Shown in pieces: positions 1 through 64,000 of a stretch of DNA of 64,000 nucleotides. The stretch comes from Diaphorobacter sp. HDW4B (GTDB lineage: Bacteria; Pseudomonadota; Gammaproteobacteria; Burkholderiales; Burkholderiaceae_C), in contig NZ_CP049906.1 in the NCBI RefSeq assembly GCF_011305535.1, forward strand, positions 248,001 through 312,000. The letters run 5' to 3'. The notes under the pieces were generated by a model. That model was not told the DNA's origin. It did no database searches and saw only the letters and a list, made by a program, of their open reading frames with translations. The translations under genes were made by a program, and so were the position numbers. Numbering within the stretch: the stretch's first letter is position 1; each line of letters opens with the position of its first letter.

Positions 1-105
1 TTTTAACGAGTGTTTCCTCAAAACTTCCATTCGGAGGCAGGAATTCTTCGATTTTTCGTGGAAGCGCTGCATAATTGAATCTATTTCAATCAGCGGAAGG
101 TAACC

Positions 106-1287
106 ATGAATCTCACACAAGCCATCAGGCGACAGAACCTGGAAGACATCGAGGTACAGGCTACTCGTGTGGCAGGCATGATGGCGGCAATCCGCTCTGC
201 GATGCTGCCACCCACTGCCGCCAAGTCTGCTCCTAGTATGAGCATCTCGCAACTGGCACAGCTGTGCCAAGTAGATAAGACGAAGATCACCTATCGAGTG
301 AAGCGCGGCGATCTGCCAGCCGGGACCATGGTTGGCAACAAGAGAGTCTGGTCAATGGAGGAAACTCAGGAATGGGTCCGCGCCTTCAGAGCAGATCATC
401 TGCGTCCCAATGATGCGGTCGGTACCACCATCACCGTGGCCAACTTCAAGGGCGGCGTGGCCAAAACGACGACGGCAGTGGCCCTTTCTCAAGGCTTGTC
501 CCTGCGTGGACACAAGGTGCTGCTGCTGGATCTGGACCCTCAAGGTTCGGCAACCACTCTGTTCGGGGTTCTTCCCGATGCGGAAGTCGAAGTCGAAAAC
601 ACAGCCATGCCGCTGTTCTCCGGAGAGCATGCCGACCTGAGCTACGCGATTCGCAAGACTTACTGGCCCTCCGTCGATCTGATCTGTGCGGCCCCTCTTC
701 TCTTTGGTGCTGAATTTGTCCTCCCCGCACGGCAATCATCCGACCCAGGCTTCGAGTTCTGGCGGGTTCTTGACCGTGGTCTTGACCAAGCGAGAGCGGA
801 ATACGATGTGATCGTGATCGACACCCCCCCTGCCCTGTCTTACGTGACCATCAATGCGTTGATGGCGGCCGACGGTGTGATCATGCCTGTTCCTCCCTCG
901 GCTCTGGACTTTGCATCCAGCGCTCAATTCTGGGATCTGTTCTCCGACTTGTGCAACCAGCTCATTCGTGCTCGCGGACAGGACAAGACTTTTGAGTTCA
1001 TCGACGTGCTGCTGTCTCGTGTCGAATCGTCCGACGCGGCCAGTTCGGTCGTTCGTCAATGGGTGATTGAGGCTTATGGCGACAAGGTTCTGCCGATCGA
1101 GATTCCCAAGACAGCAGTCACATCTTCTGCGAGCGCCGAGTTCGGAACCGTCTATGACGTTCCCAAGGGCTCGATGAATGCGAAGACGTTCAGCCGTGCT
1201 CGCGATGCATACGATCGGATGGTGGAACTTGTCGAACAGCAAGTCGAAGCTGTCTGGGCCTCTCAGCTTGAAAATGGAGATGAATGA
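106..1287 (+). CDS. parA: ParA-type plasmid partition ATPase
   Basis: This is a partition ATPase that positions replicon copies over the nucleoid together with ParB. The N-terminal part (about residues 45-95, starting SISQLAQLCQV) looks like a winged or MerR-like helix-turn-helix, as in long type Ia ParAs that also repress their own promoter. The deviant Walker A motif FKGGVAKTT is at residues 114-122, followed by LLLDLDPQGS and the Walker B-like VIVIDTPP. The length of 393 residues is normal for this class. The ATG is preceded by AAGGTAACC, a good ribosome-binding site. The 3' end overlaps parB by four bases, so the two are translationally coupled. Function is assigned from motifs; autoregulation is inferred from the family. 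Confidence 0.95.
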   Translation: MNLTQAIRRQNLEDIEVQATRVAGMMAAIRSAMLPPTAAKSAPSMSISQLAQLCQVDKTKITYRVKRGDLPAGTMVGNKRVWSMEETQEWVRAFRADHLRPNDAVGTTITVANFKGGVAKTTTAVALSQGLSLRGHKVLLLDLDPQGSATTLFGVLPDAEVEVENTAMPLFSGEHADLSYAIRKTYWPSVDLICAAPLLFGAEFVLPARQSSDPGFEFWRVLDRGLDQARAEYDVIVIDTPPALSYVTINALMAADGVIMPVPPSALDFASSAQFWDLFSDLCNQLIRARGQDKTFEFIDVLLSRVESSDAASSVVRQWVIEAYGDKVLPIEIPKTAVTSSASAEFGTVYDVPKGSMNAKTFSRARDAYDRMVELVEQQVEAVWASQLENGDE

Positions 1288-2321
1288 TGAGCATTCGGGA
1301 CAAAGCCTCCAAGATCAATTTTGGGCAGTTGCCAGGCATGGCTCCTACCGAGCCAGCCGACAAGCCTGAATTGAAGCCCAAGACGGCTCCTGGATTCTTG
1401 ATGGCACATGCGGCCAATCAGAAATCCGATTTGCTTCGTGAGAACGAAACGCTGAAGGAGCAGGTTCAAGATCTGACGGTTGCAGCTTCGCGAGTCAAGG
1501 AGCTTCAGGAAGAGGCGAAGGTCTGGGAGAACGCGAAGGTCACCCGTCAGATCGACACAGCCCTCATCGTTCGGAGCCCCTGGGCAAACCGTGATCCCAA
1601 GCACTTTGAGACGGCCCAGTTTCAGCAACTGAAGCTGGAAATTGAGAATGCCGGTGGAAACGTTGTGCCGATCAAGGTACGACCCATAGCCAATGGCAAG
1701 TATGAGATTGTCTATGGCCACCGTCGTTATGAGGCTTGCAAACAGTTGGGCTTGCCAGTGCTGGCGCTGGTCGACAACCTGGACGATGTCGGACTCTTCG
1801 TGGAGATGGAGCGCGAGAACAGAAACCGTGACGATCTTTCTCCTTGGGAGAAGGGCGTCTGGTACCAGTCGATCCTGAAGCGCGGACTGTTCCCATCCCA
1901 CAGAAAACTCGCGGATGCCATTGGCTTGGATCAGTCTACCGTCAGCCGTGCGATCACCATTGCTGAATTGCCGCCTCAAGTGGTTGAGGCTTTTTCTTCG
2001 CCGCTCGATCTGCAGTATCGCTGGACAGCTCCATTGCTGAGCGCGTGGTCGACTGATCAAGACGCGCTTCTTGAACGAATTGATGCCATCAAGGCAAAGA
2101 GCCCTCGACCCAATGCTGGTTCGATCTTCACGTTTCTATCTGCGCCACCATCGACGAAAGAAGATCGCTCGCAGAAGGAAATCCTGGTCAATGGGCAGAA
2201 GGTGGCGAGCCTCAAGCTTGATAAAAATGGGGGTGGTCAGTTGACGTTTCCGAAGGGGATGCTCTCTGAAGCAAGGCTTCTGAAACTGATCAAGTTTGTC
2301 GAGGAGCTTGCTTCCAAGTGA
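1284..2321 (+). CDS. parB: ParB-type centromere-binding protein
   Basis: This is the DNA-binding partner of ParA. A coiled-coil-like stretch at residues 48-82 is followed by the ParB/Srx-like N-terminal domain (box II motif GHRRYEA at 145-151, then ERENRNRDDLSPWE). A helix-turn-helix lies at about 204-225 (HRKLADAIGLDQSTVSRAI). A C-terminal dimerisation region follows. The 345-residue length is typical of megaplasmid and chromid ParBs. Two ATGs lie in tandem at 1284 and 1287; the first overlaps the parA stop. The TGA stop (2319-2321) is formed by the first three bases of the adjoining 38-bp repeat array, which is the probable binding site. Binding to those repeats is inferred from position and symmetry only. 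Confidence 0.95.
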   Translation: MMSIRDKASKINFGQLPGMAPTEPADKPELKPKTAPGFLMAHAANQKSDLLRENETLKEQVQDLTVAASRVKELQEEAKVWENAKVTRQIDTALIVRSPWANRDPKHFETAQFQQLKLEIENAGGNVVPIKVRPIANGKYEIVYGHRRYEACKQLGLPVLALVDNLDDVGLFVEMERENRNRDDLSPWEKGVWYQSILKRGLFPSHRKLADAIGLDQSTVSRAITIAELPPQVVEAFSSPLDLQYRWTAPLLSAWSTDQDALLERIDAIKAKSPRPNAGSIFTFLSAPPSTKEDRSQKEILVNGQKVASLKLDKNGGGQLTFPKGMLSEARLLKLIKFVEELASK

Positions 2322-2989
2322 TGCGCGGTGCATCACCCCCGGTACAGGAAGAGGAGTGATGCGCGGTGCATCACCCCCGGTACAGGAAGAGGAGTGATGC
2401 GCGGTGCATCACCCCCGGTACAGGAAGAGGAGTGATGCGCGGTGCATCACCCCCGGTACAGGAAGAGGAGTGATGCGCGGTGCATCACCCCCGGTACAGG
2501 AAGAGGAGTGATGCGCGGTGCATCACCCCCGGTACAGGAAGAGGAGTGATGCGCGGTGCATCACCCCCGGTACAGGAAGAGGAGTGATGCGCGGTGCATC
2601 ACCCCCGGTACAGGAAGAGGAGTGATGCGCGGTGCATCACCCCCGGTACAGGAAGAGGAGTGATGCGCGGTGCATCACCCCCGGTACAGGAAGAGGAGTG
2701 ATGCGCGGTGCATCACCCCCGGTACAGGAAGAGGAGTGATGCGCGGTGCATCACCCCCGGTACAGGAAGAGGAGTGATGCGCGGTGCATCACCCCCGGTA
2801 CAGGAAGAGGAGTGATGCGCGGTGCATCACTCCCAGTACAGGAAGAGGAGTGATGCGCGGTGCATCACTCCCAGTACAGGAAGAGGAGTGATGCGCGGTG
2901 CATCACTCCCAGTACAGGAAGAGGAGTGATGCGCGGTGCATCACTCCCAGTACAGGAAGAGGAGTGATGCGCGGTGCATCACTCCCAGT
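2319..2989. repeat. 18-copy array of 38-bp direct repeats, probable ParB centromere
   Basis: Seventeen complete 38-bp units and a final 25-bp partial unit start every 38 bases from 2319 to 2965 with no intervening spacer. Each unit contains the 19-bp interrupted palindrome GTGATGC-N5-GCATCAC (the first G is the last base of the preceding unit). The first 13 units read CACCCCCGG after the palindrome. The units from 2813 on read CACTCCCAG, so two sequence variants are arranged in two uninterrupted blocks. The location immediately after parB and the twofold symmetry fit a partition site (parS/parC). Short reading frames inside the array are by-products of the repetition. An iteron-type replication origin is the alternative, but no Rep gene is visible. 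Confidence 0.85.
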
Positions 2990-4495
2990 GGCAAAGGGAT
3001 TGCCGCCTGTAGAGGTCGATGTGCAACGCATCGCGCTAACCGTAATCTCGCTGAAAATTCACAGCCAATCAGATGTTCCTCAGAGAGTGGTTCAACACCA
3101 TTCCAGGGGGAGTCGTTTTCGAAAATCGTCTGAATTTCTCGTCGAGTAGTCGATGAAATCAGCTGTTCCGTATCAGTTCAAAGGTAGAAAAAACGGTCGA
3201 AGATGACCGTTTCATTCTAGGTAGGGCAGGGGAGGGCGTTGCACGAATGACCGACGTTTGCCGAACAGTGATCTGGATACGGCCTCCAGCAGCGGAAAAA
3301 TTCCAGTTTCCTAGGCATCAGTTTTGTGGTCATTTGATGCGACAGATGCTGGCGATTTGAATTCGGGAAAAACGAAAGTACGCATGTTTGTCCAGAATAG
3401 AAAGCGCTTTCCTGCGCTGAGAGGGAGACGAGGATGAGCTTGTTCTGCGCAAGCAGGTCGCTCAAACACATCTGGCTGGGTCCACCAACGCGCCTTCACT
3501 GCATGAACAACAGACGTCGTTTGTTGAATTGACGCGCTTGGAATTGCAATTCACGATCATTCTTTCTGCCGCAGCACTCGATAAAGTGACCATGCGAATG
3601 TGGCATTCGGCGATTGAAGACCGTTCAGTTACCACGAGGATGTTTCAACTCAATTTGGATCGGAATTTCCTTCGGGCCTACATGATGCGGACCTGACATG
3701 GCGACTACGACACTTTGCGACAGAGAATTTCCAAAAATCTTCATGAAGACGCGAAATGCGGCCCTTGGATGCGTTTTATGCCTCTACCCTCATCAACCCC
3801 TTGCCGCACGGGAGATCGTCGTTTCTGAGGCGTTCTGAGAGGTCGGTTTTTCAGTACGTCAGGGCGCCCAAAAGCCCCAATCAGAGGTTTTTGAGCCCGG
3901 TTAGGGGTATTGCATGGGTTGAGAATCTATCAGCTACAAATGCGATCCAGGCCCTTGCTGAACGGCGACAAGTTGAACCGGACATTGGTGTCATATGGGT
4001 TGTGCACTGCCACTCGGCGGATGAGCGACATGGGTGTTCGATGCTGCTTGGCAACGCAATCAAGGCGACGAGGGCATGCGCTATCCGGACGCGACAGCTT
4101 TTCCGATTTATAGCTCGTTGTCTGGATCTGAAGATTTGTATTTGCTTGATGAGAAAGTCGAGCAGAGATTTTTTGTGAAATCCCCAATGGGGTTTCCAGG
4201 CCCTGACAGTTCAATGTGCAAGAGAAGAGGGGAGGGGGCCTCCTGCTGGGGCAAGACGTAGGCATTGTTTTGTCGCATCAACAGTTGGACGCGAGTCGTT
4301 TCTTGAGCCCTGTTTTCATCCGCGAGGGAGGCGAATCAGCTACGAAATGAGGATTGTGCGATCTAGTCTCTCACTTCATTCTCCTGGGCGACAGCCCTGA
4401 CTTTTTGAACTACTATCCGTTTAAAAATCAATAACTTAGCACTTTGATGCCCAACGGATGGTCGATGTCGTTGTCAGCGTAAATAATTAATTGTC
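2990..4495. other. Intergenic region without a recognisable gene, possible origin region
   Basis: About 1.5 kb between the repeat array and the dif-like site. The short open frames here (for example 3756-4178 on the plus strand and 3930-4265 on the minus strand) have no recognisable motifs or ribosome-binding sites and overlap each other in several frames, so I do not call them. The segment from about 4380 to 4495 is clearly A+T-richer than its surroundings. A perfect 12-bp palindrome GAATTGCAATTC lies at 3541-3552. Replication functions are possible but nothing in the sequence proves them. Confidence 0.4.
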
Positions 4496-4523
4496 ACGAA
4501 CGATAATAAGGTTTATCGTCCTA
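4496..4523. other. Candidate dif-like recombination site
   Basis: A 28-bp stretch can be divided into 11-6-11. The inner arms are ACGATAA and TTATCGT (4500-4506 and 4513-4519), a perfect 7-bp inverted repeat around the 6-bp centre TAAGGT. XerCD dif sites are known to have ATAA-N6-TTAT at the arm-core junctions, which is what is seen here. The site ends 83 bp before the start of a tyrosine recombinase gene. I infer that it is the crossover site for replicon dimer resolution by that recombinase or by chromosomal XerCD; a regulatory operator of the recombinase gene is the alternative. Confidence 0.5.
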
Positions 4524-4606
4524 TTGTTGAAATTCTATAATCCAGCTATTTCCAACCTGTTTGGACGGAGTTCAGATCAGTGCTGACCGTTCTGTAGACC
4601 TGAGAC

Positions 4607-6745
4607 ATGAACAAGATCTTCAGACCTGTGCAATTCGATGAGATAGCGGATGTCACGCTATCCGGCGCGCCATTGGCGCCACGACGAAAAAGAGGGCGCC
4701 CGCGTGGCTCTGTCGCACAGGTCGTTCAACAGCCGATTTCCGCAGACGACATTGCATTTTTGCGATCGATCATTCAGGGGGTGTCTCCACAGGCTGCGGC
4801 CAAGCTCTATTTGGCGCATCGTGGAGACGTGTCGGAGCGCAGTGGTGCCTCGCGCTACTACGAGCATTTGCGTATGCGCATCGAGGCGGCAGCGTCCACA
4901 TGGCCGGAGCTTGCCAAACAGGTGGATGTCGTGTGGGGGAGGGCAGGGGGGCTTCCGGAAAAACCAACAGTGGCGGAGCCACAAGTAGTCGCGCCGCTCT
5001 TCGCTCCAGCCGCCACAGTGGAAAAGCGTATGTCATTGGAAGACTTCGCCGCTCAGTATCCGGAAGACATGTACTCCGAGCGAGAACTGCTGGAGTTGTA
5101 CCTCGAAGAGTTTCCTGAAGAGTCAGTGTCAGGCGTGCCTGGTGATGCAGGTGTGACAGCCAGCGCAAAGGCTGCGCCTGAGAGGCTTCCTGCCGAAGCC
5201 GCCTCCGCAAAGTATTCGTTGTCTGATCAACTGGCTGCGTTGGCGTGGATGGACCGCAGGCTGGCAGTACGACCTTCGCGAAACGACGAGGTCCTGCAAT
5301 GGATTGAATTCACGTCTGTTCAAGCTCAGGCGCTCAAAGAAAAGAAGGTCACCACTTTGGCGGAGCTGCGGGTCTGGATGGCCGTTGCAGGTGCACGCTG
5401 GTGGGACTGCATTCCTCGATATGGTCGGCTCAGAGGAAAGCGGTTGATTGCTTGGCTGGATCACCATGGGATCGATCCGGAGGCAAGTCTTTCTCAGTCC
5501 AAAGTCGATTCGGGAAGGCATGGTCCTGAAAAGACAGCGCTCGTTCCCTTTGAACAAATGGTTTGGCCCGATGCCTTGCGAGGCGAGCGTGGTGGGTATC
5601 GCAGTGATCAGCCAAACACGCTGGGTGCAAGCAGTGACATTCAAGCGGTGCAGGCCTGGTTTGCGACGCTTGAGGAGAAGACTGCTGCGACCAGAAAAGC
5701 ATACAAGCGTGCCACAGAACGTCTTGCCTTATGGGCGCTGATGGAGCGTGGTGTAGCCATCAGCGCGTTGACAACGCAGGATATCGAAGAGTTTTTTTCA
5801 TTTCTTCAAGATCCGCCTGACCATTGGGTTCAGTCCCATGTGCGAACACGGATGGCGCAGGACTGGCGCCCATTGAAAGGGGCTCTGAACGATGCGAGCC
5901 AGCAATTGACATCGGCAGCAGTGCGTAGATTGTTTGCCTTGTGGCATGCCGCTGGATATCTTCGAATAAATCCAACAGCCCAACTGCAGGGCAACGCCAA
6001 ACGGCAAGTGAAGCTGGATGTGATGAGGTCGTTCTCGGCGCAAGACAAGACGGTCATTCGTCAAACTTTGGAGGGCATGGAGAATGGTCCTCGAAAGCGA
6101 AGACTTGTTGCGCTGATTCGATTGCTGCAGACCGCTGGATTGCGTCGTGCCGAATGCGCGAACATGACATGGAAGCAGCTCGAAAAAGTGAGCCAGTTCG
6201 GATCGGATGCCCCATGCTGGACGTTGAAGATCAAGGGGCATGGGGAACGCGAACGTGTAGTGCCCATTCATGATCTGGCATATGCAGCCTTGGAAGACCA
6301 TCGCAACGACCGGCTTGCGTTGATCGAAACCGGCGCCTTGTCGATGTATGCGGATATCGCCCCACTCGACATGCCGTTGATCGGAATTCTGGATGAGCGC
6401 CTTGCTCAGCATGCAGAGAAATCGGAAGGCGTGATGCCTCACAACGCACGCCGCGAGGCCAATGAAACAGGAAGTCTGAGCAGTGGGCGGATCTATGGAG
6501 TATTGAAAGACTTCTTCGTCCAATGCGCCAATCGTGCGGGTGCTGCCAACTCGGATTTCATGGCTGCCTCGACGCACTGGTTGCGCCACACATACGCGCA
6601 TGACTCATTGCAAGCCAGTGCCAACGATGTGCGCATGGTTCAGCAGTTGCTGGGGCACTCGGACATCAACACCACGACGATGTATCTGCCGCAGGACGTT
6701 CGCGAACAGGTGCTGATGGTGAGCAGAATTGTTCCGATTGTGTAG
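4607..6745 (+). CDS. Tyrosine recombinase with extended N-terminal domain
   Basis: This is a site-specific recombinase of the phage integrase family, 712 residues, about twice the size of XerC or XerD. Residues 1-330 form an accessory N-terminal part of the kind often found on integrase-like proteins of Burkholderiales; it begins with a basic AT-hook-like RRKRGRPRG. A SAM-like core-binding domain follows (about 340-460), then the catalytic domain. All catalytic residues are visible: Arg in AGLRRAE, Lys in IKGHGERER, His657 and Arg660 in THWLRH, His684 in LLGHSD and Tyr693 in TMYL. The gene stands alone downstream of parAB and the dif-like site, which suggests a role in dimer resolution rather than phage integration. 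No excisionase or attachment-site duplication is seen. Confidence 0.9.
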   Translation: MNKIFRPVQFDEIADVTLSGAPLAPRRKRGRPRGSVAQVVQQPISADDIAFLRSIIQGVSPQAAAKLYLAHRGDVSERSGASRYYEHLRMRIEAAASTWPELAKQVDVVWGRAGGLPEKPTVAEPQVVAPLFAPAATVEKRMSLEDFAAQYPEDMYSERELLELYLEEFPEESVSGVPGDAGVTASAKAAPERLPAEAASAKYSLSDQLAALAWMDRRLAVRPSRNDEVLQWIEFTSVQAQALKEKKVTTLAELRVWMAVAGARWWDCIPRYGRLRGKRLIAWLDHHGIDPEASLSQSKVDSGRHGPEKTALVPFEQMVWPDALRGERGGYRSDQPNTLGASSDIQAVQAWFATLEEKTAATRKAYKRATERLALWALMERGVAISALTTQDIEEFFSFLQDPPDHWVQSHVRTRMAQDWRPLKGALNDASQQLTSAAVRRLFALWHAAGYLRINPTAQLQGNAKRQVKLDVMRSFSAQDKTVIRQTLEGMENGPRKRRLVALIRLLQTAGLRRAECANMTWKQLEKVSQFGSDAPCWTLKIKGHGERERVVPIHDLAYAALEDHRNDRLALIETGALSMYADIAPLDMPLIGILDERLAQHAEKSEGVMPHNARREANETGSLSSGRIYGVLKDFFVQCANRAGAANSDFMAASTHWLRHTYAHDSLQASANDVRMVQQLLGHSDINTTTMYLPQDVREQVLMVSRIVPIV

Positions 6746-6786
6746 GTATGTCTAGTTGAAGCCACGTTGGTGCGTAGCTTCACGTA

Positions 6787-7232
6787 GGTCAAAGCGCTGG
6801 GCAAACTCCTGGTGTTGGCGGGCGTTTGCGATGGCTTCATTGGCAATCGCATGTACACCAAGTACAACGTGGTCTCGAACGATCTAATCAACATGGGAGG
6901 CCCCCCAAGACAGATCGATAGTCGACAATTCCGTGTTTGCAGACCGCCTATGCGAGTCAGGGCGTTGTTGAAAAAAAACCGGTGCGGGTTGGTATCGCTA
7001 CGAGGCCGCGAACCCACGCATTCCGCTGCATGACTCACTGGTGCATGAAATGATCACCGTCTGGCGCAAAAGCCGTGCATATGCCGTGCGTGACATGTCC
7101 GAAGAGGAAATACTCCGTCATTGCATTGGCGCGTTGGCGGAAGAAGGAGAGCGCTTGCTGAGCGAGGGCATAGCCCAGCGCATGAGCGATATCGATGTGG
7201 TCTACGTCAACGGTATGGCTTTCCGCGTGTGA
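6787..7232 (+). pseudogene. Decayed 3-hydroxyacyl-CoA dehydrogenase (C-terminal part)
   Basis: Translated fragments in different frames match the C-terminal half of FadB-like 3-hydroxyacyl-CoA dehydrogenases. One reads KALGKLLVLAGVCDGFIGNR (from about 6790). A second reads GAGWYRYEAANPRIP (about 6982-7026). The third carries EEGERLLSEGIAQRMSDIDV and ends at 7232. The NAD-binding N-terminal half is missing, a deletion separates the first two pieces, and there is no start codon in a sensible place. The 63-codon frame at 7041-7232 is therefore a relic, not a small gene. It probably marks an old insertion or recombination boundary between the maintenance region and the catabolic genes. Confidence 0.75.
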
Positions 7233-7509
7233 GCGGAGGGCCGATGTTTTTTGCGTCGCGGATGAATTGGATTGCTGGGATGGATTCGTCTCAGTAGTTC
7301 GGTCACCACCGAGTTTTTGCAACCCGGGGTGTGTGGAAACAGCCTTGTTCAGTCAAGGCCTCCCACTGAGCATCGAGTGAGCATGCGATGCATGTCCGTA
7401 TGCTGAGCAAGCTCCGAGATCGACGAGAATCCTGAAAGTGTTCGCTGCATTCGAGAAATTTCTCGGCTATCGGCACGAGTTGATTGGAGTCCGGTTAAAG
7501 TCTGCAACG

Positions 7510-7935
7510 ATGAAAGTTGATCATATGGAGTCTGAAGTCGAGCTCCCCGAATTGGCGCCTTTTGCTGTGTCACTGGGTTTGCGTACCGCGTCCGTCGGCA
7601 GTGGGCGCGCGGTGTTGACACTGGAACCACGCGAGGACTTGATGAATCGTCGTGGGGTGGTTCATGGTGGCGTTCTGGCGACCATGGTTGATAGTGCGAT
7701 GGCTCGCGCGAGTCGAACGGTAGCGGGTGTGTCCGAATTGGGGGGAACCACCGATCTGCATGTCCAGTATTTGCGTCCGGGTATAGGCAGTCTGCGTGTG
7801 GAGGCATGGGTGGAACATGCAGCAAAGTCCATGAGCTTTTGTCGAGCAGAAGTGCGAAATGCCGCCGATGAATTGGTCGCTGTGGGGTCGGCGTCACTCA
7901 AATTGCGACGGGCCTCTCGTTCAGCAATAGCTTGA
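7510..7935 (+). CDS. PaaI-type hotdog acyl-CoA thioesterase
   Basis: A single hotdog-fold domain protein of the PaaI/YbaW group, likely to hydrolyse aryl- or acyl-CoA thioesters in the cytoplasm. The signature NRRGVVHGGVLATMVDSAMA contains the HGG loop and the acidic residue used in catalysis, and the C-terminal strand pattern (LHVQYLRPG...VEAWVEHAAKSMSFCRAEV) is complete. I chose the ATG at 7510; a second ATG at 7525 is possible and a GTG at 7438 would only add an unconserved extension. No strong Shine-Dalgarno sequence precedes either ATG. It stands alone, convergent to the IclR gene at 8009. It may release CoA from stalled intermediates of the neighbouring aromatic pathways, but its substrate is unknown. 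Confidence 0.8.
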   Translation: MKVDHMESEVELPELAPFAVSLGLRTASVGSGRAVLTLEPREDLMNRRGVVHGGVLATMVDSAMARASRTVAGVSELGGTTDLHVQYLRPGIGSLRVEAWVEHAAKSMSFCRAEVRNAADELVAVGSASLKLRRASRSAIA

Positions 7936-8008
7936 GTCCGGTGGGGTGCCTGCGATTGTCTACTGACGTCGCAGAATCACGATCCTTTTGCTATCTGTTC
8001 ATCTTGAT

Positions 8009-8785
8009 TCAGGGAAGGTGTTGGGGAGAGAGATCAGGATAGGCCTGACGCTGTCGGATTTTCCATGCCGCTTCTTCCAGCAGTGCCTTTATGCACACAG
8101 GGTCCGTGTTGCGTATGTTCTCGGGGCTATCCAGTATGTTCAGTGCCGCAACTATGTCGCCATCTGGATTGAACACGGGCACGACTGCTGCCCCCATACC
8201 AGGCTCCAGCTCGCCCCAGGACATGTAGAACCCGGCTTTGCGGATCTGATCTAGCTTTGCTCGGAATTCATCCCAACTGCTGCCCATATCGTTTGTATGT
8301 ATCTCTTCAGCATGTGATTGGTAGATTTGCTTCTGCTGATGTCTGGGCAGACAGGAGAGCAGAATTTTTGGAGCACCTGCTCGAAACATGGGGCGCTGAC
8401 GACCGCGACTCCGAGCAACGGATGTCGTCGTTGGATTGACTGCCCGCACGCGATGCGTATCGATGACATGGCGGCGGTTGATCAACACTGTCAGAACGAG
8501 CTCTTTGCCCGTCTTCATGGATAGCTCATGCATGACAGGGTCCGCAGCGAGAAGAACTGGGTCACTGCCGCGCAGTTGGTAATCCAACTCGATGATGCGT
8601 GACCCCAACGAATAGTGCCGAGCGGAGACCTTGTTCAAGAGACCAAAATCGACCAGTTCCTTGATGTATCGGTAGCCAGTTGCTCTGGTGAAATTCAATG
8701 CCTCGCATATTTCCTCGGGCTGCCAAATAGGCCTTTGCTGCGAGAAGAGCGAAAGAATGGAGAGTACTTTGGATGGGCTGCTCAT
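8009..8785 (-). CDS. IclR-family transcriptional regulator
   Basis: 258-residue regulator. A winged helix-turn-helix lies at the N-terminus (residues about 5-60, including PEEICEALNFTRATGYRYIKE), followed by an IclR effector domain from about residue 80 to the end (GMGAAVVPVFNPDGDIVAALNILD). The gene is 16 bp downstream of the sigma-54 activator gene on the same strand, so the two probably form one transcript divergent from the meta-cleavage operon. IclR proteins usually sense aromatic or small organic acids; I infer that this one modulates either the operon at 10.8-16.9 kb or its partner activator. The effector is unknown. Confidence 0.88.
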   Translation of the reverse strand: MSSPSKVLSILSLFSQQRPIWQPEEICEALNFTRATGYRYIKELVDFGLLNKVSARHYSLGSRIIELDYQLRGSDPVLLAADPVMHELSMKTGKELVLTVLINRRHVIDTHRVRAVNPTTTSVARSRGRQRPMFRAGAPKILLSCLPRHQQKQIYQSHAEEIHTNDMGSSWDEFRAKLDQIRKAGFYMSWGELEPGMGAAVVPVFNPDGDIVAALNILDSPENIRNTDPVCIKALLEEAAWKIRQRQAYPDLSPQHLP

Positions 8786-8801
8786 GATCTGGTTCGCTCA
8801 C

Positions 8802-10439
8802 TTACACCACTTCATCGAGCTTTTTGAGCTGATAGTTCAACTGTCCGCGAGTCATTCCCAGAGTTGCGGCAGCCAAGGATAGATTGCCTTGGCTGCGTCG
8901 CATGGCTGCTTTCACGAGTGAATCCTTGATGGTGTTGAGGCTGCCTTGGCCACTTTCGATGACTTGGTCTGCCCAATCGTCGATGCTTGCAACGACGACT
9001 TGAGCAGGCGCTACAAATGTTTGAGATGATGCGGCTGCATCTGCAATTCCTGTGGAAATCGCATTGCTGCGTCGGATGAGCTCACCGAGATGGCTGATGT
9101 GAATCTCCCCCTCGTCTGGGCAAAGAATCACTGCGCGTTCCAGTACGTTCTCCAGCTCGCGAATGTTGCCTGGCCAATCGTATGCCAGAAGTACCTCTCG
9201 CGCTTGCTGCGTGCAGCGGTAGATGTTTTTGCGATACTTGTCACAGAACCGTCGGATGATGGCGGACATCAGACTCGGCATCTCGTGCTTGCGTTCTCGC
9301 AGGGCTGGGATATGAATAGGAAAGACATTGAGTCGGAAGTACAGATCTTCTCTGAACTTTCCTGCCTTGACCAAGGCATCCAGATTTTCATTTGTCGCTG
9401 CAATGACTCGAATATCGCAGCGGATGGTCGAGTTGCTGCCGAGTCGCTCCATCTCACCGGACTGCAACACACGCAGGAGTTTGCTTTGGGCGTTCAGGCT
9501 CAGAAGACCGACTTCATCCAGAAAAACGGTGCCACCGTGAGCGTGTTCAAATCTTCCCTTTCTGGAGACGGTCGCTCCAGAAAACGCACCACGCTCCACG
9601 CCAAACAATTCAGATTCAATCAACTGTTCTGGAATCGCAGCACAGTTGATTTCAACCCAAGGCTGTTGGGTGCGCAGACTTCGGAACTGTATTTCTCGGG
9701 CAATCAAACTCTTGCCTACGCCGCTTTCCCCCAGCAGCAACACGGTGGCATCAGTGATGGCCACCTGATGCACAAGATAGGCCAATTCGGAGCCATCGCG
9801 CAGGATGCTGTGCTTGAGTGGTAAAGATGGTTGTGCGGCAATACGGTCATCGTCTGCCGAGCTCACTACTGATGCGTAAGTCCCCGTTTTGAAATTGCGT
9901 AGAGGAAGATCCTGATCGAAATCCTGTGGGTCCTTGGATGGGCGTGCAAGGAAACGAAATGCCACAGCATGTGGGGTCGTGGATTTTGAAAACGAAACAC
10001 AAAAATTTCTGTCGAAAGATCGATTGAGATAACCCGTCACGTAGCCCGACAGTAGCCACATGAAGGCATTTTCATGATTGATCTTGCTTTCCATGCTCAT
10101 GCCTGCACGGCATTGCAATTGGCAGCACCATTGAATCGCGTGGCGTTCACCTGCAGGATGTCGAACGAATTCTTGAGCGCGCAAATGCGTTGTCAGTGCG
10201 CGCTCGAATTGCGTCCACCGCAGATGGTCATCGGAGTCGGACTGGCTCGCAGATAAAGAGGACTCTGCATCACGTCTCCCCAGATGGTAGCCATGACGCT
10301 TGAGTTGGTGCCTCGCGCTTTCGTGTCCCCACAAGCGCAGCAATTCCTTCAATACATGGGCGAAGCCATTTTCGGTATGGAATTGCTCAAGCAGAGGACC
10401 AATTCCAACACCGGGATTGAGTGCAGGCTCACTCAGCAT
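8802..10439 (-). CDS. Sigma-54-dependent activator, XylR/DmpR type
   Basis: 545-residue enhancer-binding protein. The N-terminal sensor (1 to about 170) resembles the XylR_N plus V4R effector module of phenol and toluene regulators ([11 protein letters not shown] near 50-60; [17 protein letters not shown] near 126-142). The AAA+ domain has Walker A GESGVGKS at 237-244, the sigma-54 contact loop as GAFSGA (284-289; normally GAFTGA) and Walker B GTVFLDEV (303-310). A Fis-type helix-turn-helix ends the protein ([20 protein letters not shown]). It is divergent from an operon with a perfect -24/-12 promoter at 10726, its obvious target. Unlike DmpR/MopR, the V4R region lacks the Glu/Cys residues that bind zinc, so effector sensing may differ. 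Confidence 0.92.
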
Positions 10440-10580
10440 GGCGTTCTCCGAATGCGAAAAGTGTGCTCGGACTCATGTGTTGTTGCGCACATGCTTATCA
10501 AGATCGTCTCCGTTGGCGGCTTGTTCGTAGCGCATCCCAGCGACTGTGCTGTGATGTTAGTCAGACAAAATTTATCATGT

Positions 10581-10607
10581 GCGGAGATTTTTTTCTATAA
10601 AAATCTC
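10581..10607. promoter_or_regulatory. Upstream inverted repeat 1, candidate activator site
   Basis: A perfect 9-bp inverted repeat GAGATTTTT-N6-AAAAATCTC (10584-10607) is preceded by GCG. The ten bases GCGGAGATTT recur at 10656, where they begin a second inverted repeat. The centre lies about 155 bp before the predicted transcription start of the sigma-54 promoter, a usual distance for an enhancer-type activator site. Binding by the divergent XylR-like protein is inferred. Confidence 0.55.
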
Positions 10608-10655
10608 AATATTCACGAAAATTTTGACAATTCTCGCTTGACATGGAAGCTAAAC

Positions 10656-10676
10656 GCGGAGATTTGATTTTCAAAT
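10656..10676. promoter_or_regulatory. Upstream inverted repeat 2, candidate activator site
   Basis: GCGGAGATTT is repeated here and runs into a perfect 6-bp inverted repeat ATTTGA-TTT-TCAAAT (10662-10676). Its centre is about 73.5 bp from that of repeat 1, close to seven turns of B-DNA, so two activator dimers could bind on the same face of the helix. It is about 83 bp upstream of the predicted start. XylR-family sites contain similar TTGA/TCAA half-sites. Confidence 0.55.
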
Positions 10677-10725
10677 GTTCAATGATTTCAATGGGTTGGG
10701 CGCATTGTTCTGAAAATTAGAGGTT

Positions 10726-10741
10726 TGGCACGTGGATTGCA
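10726..10741 (+). promoter_or_regulatory. Sigma-54 (-24/-12) promoter of the meta-cleavage operon
   Basis: TGGCAC-GTGGA-TTGCA matches the sigma-54 consensus TGGCAC-N5-TTGCW at every conserved position. The invariant GG (-24) is at 10727-10728 and GC (-12) at 10739-10740. Transcription should begin near 10752, giving a leader of about 90 nt before the GTG at 10844. A sigma-54 activator gene is divergently encoded next to it. Confidence 0.88.
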
Positions 10742-10843
10742 ACTCTTTGCTCGTGCCACTTGTTGCAGAGCTGCTGAACTTCATTGGATGAGGTCAGCAA
10801 TCAAGCGAAGTGGATGGATCGCACACTGAACAAGGAGACCAAC

Positions 10844-11695
10844 GTGAGTGCAATCACCGAAGCTGGAAGCAGCAAATTTATCGATGTCACCGAGGGTGAA
10901 ATCAACGGAAGCATTCATGTCAACGATGCCGGAAACGGTGACGAAGTGGTGGTGATGTTTCACGGTTCTGGTCCTGGTGCAAGTGGTTGGAGCAACTTCC
11001 ATCGCAACGTTGATGCGTTTGTCGATGCAGGTTACCGCGTACTGCTGATCGACTCTCCAGGCTTCAACAAGAGCTATCCCATCGTCACCAAAAGTCGCGA
11101 TGGAGCCTATGCCCAGGCGGCAAAGGGCGTACTGGACAAGCTGGGCATCAAGCGTGCGCACATGATCGGAAACTCGATGGGCGGTGCTACGGCCATGCGA
11201 ATGGCTGTCGACTATCCGGAGATGGTTGGAAAGCTCATCATGATGGGCGGTGGCTCGGTCGGCGCAAGCACCACTGTGCCCATGCCGACGGAAGGGCTCA
11301 AACTGCTGCAGGGTCTGTATCGCAATCCAACGATGGAGAACTTGCGCAAGATGTTGGACATCTTCGTCTATGCACCTTCCACATTGACAGAAGACCTCAT
11401 CAACGGGCGCTTCGAGAACATGATGCGTCGCACGGAGCATCTGAGCAATTTCGTAGAGAGCTTGAAGTCCAGTGGGGGGCGTGCCAACTATGCACATCTG
11501 CTGCCGACTCTGACGATGCCCACCATGATCATCTGGGGGCGTGATGATCGTTTCGTGCCGCTCGACTTGGGTCTTCGCATGTTGTGGGGCATGCCGGATG
11601 CTGAGCTGCACGTGTTCAGCAAGTGCGGTCACTGGGCTCAATGGGAACATGCCGACAAGTTCAATCAACTCGTGCTGAATTTCCTCGCACGCTAA
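10844..11695 (+). CDS. Meta-cleavage product hydrolase (alpha/beta hydrolase, BphD/MhpC/HsaD type)
   Basis: Hydrolyses the C-C bond of an extradiol ring-fission product (2-hydroxy-6-oxo-dienoate type) to give 2-hydroxypenta-2,4-dienoate and a side-chain acid. Diagnostic motifs are the oxyanion-hole HGSGPGASGWSNF, the nucleophile elbow GNSMGG (Ser), the acid region WGRDDRFVPL (Asp) and the catalytic His in KCGHWAQWEHAD. I take the GTG at 10844 as start because AAGGAG lies six bases before it; this gives 283 residues, the size of BphD. In-frame ATG (10814) and TTG (10784) codons would add an unconserved tail. It is the first gene of the sigma-54 operon, followed by the dioxygenase that makes its substrate. 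The substrate side chain is unknown. Confidence 0.9.
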   Translation: MSAITEAGSSKFIDVTEGEINGSIHVNDAGNGDEVVVMFHGSGPGASGWSNFHRNVDAFVDAGYRVLLIDSPGFNKSYPIVTKSRDGAYAQAAKGVLDKLGIKRAHMIGNSMGGATAMRMAVDYPEMVGKLIMMGGGSVGASTTVPMPTEGLKLLQGLYRNPTMENLRKMLDIFVYAPSTLTEDLINGRFENMMRRTEHLSNFVESLKSSGGRANYAHLLPTLTMPTMIIWGRDDRFVPLDLGLRMLWGMPDAELHVFSKCGHWAQWEHADKFNQLVLNFLAR

Positions 11696-11780
11696 CCGCA
11701 TTCACCGAAAACTTTCAGTGGCAACGCGCGTGCAGTGTCTTGCAGCGCGTTCAGTTGAAGAATGAGACAAGGAGATCACA

Positions 11781-12683
11781 GTGGCATCCATTTCCAATCT
11801 TGGGTATGTGGTGATTGGCAGCAAGAAGTTGGCCGAATGGGAAGACTTCGCCGTCAACCTTCTGGGCATGCAGGTTGGCCGCAGCGAACCAGGCAAGCTT
11901 TTGGCGCTCCGTCTGGACGACATGCAACAGCGAATCATCATTGAAGATGGCGAGGAAGAGGACCTGCGTGCAGCAGGTTGGGCATTCAAGACAGATCGAG
12001 ATCTGCGTGCATTCGTCAAGCGGCTGCAAGAGCAGGGTCTGCCCGTGCAGGAATGCTCAAAGGATGAGGCAACGAATCGTCGCGTTGAGAACCTCTATTC
12101 GCTGGCCGATCCAAATGGATTCACGCAGGAATTTTTCAGCGGAGCTTATGCCGCCCCCAGCAACCAGCCGTTCATGTCGCAAAGGCTCCGAGGTGCCGGT
12201 TTCAAGACAGGCGATCTTGGCATCGGCCATGTGCTGATTCGTGCGCAGGACTATGGCAAGTCTCTGGATTTCTATCAGGAGGGACTGGGGCTGCGCCTCA
12301 GCGACATCATTCGTGCCGAAGTGCGCCCGGGCTACGTAGCAGAAGCCGCGTTCTTCCACACTGTCGGGGGCCGTCACCATTCGCTCGCGACCGGTGCAGT
12401 GAATATTCCCAAGGTGTTGGGCCACATGATGGTGGAACTGCATAGCTTGGACGATGTGGGGCTCGGTTACGACCGTTGCCGAGCTGCGGGATTGAACTTT
12501 GCACGCGAGCTCGGACATCACCCCAACGACCAGATGACGTCGTTCTACGTGGAAACACCTTCCGGTTTCTCCATTGAATATGGATGGGGTGGCCTCGTCG
12601 TGGATGACGAAAGCTGGACCGTCAAAACATACAACCAATTCAGTGACTGGGGCCATGCACGTCCTGGCCAAGCCGTGCGTTGA
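11781..12683 (+). CDS. Extradiol ring-cleavage dioxygenase, type I (BphC/HsaC type)
   Basis: Two-domain vicinal oxygen chelate enzyme that opens a substituted catechol next to its hydroxyls using Fe(II). The C-terminal repeat carries the metal ligands His150 (GIGHVLI), His215 (GHMMVEL) and Glu266 (FSIEYG), matching His146, His210 and Glu260 of BphC, plus nearby active-site histidines in GGRHHS and LGHHPND. The N-terminal repeat is the usual degenerate copy. The 300-residue length is normal. The start is GTG, preceded by AAGGAGATCACA. It lies between the hydrolase and the hydroxylase genes, so it acts on the catechol produced by the latter. HsaC, which cleaves a steroid-derived catechol, and BphC belong to the same family; the true substrate cannot be read from sequence. 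Confidence 0.92.
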   Translation: MASISNLGYVVIGSKKLAEWEDFAVNLLGMQVGRSEPGKLLALRLDDMQQRIIIEDGEEEDLRAAGWAFKTDRDLRAFVKRLQEQGLPVQECSKDEATNRRVENLYSLADPNGFTQEFFSGAYAAPSNQPFMSQRLRGAGFKTGDLGIGHVLIRAQDYGKSLDFYQEGLGLRLSDIIRAEVRPGYVAEAAFFHTVGGRHHSLATGAVNIPKVLGHMMVELHSLDDVGLGYDRCRAAGLNFARELGHHPNDQMTSFYVETPSGFSIEYGWGGLVVDDESWTVKTYNQFSDWGHARPGQAVR

Positions 12684-12731
12684 GCACTTCGACTTTTCTG
12701 TATCAGCCCCCATTTCTCAAGGAGAATTCAC

Positions 12732-13958
12732 ATGTCTACTGTGACTGACAAGCCTTTCGCAACGACCGCAATCCCTACCGCAGATGAACTTGTGCAACGC
12801 GCCAAGGATCTGCTTCCCATGCTCAAAGAGAAAGCTGCTTCAGTCGAAGCAAACCGCATGGTGTCCAAGGAAACCATTCAGGCATTCGTGGATGCTGGTT
12901 TCTTCAAGATCCTGCAAGAAAAGCGTTGGGGTGGATGGGAGTTGGACCCAGCGGTTTTCTGGCGTGTTCTCATGGAACTGGGCCGTGGTTGCCCCGCGAG
13001 CTGCTGGAACATGATGATTCTGGGTGTGCACCAATGGGAATTCGGGCACATGGATCCGCGCGCAGCGGAAGATGTCTGGGGACAGGACAACACCACCATC
13101 ATCGCCTCGTCCTATGGTCCTACTGGACGTTGCGAGAAAGTGGAGGGGGGCTACAAACTCACCGGCCAATGGAAGTGCTCCAGTGGCACCGATCATGGGC
13201 AATGGGCGTTCGTAGGCGGGCTCGTGCATGACGAGAACGGTGTCGCCATCGATCGCATCGCGCTTCTGGTTCCTCGCACGGAATACACGATCATCGACGA
13301 CTGGTATGTATTTGGTCTGTGCGGTACGGGCAGCAAGAGCCTGGAGATGAAGGACGTCTTCGTTCCCGAATATCGCACCCACAGCCTGTCTGCATATCAA
13401 CTGAATGATCGCCCATCGTCGTATCTGCACCCATTCGGAACGATCTTCTGCGGTTCGGTTTCCGCCGCCATCGCGGGCTTCGCTCAGGGCGCGATCGATA
13501 CGTACATTGAACAAATGAGCGGACGCACCCTCAGTGCCAATGCCAACATGAAAGCCGCCAATGTCAATCCGGCAGTGCGTGATCGACTGGGTCATGCGGT
13601 AGCGAAGGTACGCAGTTGCCGTGCTCGCCTGATGTATCTGATGCAGGAGTCGGCTGACTACGTGTATCGCCGCGAGCTGGTGCCCGAAGATATGCGTGTC
13701 GGTCACATTCTCGACATTTCTCGCGTGGGCTTCGAATGCTCGGAAGCTGTGATGAAGCTGTTCCCGGCACTGGGTGCACGCGGGCTGTATTCCGACAATC
13801 CGATGCAGCGCTTCTTGCGTGACATTCTGGCTGGTTCCAACCACATGACGCAGAACATCGACGATTCAGCAGGCCTTACGGGTGCGCGCTTGCTGGGAAC
13901 AGATCTGCCTCCGACGGCATACGGTATCAAGCGCAAGGCGCCTGTCGACAAGCGTTGA
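12732..13958 (+). CDS. Flavin-dependent phenol hydroxylase, oxygenase component (HpaH-C2/HsaA type)
   Basis: 408-residue oxygenase with the acyl-CoA dehydrogenase fold, of the group that includes HsaA and component C2 of Acinetobacter p-hydroxyphenylacetate hydroxylase. Such enzymes take reduced flavin from a separate reductase and ortho-hydroxylate a phenol to a catechol. Recognisable parts are the N-terminal helical region (RMVSKETIQAFVDAGFFKIL), the middle beta domain (GGYKLTGQWKCSSGTDHGQW, with the CSSG flavin-site motif typical of this group) and the C-terminal bundle with GSNHMTQNIDDSAG. An AAGGAG precedes the ATG. The partner reductase is two genes downstream (14894). It differs from true acyl-CoA dehydrogenases by the absence of their catalytic Glu context. 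Confidence 0.88.
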   Translation: MSTVTDKPFATTAIPTADELVQRAKDLLPMLKEKAASVEANRMVSKETIQAFVDAGFFKILQEKRWGGWELDPAVFWRVLMELGRGCPASCWNMMILGVHQWEFGHMDPRAAEDVWGQDNTTIIASSYGPTGRCEKVEGGYKLTGQWKCSSGTDHGQWAFVGGLVHDENGVAIDRIALLVPRTEYTIIDDWYVFGLCGTGSKSLEMKDVFVPEYRTHSLSAYQLNDRPSSYLHPFGTIFCGSVSAAIAGFAQGAIDTYIEQMSGRTLSANANMKAANVNPAVRDRLGHAVAKVRSCRARLMYLMQESADYVYRRELVPEDMRVGHILDISRVGFECSEAVMKLFPALGARGLYSDNPMQRFLRDILAGSNHMTQNIDDSAGLTGARLLGTDLPPTAYGIKRKAPVDKR

Positions 13959-14041
13959 ATTTTCTTTCAGTCCCGACGTGCCTGCATACAAGCAGCGCCG
14001 TCGGAGAGTAGTGCGAACGTGCTTGAGATCCAAGGAATCAG

Positions 14042-14842
14042 ATGCAGAGTGAAAAAATTGCAAAAGCAGCGGAGGTGCTCAGACAGTCTCGCGCAACGCA
14101 GGTCACGATTGACAAGGTGTCGCTAACCCATGGCATTGCCTCGCTGGAAGAAGCGTATCTGGTTTCAGAGATCAACCGCCAATTCAGAATTGACAGTGGT
14201 AGTCGTGTCGTAGGCAAGAAGATTGGTCTGACATCAAAGGCGGTTCAAGCGCAATTGGGTGTGGATCAGCCTGATTTTGGATTCTTGTTCAGCGACATGG
14301 AGTTTCTGAACGGTCAGACTGTACCGACTGGTCGTCTCATTCAGCCCAAGGCGGAGGCCGAGATCGCCTTTGTGGTTCAGCAGAGCATGGTGGGTCAGGT
14401 GCCGACTTACGGAGAGTTTCTTTCTTGTCTGGGGTATGCATTGCCGGCAGTCGAAATCGTCGACAGTGCGATTGCAGACTGGAAGATCACCATCATCGAC
14501 ACCGTGGCTGACAACGCTTCGTCGGGGCTGTACGTTCTCGGTGACCAGCCTGTTCCCGTTGCGCAACTTGCCCTGGGTGAGCTGGGCATGTCGTTGAAGA
14601 AGAATGGTGCTTTGGTGTCTTCCGGCGTGGGCTCGGCGTGTCTTGGGCATCCGCTCAGGGCTGCCTATTGGTTGGCCAGTGAAATGATTCGTCGTGGTCA
14701 TGGACTGGCTGCTGGCGAGGTGATTCTGTCTGGAGCTTTGGGTCCGATGGTCCCTATTCAGACTGGTGACAGTATTGACGCGCACATACAGGGCTTGGGT
14801 TCCGTTCATTTCAGCTTGGGTCAAGTCGGTGGCGTTTGTTGA
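14042..14842 (+). CDS. 2-hydroxypenta-2,4-dienoate hydratase (MhpD/BphH/HsaE type)
   Basis: Adds water to 2-hydroxypenta-2,4-dienoate, the small product of the meta-cleavage hydrolase, giving 4-hydroxy-2-oxovalerate. It is a 266-residue FAH-superfamily protein of the hydratase/decarboxylase branch. Conserved stretches are VVGKKIGLTSKAVQ, the metal-binding PKAEAEIAFV with its two Glu residues, LPAVEIVDSAI and the C-terminal LGHPLRAAYWLASEM and LSGALGPMVPI. An AAGGAA site precedes the ATG. The next enzymes of the route, 4-hydroxy-2-oxovalerate aldolase and acetaldehyde dehydrogenase, are not in this operon or window, so they must be supplied from elsewhere. Confidence 0.9.
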   Translation: MQSEKIAKAAEVLRQSRATQVTIDKVSLTHGIASLEEAYLVSEINRQFRIDSGSRVVGKKIGLTSKAVQAQLGVDQPDFGFLFSDMEFLNGQTVPTGRLIQPKAEAEIAFVVQQSMVGQVPTYGEFLSCLGYALPAVEIVDSAIADWKITIIDTVADNASSGLYVLGDQPVPVAQLALGELGMSLKKNGALVSSGVGSACLGHPLRAAYWLASEMIRRGHGLAAGEVILSGALGPMVPIQTGDSIDAHIQGLGSVHFSLGQVGGVC

Positions 14843-14893
14843 CTGGCATTTCAAAGAACAAGCAGACCATTACAGAGTTAGTCGGAGACAAAC

Positions 14894-15910
14894 ATGCAAG
14901 ATCATTCAGTTCAGACGTTCGACCCAAAGGCCTTCCGCGCTGCACTCGGAACCTTTGCGACGGGGGTGACGGTGATAACGGCGGTGGGGCAAGATGGAAA
15001 GTCCATCGGTCTGACTGCCAACAGCTTCAATTCAGTGTCGTTGGATCCCCCATTGGTGCTTTGGAGTCTGGCGAAGAAGGCGTTCAATTTGCAGGACTTT
15101 GTAGCTGCGAAGCATTGGGCGGTCCATATTTTGAGTGCCGACCAGGAGCAGATGTCCAACCAATTTGCGCGTGGTGGTGCGGAAAAGTTTGCAGGCGTCG
15201 AACCAGTGAGTTCCGAGCATGGCGTGCCTTTGCTGCAGAACTGTGCTGCGCGGTTTGAGTGCACGAGCACCTTTCAGTATGAAGGGGGAGACCACATCAT
15301 CTTTGTTGGCGAGGTCAAGAAGTTTGAGCGCAATGACCATCCACCGTTGGTGTTTCATGCGGGAAAATATGCTTTGGCATCCCTCAAGGACAACGACTTC
15401 AGTCCGCCCAGAGCTACTGGCACCGAGCCGCCCACCTTCCGGTCGGACATGCTGGGCTACATGGTGGGGCGGGCGCGCAAGAATTTTCTGGACAGCATGC
15501 GCGTGCATCTGGAAAGCAATGGCCTCAATGACTACGAATGGCGCCTGTTGACCATCATTTTGACGAAGAAGAATTTGACCGCATCCATGTTCGAGCGCTT
15601 CAACAAGGATGCTGCATTGGAGACCATTCTCGCCACATTGGAGTCATTGCGACAGAAGGGTTGGATCGAGATGGTGTCGGATGAAGGTCTTGGAGAACCG
15701 ACTTACACGCTTTCGCAAAAAGGTGTTTACGACTCGGTACGGTTGCTGGCCATTGCCAAGTCCCACGAAGAGCATTTGATGGAAAAAATGGGCTACGCGG
15801 ATGGAATGCTGCTGAAAAGCCTGCTCAACAAATTCATTCAGAAGACCGAAGGCTCCTCCCCCAACCTGTGGAGTGATGAATTTGTATTGAAGGAAAAGGC
15901 TGCCCAGTAG
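14894..15910 (+). CDS. Flavin reductase with C-terminal MarR-like domain (HpaH-C1 type)
   Basis: NAD(P)H:flavin oxidoreductase that supplies reduced FMN/FAD to the oxygenase encoded at 12732. Residues about 10-165 form the split-barrel flavin reductase domain (FATGVTVITAVGQDGKSIGL, TANSFNSVSLDPPLVLWSL). After a linker, residues about 185-335 look like a MarR winged-helix domain (LNDYEWRLLTIILTKKNL, LESLRQKGWIEM). The same arrangement is known from C1 of Acinetobacter p-hydroxyphenylacetate hydroxylase, where the MarR-like part binds the phenolic substrate and relieves autoinhibition. I infer similar substrate gating here. GGAGACAAAC precedes the ATG. Plain reductases such as HsaB lack this extension (about 190 residues versus 338 here). 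Confidence 0.88.
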   Translation: MQDHSVQTFDPKAFRAALGTFATGVTVITAVGQDGKSIGLTANSFNSVSLDPPLVLWSLAKKAFNLQDFVAAKHWAVHILSADQEQMSNQFARGGAEKFAGVEPVSSEHGVPLLQNCAARFECTSTFQYEGGDHIIFVGEVKKFERNDHPPLVFHAGKYALASLKDNDFSPPRATGTEPPTFRSDMLGYMVGRARKNFLDSMRVHLESNGLNDYEWRLLTIILTKKNLTASMFERFNKDAALETILATLESLRQKGWIEMVSDEGLGEPTYTLSQKGVYDSVRLLAIAKSHEEHLMEKMGYADGMLLKSLLNKFIQKTEGSSPNLWSDEFVLKEKAAQ

Positions 15911-15981
15911 CAGCAAACCGGAAACCATTGGATGGCGAGGCAATGCACCTCAAAAATGATTAAATTCCCTTAGGAAACGAC

Positions 15982-16959
15982 ATGTCGAAAGTATTCAAGT
16001 TGAAGGTTTTGATTCCAGCCTTGCTGGGGCTCGGCGCCAGCTTGGCTCATGCACAGAACCCCAACCCGGTTCGAATCATCATTGGTTTTGCAGCAGGAGG
16101 AAATGGCGACATCATTGCCCGGATGCTGGCCAATGAACTGCGCCCCATTCTGGGCCGTAATGTGATTGTTGAAAACAAGCCGGGCGCGGGTGGCCGTCTT
16201 GCTGCACTGCAGTTGAAATCTGCCCCTGCCGATGGCAGCAACTATCTTTTGGCTCCGGACAGTTGGTCGATATTTCCGACGATCCTTCAGACTGAAGGCC
16301 AACTGCGCTACAGCCTGCAGAAAGATTTTGCGCCGGTTGCACGTGTTGTGTCCTACCCCCTCGGTCTGTTTGTGTCCGAAGGCGCCGGGGTACACAACCT
16401 GAAGGAATATATCGAGAAGGCCAAGACCAACCCCTCCATAGCGGCTTATGGATCGTCGGGGGCTGGAAGCATCACGGAGTTTCTTGGCATCGTTATGTCC
16501 AAGGAGTTTGGATTCAAGATGACAGTGATTCCATTCAAGGGTGGCAGTGAGGTGAAGTCCAACCTGATGGGGTCACAGATTCCTGTCGGAATCATGACGG
16601 CGGGCGACGGATTGGCCGACGTCGGTGGAAAAATAAAGCCACTGGGCTTCTTTACTCCTACACGTTGGTCCATTGCGCCTGATGTGCCGACCTTCAAGGA
16701 GCAAGGATATGACATCGTGAATGGAGGGGCATTCTCTGCGATCTGGACGTCTGCCAAGACTCCAGAAAGCGAGCGCAAGAAAATGGAAGATGCTCTGAAG
16801 CAAGTCCTTTCCAAGCCCGATGTACAAGAGAAATTGTCCAAAATCTATGTTCGCTCAGATTTCGCGGATGGACGTACATTGGGTGAGCAGGTTGGTAAGT
16901 TGATTCAATACTGGAATCCTATTGTGGAGTCTTCCGGCATCAAGGCGACAGTGAATTGA
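15982..16959 (+). CDS. Bug-family (TctC-type) periplasmic receptor
   Basis: Periplasmic solute-binding protein of the tripartite tricarboxylate transporter class, 325 residues. An N-terminal signal peptide (hydrophobic ALLGLGASLAHA, cleavage after AHA) leads into the family motifs PVRIIIGFAAGGNGDIIARM and VIVENKPGAGGRLAA. No TctA or TctB membrane genes are near, as is usual for Bug proteins, so it either uses a transporter encoded elsewhere or acts as a sensor. It closely resembles the receptors at 27586 and 40349 (shared PDSW-IFPTI and VSYPLG segments). It is the last intact gene of the meta-cleavage operon, which suggests that it binds the pathway's substrate or a related acid. Confidence 0.92.
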   Translation: MSKVFKLKVLIPALLGLGASLAHAQNPNPVRIIIGFAAGGNGDIIARMLANELRPILGRNVIVENKPGAGGRLAALQLKSAPADGSNYLLAPDSWSIFPTILQTEGQLRYSLQKDFAPVARVVSYPLGLFVSEGAGVHNLKEYIEKAKTNPSIAAYGSSGAGSITEFLGIVMSKEFGFKMTVIPFKGGSEVKSNLMGSQIPVGIMTAGDGLADVGGKIKPLGFFTPTRWSIAPDVPTFKEQGYDIVNGGAFSAIWTSAKTPESERKKMEDALKQVLSKPDVQEKLSKIYVRSDFADGRTLGEQVGKLIQYWNPIVESSGIKATVN

Positions 16960-16967
16960 AGTTTGGC

Positions 16968-16993
16968 GTCACCTCGAATTTCCTTGAGGTGAC
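16968..16993 (+). terminator. Possible hairpin terminator
   Basis: GTCACCTC (16968-16975) pairs with GAGGTGAC (16986-16993) around a 10-base loop, nine bases after the receptor stop. There is only a short T-rich stretch behind it, so termination may be partial and the truncated porin gene may once have been read through. Confidence 0.4.
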
Positions 16994-17049
16994 CGCCTAT
17001 TCTGTAGATCGATAGATCACACACCATAAGCAAAAAATCTGAGAGACAT

Positions 17050-17253
17050 ATGTTGCGACTTCTTATCGCGGCAGCCCTTGCTGCGCCCATTATTTGTCAT
17101 GCCCAGTCTTCCGTGAATATCGGCGGTGGGTTTGTTGTCGGATACAAGCACACTCCATCAAAAAGTGATGGGACAAAATCAAAAGACGGTATTGACAACC
17201 TGGAGGCGGCCGGCAGCAATTTGAATCGCCCCGGATTTCCTAGACACTGTTGA
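17050..17253 (+). pseudogene. Porin gene truncated by an IS element
   Basis: The first 57 codons encode a signal peptide (LLIAAALAAPIICHAQ) and the start of a Gram-negative porin barrel (SSVNIGGGFVVGYKH...). At 17222 the reading frame enters the left inverted repeat of the IS3-family element and stops at 17253. A porin of this family normally has 330-380 residues, so about 85 percent is missing, and the lost part does not reappear on the other side of the IS. Porin next to Bug receptor is also the arrangement at 39333-41323. Confidence 0.75.
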
Positions 17254-18115
17254 GCCGTTGGGAATGCCGTCTTTCGAACTCTACCGGAGAGATATCTCCG
17301 GCGGTGCCATGACGCCTTTTCGGGTTGTAAAACATCTCGATGTAGTTGAAGACATCAGCCCTGGCCTCATCGCGCGTCGGGTAAATCTGGCGGCGAATAC
17401 GCTCGCGCTTGAGCAACTGGAAGAAGCTCTCGGCCACGGCGTTGTCGTGACAGTTGCCGCGACGACTCATGCTGGAGACCAGATTGTGATCTCGCAGAAA
17501 GCCCTGCCAGTCATGGCCTGTAAACTGACTACCCTGATCCGAATGCACCATGACAGGCAGCTTAGGCCTGCGACGCCACAAGACCATCAACAGTGCATCG
17601 AGCACCAAGCCAGTATCGATGCGGCTGCCCATAGACCAGCCAACAACCTGACGTGAGAACAGGTCAACCACCACCGCCAGATACAGCCAACCTTCATGGG
17701 TGCGGATGTATGTGATGTCAGTCACCCAAGCTTGGTTGGGCTCGGCCGCTGCGAAGCGGCGCTGCAAGTGATTGGGCGCGACGATGGCAGGTTTGCCGCC
17801 ACGCATGCCTGCACGGCGTTTGTAGCCCGTCTGTGAGCGCAGCCCCTCGATTTTGAGCAGTCGTGCCACGCGATGCTTGCCGCAGCTCTCGCCCAAATCA
17901 CGCATGTCCATGGTCAGCTTGCGATAGCCATAGACGCCACCACTCTCGAGCCACGCATGCTTGAGAAGACCCAACAGACGTTGATCGTCCTTTGCACGAA
18001 GGCTCATCGGTTGCGCCTTCCAGGCGTAGTAGCCGCTAGGGTGTACAGCCATGACCTTGCACAGTCGGCGAATGCTGTACTCACCTTCATGGCGCTTGAT
18101 GAATGCGTACTTCAC
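17240..18115 (-). CDS. IS3-family transposase, DDE subunit (OrfB)
   Basis: 291-residue catalytic part of the transposase. An HTH_21-like region (YSIRRLCKVMAVHPSGYYAW) precedes the rve integrase core with the DDE triad: Asp in WVTDITYI, Asp in VMVHSDQGSQ and Glu in NCHDNAVAESFF. It overlaps orfA by four bases (GTGA). It is normally made as an OrfAB fusion by -1 frameshifting on the slippery heptamer A-AAA-AAG at 18145-18151 (complement), which is in the correct frame near the end of orfA. The GTG at 18115 could also serve as a coupled start. All catalytic residues are present, so the element may still be active. Confidence 0.92.
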   Translation of the reverse strand: MKYAFIKRHEGEYSIRRLCKVMAVHPSGYYAWKAQPMSLRAKDDQRLLGLLKHAWLESGGVYGYRKLTMDMRDLGESCGKHRVARLLKIEGLRSQTGYKRRAGMRGGKPAIVAPNHLQRRFAAAEPNQAWVTDITYIRTHEGWLYLAVVVDLFSRQVVGWSMGSRIDTGLVLDALLMVLWRRRPKLPVMVHSDQGSQFTGHDWQGFLRDHNLVSSMSRRGNCHDNAVAESFFQLLKRERIRRQIYPTRDEARADVFNYIEMFYNPKRRHGTAGDISPVEFERRHSQRLNSV

Positions 18116-18390
18116 CCGGACTGCTTGGCAAAGTACGCTGCGGCCTTTTTTAGGATGTCGCGCTCCTCTGTGACTCGCTTGAGTTCAGCCTTCAGTCGTC
18201 GCAACTCCTCGGTTTGTGACACCTGTGCCGGCCGATCATGGGCAGGCGTTCCTTGAGCCTTGATCCATTGATAAAGGCTGTGCTGACTTACGCCTAGTCG
18301 GGCTGAAACATCGGCCACCTTATGGCCGCGCTCAGTGATCTGCTTGACTGCTTCGGTCTTGAATTCTTGGGGATATCTTTGGTTACTCAT
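18112..18390 (-). CDS. IS3-family transposase, DNA-binding subunit (OrfA)
   Basis: 92-residue protein with an N-terminal helix-turn-helix (EFKTEAVKQITERGHKVADV...LGVSQHSLYQWI) and a C-terminal leucine-zipper-like helix (EELRRLKAELKRVTEERDIL) that mediates multimerisation in IS3 transposases. The A6G frameshift motif lies in its last codons, allowing production of the OrfAB transposase. On its own OrfA usually acts as an inhibitor of transposition. Confidence 0.9.
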   Translation of the reverse strand: MSNQRYPQEFKTEAVKQITERGHKVADVSARLGVSQHSLYQWIKAQGTPAHDRPAQVSQTEELRRLKAELKRVTEERDILKKAAAYFAKQSG

Positions 18391-18453
18391 AGCACCTCCT
18401 ATTGGGCCTTAGATTTGAGGCTCAGAGGTGTCTAGAAAACCCGGGGCGATTCA

Positions 18454-18761
18454 GCGTTCAGCAGCTTGGCGACGGCCAGAGGTTGGAGCTCTTCCGTTGT
18501 TTCCACCAGAATGCCACGGTCTGCGCCGATGGCCATCGCGGTGCGCAGGGTTTCCTGGCACTGCGCGACGCCGCAGGAAACCGCGATCACTTCCGTGACC
18601 ACGCCCTTTTCCTTCAGACACACCGCTTCTTCGACGGCGATCTCGTCAAACGGGTTCATCGACATCTTCACGTTCGCGATGTCCACACCCGTTCCATCCG
18701 ACTTCACTCGGACTTTGACGTTGTAGTCCACCACGCGTTTGACAGGGACCAATGCCTTCAT
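18454..18761 (-). pseudogene. etfB: Electron transfer flavoprotein beta subunit, 3' part lost to the IS
   Basis: The first 102 codons of an EtfB ([52 protein letters not shown]) run directly into the right inverted repeat of the IS. EtfB has about 249 residues, so the C-terminal 60 percent, including most of the AMP- and FAD-contacting region, is gone; an etfA gene that would normally follow is also absent. It is the last member of the minus-strand operon 21691-18454. The lost ETF activity is presumably supplied by a housekeeping copy. Confidence 0.85.
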
Positions 18762-18779
18762 GATTGAAGCTTTCCTTTG

Positions 18780-19679
18780 TTATTGAGAAGACTCTGGAGT
18801 CGGATTTTTGTCGCTGACCACGGCGACGGAGTGCTCTGGATCGCCTGTGTAGCGATAGGGAATGGTCGTGGGCATGGGACCCTTGAGACGGTGGCCTTGC
18901 TGCGATTGTTCCCAAGCGTGCGACAGGATGCCGACTGACCGCGACAGAATGAAGATGCCGCGCGCCAAGGCAGGGGCGAACCCCAGTTCTCCATATACAG
19001 CCGCCGTTACGCCATCGATGTTCATCGGCAAGGCCTTGCCGGTACGGCGAAGCAGTGCACGTTCGACGCCTTGGGCAATCGAAGCGTAGAGGCCTTGAAC
19101 ATGGCCTTGTTCGGCTGCCTGATTCACCATGGAGAGCAATGGTGCAACACGTGGGTCGATGGGGTGAAAGCGATGCCCGAAGCCCGGAATGATCTTGCTG
19201 TTTTCAGCGATGAAGGCATTCAGTCCCAGATCCACCGCAGCATCAATTTCGTTGTCGGATGGAATGCTGCTATCGTCAGTTAGCAGCTTGCGAATGCTTT
19301 GATAGAGGCCCAGACATTGTTCACCTGCGCCGCCATGTACGTCGTCCAGCACGTTGATAGCTGAGGCCATGGCGCCGTTGAGTGGCAGCCCGCAGGTGAC
19401 TGACATACGCGCAATGGCAATGGATGGGGCTTGGGGGCCGTGATCCACCGCTGCGACGAGCGAGGCTTCCAGTAGGCGGGCGTGCTCAGCATTCGGTAGC
19501 TCGCCACGGAGCATCAGCCAGATCATTTGCGGGAAGCTGATCTTGCCGATGAGCTCTTGAATCGGGATGCCGCGGGTGTTGATGACACCGGGGCGAATAT
19601 CGATGATGGACGTGCTCCACCAGTCAGATGCTTGTTGAAGGCGTTGTTCGGCCGAAGTGGAGTTGGAAGAAGGGCTCAT
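18780..19679 (-). CDS. Citrate-synthase-fold protein, citryl-CoA lyase-like
   Basis: 299-residue member of the citrate synthase superfamily, much shorter than type II citrate synthase (about 430) and of the kind annotated as citryl-CoA lyase. The three catalytic positions are recognisable: His in LDDVHGGAGE, His in GFGHRFHPIDPR and Asp in MNIDGVTAAV. The reaction is probably reversible cleavage of a citryl-CoA-like thioester (citryl-, citramalyl- or malyl-CoA) to acetyl-CoA or another acyl-CoA and an oxo acid. It follows a CaiB/BaiF CoA-transferase gene, which would supply the thioester. Divergent genes encode gentisate-type ring cleavage, whose product is malate or citramalate; this link is inference. 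A true small citrate synthase cannot be excluded. Confidence 0.78.
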   Translation of the reverse strand: MSPSSNSTSAEQRLQQASDWWSTSIIDIRPGVINTRGIPIQELIGKISFPQMIWLMLRGELPNAEHARLLEASLVAAVDHGPQAPSIAIARMSVTCGLPLNGAMASAINVLDDVHGGAGEQCLGLYQSIRKLLTDDSSIPSDNEIDAAVDLGLNAFIAENSKIIPGFGHRFHPIDPRVAPLLSMVNQAAEQGHVQGLYASIAQGVERALLRRTGKALPMNIDGVTAAVYGELGFAPALARGIFILSRSVGILSHAWEQSQQGHRLKGPMPTTIPYRYTGDPEHSVAVVSDKNPTPESSQ

Positions 19680-19724
19680 CGGATACAGATGTCGAAGGTG
19701 GATGGATGCGAAATGCGTGGGTGC

Positions 19725-20903
19725 TTACGCGTCTGCAACTGCGGCAAGTTCTCGGAGGATTTCTTCACTGTGCTGGCCACGCAGCGGAGGTGCAGTTGCG
19801 GGACCGGTCGCGTACCCGTCGACCTGAAACCCGCTTCGTGCCAATGGCAGTTCTGAACGTCCAGAATGAGCGAATGGCACCTGAGCAAATAGATTGCGGT
19901 GTTGAACTTGAGGTTGGCTCAACGCTTGAGCCATGCTGAGCACTTGACCGGCAGGGATGCCGGCATCGTTGAATTTCTTCTCCCAAGTGGCTGCGTTAGA
20001 GCCGGCCAACTGCTGTTCGATCAATCCTTTGAGCGCGAAGCGATTGCGCTTGCGGGTCTCGCGCTCGGCAAAGCGTGGGTCCGACTTCAGTTCAGGTGCA
20101 CCGATGATGTCGCACAGCATTTCGAACTGCTGCTGCTTGTTGGCTGCAATGTTGATCGGGCCATCGCCGGTCGTGAACGTGCCGGACGGTGCAGCAGTAA
20201 AGTTCTCGTTGCCCATGGGGGTGGGCTGCTGTCCTGCGATCAGCAAGTTTGAAACGATCCAGCCCATGGATACCAACGTGGAGTCCAGCATGGAGACGTC
20301 TACGAATGCTCCTTCTCCCGAGTGAGCACGACGCACCAATGCCGCGCAGATGGCGAACGCGGCCGTCATGCCGCCCAGCGTATCGCATAGCGGATAGCCC
20401 ACGCGAAGTGGCGCAGACTCACTGTCACCGGTGATGCTCATCAGGCCCGAGAGACCTTGGATGATCTGGTCATAAGCGGGTGCTCCAGAGAGTGGACCGT
20501 CCTTGCCGAAGCCAGATATTGCGCAGTAGACGATATCTCCTTTGATTGCCTTCAGCGCTTCGTAGCCGAGTCCCAAGCGATCCATGACGCCGGGCCGAAA
20601 ATTCTCAAGCACCACGTCGGCAGTTTGAACGAGGCTCTTGAATGTCTCTACGTCTTCTGGCTTCTTGAGGTTGAGTTCAATGGAGCGCTTGCCTCCGTTC
20701 TGCGCAAGAAAAGATGCTCCAAGATAGTCCCGATTGAGGCCTGCGTCGGCACCCAGTTGACGGGCCAGATCTCCCCCTTCCGGTGATTCGACTTTGATGA
20801 CATCCGCTCCCAGCAGCGCCATTTGATATCCGCAGAATGGGCCGGAGAGGACGTTGGTCAGATCGAGGACGCGAATGTTCTTGAGAAGGGGGCTGGATGT
20901 CAT
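19725..20903 (-). CDS. CaiB/BaiF family CoA-transferase
   Basis: 392-residue class III CoA-transferase, which moves CoA from one carboxylic acid thioester to another through an enzyme-bound aspartyl anhydride. The N-terminal LDLTNVLSGPFCGYQMALLGAD, the KRSIELNLKKPED segment and the catalytic Asp within GYPLCDTLGG (about residue 170) are all intact. The stop is 45 bp before the lyase gene and the start overlaps the IclR gene stop by four bases (ATGA). With the downstream citryl-CoA-lyase-like protein it forms an activate-and-cleave pair such as succinyl-CoA:citramalate or malate CoA-transferase plus lyase. The acid used is not determined by the sequence. Confidence 0.88.
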   Translation of the reverse strand: MTSSPLLKNIRVLDLTNVLSGPFCGYQMALLGADVIKVESPEGGDLARQLGADAGLNRDYLGASFLAQNGGKRSIELNLKKPEDVETFKSLVQTADVVLENFRPGVMDRLGLGYEALKAIKGDIVYCAISGFGKDGPLSGAPAYDQIIQGLSGLMSITGDSESAPLRVGYPLCDTLGGMTAAFAICAALVRRAHSGEGAFVDVSMLDSTLVSMGWIVSNLLIAGQQPTPMGNENFTAAPSGTFTTGDGPINIAANKQQQFEMLCDIIGAPELKSDPRFAERETRKRNRFALKGLIEQQLAGSNAATWEKKFNDAGIPAGQVLSMAQALSQPQVQHRNLFAQVPFAHSGRSELPLARSGFQVDGYATGPATAPPLRGQHSEEILRELAAVADA

Positions 20904-21691
20904 GGTTTGGGTGACGAAATGAGGTCTTTGAATGGCGAGGGGTCACCACCGAAATGAGTGGTGACTTTTGCTGCTGCAGTCAGAAGGTGCCCTTGAATCG
21001 CTTGCACAGCTTCTGGAGTGAATCGGTGGAGAGGTCCGGATACCGACAGTGCGCCTTGCAATTTCTGTTCAGTACCGAACACGGGGCATGCCACGGCGGC
21101 CGTTTCCTGATCGCGTTCGCCCATGGTCAGGCAGACCAAGTTTTTGCGAATGGCGTCGTAACGCTCGCCGACCGCGCCGTCAAAGGCGAGAAGAACATGG
21201 CCTCCGGCACCTTTGTCGAGCGAAAGCAATTCATCTTGCTGGACGTTGTCACTGATCGCACGTGGCGATGAGATGCGATAGGCGCATAGGCGCTTGTCTC
21301 CAGCACGGGTGTACATGGCCGCACTTTCACCCGTGAGGCTGGAAAGCTCACGCAGTACCGGCATGATGAATTCCGACGGGTGCAAGCTGCTGCGATAGAT
21401 GGCTGCAAGACGCAACGGCGCGGGGCCAAGGGTGTAGACACCTTCACGGTCCCGGAAAAGGTATCCCGCGCTCTCCAAGGATTCCGCCAACCGCAGCACG
21501 GTGCTCTTGTAGAGACCGGTCTGCTCTGCCAATTGCGTGAGCGTGAAGCTGCGGTGTTGATTGGAAAACGCAGCGAGCAGCGAGAGCGCGCGGTTCACCG
21601 CAGCAACTCCAACGGTGTCTGTGCTTTCTTCAACGGAATTTTCGGATTGTGTCTTGCGCATGCGTGTGGCTGTACGTGCTTCGGTCGTCAT
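20900..21691 (-). CDS. IclR-family transcriptional regulator
   Basis: 263-residue regulator with a winged HTH (about residues 28-80: FTLTQLAEQTGLYKSTVLRL) and an IclR effector-binding domain (about 95-250: SSLTGESAAMYTRAGDKRLC, VACPVFGTEQKLQGALSVSG). It is the first gene of the minus operon CoA-transferase/lyase/etfB and is divergent from the FAH/gentisate-dioxygenase operon. The 167-bp divergent region has two inverted repeats, so it most likely controls both sides. PcaR, PobR and similar IclR members respond to aromatic acids, which would suit a gentisate or hydroxybenzoate pathway. Confidence 0.9.
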   Translation of the reverse strand: MTTEARTATRMRKTQSENSVEESTDTVGVAAVNRALSLLAAFSNQHRSFTLTQLAEQTGLYKSTVLRLAESLESAGYLFRDREGVYTLGPAPLRLAAIYRSSLHPSEFIMPVLRELSSLTGESAAMYTRAGDKRLCAYRISSPRAISDNVQQDELLSLDKGAGGHVLLAFDGAVGERYDAIRKNLVCLTMGERDQETAAVACPVFGTEQKLQGALSVSGPLHRFTPEAVQAIQGHLLTAAAKVTTHFGGDPSPFKDLISSPKP

Positions 21692-21700
21692 TGTATGCGT

Positions 21701-21736
21701 GTTCTATAAAAAATAAAAAATAAACAAAAATAGAAC
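21701..21736. promoter_or_regulatory. Inverted repeat next to the IclR start
   Basis: GTTCTAT (21701-21707) and ATAGAAC (21730-21736) form a perfect 7-bp inverted repeat separated by 22 A+T-rich bases, starting ten bases before the IclR gene start. It is a candidate operator for autoregulation, possibly bound by two dimers. No experimental type is implied. Confidence 0.45.
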
Positions 21737-21793
21737 AACCAAGAAAAAAACTTGTGTTTTTCGTCGGTTGGTTGCTAGAATTCGCTCGCTTTA

Positions 21794-21809
21794 ACATCAA
21801 ATTTGATGT
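21794..21809. promoter_or_regulatory. Perfect 16-bp palindrome in the divergent promoter region
   Basis: ACATCAAATTTGATGT is a perfect palindrome 50 bp upstream of the FAH-hydrolase start. Its size and symmetry fit an operator for the divergent IclR regulator (or another dimeric regulator) acting on the plus-strand operon. Confidence 0.5.
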
Positions 21810-21858
21810 GTGCTTTGTTTTTTATGTTTGCTCGTTACATAGTTGTGGAGGCTGAAGC

Positions 21859-22758
21859 ATGAAGATTGCTCGCTTTAATGAAGGTCGGATGGGCATCGTC
21901 GTCGGTGAAGAATTGGTCGATGTGACAGGAGTCGTTGGTGTGGACCTGCAGCAATGGCCACCCGTTGGGGCTGTGCAGATGATTGCAGCATGGTCTGATG
22001 TTCGTGCCAAGGTCGAGAGCATTTTGCCAACTGCGCCACGTGTCGCATTGTCTTCGGTGCGTCTTCTGACACCGGTTCCCTGGCCCAACAAGGTCATTGC
22101 ATACCCCGTGAACTACAACGATCACGGTCAGGAAATGCAAGCCAACTACCGTGCAACCCACCAGGGCTTCTTTCTGAAGCCTGCGTCTTCATTGTGCGGT
22201 GCGAGTGATTCCATCGAGCTGCCGGATCTACCAGGACGTGAAGTGCACCACGAGGCCGAGCTGGGCATCATCATCGGCAAGCGTGGTCGCGACGTGCGCC
22301 GCGAGGACTGGAAGGACTATGTCTTTGGCTATGCCTGCTTGATGGACATGGTGGTGCGCGGCCGTGAAGAGCGTGTGTTCCGCAAGGCCTACGACACATT
22401 CTGCCCTGTCGGCCCATGGATCACGACGGCCGATGAGGTCAGTGATCCTGCAAACCTGAAAATGAAGCTCTGGGTCAACGATGAGCTGCGCCAGAGCGCC
22501 AACACCAAGGACCTCGTGCTCGATATTCCCGGCATGATCGAAATGGCTGCGTCCGTGATGACACTCGAACCAGGTGACATCATCGCCACAGGCACACCAG
22601 CTGGAGTGGGACAGATTGTCGATGGCGATGTCGTACGCATCCGCATTGATGAACTCGGTGAAATGTGCATGAAGGTGGTGCAGGGCAAGTCGGGTCGTTC
22701 CGTCGTCTTTGAGAATCCGTACGTCCCGGACATCAAGAAGCAACCGCTGGTGGCCTGA
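21859..22758 (+). CDS. FAH-family hydrolase (fumarylpyruvate/maleylpyruvate hydrolase-like)
   Basis: 299-residue fumarylacetoacetate hydrolase-fold enzyme. The catalytic metal site motif is visible as VHHEAELGIIIGKRG, with VFGYACLMDMVVR and the C-terminal PGDIIATGTPAGVGQI loop, all standard for this family. It probably hydrolyses the ring-fission product of the adjacent gentisate-dioxygenase-like cupin to pyruvate plus malate (or citramalate if the ring is methylated). It is the first gene of the plus operon, divergent from the IclR regulator, and the next gene begins one base after its stop. Other FAH members act as isomerases or decarboxylases (HpcE), so the exact reaction is inferred from context. 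Confidence 0.85.
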   Translation: MKIARFNEGRMGIVVGEELVDVTGVVGVDLQQWPPVGAVQMIAAWSDVRAKVESILPTAPRVALSSVRLLTPVPWPNKVIAYPVNYNDHGQEMQANYRATHQGFFLKPASSLCGASDSIELPDLPGREVHHEAELGIIIGKRGRDVRREDWKDYVFGYACLMDMVVRGREERVFRKAYDTFCPVGPWITTADEVSDPANLKMKLWVNDELRQSANTKDLVLDIPGMIEMAASVMTLEPGDIIATGTPAGVGQIVDGDVVRIRIDELGEMCMKVVQGKSGRSVVFENPYVPDIKKQPLVA

Positions 22759-22759
22759 C

Positions 22760-23719
22760 ATGACACAGAAACTCGACTCACTGGAATTGCTCTACAAGGC
22801 ATTTGATGGATTGAGCGTGGAAGGTGGCTGGCATCGCCGAGCACCAGCTCTTTGGCCGGAGCCACGCAAGAATTTTGTGCCGTTCCGTTGGCGCTATGCG
22901 GATGTCAAGCCAATTTTGGATGCGGCTGGCGATCTGGTCGATCACGCGATGGCGGATCGACGCAATCTGACCATGACCAATCCGGTGGAAGGCAACTTGT
23001 ATGCCACGGTGCGCTCCATGGTTGCGGCCTATCAATTGATCAAGCCCGGCGAAACTGCGGATGCTCACCGTCATACGCCGAATGCGTTGCGCATCATTCT
23101 CGAAGGCAAAGGCACCTACACGGTGGTGAATGGCATGCGTGTCGAGATGCGTCCGGGCGATGTGCTGTTGACACCAAGTTGGGCTTGGCACTCACATTCG
23201 AGCAATGGCAACGAAGATTGCTACTGGGTGGACGTGTTGGATGTGCCGCTGGTGCATCTGATGGAAGGCATGTTTTTCGAGCGCCACCCGGACAAGCTGG
23301 AGCCGAACGTGGTGGATGCGGACAGCTCGCCCATTGCCTTCCGTTGGGAAGATTCGGTTGCCGCTCTGGAAACGGCGCAGGCACCTGCCAACGGCATGGC
23401 CGAGCGCGAGATTCAGCTGGGCAATCCAGCGCTGCGAACCGTCGCATTGCATGTGCAACGCTTGAATGCGGGCTTTCGCTCGGCCCAATACCGTACCACT
23501 GCCAACAGTATCTTCACGGTCATTCAGGGTCGCGGACGCACAGTCGTTGACGACGAAGTGATCGAGTGGTCCATGGGCGACGTGATTGCTGTGCCGGCAT
23601 GGCGCACATACAGGCATGAGGTGGACAGCGAAAGCTTCATGGTGCGTTCCAGCGATGAGCCAGTGATGCGCTCCATCGACATGCTGCGCGAGGAAGTGCT
23701 GACTCCAGCCATCGCGTAA
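22760..23719 (+). CDS. Bicupin ring-cleavage dioxygenase, gentisate 1,2-dioxygenase-like
   Basis: 319-residue protein with two cupin domains. The N-terminal cupin carries the Fe(II)-binding pattern of gentisate 1,2-dioxygenases (GETADAHRHTPNALRIILEG with the His-X-His pair; LTPSWAWHSHSSNG with the third His). Substrate-side residues DVPLVHLMEG and a second cupin with MGDVIAVPAWRTYRHEV follow. The start is the ATG at 22760, immediately after the upstream stop; an upstream in-frame ATG at 22709 lies inside the previous gene. Together with the FAD hydroxylase at 24755 and the FAH hydrolase it would form hydroxybenzoate to gentisate to maleylpyruvate. Salicylate or 1-hydroxy-2-naphthoate dioxygenases have the same fold and remain possible. 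Confidence 0.87.
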   Translation: MTQKLDSLELLYKAFDGLSVEGGWHRRAPALWPEPRKNFVPFRWRYADVKPILDAAGDLVDHAMADRRNLTMTNPVEGNLYATVRSMVAAYQLIKPGETADAHRHTPNALRIILEGKGTYTVVNGMRVEMRPGDVLLTPSWAWHSHSSNGNEDCYWVDVLDVPLVHLMEGMFFERHPDKLEPNVVDADSSPIAFRWEDSVAALETAQAPANGMAEREIQLGNPALRTVALHVQRLNAGFRSAQYRTTANSIFTVIQGRGRTVVDDEVIEWSMGDVIAVPAWRTYRHEVDSESFMVRSSDEPVMRSIDMLREEVLTPAIA

Positions 23720-23758
23720 GACATCCAGCCAAACGACAGATTCAGGAGACAGACTTCC

Positions 23759-24739
23759 ATGCTTCGCCGCGACGTACTACAAGCCAGCTGCGCTGCAGCA
23801 CTCTCCAGCATTGGCATTGCTGCCGCTGCTGCCACGGCAAAAAGCTTTCCAACAGGTCCGATTCGCATCGTGACACCATACGACCCAGGCAGCACGGTGG
23901 ACATCACCAGCCGCATGGTGGCCGAAGGGCTGTCCAAGCGACTGGGACAACCAGTGATCGTGGAAAACCGTCCTGGTGGGCAAGGCGCCATCGGCATGAG
24001 TGCGTTGCTCGGTGCGCCGGCAACGGGCTACACACTGTTGACGGACACACCTGCATCAGCCATCAACCCGAGTCTCTACAAGAGCCACCAAAGTCGCTAC
24101 AACGCGTCCAAGGATCTGGAGCCGGTGGCCCAGTTGATGTCGCTGCCATTTGCCATTGCGGTGGATCCCAACACATCCATCACATCGATTGCTGAACTGG
24201 TCAAGCAACTCAAGGCCAAGCCTGGCAGCCTGACGGCAGCTGTTGCCGGAACGTCGACGCGACTGGCGGGCGAATTGTTCAGCATGCAGGCCGACGTGCA
24301 GTTCACGCCGATTCCGTACAAGGGCGCGATGTCTGCCATGCAATCGGTGATGAAGGGTGAGACACAGGTGGTGTTTCTGGATGCCGCCAATCTGGCTCCA
24401 TTCATCAAAGCCGGCAAGCTGCGCGGTCTGTTGATCACGGGCGACAAACGTTGGCCCGCACTGGCCGAAGTGCCCACAGCCAAGGAGGCGGGCTACTCGA
24501 AGTTCGACGTCAGCACTTGGTTCGGCATGTTTGCGAAAGCCGGTACGCCGCAGGCAATCGTCGATCAATTGAACGCAGCGATTCGTGAGGTCATGTTGTC
24601 GCCTGCGCTGGAGACCTATCTGAGCCAACGTGGGGCGCAACCGTCCAAGCGAAGTGCCGTCGAGTTCAAGTCGTTCTTCCATCAGGAAATCGACCTGTGG
24701 CGTGACGTCATTGCCAAGGCAAACATCGAAGTCGAATAA
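23759..24739 (+). CDS. Bug-family (TctC-type) periplasmic receptor, divergent type
   Basis: 326-residue periplasmic binding protein with a signal sequence starting MLRRDVLQASCAAAL (twin Arg near the start, so Tat export is conceivable) and the family motifs IRIVTPYDPGSTVDITSRMV and VIVENRPGGQGAIG. It differs clearly from the three mutually similar receptors at 15982, 27586 and 40349 and may bind a different ligand. It sits between the ring-cleavage gene and the FAD hydroxylase gene in one operon. No membrane components of a TTT transporter are encoded near. Confidence 0.9.
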   Translation: MLRRDVLQASCAAALSSIGIAAAAATAKSFPTGPIRIVTPYDPGSTVDITSRMVAEGLSKRLGQPVIVENRPGGQGAIGMSALLGAPATGYTLLTDTPASAINPSLYKSHQSRYNASKDLEPVAQLMSLPFAIAVDPNTSITSIAELVKQLKAKPGSLTAAVAGTSTRLAGELFSMQADVQFTPIPYKGAMSAMQSVMKGETQVVFLDAANLAPFIKAGKLRGLLITGDKRWPALAEVPTAKEAGYSKFDVSTWFGMFAKAGTPQAIVDQLNAAIREVMLSPALETYLSQRGAQPSKRSAVEFKSFFHQEIDLWRDVIAKANIEVE

Positions 24740-24760
24740 GTCCAATCAAGGAACATGATC

Positions 24761-25948
24761 ATGAAAGTAATTATTGCTGGTGGTGGAATTGGCGGCATGT
24801 CGGCGGCCTTGGCCTTGCTGCGCAAAGGTATCGACGTCGAAGTGTATGAACAGGCATCCGAGATCAAGGAAGTGGGTGCCGGCATCCAGATCAGTCCCAA
24901 TGGCTGCCGCGCGCTGGACGCCTTGGGGGTCTTCCATACGCTCAAGGAGCTGTCCTGTGATCCGGTGCGCAAGGAGTTCCGTCTGTGGAACACAGGCAAG
25001 GCATGGCCGTTGTTCGATCTGGGCAAGAGTGCGATCGAGAAGTATGGATATCCTTACCTGACCGTCTACCGCCCTGATCTGCTGGATACCCTGAAGAATG
25101 CAGTGCAGGCGCTGAAGCCCAATGCCATCAAGCTGGGCAGCCGAGCCGCTGGACTGGACCAAGATGACACCAGTGCAACGTTGGTGCTCGCGGATGGCTC
25201 ACGCATCAGTGGTGATGTGCTGATTGGTGCTGACGGCTGGCGCTCCGTGATTCGCAACACGCTGTGGGGCGAATGCAATCCCGAGTTCTCGGGTATGGTG
25301 ACATGGCGTGGACTGATTCCAATGAAAGACCTGCCCCAGCATATGCAAGTGCATGTGGGCAGCACCTGGATTGGTCCCGGTGCGCACGTGGTGAGTTATC
25401 CGTTGCATCGTGGTGAGATCATGAACTTCGTGGCGACGATCGAAGGCAAGACCTGGACCGCTCAGGCGGGAAGTGAGCCAGGCACCACTGAAGAGTGCCT
25501 CTCCGACTTCAAGGGCTGGCACGAGGACGTGCAGACCATGATTCGCCTGAGTCCCACGTTGCTGAAGTGGGCCCTCATGAAGCGTGAGCCTATTGAGCGT
25601 TGGTCGCTGGGGCGTGTCAGCTTGGTGGGCGACGCTTGCCACGCCACGCTGCCGTTTCTCGCGCAAGGTGCGGTGCACTCCATCGAAGATGGCGTAGTGC
25701 TCGCCCGTTGCCTTGAAGAAGGTCAGGCGGTTCCTGCTGCCGCGTTGCAACGTTATGAGACCGCTCGTATCGAGCGCACCAGCCGCATGGTGCGGGGTGC
25801 CATGTCCAACACCGGTCGCTTCCACAGCAACGAGTTGGCGACAGAGGAGTCTGCCGACAAGTACCTCGCGCGTGAATGGAGTTCCGAGCCCATCGCAGAT
25901 CGCTACGACTGGCTGTACGCCTACGACGCTGACAAGGTCGCTATCTGA
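24761..25948 (+). CDS. FAD-dependent aromatic hydroxylase (salicylate/3-hydroxybenzoate hydroxylase-like)
   Basis: Class A flavoprotein monooxygenase of about 395 residues that uses NAD(P)H and O2 to hydroxylate an aromatic acid. The FAD-binding [17 protein letters not shown] is at the N-terminus, the DG motif is in [10 protein letters not shown] and the GD motif in [18 protein letters not shown]; the ending [13 protein letters not shown] is typical of the 3-hydroxybenzoate 6-hydroxylase/salicylate hydroxylase group. There are ATGs at 24755 and 24761; AAGGA is optimally spaced for the second, which I prefer. In context with a gentisate-type dioxygenase it most likely produces gentisate or a substituted gentisate. 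6-hydroxynicotinate monooxygenase is a similar alternative. Confidence 0.88.
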
Positions 25949-26084
25949 AGCACTGCAGCCTCTGATGCCACAGAGGCTTCAATGCCTTGTCTACAGCGCG
26001 CCGATCGCTCAATGGCGCAGCGCTTTTCCATTCCTCCCTTCCAGCCCACGCCCTGCATCGGCAGGGCGTGCTTCAGTGCACCCG

Positions 26085-27545
26085 ATGATGAACCCCAACC
26101 AAGATTTGGTCGAGTATCCAGATACCAAGCTGCTGATTGACAATCAGTGGGTAGACGCTGCTGATGGCGGCACCATCGATGTATTGAATCCAGCCACCGG
26201 GCTGGCTATTGGCAAGGTGGCCCATGCGAGCCTCGGCGATCTGGATCTTGCACTAGCCGATGCTCAGCGAGGTTTTGAGCGCTGGCGTGATGTCAGTGCG
26301 CATGATCGCGCGCTGACTATGCGTCGTGCTGCTGTCTTGCTGAGAGAACGTGCGGACAGGATTGCCATCAACCTGACTCTGGAGCAGGGCAAACCGCTGG
26401 CCGAGGCGCGCGGTGAGGTCATGGCAGGTGCGGAGATCTTGGAATGGTTTGCCGACGAGGGGCTGAGAGTCTATGGGCGCATTGTTCCGTCGCGCAATTC
26501 AATGGTGCAGCAGATGGTGCTCAAGGAGCCTGTGGGCCCAGTGGCAGCCTTCACGCCTTGGAACTTCCCGATCAATCAGGTGGTGCGCAAGGTGGGCGCG
26601 GCACTGGCAACTGGCTGCTCGTGTCTCGTCAAGGCACCGGAGGAAACACCTTCGGCTCCAGCGGCGCTGATCGCAGCACTGGTGGATGCTGGCGTGCCGG
26701 CAGGTACCGTGGGGCTGGTATTCGGCAACCCGGTTCAGATATCCGCATATTTGATTGCGAGTCCCATCATTCGCAAAGTCACCTTCACCGGATCCACACC
26801 GATCGGCAAGGAGTTGGCCGCGTTGGCGGGTCGTCATATGAAACGTGTGACGATGGAGCTGGGTGGACATGCGCCGGTCATCATCGCTGAAGATGCAGAT
26901 ATCGAATTGGCGGCGCGTTGCACGAGCGCGGGGAAGTTTCGTAACGCGGGTCAGATCTGCATTGCACCGACGCGGTTTCTGGTGCACGAACGCATCAAGG
27001 ACGAGTTCGTGGCAGCTTTCGTGGACAAAGCAAAGGGTCTGCATGTGGGTAACGGCATGGATGCATCAACGACCATGGGCCCTCTGGCAAACGCGCGTCG
27101 CATTGGGGCGATGGAAAAGTTGGTGCATGACGCATGGCAACGGGGTGCCACAGTGGCTCTCGGAGGAGAGCGTGTGGGCCAATGCGGCAATTTCTGGTCA
27201 CCCACGGTGCTGACAGACGTTCCAACGGATGCCGAAGTGTTCAATGAAGAGCCATTCGGTCCCATTGCCGCGGTGCAGTCATTCAGCAGCATCGAAGAAG
27301 CGATCAAAGAGGCGAACCGCTTGCCGTATGGCCTGGCTTCCTATGCATATACCCGCTCGCTCAAGACGTCGCATCAGATTGCGCGCGGATTGGAGGTCGG
27401 CATGTTGTGGATCAATCAGCCTGCCGCAGCTTCAGCCGAGATGCCATTTGGAGGGGTGAAGGATTCAGGGTACGGCTCCGAAGGCGGTCCGGAGGCCTTG
27501 GAGTCATATGTCAACACCAAGAGTGTGTCGATCATGTGTGCATGA
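26085..27545 (+). CDS. NAD(P)-dependent aldehyde dehydrogenase
   Basis: 486-residue ALDH, closest in pattern to succinate-semialdehyde dehydrogenases (GabD group). Visible are the cofactor site [11 protein letters not shown] and [12 protein letters not shown], the general base Glu in [11 protein letters not shown] and the catalytic Cys in [11 protein letters not shown]. ATGs at 26085 and 26088 are both possible; the open frame continues upstream to 25713 but that part overlaps the hydroxylase gene and is not conserved ALDH sequence. No strong ribosome site is seen, and 136 bp separate it from the hydroxylase gene. It could oxidise an aromatic aldehyde to the acid used by the hydroxylase, or a semialdehyde. 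Confidence 0.92.
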
Positions 27546-27585
27546 CAAAACGTATTCATCCAATTGAGTTGGGGAGGCGAAAAAC

Positions 27586-28551
27586 ATGAAATTTGCATGG
27601 AACAAGATATCCGTCGCGGCGTTGGCATTCAGTGCCATCGCGGCTTCGGCGGATGACAAGACACCGATCCGTATCCTGGTCGGCTTTTCGGCAGGCGGCA
27701 ATGTGGACATGGTCGCGCGGCTGCTTGCTGAAGAACTCCGAGCGGAGCTGGGGCGCAACATCGTGATCGAGAATCGTCCAGGTGCTGGTGGACGCTTGGC
27801 CGCTCAGGCACTGAAGACGGCCGCCGCTGATGGATCGACATACTTGTTCTCCCCTGACAGCTGGGCCATCTTCCCGACCATCACGATGACGGCCGCTCAA
27901 CTGCGCTACGACTATGTCAAGGACATGGCACCGGTTGCTCGCGTGGTGTCGTATCCGTTGGGCTTCTTTGCAAGCGCTTCGAGCGGGGTGAAATCCATGC
28001 AGGATTACGTGTCCAAAGTGAAGACCCAACCTGAATTGGCCTTCTATGGCTCTTCAGGGGCAGGAAGCATCACCGAGTTTCTGGGTTTGCTGATGTCCAA
28101 GGATGTGGGGGCAAGGTTGTCTGTTGTTCCGTTCAAGGGAGCCAGCGAAGTCAAGACGATGCTGATCGGCGGTCAGGTTCCTGTAGCCATCATGTCGCCC
28201 AGCGATGTGCTGTCCGAGGACAACAAGAAAATCATTCCATTGGGCGTGATATCGGAAAAGAGGTCAGCGCTGGCCCCGCATATCCCTACATTGGCAGAGC
28301 AAGGAGTGAAGGTCACGCAAGGCAGTGCATTCATGGGCATGTGGGCGTCCAGCAAGACTCCGGCGACCGAGCGCAGCAAGATGGAAAAAGCGATTCAGTC
28401 GGTGTCTGGCAAGCCGAGTTTTGTGCAGAAACTCAATCTTGCGTACATGGAGGCCGACTTTGGATCTTCGCAAGAATTGCACAAACAGGTGCGACATCTG
28501 CAAGATTTTTGGAAGCCCATGGTGTCCGCATCAGGCTTCAAACCCAACTGA
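27586..28551 (+). CDS. Bug-family (TctC-type) periplasmic receptor
   Basis: 321-residue periplasmic receptor with an N-terminal signal peptide (VAALAFSAIAASA) and motifs PIRILVGFSAGGNVDMVARL and IENRPGAGGRLAAQ. It shares long near-identical segments (YLFSPDSWAIFPTI, VARVVSYPLG, GSSGAGSITEFLG) with the receptors at 15982 and 40349, so the three are recent paralogues. It is the last gene of the plus operon from 21859 and is followed by a strong terminator. Confidence 0.92.
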   Translation: MKFAWNKISVAALAFSAIAASADDKTPIRILVGFSAGGNVDMVARLLAEELRAELGRNIVIENRPGAGGRLAAQALKTAAADGSTYLFSPDSWAIFPTITMTAAQLRYDYVKDMAPVARVVSYPLGFFASASSGVKSMQDYVSKVKTQPELAFYGSSGAGSITEFLGLLMSKDVGARLSVVPFKGASEVKTMLIGGQVPVAIMSPSDVLSEDNKKIIPLGVISEKRSALAPHIPTLAEQGVKVTQGSAFMGMWASSKTPATERSKMEKAIQSVSGKPSFVQKLNLAYMEADFGSSQELHKQVRHLQDFWKPMVSASGFKPN

Positions 28552-28578
28552 TTCAGAGAAACTCCAAGGAATCAGTTT

Positions 28579-28609
28579 GGCACCGTGTCAGGGACACGGT
28601 GCCTTTTTT
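28579..28609 (+). terminator. Rho-independent terminator
   Basis: A perfect 11-bp stem GGCACCGTGTC/GACACGGTGCC with a three-base loop is followed by six T residues (28604-28609). It ends the plus operon that finishes at 28551 and lies between it and the convergent TetR gene. Confidence 0.93.
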
Positions 28610-28656
28610 GCTTGGGCGTTCGCATCGAGATCGGCGGCATTGCAGATGCCGACGGC

Positions 28657-29334
28657 TCAGTGAGCAGTGGGAAGCGTTGTCGCGCTGAATGGCTGAATGC
28701 CGGCAATGGCCAACTGCAGCAGATTGCGGAGCTGGGACAAGCCTTGGGCGACATTGGGCTGATCGGACATGAGCCAGTTGTGCAAATTCTGGTTGTAGAT
28801 GGCCCACCAGAGCTCGGACACCAGTTCTGCCGACACAGCGGAACGCAGAAACCCCGCGCCTTGCTTTTCACGCACGATGGCAGCCAGAGCGTTCAGCAGG
28901 GTCGGCTTCCAGGCGGCATAGCGCACTGCCTCAGGGCCGGAGGGGCGGCCCAGCAGAACCACGCCGACTTCACGGCGTGCCTGACGGGCCATTTCAGGGT
29001 ATTGCGCCCAGTAGTCCATGTCACGCTTGGCGAAATCCATCAGGATGTCGATCAACGGTCTGGTCAGGGCGTCACTTCCGAACTTGTCGGCACGAAGCAC
29101 CTCAAGATCATCATTGATGATCATGAGCAGAAGCTCGGACTTCGTCGGGGCGTAAGCAAACAACGTCCCTTGAGAGACATCTGCGCGATCCGCAATTTCG
29201 CGTGTCGTGGCGGCCTCGTAGCCGAGCTCCAGAAACACGGTGCGTGCCGTTTCCTTGATTCGGATGCGACGGCGCTGTTTTCCACGCTCGCGAACGCTCA
29301 GAGGTTCCTTTGGGACGGTTTGATCTTCAGACAT
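28657..29334 (-). CDS. TetR-family transcriptional regulator
   Basis: 225-residue regulator. The N-terminal HTH is RIKETARTVFLELGYEAATT followed by REIADRADVSQGTLFAYAPT, and the C-terminal ligand domain has an IPR-like helical pattern (DYWAQYPEMARQARREVG). It is the last gene of the long minus operon starting at 39087; 34 bp separate it from the isochorismatase-like gene. A terminal position suggests co-expression and feedback control of that operon. The 48-bp inverted repeat at 39101, right before the first gene, is a candidate operator. Ligand unknown; acyl-CoA esters are frequent ligands of such TetR proteins. Confidence 0.9.
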   Translation of the reverse strand: MSEDQTVPKEPLSVRERGKQRRRIRIKETARTVFLELGYEAATTREIADRADVSQGTLFAYAPTKSELLLMIINDDLEVLRADKFGSDALTRPLIDILMDFAKRDMDYWAQYPEMARQARREVGVVLLGRPSGPEAVRYAAWKPTLLNALAAIVREKQGAGFLRSAVSAELVSELWWAIYNQNLHNWLMSDQPNVAQGLSQLRNLLQLAIAGIQPFSATTLPTAH

Positions 29335-29368
29335 GTAGTTAGAGTAACGCCTTTTGCTACCCGAGAGT

Positions 29369-29953
29369 TTAAGCGGCGAAGTTGACAGTGGCTGCTTTTT
29401 CGACTGTACAGAAGCGGGAAATGCTCTGAATGGAGTTCTGGTGTTCCTGTTCCGAGTGCGCGCAGCAAGCGTCTTCGATCACCACGACTTGGAAGTCACG
29501 GTCATGGGCATCACGCACGCAGGCCTGAACGACAGCTTGTGTGGATACGCCGGAGCAGTAAATGCGACGAATGCCTGCGGCACTCAGTTGCGCTAGCAAG
29601 GTGGTGGAATAGAAGGGGCTGACGCGGTGCTTGACCACCTGGATGTCACCCGGCTGCTGGTCCAACGAAGGGTGAATTTCGGTGCCCCATGTTCCCAGTT
29701 TGAACATGCTGGCCTTGGGCGCTCCTCCGAAAAGCGGCGAGCCGGTGGGGCATTCATGATAGTCATCAGAGAAGCCCACCCGCACGAAGCCTACTTTCAC
29801 GCCGGCAGCGCGAGCTCGCTCAATGGCCAGTTGCGTGTTTTCCAGCGTGCGACGCTCCTTGAGCAGAGCGCCCATGGGACCCTTGGCGGCCGGTCCATCT
29901 TCGTGGACCAGCTCATTTTGCATATCGAGGACGAGGTAGACGGATTGCGTCAT
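29369..29953 (-). CDS. Isochorismatase-fold protein lacking the catalytic cysteine
   Basis: 194-residue protein of the isochorismatase/nicotinamidase fold. The Asp of the usual Asp-Lys-Cys triad (VLDMQNELV) and the Lys (QVVKHRVSPF) are present, but the nucleophile motif, normally G-x-x-T-D-x-C-V, reads GVSTQAVV, with Val in place of Cys. True isochorismatases also lack this Cys, so vinyl-ether hydrolysis or another non-thiol reaction is possible, while amidase activity is unlikely. It overlaps the CoA-transferase gene upstream by four bases (ATGA). Its role in the operon is unknown. Confidence 0.85.
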   Translation of the reverse strand: MTQSVYLVLDMQNELVHEDGPAAKGPMGALLKERRTLENTQLAIERARAAGVKVGFVRVGFSDDYHECPTGSPLFGGAPKASMFKLGTWGTEIHPSLDQQPGDIQVVKHRVSPFYSTTLLAQLSAAGIRRIYCSGVSTQAVVQACVRDAHDRDFQVVVIEDACCAHSEQEHQNSIQSISRFCTVEKAATVNFAA

Positions 29954-32490
29954 GGTGTAGTTTCCTGAACTAGGTTGGTTGAACGATATTCGGAGGAGGC
30001 CTCACGGTAGCGCTTGTCATGCGTCTTGATCGTGCCGCGAGCCACCAGTGCTCCGATATCGATCGGCAGCAGTTTCGGTGGGTTGATGGGTGTATCGGAC
30101 ACAACCTGACTTTCGCGCAGTTGGCGGATGCTTTCGGGGGACAGCTTGAGCAGTTGGCCCAGTACGTCTGCGTTGTCCTCACCGAAGTGCGGTGCACGAC
30201 GGCGAATGCCGACAGATGCACCATGCCAGATGTAAGGTCGGCCGATCAAGGCGCGCTCGCCTATGTCAGACTCGAAGTCGACGCATTCGAAGAACCGTCG
30301 CGCCACCAACTGAGGCTCGCGAATCAGGTCGCTGCTTTCGTTGACCGCCCCAGCAGCTACCCCTGCGGCTTGCAATTTCTGCGCGGCGGAAAGTGGGGTG
30401 TGCTGCAATGACCATGCTGCGCAGTGAGTATGGAGAGCTGCGTCGCTTGCATCTGCCGGTGCGTTGACGAGTGCGCTCAGCTTTTGGCGAATGGCATGTG
30501 TTGCTGCACTTATGACCATCCATCGGTTGTCACCTGCTGATTGGAAGACACCACTGAAGTGGGCATTCCATTCGGCGTTGCCTCGGCACGCGACGTCTTG
30601 CTGACCGCTTTGTACTGCAATGAACGATTCCGGGATGACGAGTGGGCCCAGTTGGTACATTCCCAGATCGATCCATTGCCCCTGGCCTGTGTTCTCGCGA
30701 TGAACCAATGCTGCCATGATGCAGGTCAGCCCTGACCACGCGGCAAGAAAGTCCGGATAGGACTGCCCCACCTTGGTGGCTGACTCGCCAGCATAGCCGG
30801 CGTAGTTGCTCAAGCCCATGGTGGCTTCCAGCGTTGTGCCTTGTGCCTTGTAGGAGGACCAAGGTCCATTGGAGCCATAGCCTGTGTTGGACAGCATGAC
30901 CAGGCGGGGATTCAGCTCGGCCAGCTTCTCGTACGGCAGTCCCCAGCCACGCATGACACGCGGGGTGAAGTTGTCGATCAGTACGTCACTTTGCTTGACC
31001 AACTCGCACAGCACGTCACGGCCGGCGGGTGTCTGCAGATCGAGTACGACAGAGCGCTTGCCTCGGTTGAGCATCTGAAATGTCGAGCAGCGATTCCAGC
31101 CGGCGTCGCCCGGATCGTTGTCGACCAGATAGCCGAAGCCACCCGCACGCAACTGATCGAGACGCTTGGGGGCTTCGATCTTGATCACTTCCGCTCCGAG
31201 ATCTGCCAGCAGCGCTCCCATATAGGGCGCTGCGAATACGGTGGACAGGTCCAGAACCCGAAGTCCCGTCAATGGAGCATTGGTTGCGGCACCCGATATT
31301 GCAGCCGTCGTGCGGCGGACACTTGCGGACGCCGCACTGCCCAGCGCTTCGGCCCGCGATGTGCTGCCAAGCGCCGGTGCGAGGGTGCGCACGGAGACCG
31401 GTGTGGCGGACATGCGAGCGATGCGTGAGGGCAGCTTCCATGTTTTGCCATCGGCAACTGGAACCTCTGTCCAGAGATCTCGCGTGGCGAGATGATCGCA
31501 GTCCATCAATTGTGCAGCCGATTGCAGCACACCACTGAGCAGACCTTCTTCGTTGGCCTTCTCGAACAGTTCGCGGCCAGACCGGCCTTTGAGCGCCGCG
31601 TGCAACAGCGCGCGAAGTTCTTCGGCGTGATCGATGCGGCCTTGCTGTGATGCGAAGCGTTCGTCGCAAAGACGTGGCTCGTTCAGCAGTTGCGCGAAGC
31701 GATCCGGGCCATACAGTGGATTGACCTGAAGGGTCACGTAGCCGTCGAGCACCGGCAGGGGCTCGCCGCTGAGCAGCGGGTCCTGAACGGCAGAGCGACG
31801 GGCGGCGACCACGCCGGCCAGCGAATATGCCGGAAAAACGGAGACCAGCTCGGAAGCGACCACCTCCATGGCCGAGAGGTCGATCAGGCTACCGCTTTGA
31901 GTTCGCAGAGCGTGGAAGTGAGCTGCCATGGCGGTGTAGGCACCATTCAGGCCCGCACAGTAGGCAGACTGACGCAGTCCAGGCTTGAGTGGTTCACGGT
32001 TCTGCAGGCCGCTGAAAGACATGATGCCGCCCATGGCCTGCAGAACCAAATCGCCACCTTGCCAATTGGCTTCTGGTCCATCCCAGCCAAAGTCGCTGAC
32101 GGCAACGATGGACAGATGCGGAAAACGCTCGTGCAATAGCTGAGGAGTCAGTCCCCAGGTGTTGGCTGTTTCGGTGGGCCCCCAGCCGAAGACAAGTATG
32201 TCTGCTGCCGCGAGCAGCTTGGTGACTGTCTCGGCGTCTGCAACGTCGCTCGGATCGAGCACAAGGCTTTGCTTGTTCCAGTTCAGATACTCGAAAAGTG
32301 CGCTGTGGGCTGATCCTGGGATGGCAGGGCCTTCCTGACGCAGTGGATCACCAGTGGGTCTTTCCACCTTGAGCACTTGCGCGCCGAAATCACCGAGCAA
32401 TCGTGCGGCGAACTGGGCGGCATGATTGCCAGCCAGCTCGACCACTCGCACGCCCGCTAGTGCGCTGGGTGTGGTTGCTGCGTTATGCAT
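29950..32490 (-). CDS. Tandem (double-domain) CaiB/BaiF CoA-transferase
   Basis: 846-residue fusion of two class III CoA-transferase domains (about 1-385 and 410-846), each with the start pattern VVELAGNHAAQF or LDLSTVFAAPYMG and the segment after GxxVLKVE/IKIE. Class III enzymes are usually homodimers of about 400 residues with interlocked chains, so the fusion would give a pseudo-homodimer. The second half keeps an Asp at the catalytic position (SYPDFLAAWSG), whereas the first half has QSAYCAGLNG there and lacks it. I infer one active site per chain. It overlaps the MaoC gene by eight bases and is followed by the isochorismatase-like gene. It should activate the acid degraded by this operon. 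Confidence 0.88.
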   Translation of the reverse strand: MHNAATTPSALAGVRVVELAGNHAAQFAARLLGDFGAQVLKVERPTGDPLRQEGPAIPGSAHSALFEYLNWNKQSLVLDPSDVADAETVTKLLAAADILVFGWGPTETANTWGLTPQLLHERFPHLSIVAVSDFGWDGPEANWQGGDLVLQAMGGIMSFSGLQNREPLKPGLRQSAYCAGLNGAYTAMAAHFHALRTQSGSLIDLSAMEVVASELVSVFPAYSLAGVVAARRSAVQDPLLSGEPLPVLDGYVTLQVNPLYGPDRFAQLLNEPRLCDERFASQQGRIDHAEELRALLHAALKGRSGRELFEKANEEGLLSGVLQSAAQLMDCDHLATRDLWTEVPVADGKTWKLPSRIARMSATPVSVRTLAPALGSTSRAEALGSAASASVRRTTAAISGAATNAPLTGLRVLDLSTVFAAPYMGALLADLGAEVIKIEAPKRLDQLRAGGFGYLVDNDPGDAGWNRCSTFQMLNRGKRSVVLDLQTPAGRDVLCELVKQSDVLIDNFTPRVMRGWGLPYEKLAELNPRLVMLSNTGYGSNGPWSSYKAQGTTLEATMGLSNYAGYAGESATKVGQSYPDFLAAWSGLTCIMAALVHRENTGQGQWIDLGMYQLGPLVIPESFIAVQSGQQDVACRGNAEWNAHFSGVFQSAGDNRWMVISAATHAIRQKLSALVNAPADASDAALHTHCAAWSLQHTPLSAAQKLQAAGVAAGAVNESSDLIREPQLVARRFFECVDFESDIGERALIGRPYIWHGASVGIRRRAPHFGEDNADVLGQLLKLSPESIRQLRESQVVSDTPINPPKLLPIDIGALVARGTIKTHDKRYREASSEYRSTNLVQETTP

Positions 32491-32971
32491 TTTCGATCAC
32501 GAACGGATAGGGCACGGGTTTGCCGTTTTGCAGCGGAAGCACGGCAACGGCTGTGCCGGGAGTGCTTTCCTGGCCTTCTTCATTGCGGATGCCGATTTCA
32601 CAGGTCACATGGCCATAGCCATCGCGCACTTCGAGATGGGTGATGCGACCCCATGCCGTCAGTGTCGTTCCGGCCACGTCCAGCTTGCGGAAGCTGAAAT
32701 CGATTTTCCAGAGCCAGCCTGCTGGGGTCATCCATTCGCGCATCATCTGCACGAGGAAATGCTGCTTCCAAGTGCCGTTGATGGGCAGACCAGGGAGCTT
32801 GTCATGTTCGATCGCGAAGGGACGATCATAGTGAATGCGGTGCCAGTTTTCGATTGCGGCAGACCAGCGCATCAGGTGCGAAGTGGTGATGGGGCCGCGC
32901 ACGAGAGATGTGAGTTCGTCGCCGACCTTGAGGTTCTCGAAGACAGGGGTGGCTGCAGTAGTCTGGGTCAT
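32483..32971 (-). CDS. MaoC/HTD2-like hotdog hydratase subunit
   Basis: 162-residue single-hotdog protein. The active-site helix reads ENWHRIHYDRPFA, which resembles the FNGHRIHYD signature of HTD2 and mesaconyl-C4-CoA hydratase rather than the classical R-hydratase motif D-x-N-P-I-H. It probably provides the catalytic half of an enoyl-CoA (or mesaconyl-CoA) hydratase, with the protein encoded directly upstream (32988-33512) as the other hotdog half. It overlaps the CoA-transferase gene by eight bases. It acts in the cytoplasm on CoA thioesters; the actual substrate is inferred from the neighbouring CoA-transferase and lyase genes. Confidence 0.82.
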   Translation of the reverse strand: MTQTTAATPVFENLKVGDELTSLVRGPITTSHLMRWSAAIENWHRIHYDRPFAIEHDKLPGLPINGTWKQHFLVQMMREWMTPAGWLWKIDFSFRKLDVAGTTLTAWGRITHLEVRDGYGHVTCEIGIRNEEGQESTPGTAVAVLPLQNGKPVPYPFVIENA

Positions 32972-32987
32972 TTCAGTGTCTCCTGGA

Positions 32988-33512
32988 TCAACGGGCCAGT
33001 TCGGTGTGGACGATGCGCAGGAGCTTTTCGCCGCTCTGATTGGTGTATATCGTTTCTGTCTTGAAAATGATCATCGGACCGGAAGACGACTCACGCTCGG
33101 CAATGTCGACATAGGTGGATTGACGGCTTACTACATCGCCGAGCTTGGCGAAGCTGAAAAATTCGCAGGCATAGCCACCATTGAGCAGTCGCTTGAATGG
33201 CAACTTCAGACTTGGAAGGCCCTTGCTGACCGTGCCACCCATACCGTCCCAATCAGGGTTTTCTTTGAACTTTTCGAATGTGTCGGGCGTGCCTGCGGCT
33301 CGGGTGAAAAGATGCAGGGGTTGCAGCGGCGTGGCTACTGGAGACCCGAAGCCGCGAGCGGATGCCTCGACGGGGTCCCAGTGGGCCGGGTCGCTTTCCA
33401 TGACGGCTTGGGTGAAGCGACGCAGCATGTCTGCGCTCAGCGGCACGGAGGCCGTTTGCACTTCACCGGGGACGCCGATCAGTGCCTTCATTTCTGGAGT
33501 GATGTAGGACAT
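32988..33512 (-). CDS. FAS1-like dehydratase (N-terminal hotdog half)
   Basis: 174-residue protein of the FAS1-like/MaoC_dehydrat_N group (GVPGEVQTASVPLSADMLRR, ESDPAHWDP, LNGGYACEFFSFAKLGDVV). In mesaconyl-C4-CoA hydratase and HTD2-type enzymes this domain is fused to a catalytic hotdog; in mycobacterial HadA it is a separate subunit. Here it is separate and followed 16 bp later by the catalytic-type subunit at 32483, so the two likely form a heterodimer. It lacks the catalytic His-containing helix itself. The start ATG follows an AAGGAAT site. Confidence 0.82.
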   Translation of the reverse strand: MSYITPEMKALIGVPGEVQTASVPLSADMLRRFTQAVMESDPAHWDPVEASARGFGSPVATPLQPLHLFTRAAGTPDTFEKFKENPDWDGMGGTVSKGLPSLKLPFKRLLNGGYACEFFSFAKLGDVVSRQSTYVDIAERESSSGPMIIFKTETIYTNQSGEKLLRIVHTELAR

Positions 33513-33544
33513 GAATGATTCCTTGTGGCAACTGACAAAAGGGT

Positions 33545-34759
33545 TTACTTGAGCAACTGACGAGCGATGAGCATCTTCTGCATTTCGGTCGTACCGCCGC
33601 CAATCTGCAGGTGACGAAGCAGGCGATAGAACACGGTCAGTGGCAACTCAAGGGCTTCGCCCATGGCGCCGTGAATCTGGATGGCGTGGTCAATGGTGCG
33701 GGCGCCCCATTCACCAGCCGTGAATTTCACGAGCGATGCGTCGTTGCGTACGTCTTCGCCGCGGTCACCTCGTGCAGCAGCCGAGTAAGTCATGGCGCGC
33801 AGTGCTTCGATGTCGACGTGCATGTCCACCAACCGCCATTGGATGGCTTGGCGATCCGCCAGCGGCTTGCCGAAGGTGACGCGTTGTTTGGACCATTCGA
33901 CCGACATGTCGAGTGAGCGTTGCATGCGGCCCAGCGCTTGTGGTGCACGCAGCAGACGGTCATGGATGGTGAGCCAGCGTTGACCCAGACGGAAGCCGTT
34001 GCCGACATCACCCAACACGTTTTCATCTGGAACGAACACGTTGTCGAAATGCACGACATACTGAGCCGAACGAGATCCCAGCCAAGTGCGGATGCCGCTT
34101 TCTTCGATGTTCAGACCAGGGGCACCTTTTTCCACGATGAACATGGTGATGCCGCCGCGTTGGCGCTTGTCGGCATCCGTCATGGCTTGCACTTGGATGA
34201 TGTCCGAGCTCAACGCGTTGGAGATCCACATCTTTGTGCCATTGATCAGCCAGCCTCCATCGGTCTTGGTGGCACGGGTCTGCATCATGCCTCCCGGGTC
34301 GGATCCCGCATTGGGTTCGGTCTGTGCAAAGCAGGCAGATTTTTCACCGGCGATCACGGGCTTCAGAAAACGTTCGATCTGGTCACCGCGTGCTTCATAA
34401 AGAATGTTGGGAACTGTCGCCATGGGGAATGGAACGGCGCAGTAGTGCAGTTCTTCGCTGACGACTACTTGTGTCAACAGGCCCATTGCAGTGCCGCCGT
34501 ATTCCTCAGGCACGGTCATGTTCCAAAGTCCGGTGTCTTTGGAGATGGAGACCAGTCGGTCCACGATCTTCTTGTCGAAAACGCCGCGAAGGTTTTCCAT
34601 GGCGGCACCGTAGGTGGCCCAGTCGCTGGCCAGATATTGCTGCTCCAGTGGCATGAGCTCGTCGCGAACGATGCGACGAGTCATGTCACGGATTTCCTGA
34701 ACCATGGGAGGGAGCTGAAAGCTGGGTGCATCAGCGTCGAATTCGGCTACTGCGTTCAT
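33545..34759 (-). CDS. Acyl-CoA dehydrogenase
   Basis: 404-residue flavoprotein that introduces an alpha,beta double bond into an acyl-CoA and passes electrons to ETF. The FAD/substrate motif ACFAQTEPNAGSDPGG, WLINGTKMWISNA and the C-terminal QIGGGTTEMQKMLIARQLL are standard. The catalytic base is probably the Glu in GAMGEALELPL, the usual position near the C-terminus. The gene is in the middle of the long minus operon, between the HMG-CoA-lyase-like and the FAS1-like genes, and would make the enoyl-CoA that the hydratase pair uses. Chain specificity cannot be read. Confidence 0.92.
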   Translation of the reverse strand: MNAVAEFDADAPSFQLPPMVQEIRDMTRRIVRDELMPLEQQYLASDWATYGAAMENLRGVFDKKIVDRLVSISKDTGLWNMTVPEEYGGTAMGLLTQVVVSEELHYCAVPFPMATVPNILYEARGDQIERFLKPVIAGEKSACFAQTEPNAGSDPGGMMQTRATKTDGGWLINGTKMWISNALSSDIIQVQAMTDADKRQRGGITMFIVEKGAPGLNIEESGIRTWLGSRSAQYVVHFDNVFVPDENVLGDVGNGFRLGQRWLTIHDRLLRAPQALGRMQRSLDMSVEWSKQRVTFGKPLADRQAIQWRLVDMHVDIEALRAMTYSAAARGDRGEDVRNDASLVKFTAGEWGARTIDHAIQIHGAMGEALELPLTVFYRLLRHLQIGGGTTEMQKMLIARQLLK

Positions 34760-34853
34760 GATGTTTCTCGATCTTGAAATGAAGGCGTGCGCTTGCCTTC
34801 AGCCTGCATTTGGCAGGCTGTTGCGGGATGAGCTGCGGAGGTTGGGGAGCGCG

Positions 34854-35831
34854 TTACGCGGCTGCGGTTTGTGCTTCGCGCACGCGGTCGCGAATGCGGT
34901 CAAGGTTGCGGCCCAGCTTGACGCGGCCGGGCAGCGGGTGTCCGACGATTTCTTCCGCGAGAACGGCACACTCGATGAGTTTGTCCAAGTCCACGCCGGA
35001 TTCGATGCCCATTTCGTTGAGCATGAACACCAGGTCTTCGGTGCAGACATTGCCCGCAGCCCCCTTGTTGCCCGCAAACGGGCAACCACCCAGACCTCCT
35101 ACGCAGGCGTCAAAGGATGTCACGCCCATTTCAAGCCCTGCATATGCGTTTGCAATGCCCATGCCGCGGGTGTCATGCAGATGCAGGCCGATCAGCTTGT
35201 CTGGATAGCGCTCGCGGATGGCGCCGACAGTCTTGCGAATGGCGACTGGAGTGGCCCAGCCCATGGTGTCCAGCAGGCCGATGCGTTCAGGACTCAAGCC
35301 GTTGTCCTTGGCGATGCGAAAGCCGGTGTCGATCAGAGAGAGCACGCGCTCCAGCGGGATGTCTCCGTCGAAGTTGCAGCCAAATGCGGAAGCCACGTTC
35401 ACGTTGTTCACGACGATGTTGCTGGCTGCGAAGTTGGCAGCAATGCGGTTGGCTTCGGCCTGGTTGTGTTCGAAGCTGGAGTTCTGGTTCTTCTGCAGGA
35501 AGGTGGCAGAAGCTGTCAGCGTGATGGAGCCGGTGATGTCGAGCACGCCGGTGCCCTTGGCGCGGTCCAGTCCCTTTTCGTTGAGCCAGACGCCGGTGTA
35601 TTTGACGCCTTCCTTGCGTTTGATGCGTTGGCAGATTTCATCGGCGTCGGCCATTTGCGGAACCACTCTGGGGTTCACGAACGAGCAAACGACGATCTGT
35701 TTGAGTCCTGTTTCGGACAGTGCATCGATCAGGCGAACCTTGTCATCGGTGCTGATCAGGCCCTTTTCAATTTGAAAGCCTTCGCGAGGGCCTTCTTCTT
35801 TGATCGCAACAGCTTTGGGAAAGTCGAACAT
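34854..35831 (-). CDS. HMG-CoA lyase-like DRE-TIM metallolyase
   Basis: 325-residue TIM-barrel lyase. The barrel start reads IKEEGPREGFQIE, where HMG-CoA lyases have the R-D-G-L-Q motif, so the metal-binding Asp is replaced by Glu. The HxH metal motif (LIGLHLHDTRGMG) and the flexible catalytic Cys loop (GGLGGCPFAGNKGAAGN) are present. It probably cleaves a 3-hydroxy-3-methyl (or 3-hydroxy-dicarboxyl) CoA thioester into acetyl-CoA or propionyl-CoA and an oxo acid. It lies 45 bp downstream of the TPP-enzyme gene in the same operon. HMG-CoA itself and citramalyl- or methylmalyl-type thioesters are all possible substrates. Confidence 0.85.
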   Translation of the reverse strand: MFDFPKAVAIKEEGPREGFQIEKGLISTDDKVRLIDALSETGLKQIVVCSFVNPRVVPQMADADEICQRIKRKEGVKYTGVWLNEKGLDRAKGTGVLDITGSITLTASATFLQKNQNSSFEHNQAEANRIAANFAASNIVVNNVNVASAFGCNFDGDIPLERVLSLIDTGFRIAKDNGLSPERIGLLDTMGWATPVAIRKTVGAIRERYPDKLIGLHLHDTRGMGIANAYAGLEMGVTSFDACVGGLGGCPFAGNKGAAGNVCTEDLVFMLNEMGIESGVDLDKLIECAVLAEEIVGHPLPGRVKLGRNLDRIRDRVREAQTAAA

Positions 35832-35876
35832 GGCAGCTATTCCTTGGGAGAGAGAAGTGGATGGAAGGGGATGCGA

Positions 35877-37634
35877 TCACGCACCCATGACGTTGAGCAG
35901 AGCGTGGCGCTTTTCCACAGTCACTGCGTGGATGGCGCGCTGAAGTGCAGGCAGCAGTTCTTCGCGTGTGTTGACCTTTTCGCCATAGCCTCCGGAGGCT
36001 TGGGCGTACATCTCGAAATCGGGCATGTGACCCAAGCCCGAGAGCGGTGCCATGCCGTGTTCCTTCACGTATGCGCGAGTTGCGCCATCGGGATACACCG
36101 CCAACGTTGTCTGTTCGACAGCCTGCCAGTGATGGTTGTTGAACACGATCATCAGCACAGGCAGGTTGTGCATTTCGGCGGCCTGATGGCACGAGGCCGG
36201 GTTGGTGAACATGTAGGCACCATCTCCCTGCACGCAGATCACCAGTTTGTCGGGCGCGGCCTGTTGCGCGCCCAATGCGGCGGGGAAGCCCCAGCCCAGG
36301 CCGCCAGCGGTCGAGTTGAGGAAGTAGGTTCCGGGCTCGGTGAAGCTCATGTGCTCGGCGCGGATGGTGTACTCACTGATCACCAGCGCATCTTTGGGCC
36401 GAACTTGGTCGATGCAATGCGAGAGGAATTGCTTCGTGATGAGGCCGCCCTTGACAGTGTCCTGCTCCAGTTGCTTGGTGAGCGACGTGCGCCAAGTGAG
36501 GCTGTCTGCGCTGATCTTGGCAATGCGATCGGCGGCGGTGTCTGCTGCTCCGATTCGTTCCAGCTCTGCTTGCAGTGCCTTGAGGAAGGGCAGCGAGCGT
36601 GAAACCAGCGTCACGGAGGATTGGAAGCTGCGCAGCGGCAAGTCCTGGAACAGCGGGTCCACACCGACTTGAGCGATGAACGCATCTGCCGGTGGCTCAG
36701 CACGGCCCGGCACCCATGGCACGTCGGATTCGATCGTGAGAACCACGTCCGCGCGACTGACCACGGCTGTGGCGTCGTGGCCGAGATGGTGGGGATGCGT
36801 GAACGGCACATTCACGAAGTGACCCATGCTTTCGGCCACCGCGATGCCGTAAGTGCGAAGCAGTGTGTCCAATACGGGAACGGTCTGGGTGTCTGCGCCG
36901 CTGGAGCTCACCACGATGAGTGGGTACTTGGCATTCTTGATGGCCTGAGCAATGCGTGTCACGCCTTCTGGGTCAGGGTAGGGTGCACTGACTACGGGCT
37001 GGGCGGGTCGGCGCTTGTAGTCGGCGGGCATCGGCTGCGCCAGCACTTCGCGTGGCAGCGTCAGGTAGATGGGGCCACGGGGCTCGGCCATGGCGATCGA
37101 GAGGCCACGGTCAACGACTTCGTCGACGTTGCGACCATCGCGCAGTTCATAGTCCCACTTCACCAACTCGCGAGCCATGCCCGCTTGGTCAAACATTTCC
37201 TGCGCCCAATGGATGGGACTGTTGCGTGCGCCCAGCACACCCTTTTCATACAGCGGCGTGCGGCCTGCGGTGAAGAACATGGGAACCTGACTGCGTGCCG
37301 CATTCATCAGGCCACATACCGCATTGGCGGCACCTACGGTGACGTGCAGCATTACGGCCTGAGGCTTGCCGGTCACCATGTAGTAGCCATGGGCCATTCC
37401 CACCGCCAGATTTTCATGCACCGCGATCACCGGCTCGGGGAAGTCCTGTCCGCCCGACAGACCCTTGGCATAGGCTTCAACGATAGGGGCTGTGTCTGTT
37501 CCCGCGCCAATGTAGAAGTAGTCGATGCCGCGTGTTTTCAACAGGGACAGGTAGGCTTCCGCCACGGAAGTGGGTGTGGCGGTTGCGAGAGGTTCGGTGG
37601 TGCTGCCGCTGGGCAGTTCTCGGGGCATGTTCAT
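35877..37634 (-). CDS. Thiamine-diphosphate-dependent enzyme, acetolactate-synthase-like
   Basis: About 585-residue ThDP enzyme with the three-domain order of acetolactate synthase and benzoylformate decarboxylase. The PYR domain contains the cofactor-activating Glu in VIAVHENLAVGMAHG; the central domain is at IAQAIKNAKYPLIVVSS; the PP domain has VQGDGAYMFTNPASC with the Mg-binding GDG and ends in FNNHHW. The first ATG of the open frame is at 37781, but its 49-residue extension overlaps the PrpD gene; I choose the ATG at 37634. It may decarboxylate or carboligate a 2-oxo acid, or cleave an acyl-CoA; no signature fixes which. Second gene of the minus operon. Confidence 0.85.
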   Translation of the reverse strand: MNMPRELPSGSTTEPLATATPTSVAEAYLSLLKTRGIDYFYIGAGTDTAPIVEAYAKGLSGGQDFPEPVIAVHENLAVGMAHGYYMVTGKPQAVMLHVTVGAANAVCGLMNAARSQVPMFFTAGRTPLYEKGVLGARNSPIHWAQEMFDQAGMARELVKWDYELRDGRNVDEVVDRGLSIAMAEPRGPIYLTLPREVLAQPMPADYKRRPAQPVVSAPYPDPEGVTRIAQAIKNAKYPLIVVSSSGADTQTVPVLDTLLRTYGIAVAESMGHFVNVPFTHPHHLGHDATAVVSRADVVLTIESDVPWVPGRAEPPADAFIAQVGVDPLFQDLPLRSFQSSVTLVSRSLPFLKALQAELERIGAADTAADRIAKISADSLTWRTSLTKQLEQDTVKGGLITKQFLSHCIDQVRPKDALVISEYTIRAEHMSFTEPGTYFLNSTAGGLGWGFPAALGAQQAAPDKLVICVQGDGAYMFTNPASCHQAAEMHNLPVLMIVFNNHHWQAVEQTTLAVYPDGATRAYVKEHGMAPLSGLGHMPDFEMYAQASGGYGEKVNTREELLPALQRAIHAVTVEKRHALLNVMGA

Positions 37635-37680
37635 CTGCGGGTCCTGCAAGTGAAGAGTGATTGAATGAAGTTCGGGAAGA

Positions 37681-39087
37681 TCACTGTGCGGGTCGCAGCA
37701 GTGCGGCAAAGGTGCGGAAGTCGCTGACGTTGTGCAGATCTGCAACAGCTTGTTCGATGGCTTCAAAGCGTGCTTCGCCAAGACGCGGTGTGATCAGCGA
37801 ATGCGCTTTGGTGCGCAACTCGGAGTCGGTAATCGGATTGGTGGGATGCCCTTTGGCAAACTGCACTTGCGCTTGCAGAGTGCGTCCGTCGATGCATTGC
37901 ACTTGGACGATCGGTCCGTGCACATGTTCGGCAGGCAGATCGGGAACCAATGCGATCGCTTGCATCAGGCGCTGGATCTGTGGGTTGTCGATTTGCGGAG
38001 GTGCAAATTGCGGCAGATCGGCGCGGCCAGTCAGGGCGGTGACTGCCAGCGAGTACGGCATGCTCATCTGTGCGTCGAGAACGCTTTGAACGCGATATCC
38101 ACCTACCAGCTTGGCAGTGTGGGCTGGGCAGTGCACTTCGATGCGTGCGATCTCTTCAGCGCGAAGTGCGTGCACTCTTTGCAACTGCAGCATGGCGTCG
38201 ATGGCACCATGTGATGCTCGGCAACAGGCATAAGGCTTGATGCCTGTGAGCGCAATGGCGTTGAACTCCCCGAGCTGCTCCAGTACACGCTCTGGCTGCG
38301 CTTGCGTTCCGCAATAGGTCTTGAAGAAACCTCCCCAATCGGACTCGAGGATATGGGCTGGTCCCGTCATGCCTGCCTGAGCGAGATACGCCGCCGCGAC
38401 GCCAGTCTCGGCGGCTTTTCCTGGATGCATGCGCTTGGTCATTGCGCCATCCTTCATGAAGGCCCAGACGCCACCCATGTAAGTGCCAGCGATACCCAGA
38501 GCATGTGTGGTGCGCTCGGCATCCAATTTCAATGTCCTGGCAGCTGCCAAGGCTGCGCCAAATGTTCCGCAGGTGGCCGTCGAGTGCCAGCCGAGGCCAT
38601 TGTGTGCCCTGTATCCGCCGGCCGCATTGAGCATGCGGCCGGCCAGGTCGTAGCCCGCTGCAATGGCTGTCAACACAGTGGCACCGCTAGCACCGCTAGC
38701 ACCGCTCGCTTGAGCGACGGCAGTCACGGCAGGGACAACTACAGCACCCGTGTGACCACATCCGTCGAAATCGTCCAACTCAAGCGCATGGGATGCCGTG
38801 CCGTTGACCAGCGCCGCTTGCGCGACGGGCAAGTGTGTTTGTGTACCCCATGCCACCGCATTCCCATCGCTGGGGCACGTGTTGCCATGCATGGCACTCA
38901 CTCCCCGGCGCACTGCAACCGTTTCGGGGGCATCCACGCCTGCGATACCGGCGGCGATGGTGTCCAGAACACGCTGGCGCACGAGTTGGGTCAGTTCCTC
39001 TGGCAAGCCGTTCAGGTCGCTATCGCACCAATGCGCAGCAATCTGTTGTGTGAGTGTGGACGTCGAAGTGGTGAAGGATGACGACAT
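37681..39087 (-). CDS. MmgE/PrpD-family dehydratase/isomerase
   Basis: 468-residue member of the MmgE/PrpD family, which contains 2-methylcitrate dehydratase, cis-aconitate decarboxylase and similar enzymes for tricarboxylic or methylated dicarboxylic acids. Typical parts are the N-terminal ALVNGTASHALELDDFDGCG, AAGYDLAGRM and MHPGKAAETGVAAAYLAQ. It is the first gene of the long minus operon and starts 13 bp from a 48-bp inverted repeat. The gene has three in-frame 9-bp tandem repeats (38681-38707) coding for Ala-Ser-Gly units. Substrate not determined; a C5 or C6 di- or tricarboxylic acid would fit the rest of the operon. Confidence 0.9.
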   Translation of the reverse strand: MSSSFTTSTSTLTQQIAAHWCDSDLNGLPEELTQLVRQRVLDTIAAGIAGVDAPETVAVRRGVSAMHGNTCPSDGNAVAWGTQTHLPVAQAALVNGTASHALELDDFDGCGHTGAVVVPAVTAVAQASGASGASGATVLTAIAAGYDLAGRMLNAAGGYRAHNGLGWHSTATCGTFGAALAAARTLKLDAERTTHALGIAGTYMGGVWAFMKDGAMTKRMHPGKAAETGVAAAYLAQAGMTGPAHILESDWGGFFKTYCGTQAQPERVLEQLGEFNAIALTGIKPYACCRASHGAIDAMLQLQRVHALRAEEIARIEVHCPAHTAKLVGGYRVQSVLDAQMSMPYSLAVTALTGRADLPQFAPPQIDNPQIQRLMQAIALVPDLPAEHVHGPIVQVQCIDGRTLQAQVQFAKGHPTNPITDSELRTKAHSLITPRLGEARFEAIEQAVADLHNVSDFRTFAALLRPAQ

Positions 39088-39100
39088 TGCTTGAACGATT

Positions 39101-39148
39101 GATGTTTGTGTGAATTTTATAGCAAACTATAAAAATAACACAAACATC
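39101..39148. promoter_or_regulatory. 48-bp inverted repeat, candidate operator of the divergent promoters
   Basis: The outer arms GATGTTTGTGT and ACACAAACATC (11 bp each, perfect) enclose inner arms TTTTATAG and CTATAAAA (8 bp each, perfect) around CAAA; 20 of 24 pairs match. It starts 13 bp upstream of the MmgE/PrpD start and lies in the 245-bp region divergent to the porin gene. Two nested dyads suggest binding of two dimers, or of one large regulator such as the TetR protein encoded at the operon's end or the IclR proteins nearby. Confidence 0.65.
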
Positions 39149-39332
39149 CAAAATTAGGGTTGTTACTTGGGTTTTTGCGATGGGTTTTTTCGAAAAATTG
39201 GTATTTTTTAAGTGAGCTGCAAGTTGATTTGCTGCGGATTCCTATGAACTCTTGTTTTATCTCTAGGGAAAACCATTGTTGTTCCGTTTGATAAAACAAT
39301 GAAAGAATAAATAGAACTAAACGGAGATTTCA

Positions 39333-40328
39333 ATGTCGAGAAGCAAATTTGTATTCACCATCCTGGCCGCAGCCTCTTTCACAGCAGCCGCGCAAAGCAA
39401 GGTTGAGATCTATGGTGTGGTGGACTTGGGCATCACCAAGGGGAATGGCGGCACTGCCAACAATGCAGGTGCCAACGGCACCAGTGATGCCTGGCAAGTC
39501 AAGCAGGCGTCCGCTTCGCGTGTGGGGTTTCGCGGGGTAGAAGATCTGGGCGGAGGGCTGACTGCTCAGTTTCAACTGGAGCACCGCTTCAATCCGGATA
39601 CCGGTGACTACAACACCAAGCAACCGTTCTTCATGCAGTCAACCGTAGGTCTGTCGCACAAGGACATCGGTACTCTTTGGATGGGGCGTGACTTCATCCC
39701 AGCGTTCTGGGTTGCCATCAAGTCCGATCCGTTCGGTATGGACGGCGTGGGCCAGGTTGGCCCGGCAAATCTGTACGCGGACTTTGCTTCGTCATCTGAA
39801 AATGCATCGCGCACCAACAACACGGTGGGCTTCAAATCCAAGCGCATCAATGGCTTCAGCTTCGATCTGGCCTACGGCATGCATGAACAGCTGACCAGCG
39901 CGCAAAGCGGCTTCAATGTGCAGTATCAGGCCGAGCGTCTTTATGCAGGTCTGGGCTATGCGAAGAAGAACAATGCGGTGGCGGCCACAGCGGCGGTCAA
40001 TGACGAATTCCTGAACGTGGCTGTGCATTACAACTTCGATGTCCTTCGACTCATCGGCTATGTCGCACAGGCCAAGAACAAGAACTTCAACTACGACTCG
40101 ATGGAGTACCTGTTGGCTCTTGATGCACCAGTCGGTCCAGGTCGTGTGAAGGCCGCATATACCAAGGTACGCGGCGACTACAAGCTCAATGATCGCGAGA
40201 AGCTGGGCTTGGGTTATGACTACAACCTGAGCAAGCAAACACGTCTGTACGCGGATGTGGGCGTCGGCCGTCAGAAGGACAAGTCCACGAACACCACGTT
40301 CTCCGTGGGTATTCGCAAGGCGTTCTAA
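39333..40328 (+). CDS. Gram-negative trimeric porin (Porin_4 type)
   Basis: 331-residue outer membrane porin. A signal peptide (FTILAAASFTAAAQS) precedes the barrel, which begins VEIYGVVDLGITKG and ends with the outer membrane C-terminal phenylalanine (FSVGIRKAF). Typical strand sequences SRVGFRGVEDLGGGLTAQFQ and GLGYDYNLSKQTRLYADVG are present. It is 20 bp upstream of a Bug receptor gene, so both likely serve uptake of the same compound across the outer membrane and periplasm. AACGGAGAT before the ATG is the ribosome site. Substrate specificity is unknown. Confidence 0.93.
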   Translation: MSRSKFVFTILAAASFTAAAQSKVEIYGVVDLGITKGNGGTANNAGANGTSDAWQVKQASASRVGFRGVEDLGGGLTAQFQLEHRFNPDTGDYNTKQPFFMQSTVGLSHKDIGTLWMGRDFIPAFWVAIKSDPFGMDGVGQVGPANLYADFASSSENASRTNNTVGFKSKRINGFSFDLAYGMHEQLTSAQSGFNVQYQAERLYAGLGYAKKNNAVAATAAVNDEFLNVAVHYNFDVLRLIGYVAQAKNKNFNYDSMEYLLALDAPVGPGRVKAAYTKVRGDYKLNDREKLGLGYDYNLSKQTRLYADVGVGRQKDKSTNTTFSVGIRKAF

Positions 40329-40348
40329 GCGCTTCAGGAAGCACAGAA

Positions 40349-41323
40349 ATGAAAATTCTCAAGCGTTTCAAGATCGCTGCATCGGCGGTCTTGCTTGCTG
40401 TCGCGAGTCAGTACTCGGCGGCGAACTCGTCGGCACCCATCAAGCTTCTGGTGGGATTTGTCCCCGGCGGTACGAGTGACGCGGTTGCGCGCATGCTGGC
40501 AGATGAGTTGCGAGTGGAGTTGGGACGAAGCGTCATTGTGGAGAACAAGCCTGGAGCCGGTGGCCGCATTGCGGCACAGGCGCTCATGGGGGCACCGCAT
40601 GACGGCACAACTTATCTGTTCTCACCGGACAGCTGGGCCATCTTCCCGACGATTCTGGTTCCCGCCAGCACGCTGAGGTACAACTATCTGGAAGACATGG
40701 CTCCAGTGGCACGCGTCATCTCGTATCCGTTGGGTCTGTATGGCAGCCCAAACACGGGCGCAAAGAACCTCAAGGAATATGTGGCATTGGCCAAGAAGGA
40801 TCCTGCCCTGACGCTGTATGCATCAGCTGGAGCTGGGAGCATCACCGAATTTCTGGGCGTCGTCATGACCAAGGAATTCGGTGTGAAGATGACAGTGGTT
40901 CCCTTCAAAGGTGCAGGCGATGTGAAGACGGCAGTTCTGGGTAGCCAGGCACCTGTGGGCATCATGGCTCCTGGCGATATCTTTCAGTTCGTGTCAGAGG
41001 GGCGAGTCGTGCCACTGGGATTCATGACAGAAAAGCGCTGGTCTGTGCTTCCGACCGTTCCGACGATGAAAGAGCAGGGCTTCAACGTCACGCAGGGGGA
41101 GGCATTCATGGGGCTGTGGTCCACGAAGAAGACACCCGCTGACGAACGCAAAAAGATGGAAGACGCGGTCAAAAAAGTGCTGAGCGATCCCGCTTTCAAG
41201 AGCCGCGTGCTTCAGTCGAACGTTTCCCCTGATTTCGCCACGGGGGCAGACATGGATAAGCAAGTTCGCTCGCTCATCAGTTTCTGGAAGCCAGTGGTTG
41301 AACAGTCGGGCTTCAAGCCCTGA
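40349..41323 (+). CDS. Bug-family (TctC-type) periplasmic receptor
   Basis: 324-residue receptor with a signal peptide (AVLLAVASQYSAANS) and motifs IKLLVGFVPGGTSDAVARM and VIVENKPGAGGRIAAQ. Very similar to the receptors at 15982 and 27586 (YLFSPDSWAIFPTI, ITEFLGVVMTKEFG). It follows the porin gene and is followed by a hairpin with a T run before the aldehyde dehydrogenase gene, so downstream expression may be attenuated. Confidence 0.93.
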   Translation: MKILKRFKIAASAVLLAVASQYSAANSSAPIKLLVGFVPGGTSDAVARMLADELRVELGRSVIVENKPGAGGRIAAQALMGAPHDGTTYLFSPDSWAIFPTILVPASTLRYNYLEDMAPVARVISYPLGLYGSPNTGAKNLKEYVALAKKDPALTLYASAGAGSITEFLGVVMTKEFGVKMTVVPFKGAGDVKTAVLGSQAPVGIMAPGDIFQFVSEGRVVPLGFMTEKRWSVLPTVPTMKEQGFNVTQGEAFMGLWSTKKTPADERKKMEDAVKKVLSDPAFKSRVLQSNVSPDFATGADMDKQVRSLISFWKPVVEQSGFKP

Positions 41324-41342
41324 ATTTTCCAATATGCAGAAG

Positions 41343-41374
41343 TCGCAACAGCTCCGCGGTTGTTGCGATTTTTT
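41343..41374 (+). terminator. Rho-independent terminator or attenuator between receptor and ALDH genes
   Basis: TCGCAACA (41343-41350) pairs with TGTTGCGA (41361-41368) around a 10-base G+C-rich loop, directly followed by six T residues. It sits 20 bp after the receptor stop and 20 bp before the next start, in an otherwise compact operon, so it may lower expression of the two oxidoreductase genes rather than end transcription completely. Confidence 0.8.
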
Positions 41375-41393
41375 GCTTTGCAGGACGCCAAGA

Positions 41394-42836
41394 ATGAAGT
41401 ATCCGGAAGTCAGACTGCTCATCGACGGTGAGTGGATCGGCAGTGAAAAAACCATTGATGTCATCAACCCTTCATCAGAGGAACTCGTTGGGAAGATTCC
41501 CCATGCCAGCGCTGCGCAGATCGAGATGGCCATTTGTGCCGCTCAGAAAGGCTTTCGGGTCTGGAAGAACACGCCCGTGGCTGAGCGCACCCGCATTCTG
41601 CTCAAGGCAGCGGAACTGATGAAGTCTCGTGTCGAGCGGATTGCCGCCGCCACTGTGATGGAGCAGGGGAAAAACTTTCAGGCAGCCTGTTTTGAAGTAC
41701 GCAGAGCGGCCTCCATACTGGAGTGGGATGCGAACGAGGGCATGCGTCATTACGGTCGCATCATTCCCATGAGCCCTGATCTACGGTGCTTGGTTCGCAA
41801 GGAACCCATCGGAGTTGTCGCGGGATTTTCGCCGTGGAATGCGCCCGTTGGTTCACCCATGCGCAAGATTGCCGCATCTCTTGCGGCAGGTTGTGCGCTT
41901 GTTCTCAAGCCTGCTGAAGAGACTCCGGCAGGGGCGTTTCATATCGCTCAGGCATTGATGGATGCCGGGTTGCCCGCGGGTGTGCTTAGCCTGCTTTATG
42001 GAGACCCTTCCGAGATATCTCAAAAGCTGATCGAAAGTGAAGCTGTGCGGCTGGTCACGTTCACAGGTTCGGTGGGTGTGGGCCGTCAACTGGCCAAGAT
42101 GGCGGGTGCGCAATTGAAGCCCTGTCTATTGGAGCTTGGTGGTCATGCTCCAGTCGTCGTATGTGGCGATGTCGATCCGGTGAAGGTCGCGCAACTGGCC
42201 GTCAAGGCCAAGGTGAACAACACAGGTCAGATTTGCGTTTCTCCCACGCGCTATTTTGTACAAGAGGAAATTTTCGAGCAATTTGCGCAAGCCTTTGCAG
42301 AGCAAGCAGCTCGTGTGGCAATCGGTGATGGATTCTCCAAGGACGCGGATATCGGACCGCTCACGAATGCCAAGCGTGTGCAGGATATCGAGCGTCTGGT
42401 TGACGATGCCAGAGACAAGGGGGCGAAGGTACTGTTCGGCGGAAGGCGTCCTGATGGAAAAGGATACTTCTACCCACTGACGGTGTTGGCCGATGTTCCG
42501 AGCGAAGCGCAGGTGCTGAGTCAAGAACCCTTTGGCCCGATTGCCATCATCAACAGCTTCAAAACGCTCGATGAAGCCTTGGTCAAGGCGAACTCGCTGA
42601 ACGTCGGGCTCGCTGCCTATGCATTCACCAATGATGCAGATGCCATCGAGAAGTTGAGCGAGGGCTTGGAAGCTGGATCACTTGCGATCAACACCTTCCA
42701 GGCCTCATCCGCTGAAACGCCATTTGGCGGGATCAAGGACAGTGGCTTTGGTCGTGAAGGTGGTGCGGAAAGTCTGGATGCCTATTCGGTTGTCAAGTCG
42801 GTCATGCAGGCCAATTATTCAAAGGTGCTGGCATGA
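41394..42836 (+). CDS. NAD(P)-dependent aldehyde dehydrogenase
   Basis: 480-residue ALDH resembling the one at 26085. Cofactor and catalytic motifs are [37 protein letters not shown] (general base Glu) and NTGQICVSPTR (nucleophilic Cys). I use the ATG at 41394, preceded by AGGACGCCAAGA; the frame stays open to 41298 but that part overlaps the receptor gene and the hairpin. The stop overlaps the GMC oxidoreductase start by four bases, so the two are coupled: alcohol to aldehyde by GMC, then to acid by this enzyme. The alcohol is unknown; a (hydroxy)benzyl alcohol would feed the hydroxylase at 24761. Confidence 0.93.
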   Translation: MKYPEVRLLIDGEWIGSEKTIDVINPSSEELVGKIPHASAAQIEMAICAAQKGFRVWKNTPVAERTRILLKAAELMKSRVERIAAATVMEQGKNFQAACFEVRRAASILEWDANEGMRHYGRIIPMSPDLRCLVRKEPIGVVAGFSPWNAPVGSPMRKIAASLAAGCALVLKPAEETPAGAFHIAQALMDAGLPAGVLSLLYGDPSEISQKLIESEAVRLVTFTGSVGVGRQLAKMAGAQLKPCLLELGGHAPVVVCGDVDPVKVAQLAVKAKVNNTGQICVSPTRYFVQEEIFEQFAQAFAEQAARVAIGDGFSKDADIGPLTNAKRVQDIERLVDDARDKGAKVLFGGRRPDGKGYFYPLTVLADVPSEAQVLSQEPFGPIAIINSFKTLDEALVKANSLNVGLAAYAFTNDADAIEKLSEGLEAGSLAINTFQASSAETPFGGIKDSGFGREGGAESLDAYSVVKSVMQANYSKVLA

Positions 42837-44437
42837 ACATGGCGTTTGATTATGTGATCGTTGGTGGTGGAACTGCGGGCTGCGTTCTGGCCAATCGCCT
42901 CTCGACCGATCCTGCTTGTGAAGTGTTGCTTCTGGAGGCGGGTGGACCACCCAAGGGACTTTGGCCCAATATGCCTGCGGGGACGGCGAAGATGTTCAAC
43001 CGGGGGCCCTACAACTGGGGATTCGAGACCGAACCGGAAAAGGAACTGAATGACCGCCGCATCTATGCGCCTCGCGGAAAGGGGCTTGGGGGCTCCAGTC
43101 TCATCAATGGGATGGTGTTCGGCCGCGGTCACCCGGAGGACTATGACGCATGGGCTCAGTTCGGGATCAAGGGCTGGTCCTGGGCTGATGTACTTCCGCA
43201 TTTTCAAAACATTGAGTCGCGCAATGCGAGTGACTCGAAGCTTCGCGGCCAAGCAGGCGAACTGAGCATCATCGATCCCAGCTACGTGCATCCCGCGTCG
43301 CTGGATTTCATCGAAGCATGTGGACAAGCCGGTTTCGAACGCAATGAAGATATGAACGGAAGCAGCAACAATTCGGGTGCTGGATTGCTGCAATTCAATA
43401 TCAAGAATGGACGCCGCCATAGTTCGTCGCATGCATTTTTGCAGCCGGTTCGCAATCGCAAGAATCTGCATGTGTTCGATCACAGCCAGGCAATGAAGGT
43501 CTTGCTGGAAGGCCGCAAGGCGATTGGTGTGGAGTACATGCGTAACGGCGTGACGCTTCAGGTCGCAGCTCGTCGTGAGGTGATTCTTGCATCCGGGGCT
43601 TTTGGTTCACCCACACTGTTGATGCACTCTGGAATTGGCAATGCCCAACTTTTGGCCGACAAGGGTATCAGTGCCGTGCACCATTTACCGGGAGTTGGTG
43701 AGAATCTGCAGGATCACTTCTACACACACAGCGTTTTCGCGTGTACCTCGGACAGTTCATTGAACAAGGACTTCTCCAGTTGGCGCCAAGTGCTCCACGG
43801 GATTCAATACTTGCTCACGCACAAGGGTGCGCTCACCATGGGGGCATCTCAGGCTGTGGCATTTGTGAAGGCGCTTCCTGGCTCTGATCGGGCAGACACC
43901 CAGATCAACTTCAAGCCGGTAACCTGGTCACGCAAACCAGACGGGAGTGTCAGCATCATCAAGACGCCGGAGTTCTGCGCTGCGAGCTGCTTCTTGCGCC
44001 CGTATTCACGTGGAAGAGTAGGGATCCGTTCCGGAGATCCATTGGCGGCTCCGGTGATTCACGCAAATTATCTGAGCGCACCCAAAGACAAACAGGCGGT
44101 ACTCAATTCATTCCGTATTGCACGAAGCATCTTCTCGCAACCGGCATTGCGTGGAAGGGTCAAAGCCGAAAGCTTGCCTGGTGCTCAGATTCAGGGCGAT
44201 GATGAATTGATGGATTACGTGCGTCGATATGGCGCTTCGATGCACCACTGGGCGGGCTCTTGCCGCATGGGGAGCGATGCAGACGCCGTGGTCGATGAAC
44301 GTTTGCGGGTGCGTGGGATAGCGAGTCTTCGAGTGGTGGATGCCTCGGTGTTTCCGTTGATTCCATCAACGAACACAAATGCACCGACGTTCATGCTGGC
44401 AGATCGAGCAGCGACGCTGATCGTCAGCGCCCAGTAA
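42833..44437 (+). CDS. GMC-family FAD alcohol dehydrogenase/oxidase
   Basis: 534-residue glucose-methanol-choline oxidoreductase, choline-dehydrogenase-like. The FAD dinucleotide motif YVIVGGGTAGCVLANRLS is at the start, the GMC signature 1 region KGLGGSSLINGMVFGRGHP and signature 2 region ASGAFGSPTLLMHSGIG follow, and the C-terminal active-site His is in MHHWAGSCRMG. No signal peptide is visible, so it works in the cytoplasm or at the inner membrane. Its ATGA overlap with the ALDH gene shows tight coupling. It probably oxidises a primary alcohol to an aldehyde. It is the last plus gene before the convergent AraC regulator. Confidence 0.93.
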   Translation: MNMAFDYVIVGGGTAGCVLANRLSTDPACEVLLLEAGGPPKGLWPNMPAGTAKMFNRGPYNWGFETEPEKELNDRRIYAPRGKGLGGSSLINGMVFGRGHPEDYDAWAQFGIKGWSWADVLPHFQNIESRNASDSKLRGQAGELSIIDPSYVHPASLDFIEACGQAGFERNEDMNGSSNNSGAGLLQFNIKNGRRHSSSHAFLQPVRNRKNLHVFDHSQAMKVLLEGRKAIGVEYMRNGVTLQVAARREVILASGAFGSPTLLMHSGIGNAQLLADKGISAVHHLPGVGENLQDHFYTHSVFACTSDSSLNKDFSSWRQVLHGIQYLLTHKGALTMGASQAVAFVKALPGSDRADTQINFKPVTWSRKPDGSVSIIKTPEFCAASCFLRPYSRGRVGIRSGDPLAAPVIHANYLSAPKDKQAVLNSFRIARSIFSQPALRGRVKAESLPGAQIQGDDELMDYVRRYGASMHHWAGSCRMGSDADAVVDERLRVRGIASLRVVDASVFPLIPSTNTNAPTFMLADRAATLIVSAQ

Positions 44438-44459
44438 TTCGATCTGGCAACGAGAGTCT

Positions 44460-44495
44460 CCAATGTGCGAGATCGCGTCCACTTTTTCACATTGG
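44460..44495 (+). terminator. Weak hairpin in the convergent gap
   Basis: CCAATGTG (44460-44467) and CACATTGG (44488-44495) can pair around 20 bases; a second small hairpin CGTCTA-GAAA-TAGACG follows at 44502-44517. They lie between the converging GMC and AraC genes. There is no downstream T run, so a terminator role is only suggested by position. Confidence 0.35.
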
Positions 44496-44572
44496 ACACT
44501 ACGTCTAGAAATAGACGCCCATTTCTGACATGCCGGGACTTCCACCGCGAGGTGCAGCGCACCAAAGCGCGC

Positions 44573-45586
44573 CTACTTCAGCGAAGGTGCCGTATATGTA
44601 CGCAGGTATTCGCCGATGCTTTTCCCCGTCCAGCCCCGGAACGCGCGACGGAAAGCCTGCACGTTGAGATAGCCGAGTTCCGCGGCGGTCTCCTTCACTG
44701 GCAGGCCTTCCTGACACAACGAGCGTATCGCCAGGTCCAGGCGGGATTGGTTGAGTTGCTCGCTGAAGGAAGTCCCTTCGTGCTGAAGATGCCGACGCAG
44801 CGAGCGTGGGCTCATGCCGAGGTAGTCTGCGGCCTGCGCGATGTCCGGTGGGTCCTGTGGCTGGTTCAGCATCATGCTGCGCAGGCGCTCGGAAGTCTGG
44901 CGGTTGCGACCGGACTGGCGGATGAACTGGTCCAGATAGCGCAGGCACAGCTCGTGAAACTCGGGGTCGTGACCCGGCAGAGGATGGTCGATCGACACGG
45001 ACCTTATGCGCACGGAGATCATCGATTCGGAAAACCGCACGGGGCAGCCAAGGGCCTCTTCATAGCGGTTCTTGTACGCGGGTGCACGATAGTCGTATGT
45101 GCATTCGGCGAGTTGCCACAAGGGGCCGAGCAGCGACGGTCCCAAGCCCACGGCCATGGACGTGATCTCCTCTGCCTCGAACCGACCGAACGGGCGATCC
45201 GTGCGGGCTACCTTGTAATGAATGCACCAGTCGTTTCGACCTTTGTCGACCAGCTCCACGGCGGTTGTGGTGCCCACGGCGCTGGAATACTTCTGCCAGA
45301 GCACCAACGCGCTGCGCAGGTTGGGCGCCGTCATCTGTGCGTGGGCCAGGATTCCGAAGTCGACGAGCTGTGCTTGTGAGCCCAGCTCCAGTCCAAGGCC
45401 TGGGTCGCGCGTCAGACGCAGCATGTTTTGCACGACACGCTCGCGTTGACGCGGTGCAATCAGCAAGGCAGGGTCCGTCAGCAGATCCTCGGACAAGCCC
45501 GAATCCGCCAGCACGTCCGCGGGGGCGATGCCTCTGGCCTTCATTCGGGCGACATAAGACCGAATTTTTGTGAGTTTCAACAACAT
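44573..45586 (-). CDS. AraC-family transcriptional regulator
   Basis: 337-residue regulator. The N-terminal part (about 20-210) is the arabinose-binding-like domain of the PF12625 type often found in OruR/ArgR-like AraC regulators (DSGLSEDLLTDPALLIAP, LGLELGSQAQLVDFGILAHA). The C-terminal double HTH is at about 245-330 (AADYLGMSPRSLRRHLQHEG, LPVKETAAELGYLNVQAFRR, then FRGWTGKSIGEYL). I use the ATG at 45586; the frame is open to 46036 but that extension crosses the divergent promoter and the start of the next gene and is not conserved. It is divergent from the kinase-like/DUF1329 gene pair, its likely target. Confidence 0.9.
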   Translation of the reverse strand: MLLKLTKIRSYVARMKARGIAPADVLADSGLSEDLLTDPALLIAPRQRERVVQNMLRLTRDPGLGLELGSQAQLVDFGILAHAQMTAPNLRSALVLWQKYSSAVGTTTAVELVDKGRNDWCIHYKVARTDRPFGRFEAEEITSMAVGLGPSLLGPLWQLAECTYDYRAPAYKNRYEEALGCPVRFSESMISVRIRSVSIDHPLPGHDPEFHELCLRYLDQFIRQSGRNRQTSERLRSMMLNQPQDPPDIAQAADYLGMSPRSLRRHLQHEGTSFSEQLNQSRLDLAIRSLCQEGLPVKETAAELGYLNVQAFRRAFRGWTGKSIGEYLRTYTAPSLK

Positions 45587-45978
45587 CTTTTGTGTCCTGC
45601 GGCGCGATATCTGGATGCGGACCTTGTCTTGAAGACGGGCAACTGAGTTGGTAACCCTCACCAGTCCTGCATGGATGCAGCAAGCAGCGTGGCCTATCCA
45701 TGCACTGCATTTGGGTTCGCGGGCGCGTTGCCAGTATGTGGCCTGAACGGCACCTGAGTGTCGGCAGAACCCACAGGGATTTCCCCAGTTCAGGTGCGCA
45801 TCGGGCAAGCAAGTGGTGCAGATCAGGCCACCTCGGTTCCGCCGCTTGAGGCCGCAACCTATTCTTCGACCACGTTGCAAGTCGCAGGTGGCGCACCGTT
45901 CAAAGGCATCGGCCACTGCCAGCAACGCGATCCAAACCACCAAGCAATTTTCATCATTCGACACCGGAAGCTCACTCC
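45587..45978. other. 392-bp divergent region between AraC and kinase-like genes
   Basis: No gene is supported here. The region should hold the divergent promoters and the AraC operator. I see no unambiguous direct repeats or -35/-10 pairs by eye; a partial inverted match CATGGATG...ATCCATG lies near 45670-45705. Confidence 0.4.
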
Positions 45979-47139
45979 ATGACATGGACGTTAGAACGCC
46001 TGCAAGCGGTATATGAGAACGACCAACTCCGCGCACACGAGAAGGTCTACAGCGCCAACGAGATACCTCTGAACTACGAAGCCATCACCGCTGCGTGGCT
46101 GACCGACGCGCTGTGCAAAGGGCACCCGGGCGCGGAGGTCGTGGACTTTGATTGGAACGCTCCTGACGACGGCACATCGAACCGCCGCAGGCTGCAGGTT
46201 GCGTACAACGCTGCGGGTCGCGAGGCGGCGTTGCCGACACGCATTTTCTGCAAGGCGAGCCAAGGACTGGCCAATCGGTATGCGCTGGGCGTCAGTGGCG
46301 CGGCATATGCCGAGTCGACGTTCTACAACCATGTCCGCCCGTTGCTGAAGGGCGTCAATGCGCCGATTGGCGTGTTCGCCAACTACGATGACGAGACCCT
46401 TAACTCCATCGTGATGGTCGAAGACCTGACCGATCAAGTAACGGCTTTCTGTGATCACACGACCAGCATCACTCGCCAGTTGGCCGAAAGCCAGATCGAT
46501 CTGCTCGCGCGTCTGCATGGTCAGTGTTATGGAAATGTTGAACTGCTTGCGCAGCACCAGCGCTTCAAAAGTTGGCCGGAATACTTCAACGGCACCTTGG
46601 TCTTCGGCATGCGCGAAGGCTCCGAGCAAGGCTTCGCAAGGGCGTCTGACCTGATCCCCGTGCGGCTGCATCGGCGCGCCGCCGAAATCTGGCCAGCCAC
46701 GGTGAAGTCAGTGGAACTCGCACACCGACTGCCTCACACGCTCGCCCATGGAGATGTGCATTTGAAGAACTGGTACATCCTGCGCGACGGCTCCATGGCG
46801 CTGGGGGACTGGCAGTGCCTCAGTCATGGTTACTGGGCACGAGATTTCGCCTACGCGATCGGAACTTCTTTGACCGTGGAAGACCGCCGCGAATGGGAGC
46901 GCGATCTGCTGCGTCGCTACCTTGACGGATTGCATGCGGCTGGTGGTCCCAAGCTTGATTTCAGCACGGGCTGGCTGCATTACCGACAGCAGATGCCGGC
47001 CGCATTGACCTGGTGGACCATTACCTACAACCCCGCGCCCGGCATGCCCGACATGCAGCCGATGGCTGCGTCGATTCAGTTCGTATCGCGCTTGGCCACT
47101 GCCATGGACGACATCGACACGCTCGACAGCTTGGCCTGA
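45979..47139 (+). CDS. Phosphotransferase (APH/ecdysteroid-kinase-like) family protein
   Basis: 386-residue protein with the aminoglycoside-phosphotransferase/EcKinase fold. The catalytic loop is LAHGDVHLKNWYI (Asp as base, Asn as metal ligand) and the metal-binding DFG-equivalent is LGDWQCLSHGYWARD. The N-lobe contains FCKASQG with the ATP-binding Lys. It should phosphorylate a hydroxyl group of a small molecule. Proteins of this type are common next to acyl-CoA dehydrogenase and DUF1329 genes in catabolic clusters of Proteobacteria, but their substrates there are mostly unknown. It is transcribed with the DUF1329 gene 44 bp downstream. Confidence 0.85.
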   Translation: MTWTLERLQAVYENDQLRAHEKVYSANEIPLNYEAITAAWLTDALCKGHPGAEVVDFDWNAPDDGTSNRRRLQVAYNAAGREAALPTRIFCKASQGLANRYALGVSGAAYAESTFYNHVRPLLKGVNAPIGVFANYDDETLNSIVMVEDLTDQVTAFCDHTTSITRQLAESQIDLLARLHGQCYGNVELLAQHQRFKSWPEYFNGTLVFGMREGSEQGFARASDLIPVRLHRRAAEIWPATVKSVELAHRLPHTLAHGDVHLKNWYILRDGSMALGDWQCLSHGYWARDFAYAIGTSLTVEDRREWERDLLRRYLDGLHAAGGPKLDFSTGWLHYRQQMPAALTWWTITYNPAPGMPDMQPMAASIQFVSRLATAMDDIDTLDSLA

Positions 47140-47183
47140 GCCATTGAGGTCAGGTTCGGATCAACCACTACAAGGAGATGAAT

Positions 47184-48560
47184 GTGAAACCGCAACACAC
47201 TTGCGTCGCACTGATCGCGGCCGCGTGTCTGGGACAAGCCGCGACGGCAGCGGTATCTGAAGACGAAGCCAGGCAATTGGGCGGAGCGCGCCTGACGGCG
47301 TTCGGCTCGGAGAAAGGGGCCAACAAGGATGGAGCGATTCCACCCTATTCGGGCAAGGCCCCTGCGGCCCCGGCCGACTACGACCGCAAGACGCCTGGCC
47401 AGCGACCCGACCCGTACAACGACAAGCCGCTGTTCACGATCACCGCGCAGAACGCTGCCCAATACTCCGACAAACTGGATGGCATGCTGGAAGTGTTCAA
47501 GGCCTACCCGGACTTCCGCATGGACGTGTACCCGTCGCGGCGCGATTGGGTCTACCCGCAGCAGGTGCTGGACAACACGGTGAAGAATGCCAGATCGTGC
47601 AAGGCGACCAAAGGCGAGCAGAAACTGGAGGGTTGCTCCGGCGGCTTTCCGTTTCCGATTCCCAAGACGGGGTATGAAGTGATGTGGAATCACCTGATCC
47701 AGTACCAGGCACCCGCTTACATGGTGCAGGTCACGGGCTATCTCACGCCATCCAACGGCGTGGCCGTGCTGCAGACGAGAACGGAAGCCCTGCAGCAATA
47801 CGACTACTACGATCCTGGCTGCACCACGCCGCATGCCCCAGACGTCGTCTACTGGAAGGTGCTGCAGACCAACACGGCACCGGCACGCAAGGTGGGCGAG
47901 AAGGTATTGATCCTCGACTCGCTCGACATGGTGGACATCGGCCGCCGTGTCTACCAGTACATCCCGGGACAGCGCCGGGTCAAGCTCGCTCCGAATTTGG
48001 CCTACGACACCCCTAGCCCCAACACGGGCGGCGCCTCGACCATGGACGACATCAAGGGCTTTGGCGGAGCGATGGACCGCTACGACTTCAAGCTCGTCGG
48101 CAAAAAGGAGAAGTTCATCATGTACAACAACTTCGCCTTGAACAACGCCAAGACCTGCGCCGACGACAAGGTCGTGAACAACAAGAACTTCCCGCATCCC
48201 GACTGCGTGCGTTGGGAGCTGCATCGGGTCTGGCAGGTGGATGCTGCGCTCAAACCCGGCATGCGTCACATATATGCCAAGCGTGTGTTTTTTTGGGACG
48301 AAGACGCCCCGGGTGCCGGCTCCGCCGAGGGATACGACGCTGCGGGCAAGCTGTACCGCATTCTCAATCAGGCCGCCGTCCCGTTCTACGAGCACGAATC
48401 CGGTGGTGTCTCCGATGCGAGTTATGGCTTGGATCTGCAGACCGGGGCTTGGTATGTCCAAGGCAGTGCGAGTGTGGCGGGCGGTGGCTATTTTCCTGTC
48501 GAGCGCAAGAATGAGCGTTTCTTCTCACCCGAGTCATTGGCCAGCGACGGTATTCGCTGA
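47184..48560 (+). CDS. DUF1329 family exported protein
   Basis: About 458-residue exported protein. A signal peptide (VALIAAACLGQAATAAV) is followed by the DUF1329 domain (LGGARLTAFGSEKGANKDG near the start of the mature protein, MDVYPSRRDWVYPQ, RRVKLAPNLAYDTPSPNTGG). The fold is related to LolA/LolB-like lipid-binding barrels; such proteins are often found with outer membrane DUF1302 proteins and RND exporters in lipid or steroid catabolic regions. I choose the GTG at 47184 because AAGGAG ends six bases before it; the ATG at 47178 abuts the AAGGAG without spacing. A role in handling hydrophobic substrate is inferred from family context. Confidence 0.88.
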   Translation: MKPQHTCVALIAAACLGQAATAAVSEDEARQLGGARLTAFGSEKGANKDGAIPPYSGKAPAAPADYDRKTPGQRPDPYNDKPLFTITAQNAAQYSDKLDGMLEVFKAYPDFRMDVYPSRRDWVYPQQVLDNTVKNARSCKATKGEQKLEGCSGGFPFPIPKTGYEVMWNHLIQYQAPAYMVQVTGYLTPSNGVAVLQTRTEALQQYDYYDPGCTTPHAPDVVYWKVLQTNTAPARKVGEKVLILDSLDMVDIGRRVYQYIPGQRRVKLAPNLAYDTPSPNTGGASTMDDIKGFGGAMDRYDFKLVGKKEKFIMYNNFALNNAKTCADDKVVNNKNFPHPDCVRWELHRVWQVDAALKPGMRHIYAKRVFFWDEDAPGAGSAEGYDAAGKLYRILNQAAVPFYEHESGGVSDASYGLDLQTGAWYVQGSASVAGGGYFPVERKNERFFSPESLASDGIR

Positions 48561-48703
48561 GCAGCAACGACTTCTGCATGTATTGCTTCGTGCCTACCCA
48601 CGTACTGGAAAGCCATGATGATCCGCTACTCCGGGGCGACGAACCAGTGTCTGGTGCTGGACCTTTGAGGATTGTCGGTTGAGAGCGCGGCGAGATGAAG
48701 ATT

Positions 48704-48740
48704 GCGACAACTGCACAACGCAAGGCTGTGCAGTTGTTGC
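48704..48740. terminator. Hairpin between convergent operons
   Basis: A 14-bp stem (48704-48717 with 48727-48740; one G-T pair, nine-base loop) lies between the converging DUF1329 and hydratase genes. No long T run follows on the plus strand, so it may act as a weak terminator or as a transcript end stabiliser. Confidence 0.6.
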
Positions 48741-48760
48741 TTCAATTCAGGCTATCCAAT

Positions 48761-49621
48761 TCAGGCAATCTGGGCATGCCCAAAGTTCAGCACCACCACC
48801 TTGCGCTCCGTCGCCGTCGCGCGAAAGCTTACGCCTGATGCGGTCTTCCAGAACTCGGTCATGATGGTTTCGCCTGGATAGACCGGCGACGAAAAGCGCA
48901 GGGAGACCGAGCGCAGGCGTTCGGGTTGGTCGTCGCACAGGGCTTGCAGGATCGCACGTGTTGCCACGCCCATGGTGCACAGGCCGTGCAAGATGGGGCG
49001 ATCGAAACCTGCCTTACGGGCAATTTCCGGTGATGCGTGGATCGGGTTGTAGTCACCTGAGAGGCGGTAGATCAGGCCCGATTGCGGCAGCGTTGTGAGG
49101 CTGATGCTGTCGGCGGGCGGCGTGTCGGGGATGGGGTGGACGGCCGGAACCTCGGTGGTGGTTCCGCCGCAGCCGCCGTCTCCGCGCAGGACGTAGGTGG
49201 AGAGCACGGTCGCCACTTTTTCCTGAGTGAGCTTGTCGGAGAGCGTCTTCTCCAAGTAAAGCATGGCGCCTTTGCCTTCGCCCTTGTCGATCACGTTGGC
49301 GACGCGATACGCGCCCACGTAGGTGCGACCGGGTTCGAGCGGGCGGTGGATGGTGAACGACTGCTCGCCATGCAGCAGTTTGACCCACTCGATTTCCAGC
49401 TCCGGCTCCTTCACCCATGGCCCGGGGTGGCAGATGACGTTGACCATCGCGGGGAAGACCTTGAGTCCACCGGGTTTGTCTTCGTAGACGAACTGCAGGT
49501 CTTCTGCCACATTGGGGCGGTCACCCACGCCTACGCCGAGCGAGTACAGCATGCAGTCGCGCGGCGTGATCGTGTGCTCGGTCAGCGGGAATTCCCGCGC
49601 AAGTACTTTGGCAAGCTGCAT
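48761..49621 (-). CDS. MaoC/hydratase-2 family enoyl-CoA hydratase
   Basis: 286-residue double-hotdog enzyme of the peroxisomal multifunctional enzyme hydratase-2 type. The C-terminal hotdog has the R-specific hydratase motif YRLSGDYNPIHASPEIARKA (catalytic Asp and His) followed by RPILHGLCTMG. The N-terminal hotdog is the substrate-binding half (DRPNVAEDLQFVYEDKPGGL, FPAMVNVICHPGPWV). It hydrates a 2-enoyl-CoA to an (R)-3-hydroxyacyl-CoA. Two bases separate it from the SDR gene upstream, whose product would oxidise the hydroxyacyl-CoA. It is the last gene of the minus operon from 54629. Bulky substrates are typical of this type. Confidence 0.92.
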   Translation of the reverse strand: MQLAKVLAREFPLTEHTITPRDCMLYSLGVGVGDRPNVAEDLQFVYEDKPGGLKVFPAMVNVICHPGPWVKEPELEIEWVKLLHGEQSFTIHRPLEPGRTYVGAYRVANVIDKGEGKGAMLYLEKTLSDKLTQEKVATVLSTYVLRGDGGCGGTTTEVPAVHPIPDTPPADSISLTTLPQSGLIYRLSGDYNPIHASPEIARKAGFDRPILHGLCTMGVATRAILQALCDDQPERLRSVSLRFSSPVYPGETIMTEFWKTASGVSFRATATERKVVVLNFGHAQIA

Positions 49622-49623
49622 GG

Positions 49624-50535
49624 TCAGACCGGGTCCCAGGTGAACACGTCACGCGACTTGTCGAGCGGGAAGAACGAGGGTGCGAACATGGGAATGGCGC
49701 GGTCGAGGCAGGTTTCCACGGTCCAGCCTTCGCTGTTGTGGGCGGTGCGGATGGGGCGGGGCTGGGAGAACAGGAAGATCTCGTTGTTGCGCACGCCGAA
49801 GATCTGGCCGCTCACGTTGGCTGCGCGGTCGGTCAGCAGCGCGCAGGTGAAGGGAGCGATCTTGTTGGCCTCGAGACGCATGTTGACTTCCTGACGGGCC
49901 TTGCCTTCGGGCGTGTCGGTGGGGATGGTGCCCACCATGCGCGTGTAGGCAAACGGCGCGATGCAGTTGGAGCGCACGTTGAACTTCTCCAGATCCAGCG
50001 AGATGGACTTGGACAGGCCGACGATGCCCATCTTGGCCGCCATGTAGTTGGCCTGCCCCATGTTGCCGATCAGGCCCGAGGTGGAGGTCATGTGCACGTA
50101 GGAGCCGCTACCCTGGCCCTTGAAATACGGTGCCACGGCGCGCGAGACGTTCCAGCTGCCCTTCAGATGCACCTTGATGACGGCATCGAAATCTTCCTCG
50201 GTCATCTTGTGGAACAGGATGTCGCGCAGATTGCCCGCGTTGTTGACGACGCCGTCGATGCGGCCGTAGAGGTCGAGTGCCTGCTGCACGATCTTCTGGG
50301 CCGATGCCCATTCGGCCACGCTGTCGGTGTTGGCCGATGCCGTGCCGCCTTCGGCTTCGATGGCCTTGACGGTTTCCTGTGCCGGGCCGCTGCTGGCGCC
50401 GCTTCCGTCGATGTTGACGCCGAGGTCGTTGACGATCACCTTCGCGCCCTGGCGTGCCGCTTCCATCGCGATACCCTTGCCCACACCGGCACCTGCGCCG
50501 GTAACGATGATGACTTTTCCTTCGAGCAGATTCAC
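49624..50535 (-). CDS. SDR-family 3-hydroxyacyl-CoA dehydrogenase (HSD17B4-like)
   Basis: 303-residue short-chain dehydrogenase. The cofactor motif VTGAGAGVGKGIA, the NNAGNLRD region and the catalytic Ser-Tyr-x-x-x-Lys set (TSTSGLIGNMGQANYMAAK) are complete. The C-terminal extension (ANVSGQIFGVRNNEIFLFSQ) is typical of the SDR part of HSD17B4/MFE-2, where it is fused to a hydratase 2; here hydratase and dehydrogenase are separate adjacent genes. It should oxidise the (R)-3-hydroxyacyl-CoA made by the 48761 protein with NAD. Confidence 0.92.
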   Translation of the reverse strand: MNLLEGKVIIVTGAGAGVGKGIAMEAARQGAKVIVNDLGVNIDGSGASSGPAQETVKAIEAEGGTASANTDSVAEWASAQKIVQQALDLYGRIDGVVNNAGNLRDILFHKMTEEDFDAVIKVHLKGSWNVSRAVAPYFKGQGSGSYVHMTSTSGLIGNMGQANYMAAKMGIVGLSKSISLDLEKFNVRSNCIAPFAYTRMVGTIPTDTPEGKARQEVNMRLEANKIAPFTCALLTDRAANVSGQIFGVRNNEIFLFSQPRPIRTAHNSEGWTVETCLDRAIPMFAPSFFPLDKSRDVFTWDPV

Positions 50536-50582
50536 TTGGATCTCCAGTAGTAGATTGATTGATTTGTTGTGAGGGGTTGGGC

Positions 50583-51896
50583 TTACAGTCGCGCCGCGAT
50601 GCCGCGCCAGGAGGCCAGCAGCGTGTCGCGAAATTCGGGGGCCGCCACCGAGATCAGTGCCTCGGCGCGCTCATGCACGCTGGCACCATTGAGGTTGGCC
50701 ACGCCGTGTTCGGTGACGACGAAATCGACGTCGATGCGCGAGAGCGTCACCACGGAATGCTCGGAGAGCTGTGGCGTGATGCGCGATCCGGTCTTGTGGC
50801 GTGAGGGAAGGGCGACGATGCTGCGTCCGCCAACCGACATGCGGCCTGCGCGCGCAAAGTCCGGTGCGCCGCCGCAGCCGCTCACGGCCATGCCGTTGGC
50901 GTGTTCGAGATTGCACTGACCGAACAGGTCCACTTCCAATGCCGAGTTCACCGCGACGAATCGATCGATGGCATTGAGCGTGGCCGCGCTGTGGGTGACA
51001 TCGCAGCCCAGAACGCGCAGTGATTCAAATTCTGCGGCCTGTTCGTAGAAGCGCTGACTTCCGACCAATACGCAGGTCGTGTGCGGATAAGACATGTCCA
51101 GCGCACCGGCTTTGGCGAGTTCCAGAAAGCCGTCCGACAACATTCCCGAGTGCATGCGCAGTCTGCGACGATCGTGCAGCAGTTGCATCAACGCGGTGGG
51201 AACCTTGCCCAGACCAGCCTGCAGCGTGCAGCCGTCTTCGATGAGCGATACGATGTTGCGGGAGATGGCCTCGGTGATGGCATCGGCCGGTGCCGAGTAG
51301 TTGGGCAGTGGCGTGTCCACTTCGCATACGTAGTCGAAGCGGCTGTAAGGAATGCTGACCGCGCCGGGAATGCGCGGTGTCTGGCGATTGATGAGTGCGA
51401 GCACGCGTCGACTCTTGTTCAGCACGACGGGCATGAATTCGACGGCCGGGCCGAGCGAGCAGTTGCCCTGCGCATCGGGGGCGGACACCTGCACGACGGT
51501 CAGGTCCACATCCACATGCTCGTTCAGGTGCCGCACGAAGCCGGAGTAGGAAAGCGGCAGCGCACGAAAGCGTCCGTCGCGCTGCGCCTGCGTGACGCCG
51601 GGCTGCATGAAGAGACCCGTGACCTCACCGGTGGCGTGCAGGCCCTGGAGTTCCAGCCGGTTGATGCTCGGCACGTAGGTGGTGAGAATGCGTGCGCCTT
51701 CGGTGCATGTCGGTTCGCGCAGCAACTCGGTCATGAACTCCTGAGGCGCGCCGCTGGAGCCGGGAACATAGACCAGGCCGCCCGCCTGCACAAGCTGCGG
51801 CATCTGATGTGCTTCGATGCTGCGTGCGCGAGGCAGGTTCAGCATCGCTGCGGCTGGAGTTTCATTGGGCACAGTGCGCATGGCGGGCGAGGTCAT
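50583..51896 (-). CDS. Acetyl-CoA hydrolase/transferase family CoA-transferase
   Basis: About 437-residue class I CoA-transferase of the 4-hydroxybutyrate/acetyl-CoA hydrolase group. The glutamate nucleophile is likely in NSALEVDLFGQCNLEHANG, and the glycine-rich CoA-binding GCGGAPDFARAG and the TEHGVANLNG motif near the end are typical. The ATG at 51896 has GTGGAAC ahead of it; a GTG at 51905 is the alternative start. It lies between the thiolase and SDR genes and probably activates the carboxylic acid that this cluster degrades, or releases CoA from a product. No CoA ligase is in the cluster, which supports activation. Confidence 0.88.
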   Translation of the reverse strand: MTSPAMRTVPNETPAAAMLNLPRARSIEAHQMPQLVQAGGLVYVPGSSGAPQEFMTELLREPTCTEGARILTTYVPSINRLELQGLHATGEVTGLFMQPGVTQAQRDGRFRALPLSYSGFVRHLNEHVDVDLTVVQVSAPDAQGNCSLGPAVEFMPVVLNKSRRVLALINRQTPRIPGAVSIPYSRFDYVCEVDTPLPNYSAPADAITEAISRNIVSLIEDGCTLQAGLGKVPTALMQLLHDRRRLRMHSGMLSDGFLELAKAGALDMSYPHTTCVLVGSQRFYEQAAEFESLRVLGCDVTHSAATLNAIDRFVAVNSALEVDLFGQCNLEHANGMAVSGCGGAPDFARAGRMSVGGRSIVALPSRHKTGSRITPQLSEHSVVTLSRIDVDFVVTEHGVANLNGASVHERAEALISVAAPEFRDTLLASWRGIAARL

Positions 51897-51920
51897 CAGT
51901 TCCACGTCAGTGGGCTTTCA

Positions 51921-53123
51921 TCAGTGGTGCAGTCCCAGGATGGACAGGGCGGAAATGCCGAGATAGGGAACGCCGCCCAGGTTGTGGGTCAGACCGAGGC
52001 TGGGGTTCTTCAACTGGCGCTCGCTCGCGCGGTCCTGCAGCTGGTTGTAGATCTCGTAGGCCATGCGCAGACCGGACGCGGCGATGGGGTGACCAAAGCA
52101 CTTGAGTCCGCCGTCGACCTGGCAGGGAACGCCGTTGCCCTCGCGGTCATAGAAGCCGTCCAGAATGTCGTGCACGGCGCGGCCATCTGCGGACACGCCC
52201 AAGTCTTCCATCGTCACCAGTTCGGTGATGGAGAAGCAGTCGTGCACTTCCATCAGCGAGATCTGCTTGCGCGGATCGGTGATGCCCGCTTCGGCGTAGG
52301 CACGCTGCGCCGCGGCGCGTGTGTTGCGCACATGGCTGCCGTCCCACTGGTTGGTGGTCGATTCCACGCCCGAGCTGATGCTGAGCTGAATCGCCTTGAT
52401 GGTCACCATGTCCTTCTTTCCGAGTGCGCGTGCGATCTCGGGCGTGGTGACGATGGCTGCTGCGGCACCGTCGCTCACGCCGCAGCAGTCGAACAGACCC
52501 AGCGGATCGGCGATCATCGGCGCGGCCAGAATCTGCTCCATGGTGATGGCTTTGCGCAGGTGGGCCTTGGGGCTCAGAACGCCGTTCTGGTGGCTCTTCC
52601 AGGAGACATGCGCGAGCGCCTTCTTCAGGTCTTCCTTCGATGTGCCGTGCTTGGCGCGATAGCCCGCGGCAAGCTGTGCGAAACCTGCAGGTGCGGAGCC
52701 AAGCGGCAGCCACAGGTCGTTGAGCGTGCCTTTGTACGGAGCGGGCAGGCCGCCGTAGCCGGTGTCCTTGAGCTTTTCCACGCCGATGGCGAGTGCAATG
52801 TCCACCGCGCCGGAGGCCACAGCGTAGGCCGCGCCGCGCAGCGCCTCGGTGCCGGTCGCGCACATGTTCTCCATGCGGCTCACCGGGATGCCATCGAGGC
52901 GCAGGGCCACCGATGTCGGAATCGCGGAGTTGCCCACGTTCACGTTGTCCATGCAGGAGCCCGCCCAGGCAGCCTCGATCTGCTTGCGTTCGATGCCCGC
53001 GTCCGCCAGCGCTTCGTTGAATGCTTCGGCCAGCAGCTCTGCGGAGCCCGCGTCCCAGCGCTCGCCAAACTTGGTGCAGCCCATGCCGATGATGGCTACC
53101 TTGTCTTTGATGCCCGTTGCCAT
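51921..53123 (-). CDS. Thiolase-family protein (SCP2/non-decarboxylating type)
   Basis: 400-residue thiolase of the SCP2-thiolase/archaeal acetoacetyl-CoA thiolase branch. The nucleophilic Cys is in RMENMCATGTEALRGAA, and the C-terminal motifs EVHDCFSITEL and GGLKCFGHPIAASG (His and Cys region) are present, so thiolysis activity is plausible. It is placed directly downstream (45 bp) of a gene encoding an HMG-CoA-synthase-like protein fused to DUF35. In archaea a thiolase of this branch, HMG-CoA synthase and DUF35 form one complex with a shared CoA site, which makes a comparable complex likely here. It would release acetyl- or propionyl-CoA at the end of beta-oxidation. Confidence 0.92.
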   Translation of the reverse strand: MATGIKDKVAIIGMGCTKFGERWDAGSAELLAEAFNEALADAGIERKQIEAAWAGSCMDNVNVGNSAIPTSVALRLDGIPVSRMENMCATGTEALRGAAYAVASGAVDIALAIGVEKLKDTGYGGLPAPYKGTLNDLWLPLGSAPAGFAQLAAGYRAKHGTSKEDLKKALAHVSWKSHQNGVLSPKAHLRKAITMEQILAAPMIADPLGLFDCCGVSDGAAAAIVTTPEIARALGKKDMVTIKAIQLSISSGVESTTNQWDGSHVRNTRAAAQRAYAEAGITDPRKQISLMEVHDCFSITELVTMEDLGVSADGRAVHDILDGFYDREGNGVPCQVDGGLKCFGHPIAASGLRMAYEIYNQLQDRASERQLKNPSLGLTHNLGGVPYLGISALSILGLHH

Positions 53124-53168
53124 GACTTGTCGTCTTTCTTGTTGGTTTGGTTGTGCCGCTTGCGCCGC

Positions 53169-54629
53169 TCATGCCGAAATCGGCGTGGCTTTCCAGAAGT
53201 AGCGCGGGTAGCCGCGCGCCTTGTCCACATCCTTCACGCGGAACACCATGCGCAGTGGCGTGCCCACATCCAGACCTTGCTGGCCGACATCGACCACTTC
53301 CATGAGCAGACGCGCGCCGATGTCGAACTGCACGAAGCCCACATACAGCGGCGGCGATGGGTGGTAGGAGAGCCAATCGGCTGTGTAGGTGAACACCTGT
53401 GCGGGTTCGTCGAACAGATGGGTGCGCGTGAACTTCTCGGATGGCGCGAGGCATTCGGGATTCACGCAGTAAGCCAGTTGCGGAAACTGCACGGCGCCGC
53501 AGCAGGTGCATTTGCCCGCAGTGAAGGCTGCCAGCTGGTGTGCGGAGCGATACTGCTCGGTCAGCGCGGTCTTCACCTGCTTTTCTCCGCGCATGCCCCA
53601 TTCGAGGTCGATGCCGTTGTCATACGACAGCATGCGCAGATAGGCCTCGTGGGTCTGGGCATCGGCCACAGCGCCACTCACGCCGCGGCGTGGCTTGAAC
53701 GAGGTGATGGCATCGGTGGCGCGCAGAACCACGACGTCGCAGCCCTGGCCAAAGCCCACGAGCACGATGACTTCGCCCGGCTTGGCCTTTTCCAGCGTGT
53801 GTGCCAGCATCAGCAGCGGATGGGCGCTGCCCGCATAGCCACAGGTGCTGTCCAGGCTGTCGGCCACGGCGGTGACTTCGATGCCGCAGCGCTTGGCCAC
53901 CATGCTTGCTGTGTCCTTGAGCGACGAGGCCAGAATGAAGTGCTGCACCTCGGGGGCTGTCACCTTGGCGTTGGCGAGCGCTGCCTTCATGGTTGCGGGC
54001 ACGATCTTGGCGTAGCCTTCATCGCGAATCCAGCGCTCTTCCCAGTAGTAGTCGTGCTGGCTGTCTGCAGCGCGGAAGTGGTCGACGAAGACGTTGACCT
54101 GGCTGGCATGGCCGATGAGTTCCGCGATCACCTTCTCGCTGCCCAAGGTGAAGGCTGCGGCACCTGCGCCGTAGCTCACCTCCTGTGTGCTGGCGGGCTT
54201 GGCCGATGGATGGTCGCTGGCGATCAGCAAGGTGTTTCCCTGCGATGCGCGCAACTGGGCGAGCAGCGCGCTCACACCGGCGCGCTGGGATTGGCCGACT
54301 TCCAGCGTCGCGATGTCGGAGCGCAGGTCCAGCGCGCCCGCCACAATGCTGGCCCCTTGCAGATCGGAGAACGGCGGGCGTGTCGACGCCAGCACCAGCG
54401 AACCGATTCCGTCACGAGCGCGACTGTCCAGCGCATCGCGTGCGGCCTCCACGGCCATGGTGACGCTGTCTTCGTCCCAACTGCAGAAGGCGCGTTGTCC
54501 TTTGGCTAGCCCGCGCAGGCCCGGCGCCATCCAACTGTGAGCTGCCGCGATGGCTGCGCGCTGCATGCGAAGTCTGGGTACGTATCCGCCGTAGCCGGTG
54601 ATTCCGTTGGCTGTTTGAGTTGATGTCAC
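53169..54629 (-). CDS. HMG-CoA-synthase-like protein fused to a DUF35 zinc-ribbon/OB-fold domain, catalytic Cys replaced
   Basis: 486-residue fusion. Residues 1-365 have the fold pattern of archaeal-type HMG-CoA synthase (GYGGYVPRLRM, CGYAGSAHPLLMLAHTLEKA, GFGQGCDVV). Where these enzymes have the catalytic Cys (F-A-C-K-A-G) the sequence reads GQSQRAG, with Gln115, and where they have H-Q-P-N it reads FILAS, so both the Cys and the His are lost. Residues 370-486 are a DUF35 module: zinc ribbon Cys374, Cys377, Cys388 and Cys393, then an OB fold. It is the first gene of the minus operon, next to a thiolase. It may be a scaffold, decarboxylase or aldolase subunit rather than a synthase; this is inference. 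Confidence 0.85.
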   Translation of the reverse strand: MTSTQTANGITGYGGYVPRLRMQRAAIAAAHSWMAPGLRGLAKGQRAFCSWDEDSVTMAVEAARDALDSRARDGIGSLVLASTRPPFSDLQGASIVAGALDLRSDIATLEVGQSQRAGVSALLAQLRASQGNTLLIASDHPSAKPASTQEVSYGAGAAAFTLGSEKVIAELIGHASQVNVFVDHFRAADSQHDYYWEERWIRDEGYAKIVPATMKAALANAKVTAPEVQHFILASSLKDTASMVAKRCGIEVTAVADSLDSTCGYAGSAHPLLMLAHTLEKAKPGEVIVLVGFGQGCDVVVLRATDAITSFKPRRGVSGAVADAQTHEAYLRMLSYDNGIDLEWGMRGEKQVKTALTEQYRSAHQLAAFTAGKCTCCGAVQFPQLAYCVNPECLAPSEKFTRTHLFDEPAQVFTYTADWLSYHPSPPLYVGFVQFDIGARLLMEVVDVGQQGLDVGTPLRMVFRVKDVDKARGYPRYFWKATPISA

Positions 54630-54691
54630 GTTGTCGTCTTTCTGGTCTTGATCCGTAAGGTTGCTGGACCGATCATGCTTAATTGATATTG

Positions 54692-54708
54692 ATGCATACG
54701 ATATGCAT
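54692..54708. promoter_or_regulatory. MarR-type operator in the divergent promoter region
   Basis: ATGCATA-CGA-TATGCAT is an inverted repeat with perfect 7-bp arms. The core GCATACGATATGC (54694-54706) is the exact reverse complement of the core upstream of the MarR gene (62661-62673), and both are preceded by the same 12 bases TTAATTGATATT (here 54679-54690). It sits in the 251-bp region between the diverging operons of the cluster, 63 bp before the minus start. I infer control of both operons by the MarR protein encoded at 61949. Confidence 0.8.
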
Positions 54709-54880
54709 TTTTGACAAATGAGTCAACCAAAAAACGCAGCCGTCTATATTGGTGAAGACCCCTACGAGAAATTTCCGAGGACCCGAATAATTGACATGGC
54801 TGGCGCAAGAATGTGCTAATAAAATATGATATGGTCACATACTAAATGCGTTGCCTCATTCCACAAAACAGGAGACATCT

Positions 54881-55342
54881 ATGGCGGGTTTGTATTTCGA
54901 GCAGTTTGAACTGGGCCAGATCTTTCGCCATGACATCCGGCGCACGGTCACCGAGACCGACAACGTTCTGTTCACCACCATGACCCACAACCCTGCTGCC
55001 ATTCACTTGGACGCGGAGTACTCGCGCGGCACCGAATTCGGCAAGCCGCTGATGAACAGCGTGTTCACGCTGGGCCTGGTCGTCGGCATCTCCGTGGGCG
55101 ACACCACGCTGGGCACGACGGTGGGCAATCTGGGCTGGGATGAGGTGCGTTTCCCGCGCCCCGTGTTTGCGGGCGACACGATTCGTGTGGAATCCAAAGT
55201 GCTGGAAAAGCGCGAGAGCAAATCACGCCCCACAAACGGTGTGGTGATCTTCGAGCATGTGGGATACAACCAGCGCGATGAACTGGTCTGCTCCTGCAAG
55301 CGCAGTGCGTTGATGCACCGCGTTCCCCAATCCGAGGGCTGA
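54881..55342 (+). CDS. MaoC-family hotdog dehydratase
   Basis: 153-residue single-hotdog MaoC protein. The active-site helix is MTHNPAAIHLDAEYSRGTEF; the normal Asp-x-N-P-x-H motif appears as THNPAAIH, keeping the His but with Thr or His where Asp is expected. AGGAGA five bases before the ATG at 54881 fixes the start. It may hydrate or dehydrate an acyl-CoA such as mesaconyl- or beta-methylmalyl-CoA; the CitE-like protein encoded later in the same operon would suit that. First gene of the plus operon 54881-61881; its stop overlaps the next start by one base. Confidence 0.86.
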   Translation: MAGLYFEQFELGQIFRHDIRRTVTETDNVLFTTMTHNPAAIHLDAEYSRGTEFGKPLMNSVFTLGLVVGISVGDTTLGTTVGNLGWDEVRFPRPVFAGDTIRVESKVLEKRESKSRPTNGVVIFEHVGYNQRDELVCSCKRSALMHRVPQSEG

Positions 55343-56448
55343 TGAATATGGAAGTCGTGTCTTCACTGGATGCCGAGACCAAGAGCATGGTCGAAAGCTC
55401 GCTCGGTCGCTTTGTCGATGAGGCCTACGAGCCCACGCAACGCCACGCGAGATTGCTCAAGGGCGAGGTGGATTACCGTGCGCATTGGGCCACTCTGGCA
55501 GAGCTGGGCGTGCTGGCGCTGCCGGTGGGCGAAGCGCTGGGCGGCATCGGCGGCAGTACGGCCGATGTGTCCGATGCGCTGCGGATTCTGGCGCGCGGGC
55601 TGGTGCTGGAGCCGTTGATCGAGGCCGGCGTCATCCCCATGCCCTTGTTGGCCGCTGGTGCGGAAGGCGCTGACGCAGTGGCCGAAGCGCTCGCCGGTGA
55701 AAGCATGACGGTTCTGGTGGGTGGACGACGCGGCGATGAACTGCGCTGCTCGCGCCATGGCAGCACGGGGCAGATCAACGGTCTGGCCCGCGTCGTGCCG
55801 GGTGCGGCTCAGGCCGACATCTGGCTGATTGCCTGCACCAACGACGAAGGCGAGCCGCTGGTGCTGCGAGTGCGTGCCAGTGAGATCGTGGCGCAGTTGC
55901 GCGCCTTTCGCATGATGGATGCACGCGAGGCCTGCGATATCGAATTCACCGCATGCAGTCTGCCGACGAATGCGGTGTGGCTGTTTGGTGCGGCGGCGAC
56001 GCAAGCGCTGCAGGAGGCCAGTGCACGCGCCATCAGCGCCTATTGCGCCGACGCCGCAGGTGTCATGCAGAACCTGGTGCAGCAAACGGGCGAGTATCTG
56101 CGCACCCGCATCCAGTTCGATGCGCCGCTGGCCAGTTTTCAGGCACTGCAGCATCGCCTGGCCGATATGCACATGGCGGCGTTGGAGGCCAAGTCCATCG
56201 CGCGCGCCATGGCCAGAAGCATCGATGCAGGCGACGAGGAGCAGGTGCGCTGGCTAAGCTATGCGGCACCCACGGTGGTGTCGCGCTGCGCAACCAAGGT
56301 CGGGCACGACGCGATCCAGCTGCATGGCGGCATGGGCGTAACGGATGAACTGATCATCAGTCATTACAACTCGCGGCTCGTGGTGCTGCAGCAGTTGCTG
56401 GCGCGCTGGGTGGGCGATGCGCAATCCAGTTCGTCGTCAACCATTTGA
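55342..56448 (+). CDS. Acyl-CoA dehydrogenase, probable partner subunit
   Basis: 368-residue acyl-CoA dehydrogenase-fold protein. The C-terminal region reads HDAIQLHGGMGVTDELIISH and lacks the T-x-E-x-P type context of the classical catalytic Glu; the middle domain is short and the conserved nucleotide-site motif of full enzymes is weak. Proteins of this type (for example ChsE-like subunits of steroid degradation) form alpha2beta2 heterotetramers with a second acyl-CoA dehydrogenase encoded next door. The 56462 gene, 13 bp downstream, is the obvious partner. Start ATG 55342 overlaps the preceding stop. Confidence 0.86.
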   Translation: MNMEVVSSLDAETKSMVESSLGRFVDEAYEPTQRHARLLKGEVDYRAHWATLAELGVLALPVGEALGGIGGSTADVSDALRILARGLVLEPLIEAGVIPMPLLAAGAEGADAVAEALAGESMTVLVGGRRGDELRCSRHGSTGQINGLARVVPGAAQADIWLIACTNDEGEPLVLRVRASEIVAQLRAFRMMDAREACDIEFTACSLPTNAVWLFGAAATQALQEASARAISAYCADAAGVMQNLVQQTGEYLRTRIQFDAPLASFQALQHRLADMHMAALEAKSIARAMARSIDAGDEEQVRWLSYAAPTVVSRCATKVGHDAIQLHGGMGVTDELIISHYNSRLVVLQQLLARWVGDAQSSSSSTI

Positions 56449-56461
56449 TTCGGAGAGTGCC

Positions 56462-57667
56462 ATGCACAGCAACAACAACGCACCGGCTTTCGACGAGGCC
56501 GCATTTCGCGCCGAGGTGCGCGAGTTCGTCAAGGAAAACCTCGATCCCGTCACCCGGCACAAGGTCGAGAACGGCATCTATCTGGACAAGAGCGACTATG
56601 TCGGCTGGCAGAAGGCGCTGCGCCGTCGCGGATGGTTCGGCGCGGCCTGGCCCAGGTCGGCAGGTGGCCAGGACTGGAGCGTGAGGCAGGAACATGCCTT
56701 CTTGCAGGAAAGCGCGATCCACGCAGCGCCCATGCTCATCCCCTACGGCGTGAACATGCTCGGTCCGGTGCTCTACTCCTTCGGCACCGAAGCGCAGAAG
56801 CAGGCGCATCTGGGCGGCATTCTGGACAGCGACGTGTGGTGGTGTCAGGGCTACTCGGAGCCGAATGCCGGTTCCGACCTCGCATCGCTCAAGCTGCGCG
56901 CGGTGCGCGATGGCGATCACTACGTGCTCAACGGCACCAAGATGTGGACTACCGAGGCGCACTGGGCCGACATGATGCATTGCCTCGTGCGCACCGACAA
57001 CACGGGCCGCAAGCAGCAGGGCATCAGCTTTCTGCTGCTCGACATGAAGACGCCGGGTGTGAGCATCGACCCCATCGTCACCATCGATGGCGTGCACCAC
57101 ACCAACCAGACGTTCTTCGACAACGTGCGCATGCCGGTGTCCAACCTGGTGGGCGAGGAGGGCGCGGGCTGGAAGATCGCCAAGTTCCTGCTCTCGCGCG
57201 AACGCACCTTCATTGCCGATACGGGCAACAAGATCCGCATGCTCGGGCAGATCAAGGCGACCGTGGCGCAGAACGCAGGTTTGTTCGACCCCATGCAGCG
57301 CGCCCTGCAGGCCGAGCGCCTGTCACGCATCGAGGCGGACCTGACGGCCTTGCTGGCGCTGGAGCGCGACTACATCGACGAATGGATGGCCGGGCATGAC
57401 GACGGCATCGGTGCGTCGGTGCTCAAGGTGCGCGGCACCGAAGTGCTGCAGGCCATGACCGAATTCTGGCGCGATGCGCAAGGCCCCTACGGAGTCTGCT
57501 ACGACGCATCGCAGCGCAAGAGCGGCGATGGACTGGGGGCGCAGGAGCCTTGGGTGCGCGCCAGCGCAGGCACCTACAACTATCTCTACAGCCGCTGCTG
57601 GTCCATCTTCGGCGGCACCAACGAAGTTCAACGCAACATCATCGCCGCGCAGTTGCTGCGCGGTTGA
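56462..57667 (+). CDS. Acyl-CoA dehydrogenase
   Basis: 401-residue acyl-CoA dehydrogenase with WWCQGYSEPNAGSDLASL (flavin and substrate motif), LNGTKMWTTEAHWADMMHC and the C-terminal SIFGGTNEVQRNIIAAQLL. The start ATG at 56462 follows GGAGAGTGCC; an upstream in-frame ATG at 56417 lies in the previous gene. It probably pairs with the 55342 protein as a heterotetramer, as the tandem order and near-abutting spacing match known two-gene enzymes. Substrate is likely a branched or cyclic acyl-CoA, inferred from the enzyme type. Confidence 0.9.
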   Translation: MHSNNNAPAFDEAAFRAEVREFVKENLDPVTRHKVENGIYLDKSDYVGWQKALRRRGWFGAAWPRSAGGQDWSVRQEHAFLQESAIHAAPMLIPYGVNMLGPVLYSFGTEAQKQAHLGGILDSDVWWCQGYSEPNAGSDLASLKLRAVRDGDHYVLNGTKMWTTEAHWADMMHCLVRTDNTGRKQQGISFLLLDMKTPGVSIDPIVTIDGVHHTNQTFFDNVRMPVSNLVGEEGAGWKIAKFLLSRERTFIADTGNKIRMLGQIKATVAQNAGLFDPMQRALQAERLSRIEADLTALLALERDYIDEWMAGHDDGIGASVLKVRGTEVLQAMTEFWRDAQGPYGVCYDASQRKSGDGLGAQEPWVRASAGTYNYLYSRCWSIFGGTNEVQRNIIAAQLLRG

Positions 57668-57678
57668 GAGGCATCACC

Positions 57679-58833
57679 ATGATTCCACGCACCCTGTTCA
57701 AACCCGAGCACGACCAGTTCCGCGACAGCGTTCGCCGCTTCATCGACAAAGAGATTGTTCCGCACCACGAACGTTGGGAAGAGCAAGGCATGGTCGACCG
57801 CGAACTGTGGACCAAGGCGGGAGCAGCCGGTCTGCTGTGCCCCAACCTGCCCGAGGAATATGGCGGCTGCGGGCCGGACTATCTGTTCAACGTCGTCATC
57901 ACCGAAGAGCTGGCACGTGCCGGTGTGACGGGTCCGGGCTTTGCCGTGCACTCCGACATGGTGGCGACCTACATCGCCACCTTCGGTTCGGACGAGCAGA
58001 AAAAGCGCTGGTTGCCCAAGATGGTGACGGGCGAAGCGATTGGCGCGTTGGGACTGACCGAGCCTTCGGCCGGGAGTGACCTGAAGGGCATTCGCACCCG
58101 CGCTGTGCGGGAAGGCGACGAGTATGTGATCAACGGCCAGAAGGTCTACATCTCCAACGGCCAGCTGTGCGATGTGATCGTGCTGGCCTGCAAGACCGAT
58201 CCGGCCGCCGGTGCCAAGGGCATGAGCTTCATCCTGGTCGAGGCTGATCGCGCCGGATTCAAGCGCGGACGCAATCTGAAGAAGATCGGGCTGAAGGCGC
58301 AGGACACGTCCGAGCTGTTCTTCGAGAACGTGCGTGTGCCGGTGAGCAATCTTCTGGGTAAGGAGGGCGGCGCGTTCAGCATGGCGATGAGCAAGCTGGC
58401 CGAGGAGCGTTTGTCCATCGCGGTGTCGGCCATCATGATGGCGGAATCGGCGCTGCAATGGACCGTGGACTACACGCGCGAGCGTCAGGCGTTCGGCCAG
58501 TCGATCTCGGATTTTCAGAACACCCGGTTCAAATTGGCCGAGCTGAGCGCCGAGATTCTGGCCAAGCGCGTGTTCGTCGATCGCTGCGTCGAGCTGCATC
58601 TGAAGAAGGAACTCGATGCGGTGGATGCCGCCGCCGCCAAGATGCTTTGCACCGAACTGCAATGCAAGACGGTGGACGAGTGCCTGCAGTTCTTTGGCGG
58701 CTACGGCTACATGTTGGAGTACCCGATTGCGCGCGCCTACATCGATTCGCGCGTGCGTCGCATTGCCGGTGGTTCCTCGGAAATCATGCGCGAGATCATC
58801 GGGCGCAAGCTGCTCGGGGAGGCCCAGAAATGA
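57679..58833 (+). CDS. Acyl-CoA dehydrogenase (FadE type)
   Basis: 384-residue acyl-CoA dehydrogenase. It shows IGALGLTEPSAGSDLKGI, VINGQKVYISNGQ and the C-terminal FFGGYGYMLEYPIARAYIDS with the catalytic Glu before Tyr-Pro, so it should be an active homotetrameric enzyme of the short/medium-chain class. It starts at the ATG 57679 (11 bp after the upstream stop) and its TGA overlaps the CitE-like gene start (ATGA at 58830). Its place just before a lyase suggests a later step of the same chain-degrading route. Confidence 0.92.
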   Translation: MIPRTLFKPEHDQFRDSVRRFIDKEIVPHHERWEEQGMVDRELWTKAGAAGLLCPNLPEEYGGCGPDYLFNVVITEELARAGVTGPGFAVHSDMVATYIATFGSDEQKKRWLPKMVTGEAIGALGLTEPSAGSDLKGIRTRAVREGDEYVINGQKVYISNGQLCDVIVLACKTDPAAGAKGMSFILVEADRAGFKRGRNLKKIGLKAQDTSELFFENVRVPVSNLLGKEGGAFSMAMSKLAEERLSIAVSAIMMAESALQWTVDYTRERQAFGQSISDFQNTRFKLAELSAEILAKRVFVDRCVELHLKKELDAVDAAAAKMLCTELQCKTVDECLQFFGGYGYMLEYPIARAYIDSRVRRIAGGSSEIMREIIGRKLLGEAQK

Positions 58834-59726
58834 ATTTCACTCCCACACCGCGCAGCCCCGTGCGCTCCATTCTGTTTGTGCCTGGCGACAGCGAACGCAA
58901 GCTGCAGAAAGCTGCGGAATCCAATGCGGACGCGTTGATTCTTGATCTCGAAGATTCTGTGACCGCAAGCCGCACACAGGTTGCGCGTGAACTGGTGCTG
59001 GACTATCTCAAGAGCCAGAAGGAGGCTCGCCGCCAGCAGCTCTGGGTGCGCATCAACCCACTGAGCACGCCTGCTGCCTTGCTGGACCTGATGATCGTGG
59101 CTGGTGCTCCCGATGTGCTGATGCTGCCCAAAGTGGATTCGTCCGCCGATGTCGTGCGACTGTCCCACATGCTGGATGCGCTCGAAGTGCGTGAAGGCGT
59201 GCAGGCTGGCCACATCGGGATTCTTCCTGTCGCGACGGAAACGGCGGCATCGCTGTTCACGCTGGGCACTTACGCGGGCTGCTCGCCGCGTCTCGCAGGG
59301 CTGACCTGGGGCGCAGAAGACATCGCCGCAGCCCTCGGGGCCAGCACCAACAAGGGACCGGATGGCGGTTATGACCATGTCTTCCAGCTGGCTTGCTCCT
59401 TGTGTCTGGCCGGTGCCTGCGCGGCAGGAGTGCAGCCCATCGACACGATCTGGGCGGATTTCAAGGACGAGGCGGGCCTGCTTGCCAGCTCCAGGCTGGG
59501 CCGGCAACGAGGCTTCACGGGACGCATGGCGATTCACCCCGCGCAGGTCGATGTGATCAACGCCGCCTACAGCCCGAGCGAAGAAGAGCTGGTGTGGGCG
59601 CGGCGCGTGGTCGAGGTGTTCGATGCCAATCCGGGCCTCGGCACCGTGGGCCTCGACGGAAAGATGCTCGACATGCCGCATCTCAAACAGGCCAGGCGCG
59701 TGCTCGCGATGGCTCAGCGTGACTGA
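58830..59726 (+). CDS. CitE/HpcH-family CoA lyase (citramalyl/malyl-CoA lyase-like)
   Basis: 298-residue TIM-barrel lyase of the CitE-like group. The start SPVRSILFVPGDSERKLQKA, the metal-binding LILDLEDSV (Glu/Asp) and LTWGAEDIAAALGA are the family hallmarks. Members cleave citryl-, malyl-, beta-methylmalyl- or citramalyl-CoA to acetyl- or propionyl-CoA plus an oxo acid. The start is the ATG overlapping the upstream stop. With the MaoC protein at 54881 it could carry out hydration and cleavage of a C5 dicarboxylyl-CoA. Lack of citrate lyase alpha/gamma genes argues against true citrate lyase. Confidence 0.9.
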   Translation: MNFTPTPRSPVRSILFVPGDSERKLQKAAESNADALILDLEDSVTASRTQVARELVLDYLKSQKEARRQQLWVRINPLSTPAALLDLMIVAGAPDVLMLPKVDSSADVVRLSHMLDALEVREGVQAGHIGILPVATETAASLFTLGTYAGCSPRLAGLTWGAEDIAAALGASTNKGPDGGYDHVFQLACSLCLAGACAAGVQPIDTIWADFKDEAGLLASSRLGRQRGFTGRMAIHPAQVDVINAAYSPSEEELVWARRVVEVFDANPGLGTVGLDGKMLDMPHLKQARRVLAMAQRD

Positions 59727-59744
59727 CATATTTCAGGAAATCTC

Positions 59745-60911
59745 ATGAATTTTGCATTGACCGAAGAGCAACTGGCCATCCGCTCCGCCATCGAGGAAAT
59801 CTGTACCGATTTTGATGACGAGTACTGGCTGAAAAAAGACCGCGAAGGGGGCTTTCCCGAAGACTTCTACTCGGCCATGGCCAAGGCCGGTTGGCTGGGC
59901 ATTGCGATGCCCGAAGAGTTCGGCGGATCGGGCCTGGGCATCTCGGAGGCCTGCCTGATGCTGGAGACGGTGTCTGCATCCGGTGGCTGCATGACGGCGG
60001 CCTCCACCATCCACATGAATGTGTTTGGCCTGCATCCCGTGGTCGTTCACGGCACGGACGAGCAGCGCGCGCGTTGGCTTCCGCGCATCATCGCGGGCGA
60101 GCACAAGGCGTGCTTTGGCGTGACCGAGCCCAACACCGGCCTGAACACCCTCAAGCTCAAGACCATGGCGGTGCGCAAGGGCGACCGTTATGTGGTCAAC
60201 GGCCAGAAGGTGTGGATCTCGACGGCCCAGGTGGCGCACAAGATCATGCTGCTCGCGCGCACCACGCCACTCGATGAAGTGAAGTCGCCGACGCAGGGGC
60301 TGAGCCTGTTCTACACGGATCTGGATCGCAGCAAGATTGCCGTGCGCGAGATCGAGAAGCTCGGGCGCAAAGCAGTGGACTCGAACGAGCTGTTCATCGA
60401 TGGTCTGGAGATTCCAGTCGAAGACCGCATCGGTGAAGAAGGCCGGGGCTTCGAGTACATCCTGCATGGACTCAATCCCGAGCGCTGCCTGTTGGCGGCA
60501 GAGGCCACCGGCATTGGCCGCGCTGCTCTGCGCCGTGCCGCCAAGTACGCGGGCGAGCGCATTGTGTTCGACCGACCCATCGGCAAGAACCAGGGCATTC
60601 AGCATCCGCTGGCCGAGCGCTGGGTCGACCTCGAAGCCGGAACGCTGCTGTATCAGCGCGCTGCATGGCTGTACGACCAGGGCAGCCCCTGCGGTGCCGA
60701 AGCAAACGCGGCCAAATTCTTCTGCGCGGAAGCGGGCTTTCGCGCGGCGGAGACGGCCGTGCTCACGCATGGCGGCTTTGGCTATGCCAAGGAATACCAC
60801 GTCGAGCGCTATCTGCGCGAAGCGATGCTGCCGCGCATTGCCCCGATCTCGCCGCAGCTGATTCTGAGCTTCATCGCAGAGAAGGTGCTCGGCCTGCCCA
60901 AGTCCTATTGA
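59745..60911 (+). CDS. Acyl-CoA dehydrogenase
   Basis: 388-residue acyl-CoA dehydrogenase with ACFGVTEPNTGLNTLKLKTM (the usual S-D of the TEP-AGSD motif is replaced by L-N), VVNGQKVWISTAQ and HGGFGYAKEYHVERYLREA with the catalytic Glu. CAGGAAATCTC precedes the ATG. It is the fourth dehydrogenase of the operon and is placed before the BKACE gene. The altered substrate motif may reflect a special substrate. Confidence 0.9.
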   Translation: MNFALTEEQLAIRSAIEEICTDFDDEYWLKKDREGGFPEDFYSAMAKAGWLGIAMPEEFGGSGLGISEACLMLETVSASGGCMTAASTIHMNVFGLHPVVVHGTDEQRARWLPRIIAGEHKACFGVTEPNTGLNTLKLKTMAVRKGDRYVVNGQKVWISTAQVAHKIMLLARTTPLDEVKSPTQGLSLFYTDLDRSKIAVREIEKLGRKAVDSNELFIDGLEIPVEDRIGEEGRGFEYILHGLNPERCLLAAEATGIGRAALRRAAKYAGERIVFDRPIGKNQGIQHPLAERWVDLEAGTLLYQRAAWLYDQGSPCGAEANAAKFFCAEAGFRAAETAVLTHGGFGYAKEYHVERYLREAMLPRIAPISPQLILSFIAEKVLGLPKSY

Positions 60912-60948
60912 GCCCATCGGGTCACATCACCACCAGAAGACAAACACC

Positions 60949-61881
60949 ATGGCAATCCAGAACAAGGTCATCATCACCTGCGCCGTCACCGGCTCGATCC
61001 ACACGCCGTCGATGTCGCCTCACCTGCCGGTCACGCCGCAGGAAATTGCGGATGCGGCGGTAGGTGCCTGCGAGGCGGGGGCCTCCATCATCCATCTGCA
61101 TGCGCGCGATCCCGAGACCGGCAAGCCCGATCAGAGCCCGCAGGCCTTCGCCAAATTCCTTCCGCAGATCAAACAGCGCTGTGACGCGGTGGTGAATCTG
61201 ACGACCGGCGGCTCTCCCTACATGACGGTGCAGGAGCGCATTCAGCCGAGCATCGTGTTCAAGCCCGAGGTGGCCTCGCTCAATATGGGCACGATGGGGT
61301 TTGGACTCTTCGGCATGCTGGAGCGCTTCAAGGAATTCAAGCATGACTGGGAGCGCGAGTATCTGGAGGGCAGCCGCAATCTGGTGTTCCGCAATACCTA
61401 CGGCGACATCGAAACCGCGCTCACCGACATGTCGGCCAACGACACCCGCTACGAGTTCGAATGCTACGACACGGCGCATCTCTACAACCTTGCGTACTTT
61501 GTCGATAAGGGCCTGGTGAAGGCGCCGTTCTTTGTGCAGACGGTGTTCGGATTGCTGGGCGGCATTGGCTCGCATCCCGAGGATGTGATGCACATGAAGC
61601 GCACTGCCGATCGGCTGTTCGGCAAGGATTACCGCTGGTCGGTGCTGGGTGCCGGTGCTGCGCAGATGAAGGTGGCTGCGATGGCGGCTTCCATGGGCGG
61701 CAATGTGCGTGTGGGTCTGGAAGACAGCCTGTGGATCGCCAAGGGCCAGCTTGCCGAATCGAATGCGCAGCAGGTGCGCAAGGTGCGCGAGATCATCGAA
61801 GGTCTGGGGCTGGAAGTGGCGACGCCGGCCGAGGCGCGCGAGATTCTGCAGCTCAAGGGGCAGGATCGCGTGGCGTTCTGA
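60949..61881 (+). CDS. Beta-keto acid cleavage enzyme (BKACE, DUF849)
   Basis: 310-residue TIM-barrel zinc enzyme of the BKACE/Kce family, which transfers a beta-keto acid fragment to acetyl-CoA giving acetoacetate and a new acyl-CoA. The zinc-binding HLHARDPETGKPDQS motif near residue 45, LTTGGSPYMTVQERIQP and EFECYDTAHLYNLAY are typical. It is the last gene of the plus operon and is followed by a hairpin with an 11-bp stem. The keto acid is not defined by sequence. The family handles 3-keto-5-aminohexanoate, dehydrocarnitine and others. Confidence 0.92.
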   Translation: MAIQNKVIITCAVTGSIHTPSMSPHLPVTPQEIADAAVGACEAGASIIHLHARDPETGKPDQSPQAFAKFLPQIKQRCDAVVNLTTGGSPYMTVQERIQPSIVFKPEVASLNMGTMGFGLFGMLERFKEFKHDWEREYLEGSRNLVFRNTYGDIETALTDMSANDTRYEFECYDTAHLYNLAYFVDKGLVKAPFFVQTVFGLLGGIGSHPEDVMHMKRTADRLFGKDYRWSVLGAGAAQMKVAAMAASMGGNVRVGLEDSLWIAKGQLAESNAQQVRKVREIIEGLGLEVATPAEAREILQLKGQDRVAF

Positions 61882-61907
61882 CTGCTCCGATTCGCTCTCT
61901 GCAAACG

Positions 61908-61943
61908 AACATCCCCGCAGATCACCGAGGTCGCGGGGATGTT
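61908..61943. terminator. Strong hairpin between convergent genes
   Basis: AACATCCCCGC (61908-61918) pairs perfectly with GCGGGGATGTT (61933-61943), with a 14-base loop and T-rich sequence after it. It separates the BKACE gene from the convergent MarR gene (stop at 61949) and could serve both directions. Confidence 0.8.
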
Positions 61944-61948
61944 TGCTT

Positions 61949-62485
61949 TCAGGCCTTGCCCTTGGAGATGGCCAGCAGGTTGTCCTTGACCCGCCCGAGC
62001 AGATCGGCGAGCTCGTGGCGCGTGTCGTCATCGAGCCCATCGAGAATGCGTTCGCTCATGTCGTTGCTGAGCACGCGCATTTCCTTGATCAGCGATGCCC
62101 CGGCTGCCGAAAGATAGACCCGCTTGGCGCGGCGGTCGGTTTCGTCGGCACCGCGGCGCACGAGGCCAGCCGCTTCGAGCCTGTCGATCAGGCTTCCGAG
62201 TGCCGCCTTGCCCAGCTCCAGCACGCTGGCCAGATCGCTCTGGATCATCCCGTCATGGCGAGACAGGTAGGCCAGTACCCACCATTGCGAACGGGTGATG
62301 TTCAGCGGACGCATGAAATCATCGAACACCGTGCGGCGCAGGCGTGATACGTCGTGCATCAGAAAGCCGAGTCGCTGATCCCAGTTGTCCTCGGTGACGC
62401 GCTGCACGGCTGCCGGAGTGGCCGTCGAGGGGCTGGTCTTGGCGGCCTTCGCTGCGGATGCTGCTGTGTTCTTGGATGTGGCCAT
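61949..62485 (-). CDS. MarR-family transcriptional regulator
   Basis: About 178-residue regulator. After a low-complexity Ala/Thr/Ser-rich N-terminal tail, residues about 45-170 form the MarR winged helix (ITRSQWWVLAYLSRHDGMIQ, SDLASVLELGKAALGSLIDR, ADETDRRAKRVYLSAAG). I choose the ATG at 62485, behind AAGGAGGAG; ATGs at 62518 and 62647 are in frame but less likely. Its promoter region carries an inverted repeat that is the exact reverse complement of one in the divergent region at 54694, so it likely represses itself and the acyl-CoA cluster. MarR proteins of this type often respond to CoA thioesters. Confidence 0.92.
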   Translation of the reverse strand: MATSKNTAASAAKAAKTSPSTATPAAVQRVTEDNWDQRLGFLMHDVSRLRRTVFDDFMRPLNITRSQWWVLAYLSRHDGMIQSDLASVLELGKAALGSLIDRLEAAGLVRRGADETDRRAKRVYLSAAGASLIKEMRVLSNDMSERILDGLDDDTRHELADLLGRVKDNLLAISKGKA

Positions 62486-62659
62486 ATTGCGGAGCTCCTC
62501 CTTGTCATTCGTTTGCATGCTTACGGCATTTGAATCTCCGCTCAACGACACTCCACCGGTGTTTTTGAGAGGGATTGGCGAAAATTCTGCATCGTTCACA
62601 CGCATCTTGAGAGTTTCTGTGCAGGGCATCCACTCGTATGCTTTCATTAATTGATATTA

Positions 62660-62674
62660 AGCATATCGTATGCT
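62660..62674. promoter_or_regulatory. MarR-type operator upstream of the MarR gene
   Basis: AGCATA-TCG-TATGCT; its 13-bp core (62661-62673) is the reverse complement of the core at 54694-54706 and is preceded by the identical TTAATTGATATT (62647-62658). An additional half-site TCGTATGC lies at 62634-62641. It is between the MarR gene and the divergent phosphatase gene and suggests autoregulation. Confidence 0.8.
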
Positions 62675-62773
62675 ACCATTTTAAATAAGAAAACAACAGT
62701 CACCCGAGGCCCTGTGACAGGTGTTTGAAGTTCACGCCCTAATTGCGATGCCGACGCCGGTGTCCAAAATCCC

Positions 62774-63565
62774 ATGAGCAGCACTGAACCGATGTTTCCC
62801 GACACTCCCAATTTCCGTGAGCTGGGGGGCTTGCGCAATGCCCGTGGACAGCGCGTGCGGCGGGGGAAGGTCTTCCGCTCGGAGCTGTTGACTCCGATGA
62901 GCGAGAGCGAACAGGCGATGCTTCGCGGTCTGCAGATCCGAACAGTGTTCGATCTGCGCAATCCGCACGAGCGCGCCGCCAAGAAGCCTGTCTGGCCCGC
63001 TGCGCAAGACGATGTGCTGCGCCATGTGATGGAGCGCGAGATGCCCGTGGCGGGTGCTGACCTCAAGCAGTTGGTGGACAACCTCAACGCCGGATCGCTC
63101 GACGCCCAGGACACAGCAGAAATCATGCGCGAGACTTACCGGAGGATGCCGGAACATTTTGCGGATGTGCTGACCGAGTTGTTCTCTACACTGATTCGGG
63201 AAGATGGTGGTGGCGCGCTCGTGCATTGCACCGCAGGCAAGGATCGCACGGGATTCGTCTGCGCGATGCTGCTGTCGGCGCTGGATGTGCCAATGGATGC
63301 CATCGAGCAGGACTACTTGTTGAGTGCGCGATTCTTCACCTTGAAGCGACTGATGGAGAAGCTGGAGCAGACCTATGGATTGCGCCTGGAGTCGGGCACG
63401 ACGGCGGCTTTGGCGGCCATGGTGCAGGTCAGCCCCGAGTATCTGGGAGCGGCGATTCGCACCATCGAGAAGGACTGGGGCTCGGTGCCTGCGTATCTGG
63501 AGCAGCGGGTTGGGCTGAGTGCCGATGCACGTGCTCGGCTGCAGTCGCGGTTGCTGGAGGATTGA
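62774..63565 (+). CDS. Tyrosine-protein phosphatase (Y_phosphatase3/MptpB type)
   Basis: 263-residue phosphatase. The P-loop VHCTAGKDRTGF contains the nucleophilic Cys and Arg, with Lys-Asp-Arg following as in the lipid/tyrosine phosphatases related to MptpB. The N-terminal FPDTPNFRELGGLRNARGQR and KVFRSELL are typical. It is not obviously part of the catabolic operons; its promoter may overlap the MarR operator region. It could act on phosphoproteins or phosphoinositides; the substrate is unknown. Confidence 0.9.
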   Translation: MSSTEPMFPDTPNFRELGGLRNARGQRVRRGKVFRSELLTPMSESEQAMLRGLQIRTVFDLRNPHERAAKKPVWPAAQDDVLRHVMEREMPVAGADLKQLVDNLNAGSLDAQDTAEIMRETYRRMPEHFADVLTELFSTLIREDGGGALVHCTAGKDRTGFVCAMLLSALDVPMDAIEQDYLLSARFFTLKRLMEKLEQTYGLRLESGTTAALAAMVQVSPEYLGAAIRTIEKDWGSVPAYLEQRVGLSADARARLQSRLLED

Positions 63566-63612
63566 GGTGTGACGTGTGAGGCCGTGGCCCGCGTTGACGG
63601 CGGGCCAGCTTG

Positions 63613-64000
63613 TCACTTGGATAGCGGCTTGTGGTTCAGCGAGAGTCCCATGACCCAGTCCATCCAACTGGAAGGCAGCAAGGCATTGAGCATGCAGACG
63701 GCCTTGGAGTCCGCGCCTATGCGGTAGCGCAGCGCGGGGCGGCGGTCGTTCAGTGCTTGCTCGATGCCCTTGGCACAGGCTTCCGAGGTGATGCCCGACG
63801 GATTGCTGACCAGCTTGAAATAGCGTTGGTACAGATTGCCGTAGAGGCCACGTTGCGCGGGTTGCATGCGTTCCAGATGGGCCTGTGCGGCGGGGCCTTG
63901 GGTGGTGAGCATGTCGGTCTGCACCACGCCCGGCTCGGCCACGATGATGCGCAGGTTCATGCCCTTGGTCTCGCGCCGTGCCACATCGGCCAGCGATTCG
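63613..64000 (-). CDS. SDR-family oxidoreductase, partial (5' end beyond the window)
   Basis: C-terminal 128 codons of a short-chain dehydrogenase; the gene continues past position 64000. The visible start reads ESLADVARRETKGMNLRIIV followed by AEPGVVQTDM, which is the post-catalytic ...RV-x-x-V-x-PG-x-x-x-T-x-M segment of SDRs. The catalytic Tyr/Lys and the NAD-binding part lie outside. It is convergent with the phosphatase gene. Its function cannot be refined. Confidence 0.85.
   Translation of the reverse strand, partial: ESLADVARRETKGMNLRIIVAEPGVVQTDMLTTQGPAAQAHLERMQPAQRGLYGNLYQRYFKLVSNPSGITSEACAKGIEQALNDRRPALRYRIGADSKAVCMLNALLPSSWMDWVMGLSLNHKPLSK

Follow-up and report, generated by a model that had tools for sequence, protein, structure and literature searches.

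PhlACB (PpATase) of Pseudomonas protegens (5M3K) consists of a thiolase-fold catalytic subunit, PhlC, with an HMG-CoA synthase (HMGS)-like and a DUF35 subunit. According to the available text of PMC6392133, PhlA has neither the Cys nor the Glu, and acyl transfer is carried out by PhlC residues only. The three subunits are separate chains, and the enzyme serves antibiotic biosynthesis by C-acyl transfer without added CoA. The archaeal complex 6ESQ is made of the same three modules, and CoA is bound at the interface of all three proteins (PMC6392133). Its HMGS is active (Glu82, Cys114 and the His of HQPN), its DUF35 protein is separate, and it belongs to the mevalonate pathway. MucABC of Streptococcus macacae (9VBO, titled as a multi-component acyltransferase complex) also has separate chains, with 20-22% identity, and its HMGS-like subunit is without catalytic residues, having Glu at the Cys place. 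In catabolism, BbsAB, Ltp2/ChsH2 and Sal/Shy pair a thiolase-fold enzyme with a DUF35 partner, as at the present locus, but they are without an HMGS-like module, and Ltp2 and Sal are aldolases. The DUF35 domain of Sal/Shy helps to build the walls of the active site (PMC12329534). In the edc cluster of Novosphingobium tardaugens, EGO55_13555 has been called an HMG-CoA synthase; the available text of PMC7793797 assigns it no step and suggests another activity, e.g. that of a thiolase.

Here, we describe a gene pair in which the parts corresponding to PhlA and PhlB form one chain, encoded next to a thiolase in catabolic clusters. The window, i.e. the whole stretch of DNA that was analysed, comprises 64,000 nucleotides of Diaphorobacter sp. 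HDW4B. The positions of the features are given in Table 1. Open reading frames together with Pfam and profile searches confirmed the coordinates, strand and domain make-up that the first-pass annotation had given for the pair. The minus-strand run comprises five genes, for the fusion, the thiolase, a CoA-transferase, an SDR and a MaoC protein, with gaps of 45, 15, 47 and 2 nt. The three modules of the multi-component complexes (thiolase, HMGS-like and DUF35) are thus encoded together. The setting of the cluster is acyl-CoA breakdown. The RipB-like MaoC and the CitE/RipC-like lyase of the divergent run form an itaconate-type hydratase/lyase pair inside this acyl-CoA cluster, and the contig carries a second strong BKACE copy elsewhere (G000:C2:470530-471456; 547 bits). 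The host genome (6.2 Mb, two contigs) gave one match to the fusion profile and, besides the fusion, six further places matching DUF35.

Table 1. Features of the window (positions counted from its first letter)
Feature	Position	Strand	Remarks
MaoC hydratase (MaoC2)	48761-49621	-	MFE-2 hydratase N-terminal domain
SDR dehydrogenase	49624-50535	-	
CoA-transferase	50583-51905	-	AcetylCoA_hyd_C family
Thiolase	51921-53123	-	400 aa; NF004810 (PRK06157) family; C88, H294-D-C296-F, H345
Pseudo-HMG-CoA-synthase/DUF35 fusion	53169-54629	-	486 aa; GTG start, consistent with homologues
DUF35 part of the fusion	53172-53528	-	residues 368-486; zinc ribbon (C374/C377/C388/C393) and OB fold; matches 6esq_E and PhlB
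Thiolase-fold pseudo-synthase domain	53685-54605	-	residues 9-315; AlphaFold2 model and Foldseek
Gln115 codon, at catalytic Cys position	54285-54287	-	alignment to Cys114 of 6esq_I
Perfect 17-bp inverted repeat	54692-54708	.	ATGCATA-N3-TATGCAT; between the divergent gene runs
Divergent gene run	54875-61881	+	RipB-like MaoC, three acyl-CoA dehydrogenases, CitE/RipC-like lyase, fourth acyl-CoA dehydrogenase, BKACE
RipB-like MaoC	54875-55342	+	below curated cut-off
CitE/RipC-like lyase	58830-59726	+	below curated cut-off
BKACE	60949-61881	+	NF053538 (3,5-dioxohexanoate family); 562 bits, cut-off 430
MarR-family gene	61949-62647		Pfam

Pfam searches of the fusion returned ACP_syn_III_C above its cut-off (35.3 bits against 26.6), OB_ChsH2_C on either side of a cut-off of 27.1 (25.0 bits in one search and 28.8 in another) and zf-ChsH2 under its cut-off (16.6 bits against 23.2). 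Residues 8-315 matched the archaeal HMG-CoA synthase models TIGR00748 and NF003274 at scores well under their cut-offs (143 against 244 bits and 93 against 353 bits), which places the fusion outside both families. The pseudo-synthase domain was modelled with AlphaFold2 at a pLDDT of 83.6 and a pTM of 0.87. The top Foldseek matches of the model were PhlA (TM 0.82 by target length) and the HMGS of the archaeal thiolase complex (0.86-0.87), so that the domain has the HMGS-like fold found in 6ESQ and 5M3K. In sequence comparison, PhlA was the top-scoring solved relative, before archaeal HMGS and MucA.

The His of the HQPN motif has a catalytic role in HMG-CoA synthase. The Glu and the Cys are key residues of the enzyme as well (PMC6392133). 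In an alignment with the archaeal HMGS chain 6esq_I, Glu82, Cys114 and His238 correspond to Thr83, Gln115 and Ala234 of the fusion. Both replacements named in the first-pass annotation were therefore found: Gln115 occupies the nucleophile position, and His238-Asn241 of 6esq_I aligns with A234-S235-S236-L237, which overlaps the FILAS stretch said to replace H-Q-P-N. The loss of Glu82 is a third changed catalytic position, absent from that annotation. No nucleophilic Cys at a shifted position was present in the alignments of the fusion; the nearest conserved Cys residues, C49 and C263, sit elsewhere and are missing from some relatives.

These columns were then followed through 70 fused homologues, i.e. 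the window protein and 69 others; over the trimmed synthase part, 69 of the rows are distinct. The sources are Proteobacteria, Actinobacteria, haloarchaea and one Myxococcota MAG. Not included in the row counts are the G103 hit (L065) and the loci L007, L060 and L074-L081, whose genes were already represented. The Cys column held Q in 48 rows, L in 9, T and R in 3 each, and K, I, S, P, A, G and H once each; it comprised 11 residue types and was never Cys. The Glu column was T in 67 rows and otherwise C, A or S, with no Glu in any of the 70. At the His column, A (30 rows) and P (27) prevailed, followed by S (4), G (2) and H (2), and D, C, V, T and Q also occurred. PhlA and MucA have lost the HMGS catalytic residues too, as seen in the alignment. 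Since the Cys column holds 11 residue types, the Glu is gone from all rows and the His from all but two, the loss is old and the site free to vary. Judged from these columns, the loss is a trait of the whole fusion family, and the synthase part is dead as a synthase. The zinc-ribbon residues C374, C377, C388 and C393 were kept in 68, 65, 65 and 65 of the 70 rows, respectively. The profile reached the DUF35 part well in 67 of the 69 relatives; in two haloarchaeal rows it ended at 390 and 399, and the zinc ribbon and tail beyond were assigned by eye.

The thiolase scored 650.6 bits against NF004810, whose cut-off is 403. All 45 aligned rows have C88, H294 and C296. H345 is present in 43, the other two showing a gap and a Tyr, and N381 has two gaps. 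The protein has the nucleophilic Cys, the HDCF and the GHP of degradative thiolases of the SCP2/archaeal type. On these residues, the thiolase subunit is intact and catalytically complete. Its bit scores were 171 for archaeal 6esq_A, 161 for an SCP2-thiolase, 133 for BbsB, 65 for Ltp2 and 59-63 for PhlC.

When other named genomes were searched for the fusion next to a thiolase, all 44 related loci had a member of the thiolase family following the fusion on its strand. It ended 1189-1248 nt past the fusion in 42 of them, and in the remaining two the contig ends within the thiolase (948 and 1025 nt). With thresholds of E 1e-10 for the fusion and E 1e-100 for the thiolase, and with the top candidates of a first pass scored, both families were found in 5 of 185 and 7 of 299 sampled genomes. 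These are 11 different genomes, and the set was identical for fusion and thiolase; the sole other match in the samples was a weak one in G103 (51 bits, and 47.6 bits in a separate search). The 11 genomes carry 13 copies of each family, 11 of them adjacent; in G322 and G458, both genes are present but lie on different contigs, and these two non-adjacent copies count against the proposed complex. Plasmid records with a match numbered 51, and each of the 13 examined carries the pair, among them records from Rhodococcus, Streptomyces, Mycobacterium avium, Halorubrum and Haloferax. On the plasmid of Paraburkholderia PGU19, the thiolase gene has a disrupted reading frame, and the gene order is reversed, with the thiolase first, on two haloarchaeal plasmids (L082 and L083). 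On both, the fused pseudo-synthase/zinc-ribbon gene and its thiolase lie near a phenylacetate-CoA ligase gene. The fusion in one MAG titled Klebsiella pneumoniae (L037) is near-identical to the one in L039, an uncultured gammaproteobacterium, and the title of the MAG is probably wrong. The adjacency of fusion and thiolase in all 44 related loci indicates that the pairing is not due to chance. These results bear out the earlier proposal that the two proteins are partners, the fusion most likely being a one-chain HMGS and DUF35 unit that acts with the thiolase.

Homologues of the other cluster genes were counted around the 44 loci at identity thresholds of 38-50%; 12 of the loci are 15 kb or shorter. 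They were found for MaoC2 in 20 loci, SDR in 19, ACADc in 18, ACADd in 17, the CoA-transferase in 14, MarR in 13, RipC in 12, RipB in 11, ACADb in 7, BKACE in 5, ACADa in 4 and DUF1329 in 1. Because the gene neighbourhood changes from one genome to the next, the pair resembles a module that serves several pathways. One such setting is an estrogen-edc-like cluster of Novosphingobium ES2-1 (L059), in which a fusion without the Cys, 31% identical to the present one, adjoins a thiolase. EGO55_13555 was matched to this gene by gene order, not by sequence.

Mean pairwise identity was 79% for the thiolase, 64% for the DUF35 part and 55% for the pseudo-synthase. The slow change of the thiolase, together with the examples of PhlACB and 6ESQ, agrees with a single catalytic subunit assisted by one helper chain. 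A tree calculated for the synthase part, with long branches and an outgroup of four rows (archaeal HMGS, two PhlA and MucA), placed all 70 fused rows on one side of a branch (100/98). This topology would fit a single fusion event. Distances of fusion and thiolase were correlated at r = 0.78 (45 rows). Control correlations on their own sets were nearly as high for the SDR (0.89 vs 0.90) and the CoA-transferase (0.83 vs 0.85), and that for RipC was higher (0.77 vs 0.62). The co-variation of distances is thus weakly specific in its support for a physical partnership, as the partner does not separate clearly from the cluster genes.

From these observations, we consider it probable that the two proteins form one catabolic thiolase complex in which the thiolase does all the chemistry and the fusion is its obligate, non-catalytic partner for the CoA site and assembly. 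We infer a physical complex, a non-catalytic role and a CoA-site role of the fusion as the most likely arrangement. In such a complex, the thiolase would cleave a 3-ketoacyl-CoA thiolytically via Cys88, with Cys296 and His345 as acid/base. The DUF35 part would clamp the thiolase and complete the CoA/pantetheine site, and the dead HMGS-like part would form the rest of the assembly and line the substrate cavity, like PhlA beside PhlC. Given the CoA at the three-protein interface of 6ESQ and the DUF35 walls of Sal/Shy, the fusion should do both for its thiolase. Joining the two helper parts in one chain would fix their ratio. As for the substrate, our guess is a branched or ring-derived 3-ketoacyl-CoA, to which the acyl-CoA dehydrogenases, the MaoC hydratase and the SDR encoded nearby would lead.

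Different roles for the fusion were weighed against this complex. An active HMG-CoA synthase was rejected because of the lost catalytic residues. The first-pass annotation had offered several possibilities, one being a KSQ-type decarboxylase. In such an enzyme, Gln115 in place of Cys would stabilise the enolate formed when a malonyl-type CoA ester loses its carboxyl group. Gln does occupy this site more often than any other residue, and the flanking Ser114 and Arg116 were invariant in 45 close rows. KSQ domains retain His residues. Here, 57 of the 70 rows have Ala or Pro at the place of the HQPN His and 68 have no His there, the Glu is lost from all, and Gln shares its site with ten other residue types instead of being conserved. 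The variable Cys column and the mostly lost His argue against such a decarboxylase, which is highly improbable and was rejected on the residues of the three columns. A scaffold-type subunit in a catabolic setting, which the same annotation had also named, fits the synthase part. The fusion could instead have a new CoA-ester activity of its own (e.g. as a hydrolase) or regulate the thiolase, being a scaffold only in part. Many invariant pseudo-synthase residues remain in 21 aligned rows (e.g. WDED and parts of WEERWxRDE); they are compatible with another activity and count against a non-catalytic role. However, some of these invariant blocks align with matching stretches of archaeal HMGS and can therefore be inherited features of the fold, and the pseudo-synthase is the fastest-changing part of the pair. 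We regard an own activity of the fusion as quite improbable.

The chemistry of the thiolase was considered in the same way. PhlA tops the solved relatives of the pseudo-synthase, and the BKACE of the divergent run scores above its cut-off for the 3,5-dioxohexanoate family (Table 1), 3,5-dioxohexanoate being an intermediate of phloroglucinol breakdown (PMC10470551). Both would suit an enzyme of the PhlACB or MucABC kind, a Friedel-Crafts-type C-acyltransferase or de-acylase that attaches an acyl group to a cyclic 1,3-diketone or phenol or removes it from there. This is unlikely, since the thiolase is much closer in score to 6esq_A and SCP2-thiolase than to PhlC, the neighbours are beta-oxidation genes, and BKACE accompanies few of the loci. 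In addition, Cys296 is kept, whereas PhlC has Tyr298 there and so appears to be without the second thiolase Cys, as judged by spacing alone. A retro-aldolase like Ltp2 or Sal, with its pocket shaped by DUF35, would fit the occurrence of a family member in an estrogen-degradation-type cluster, as Ltp2 and Sal have DUF35 partners and act on steroid side chains (PMC12329534). Sal, however, has Gly at the nucleophile and YDCY for HDCF (PMC12329534). The present thiolase, which scores low against Ltp2, has neither lost the nucleophilic Cys nor gained the Tyr, and C88 and the His and Cys of HDCF are invariant. Keeping both Cys and the His makes an aldolase, also suggested in the first-pass annotation, very unlikely, and it was rejected.

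The names given to members of the fusion family include hydroxymethylglutaryl-CoA synthase, OB-fold protein and ACP synthase III C-terminal domain protein. The first name would place a mevalonate-type condensation amid degradation pathways. Reading the family as a thiolase subunit removes this puzzle, probably also for the EGO55_13555-type edc gene, and may explain the "HMG-CoA synthase" of the estrogen edc cluster. This reading predicts that the neighbouring thiolase needs the fusion for activity or stability. The complex had been proposed as previously undescribed. This holds in part: a disabled HMGS-like subunit is already present in PhlACB and MucABC, and the edc gene has been noted, without a step in the available text (PMC7793797), so the kind of complex is known. 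What is new is the single-chain pseudo-synthase/DUF35 protein in a catabolic setting beside a complete thiolase. A description of the fusion as a thiolase subunit was not found among the titles and abstract openings of the matches listed, a search scope mostly outside the subscription literature. For structural work, the fusion is a catabolic single-chain relative of PhlACB-type acyltransferases. More tentatively, the pair may represent a widely shared thiolase holoenzyme of catabolism that has escaped description. The former synthase would then gate the substrate, as one half of an active site for ring-derived acyl-CoAs, and the enzyme would be used across many degradation pathways, including those of estrogens, with one fusion origin common to bacteria and haloarchaea; we see this wider picture as possible but doubtful.

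The inverted repeat between the divergent runs (Table 1) occurs once in the 6.2-Mb genome and overlaps a -10-like hexamer upstream of the fusion. A promoter scan gave one site upstream of the fusion, which is at chance level (1 found vs 1.1 expected), and the exact repeat pattern was not found in the relatives' loci examined. The repeat is perhaps an operator, with the MarR-family gene as a candidate for its regulator. G+C increases along the window, being about 55% over its first 24 kb and about 62% after 48 kb, and a transposase/integrase-core gene pair lies at 17240-18390; the shift and this gene pair suggest a mosaic region.
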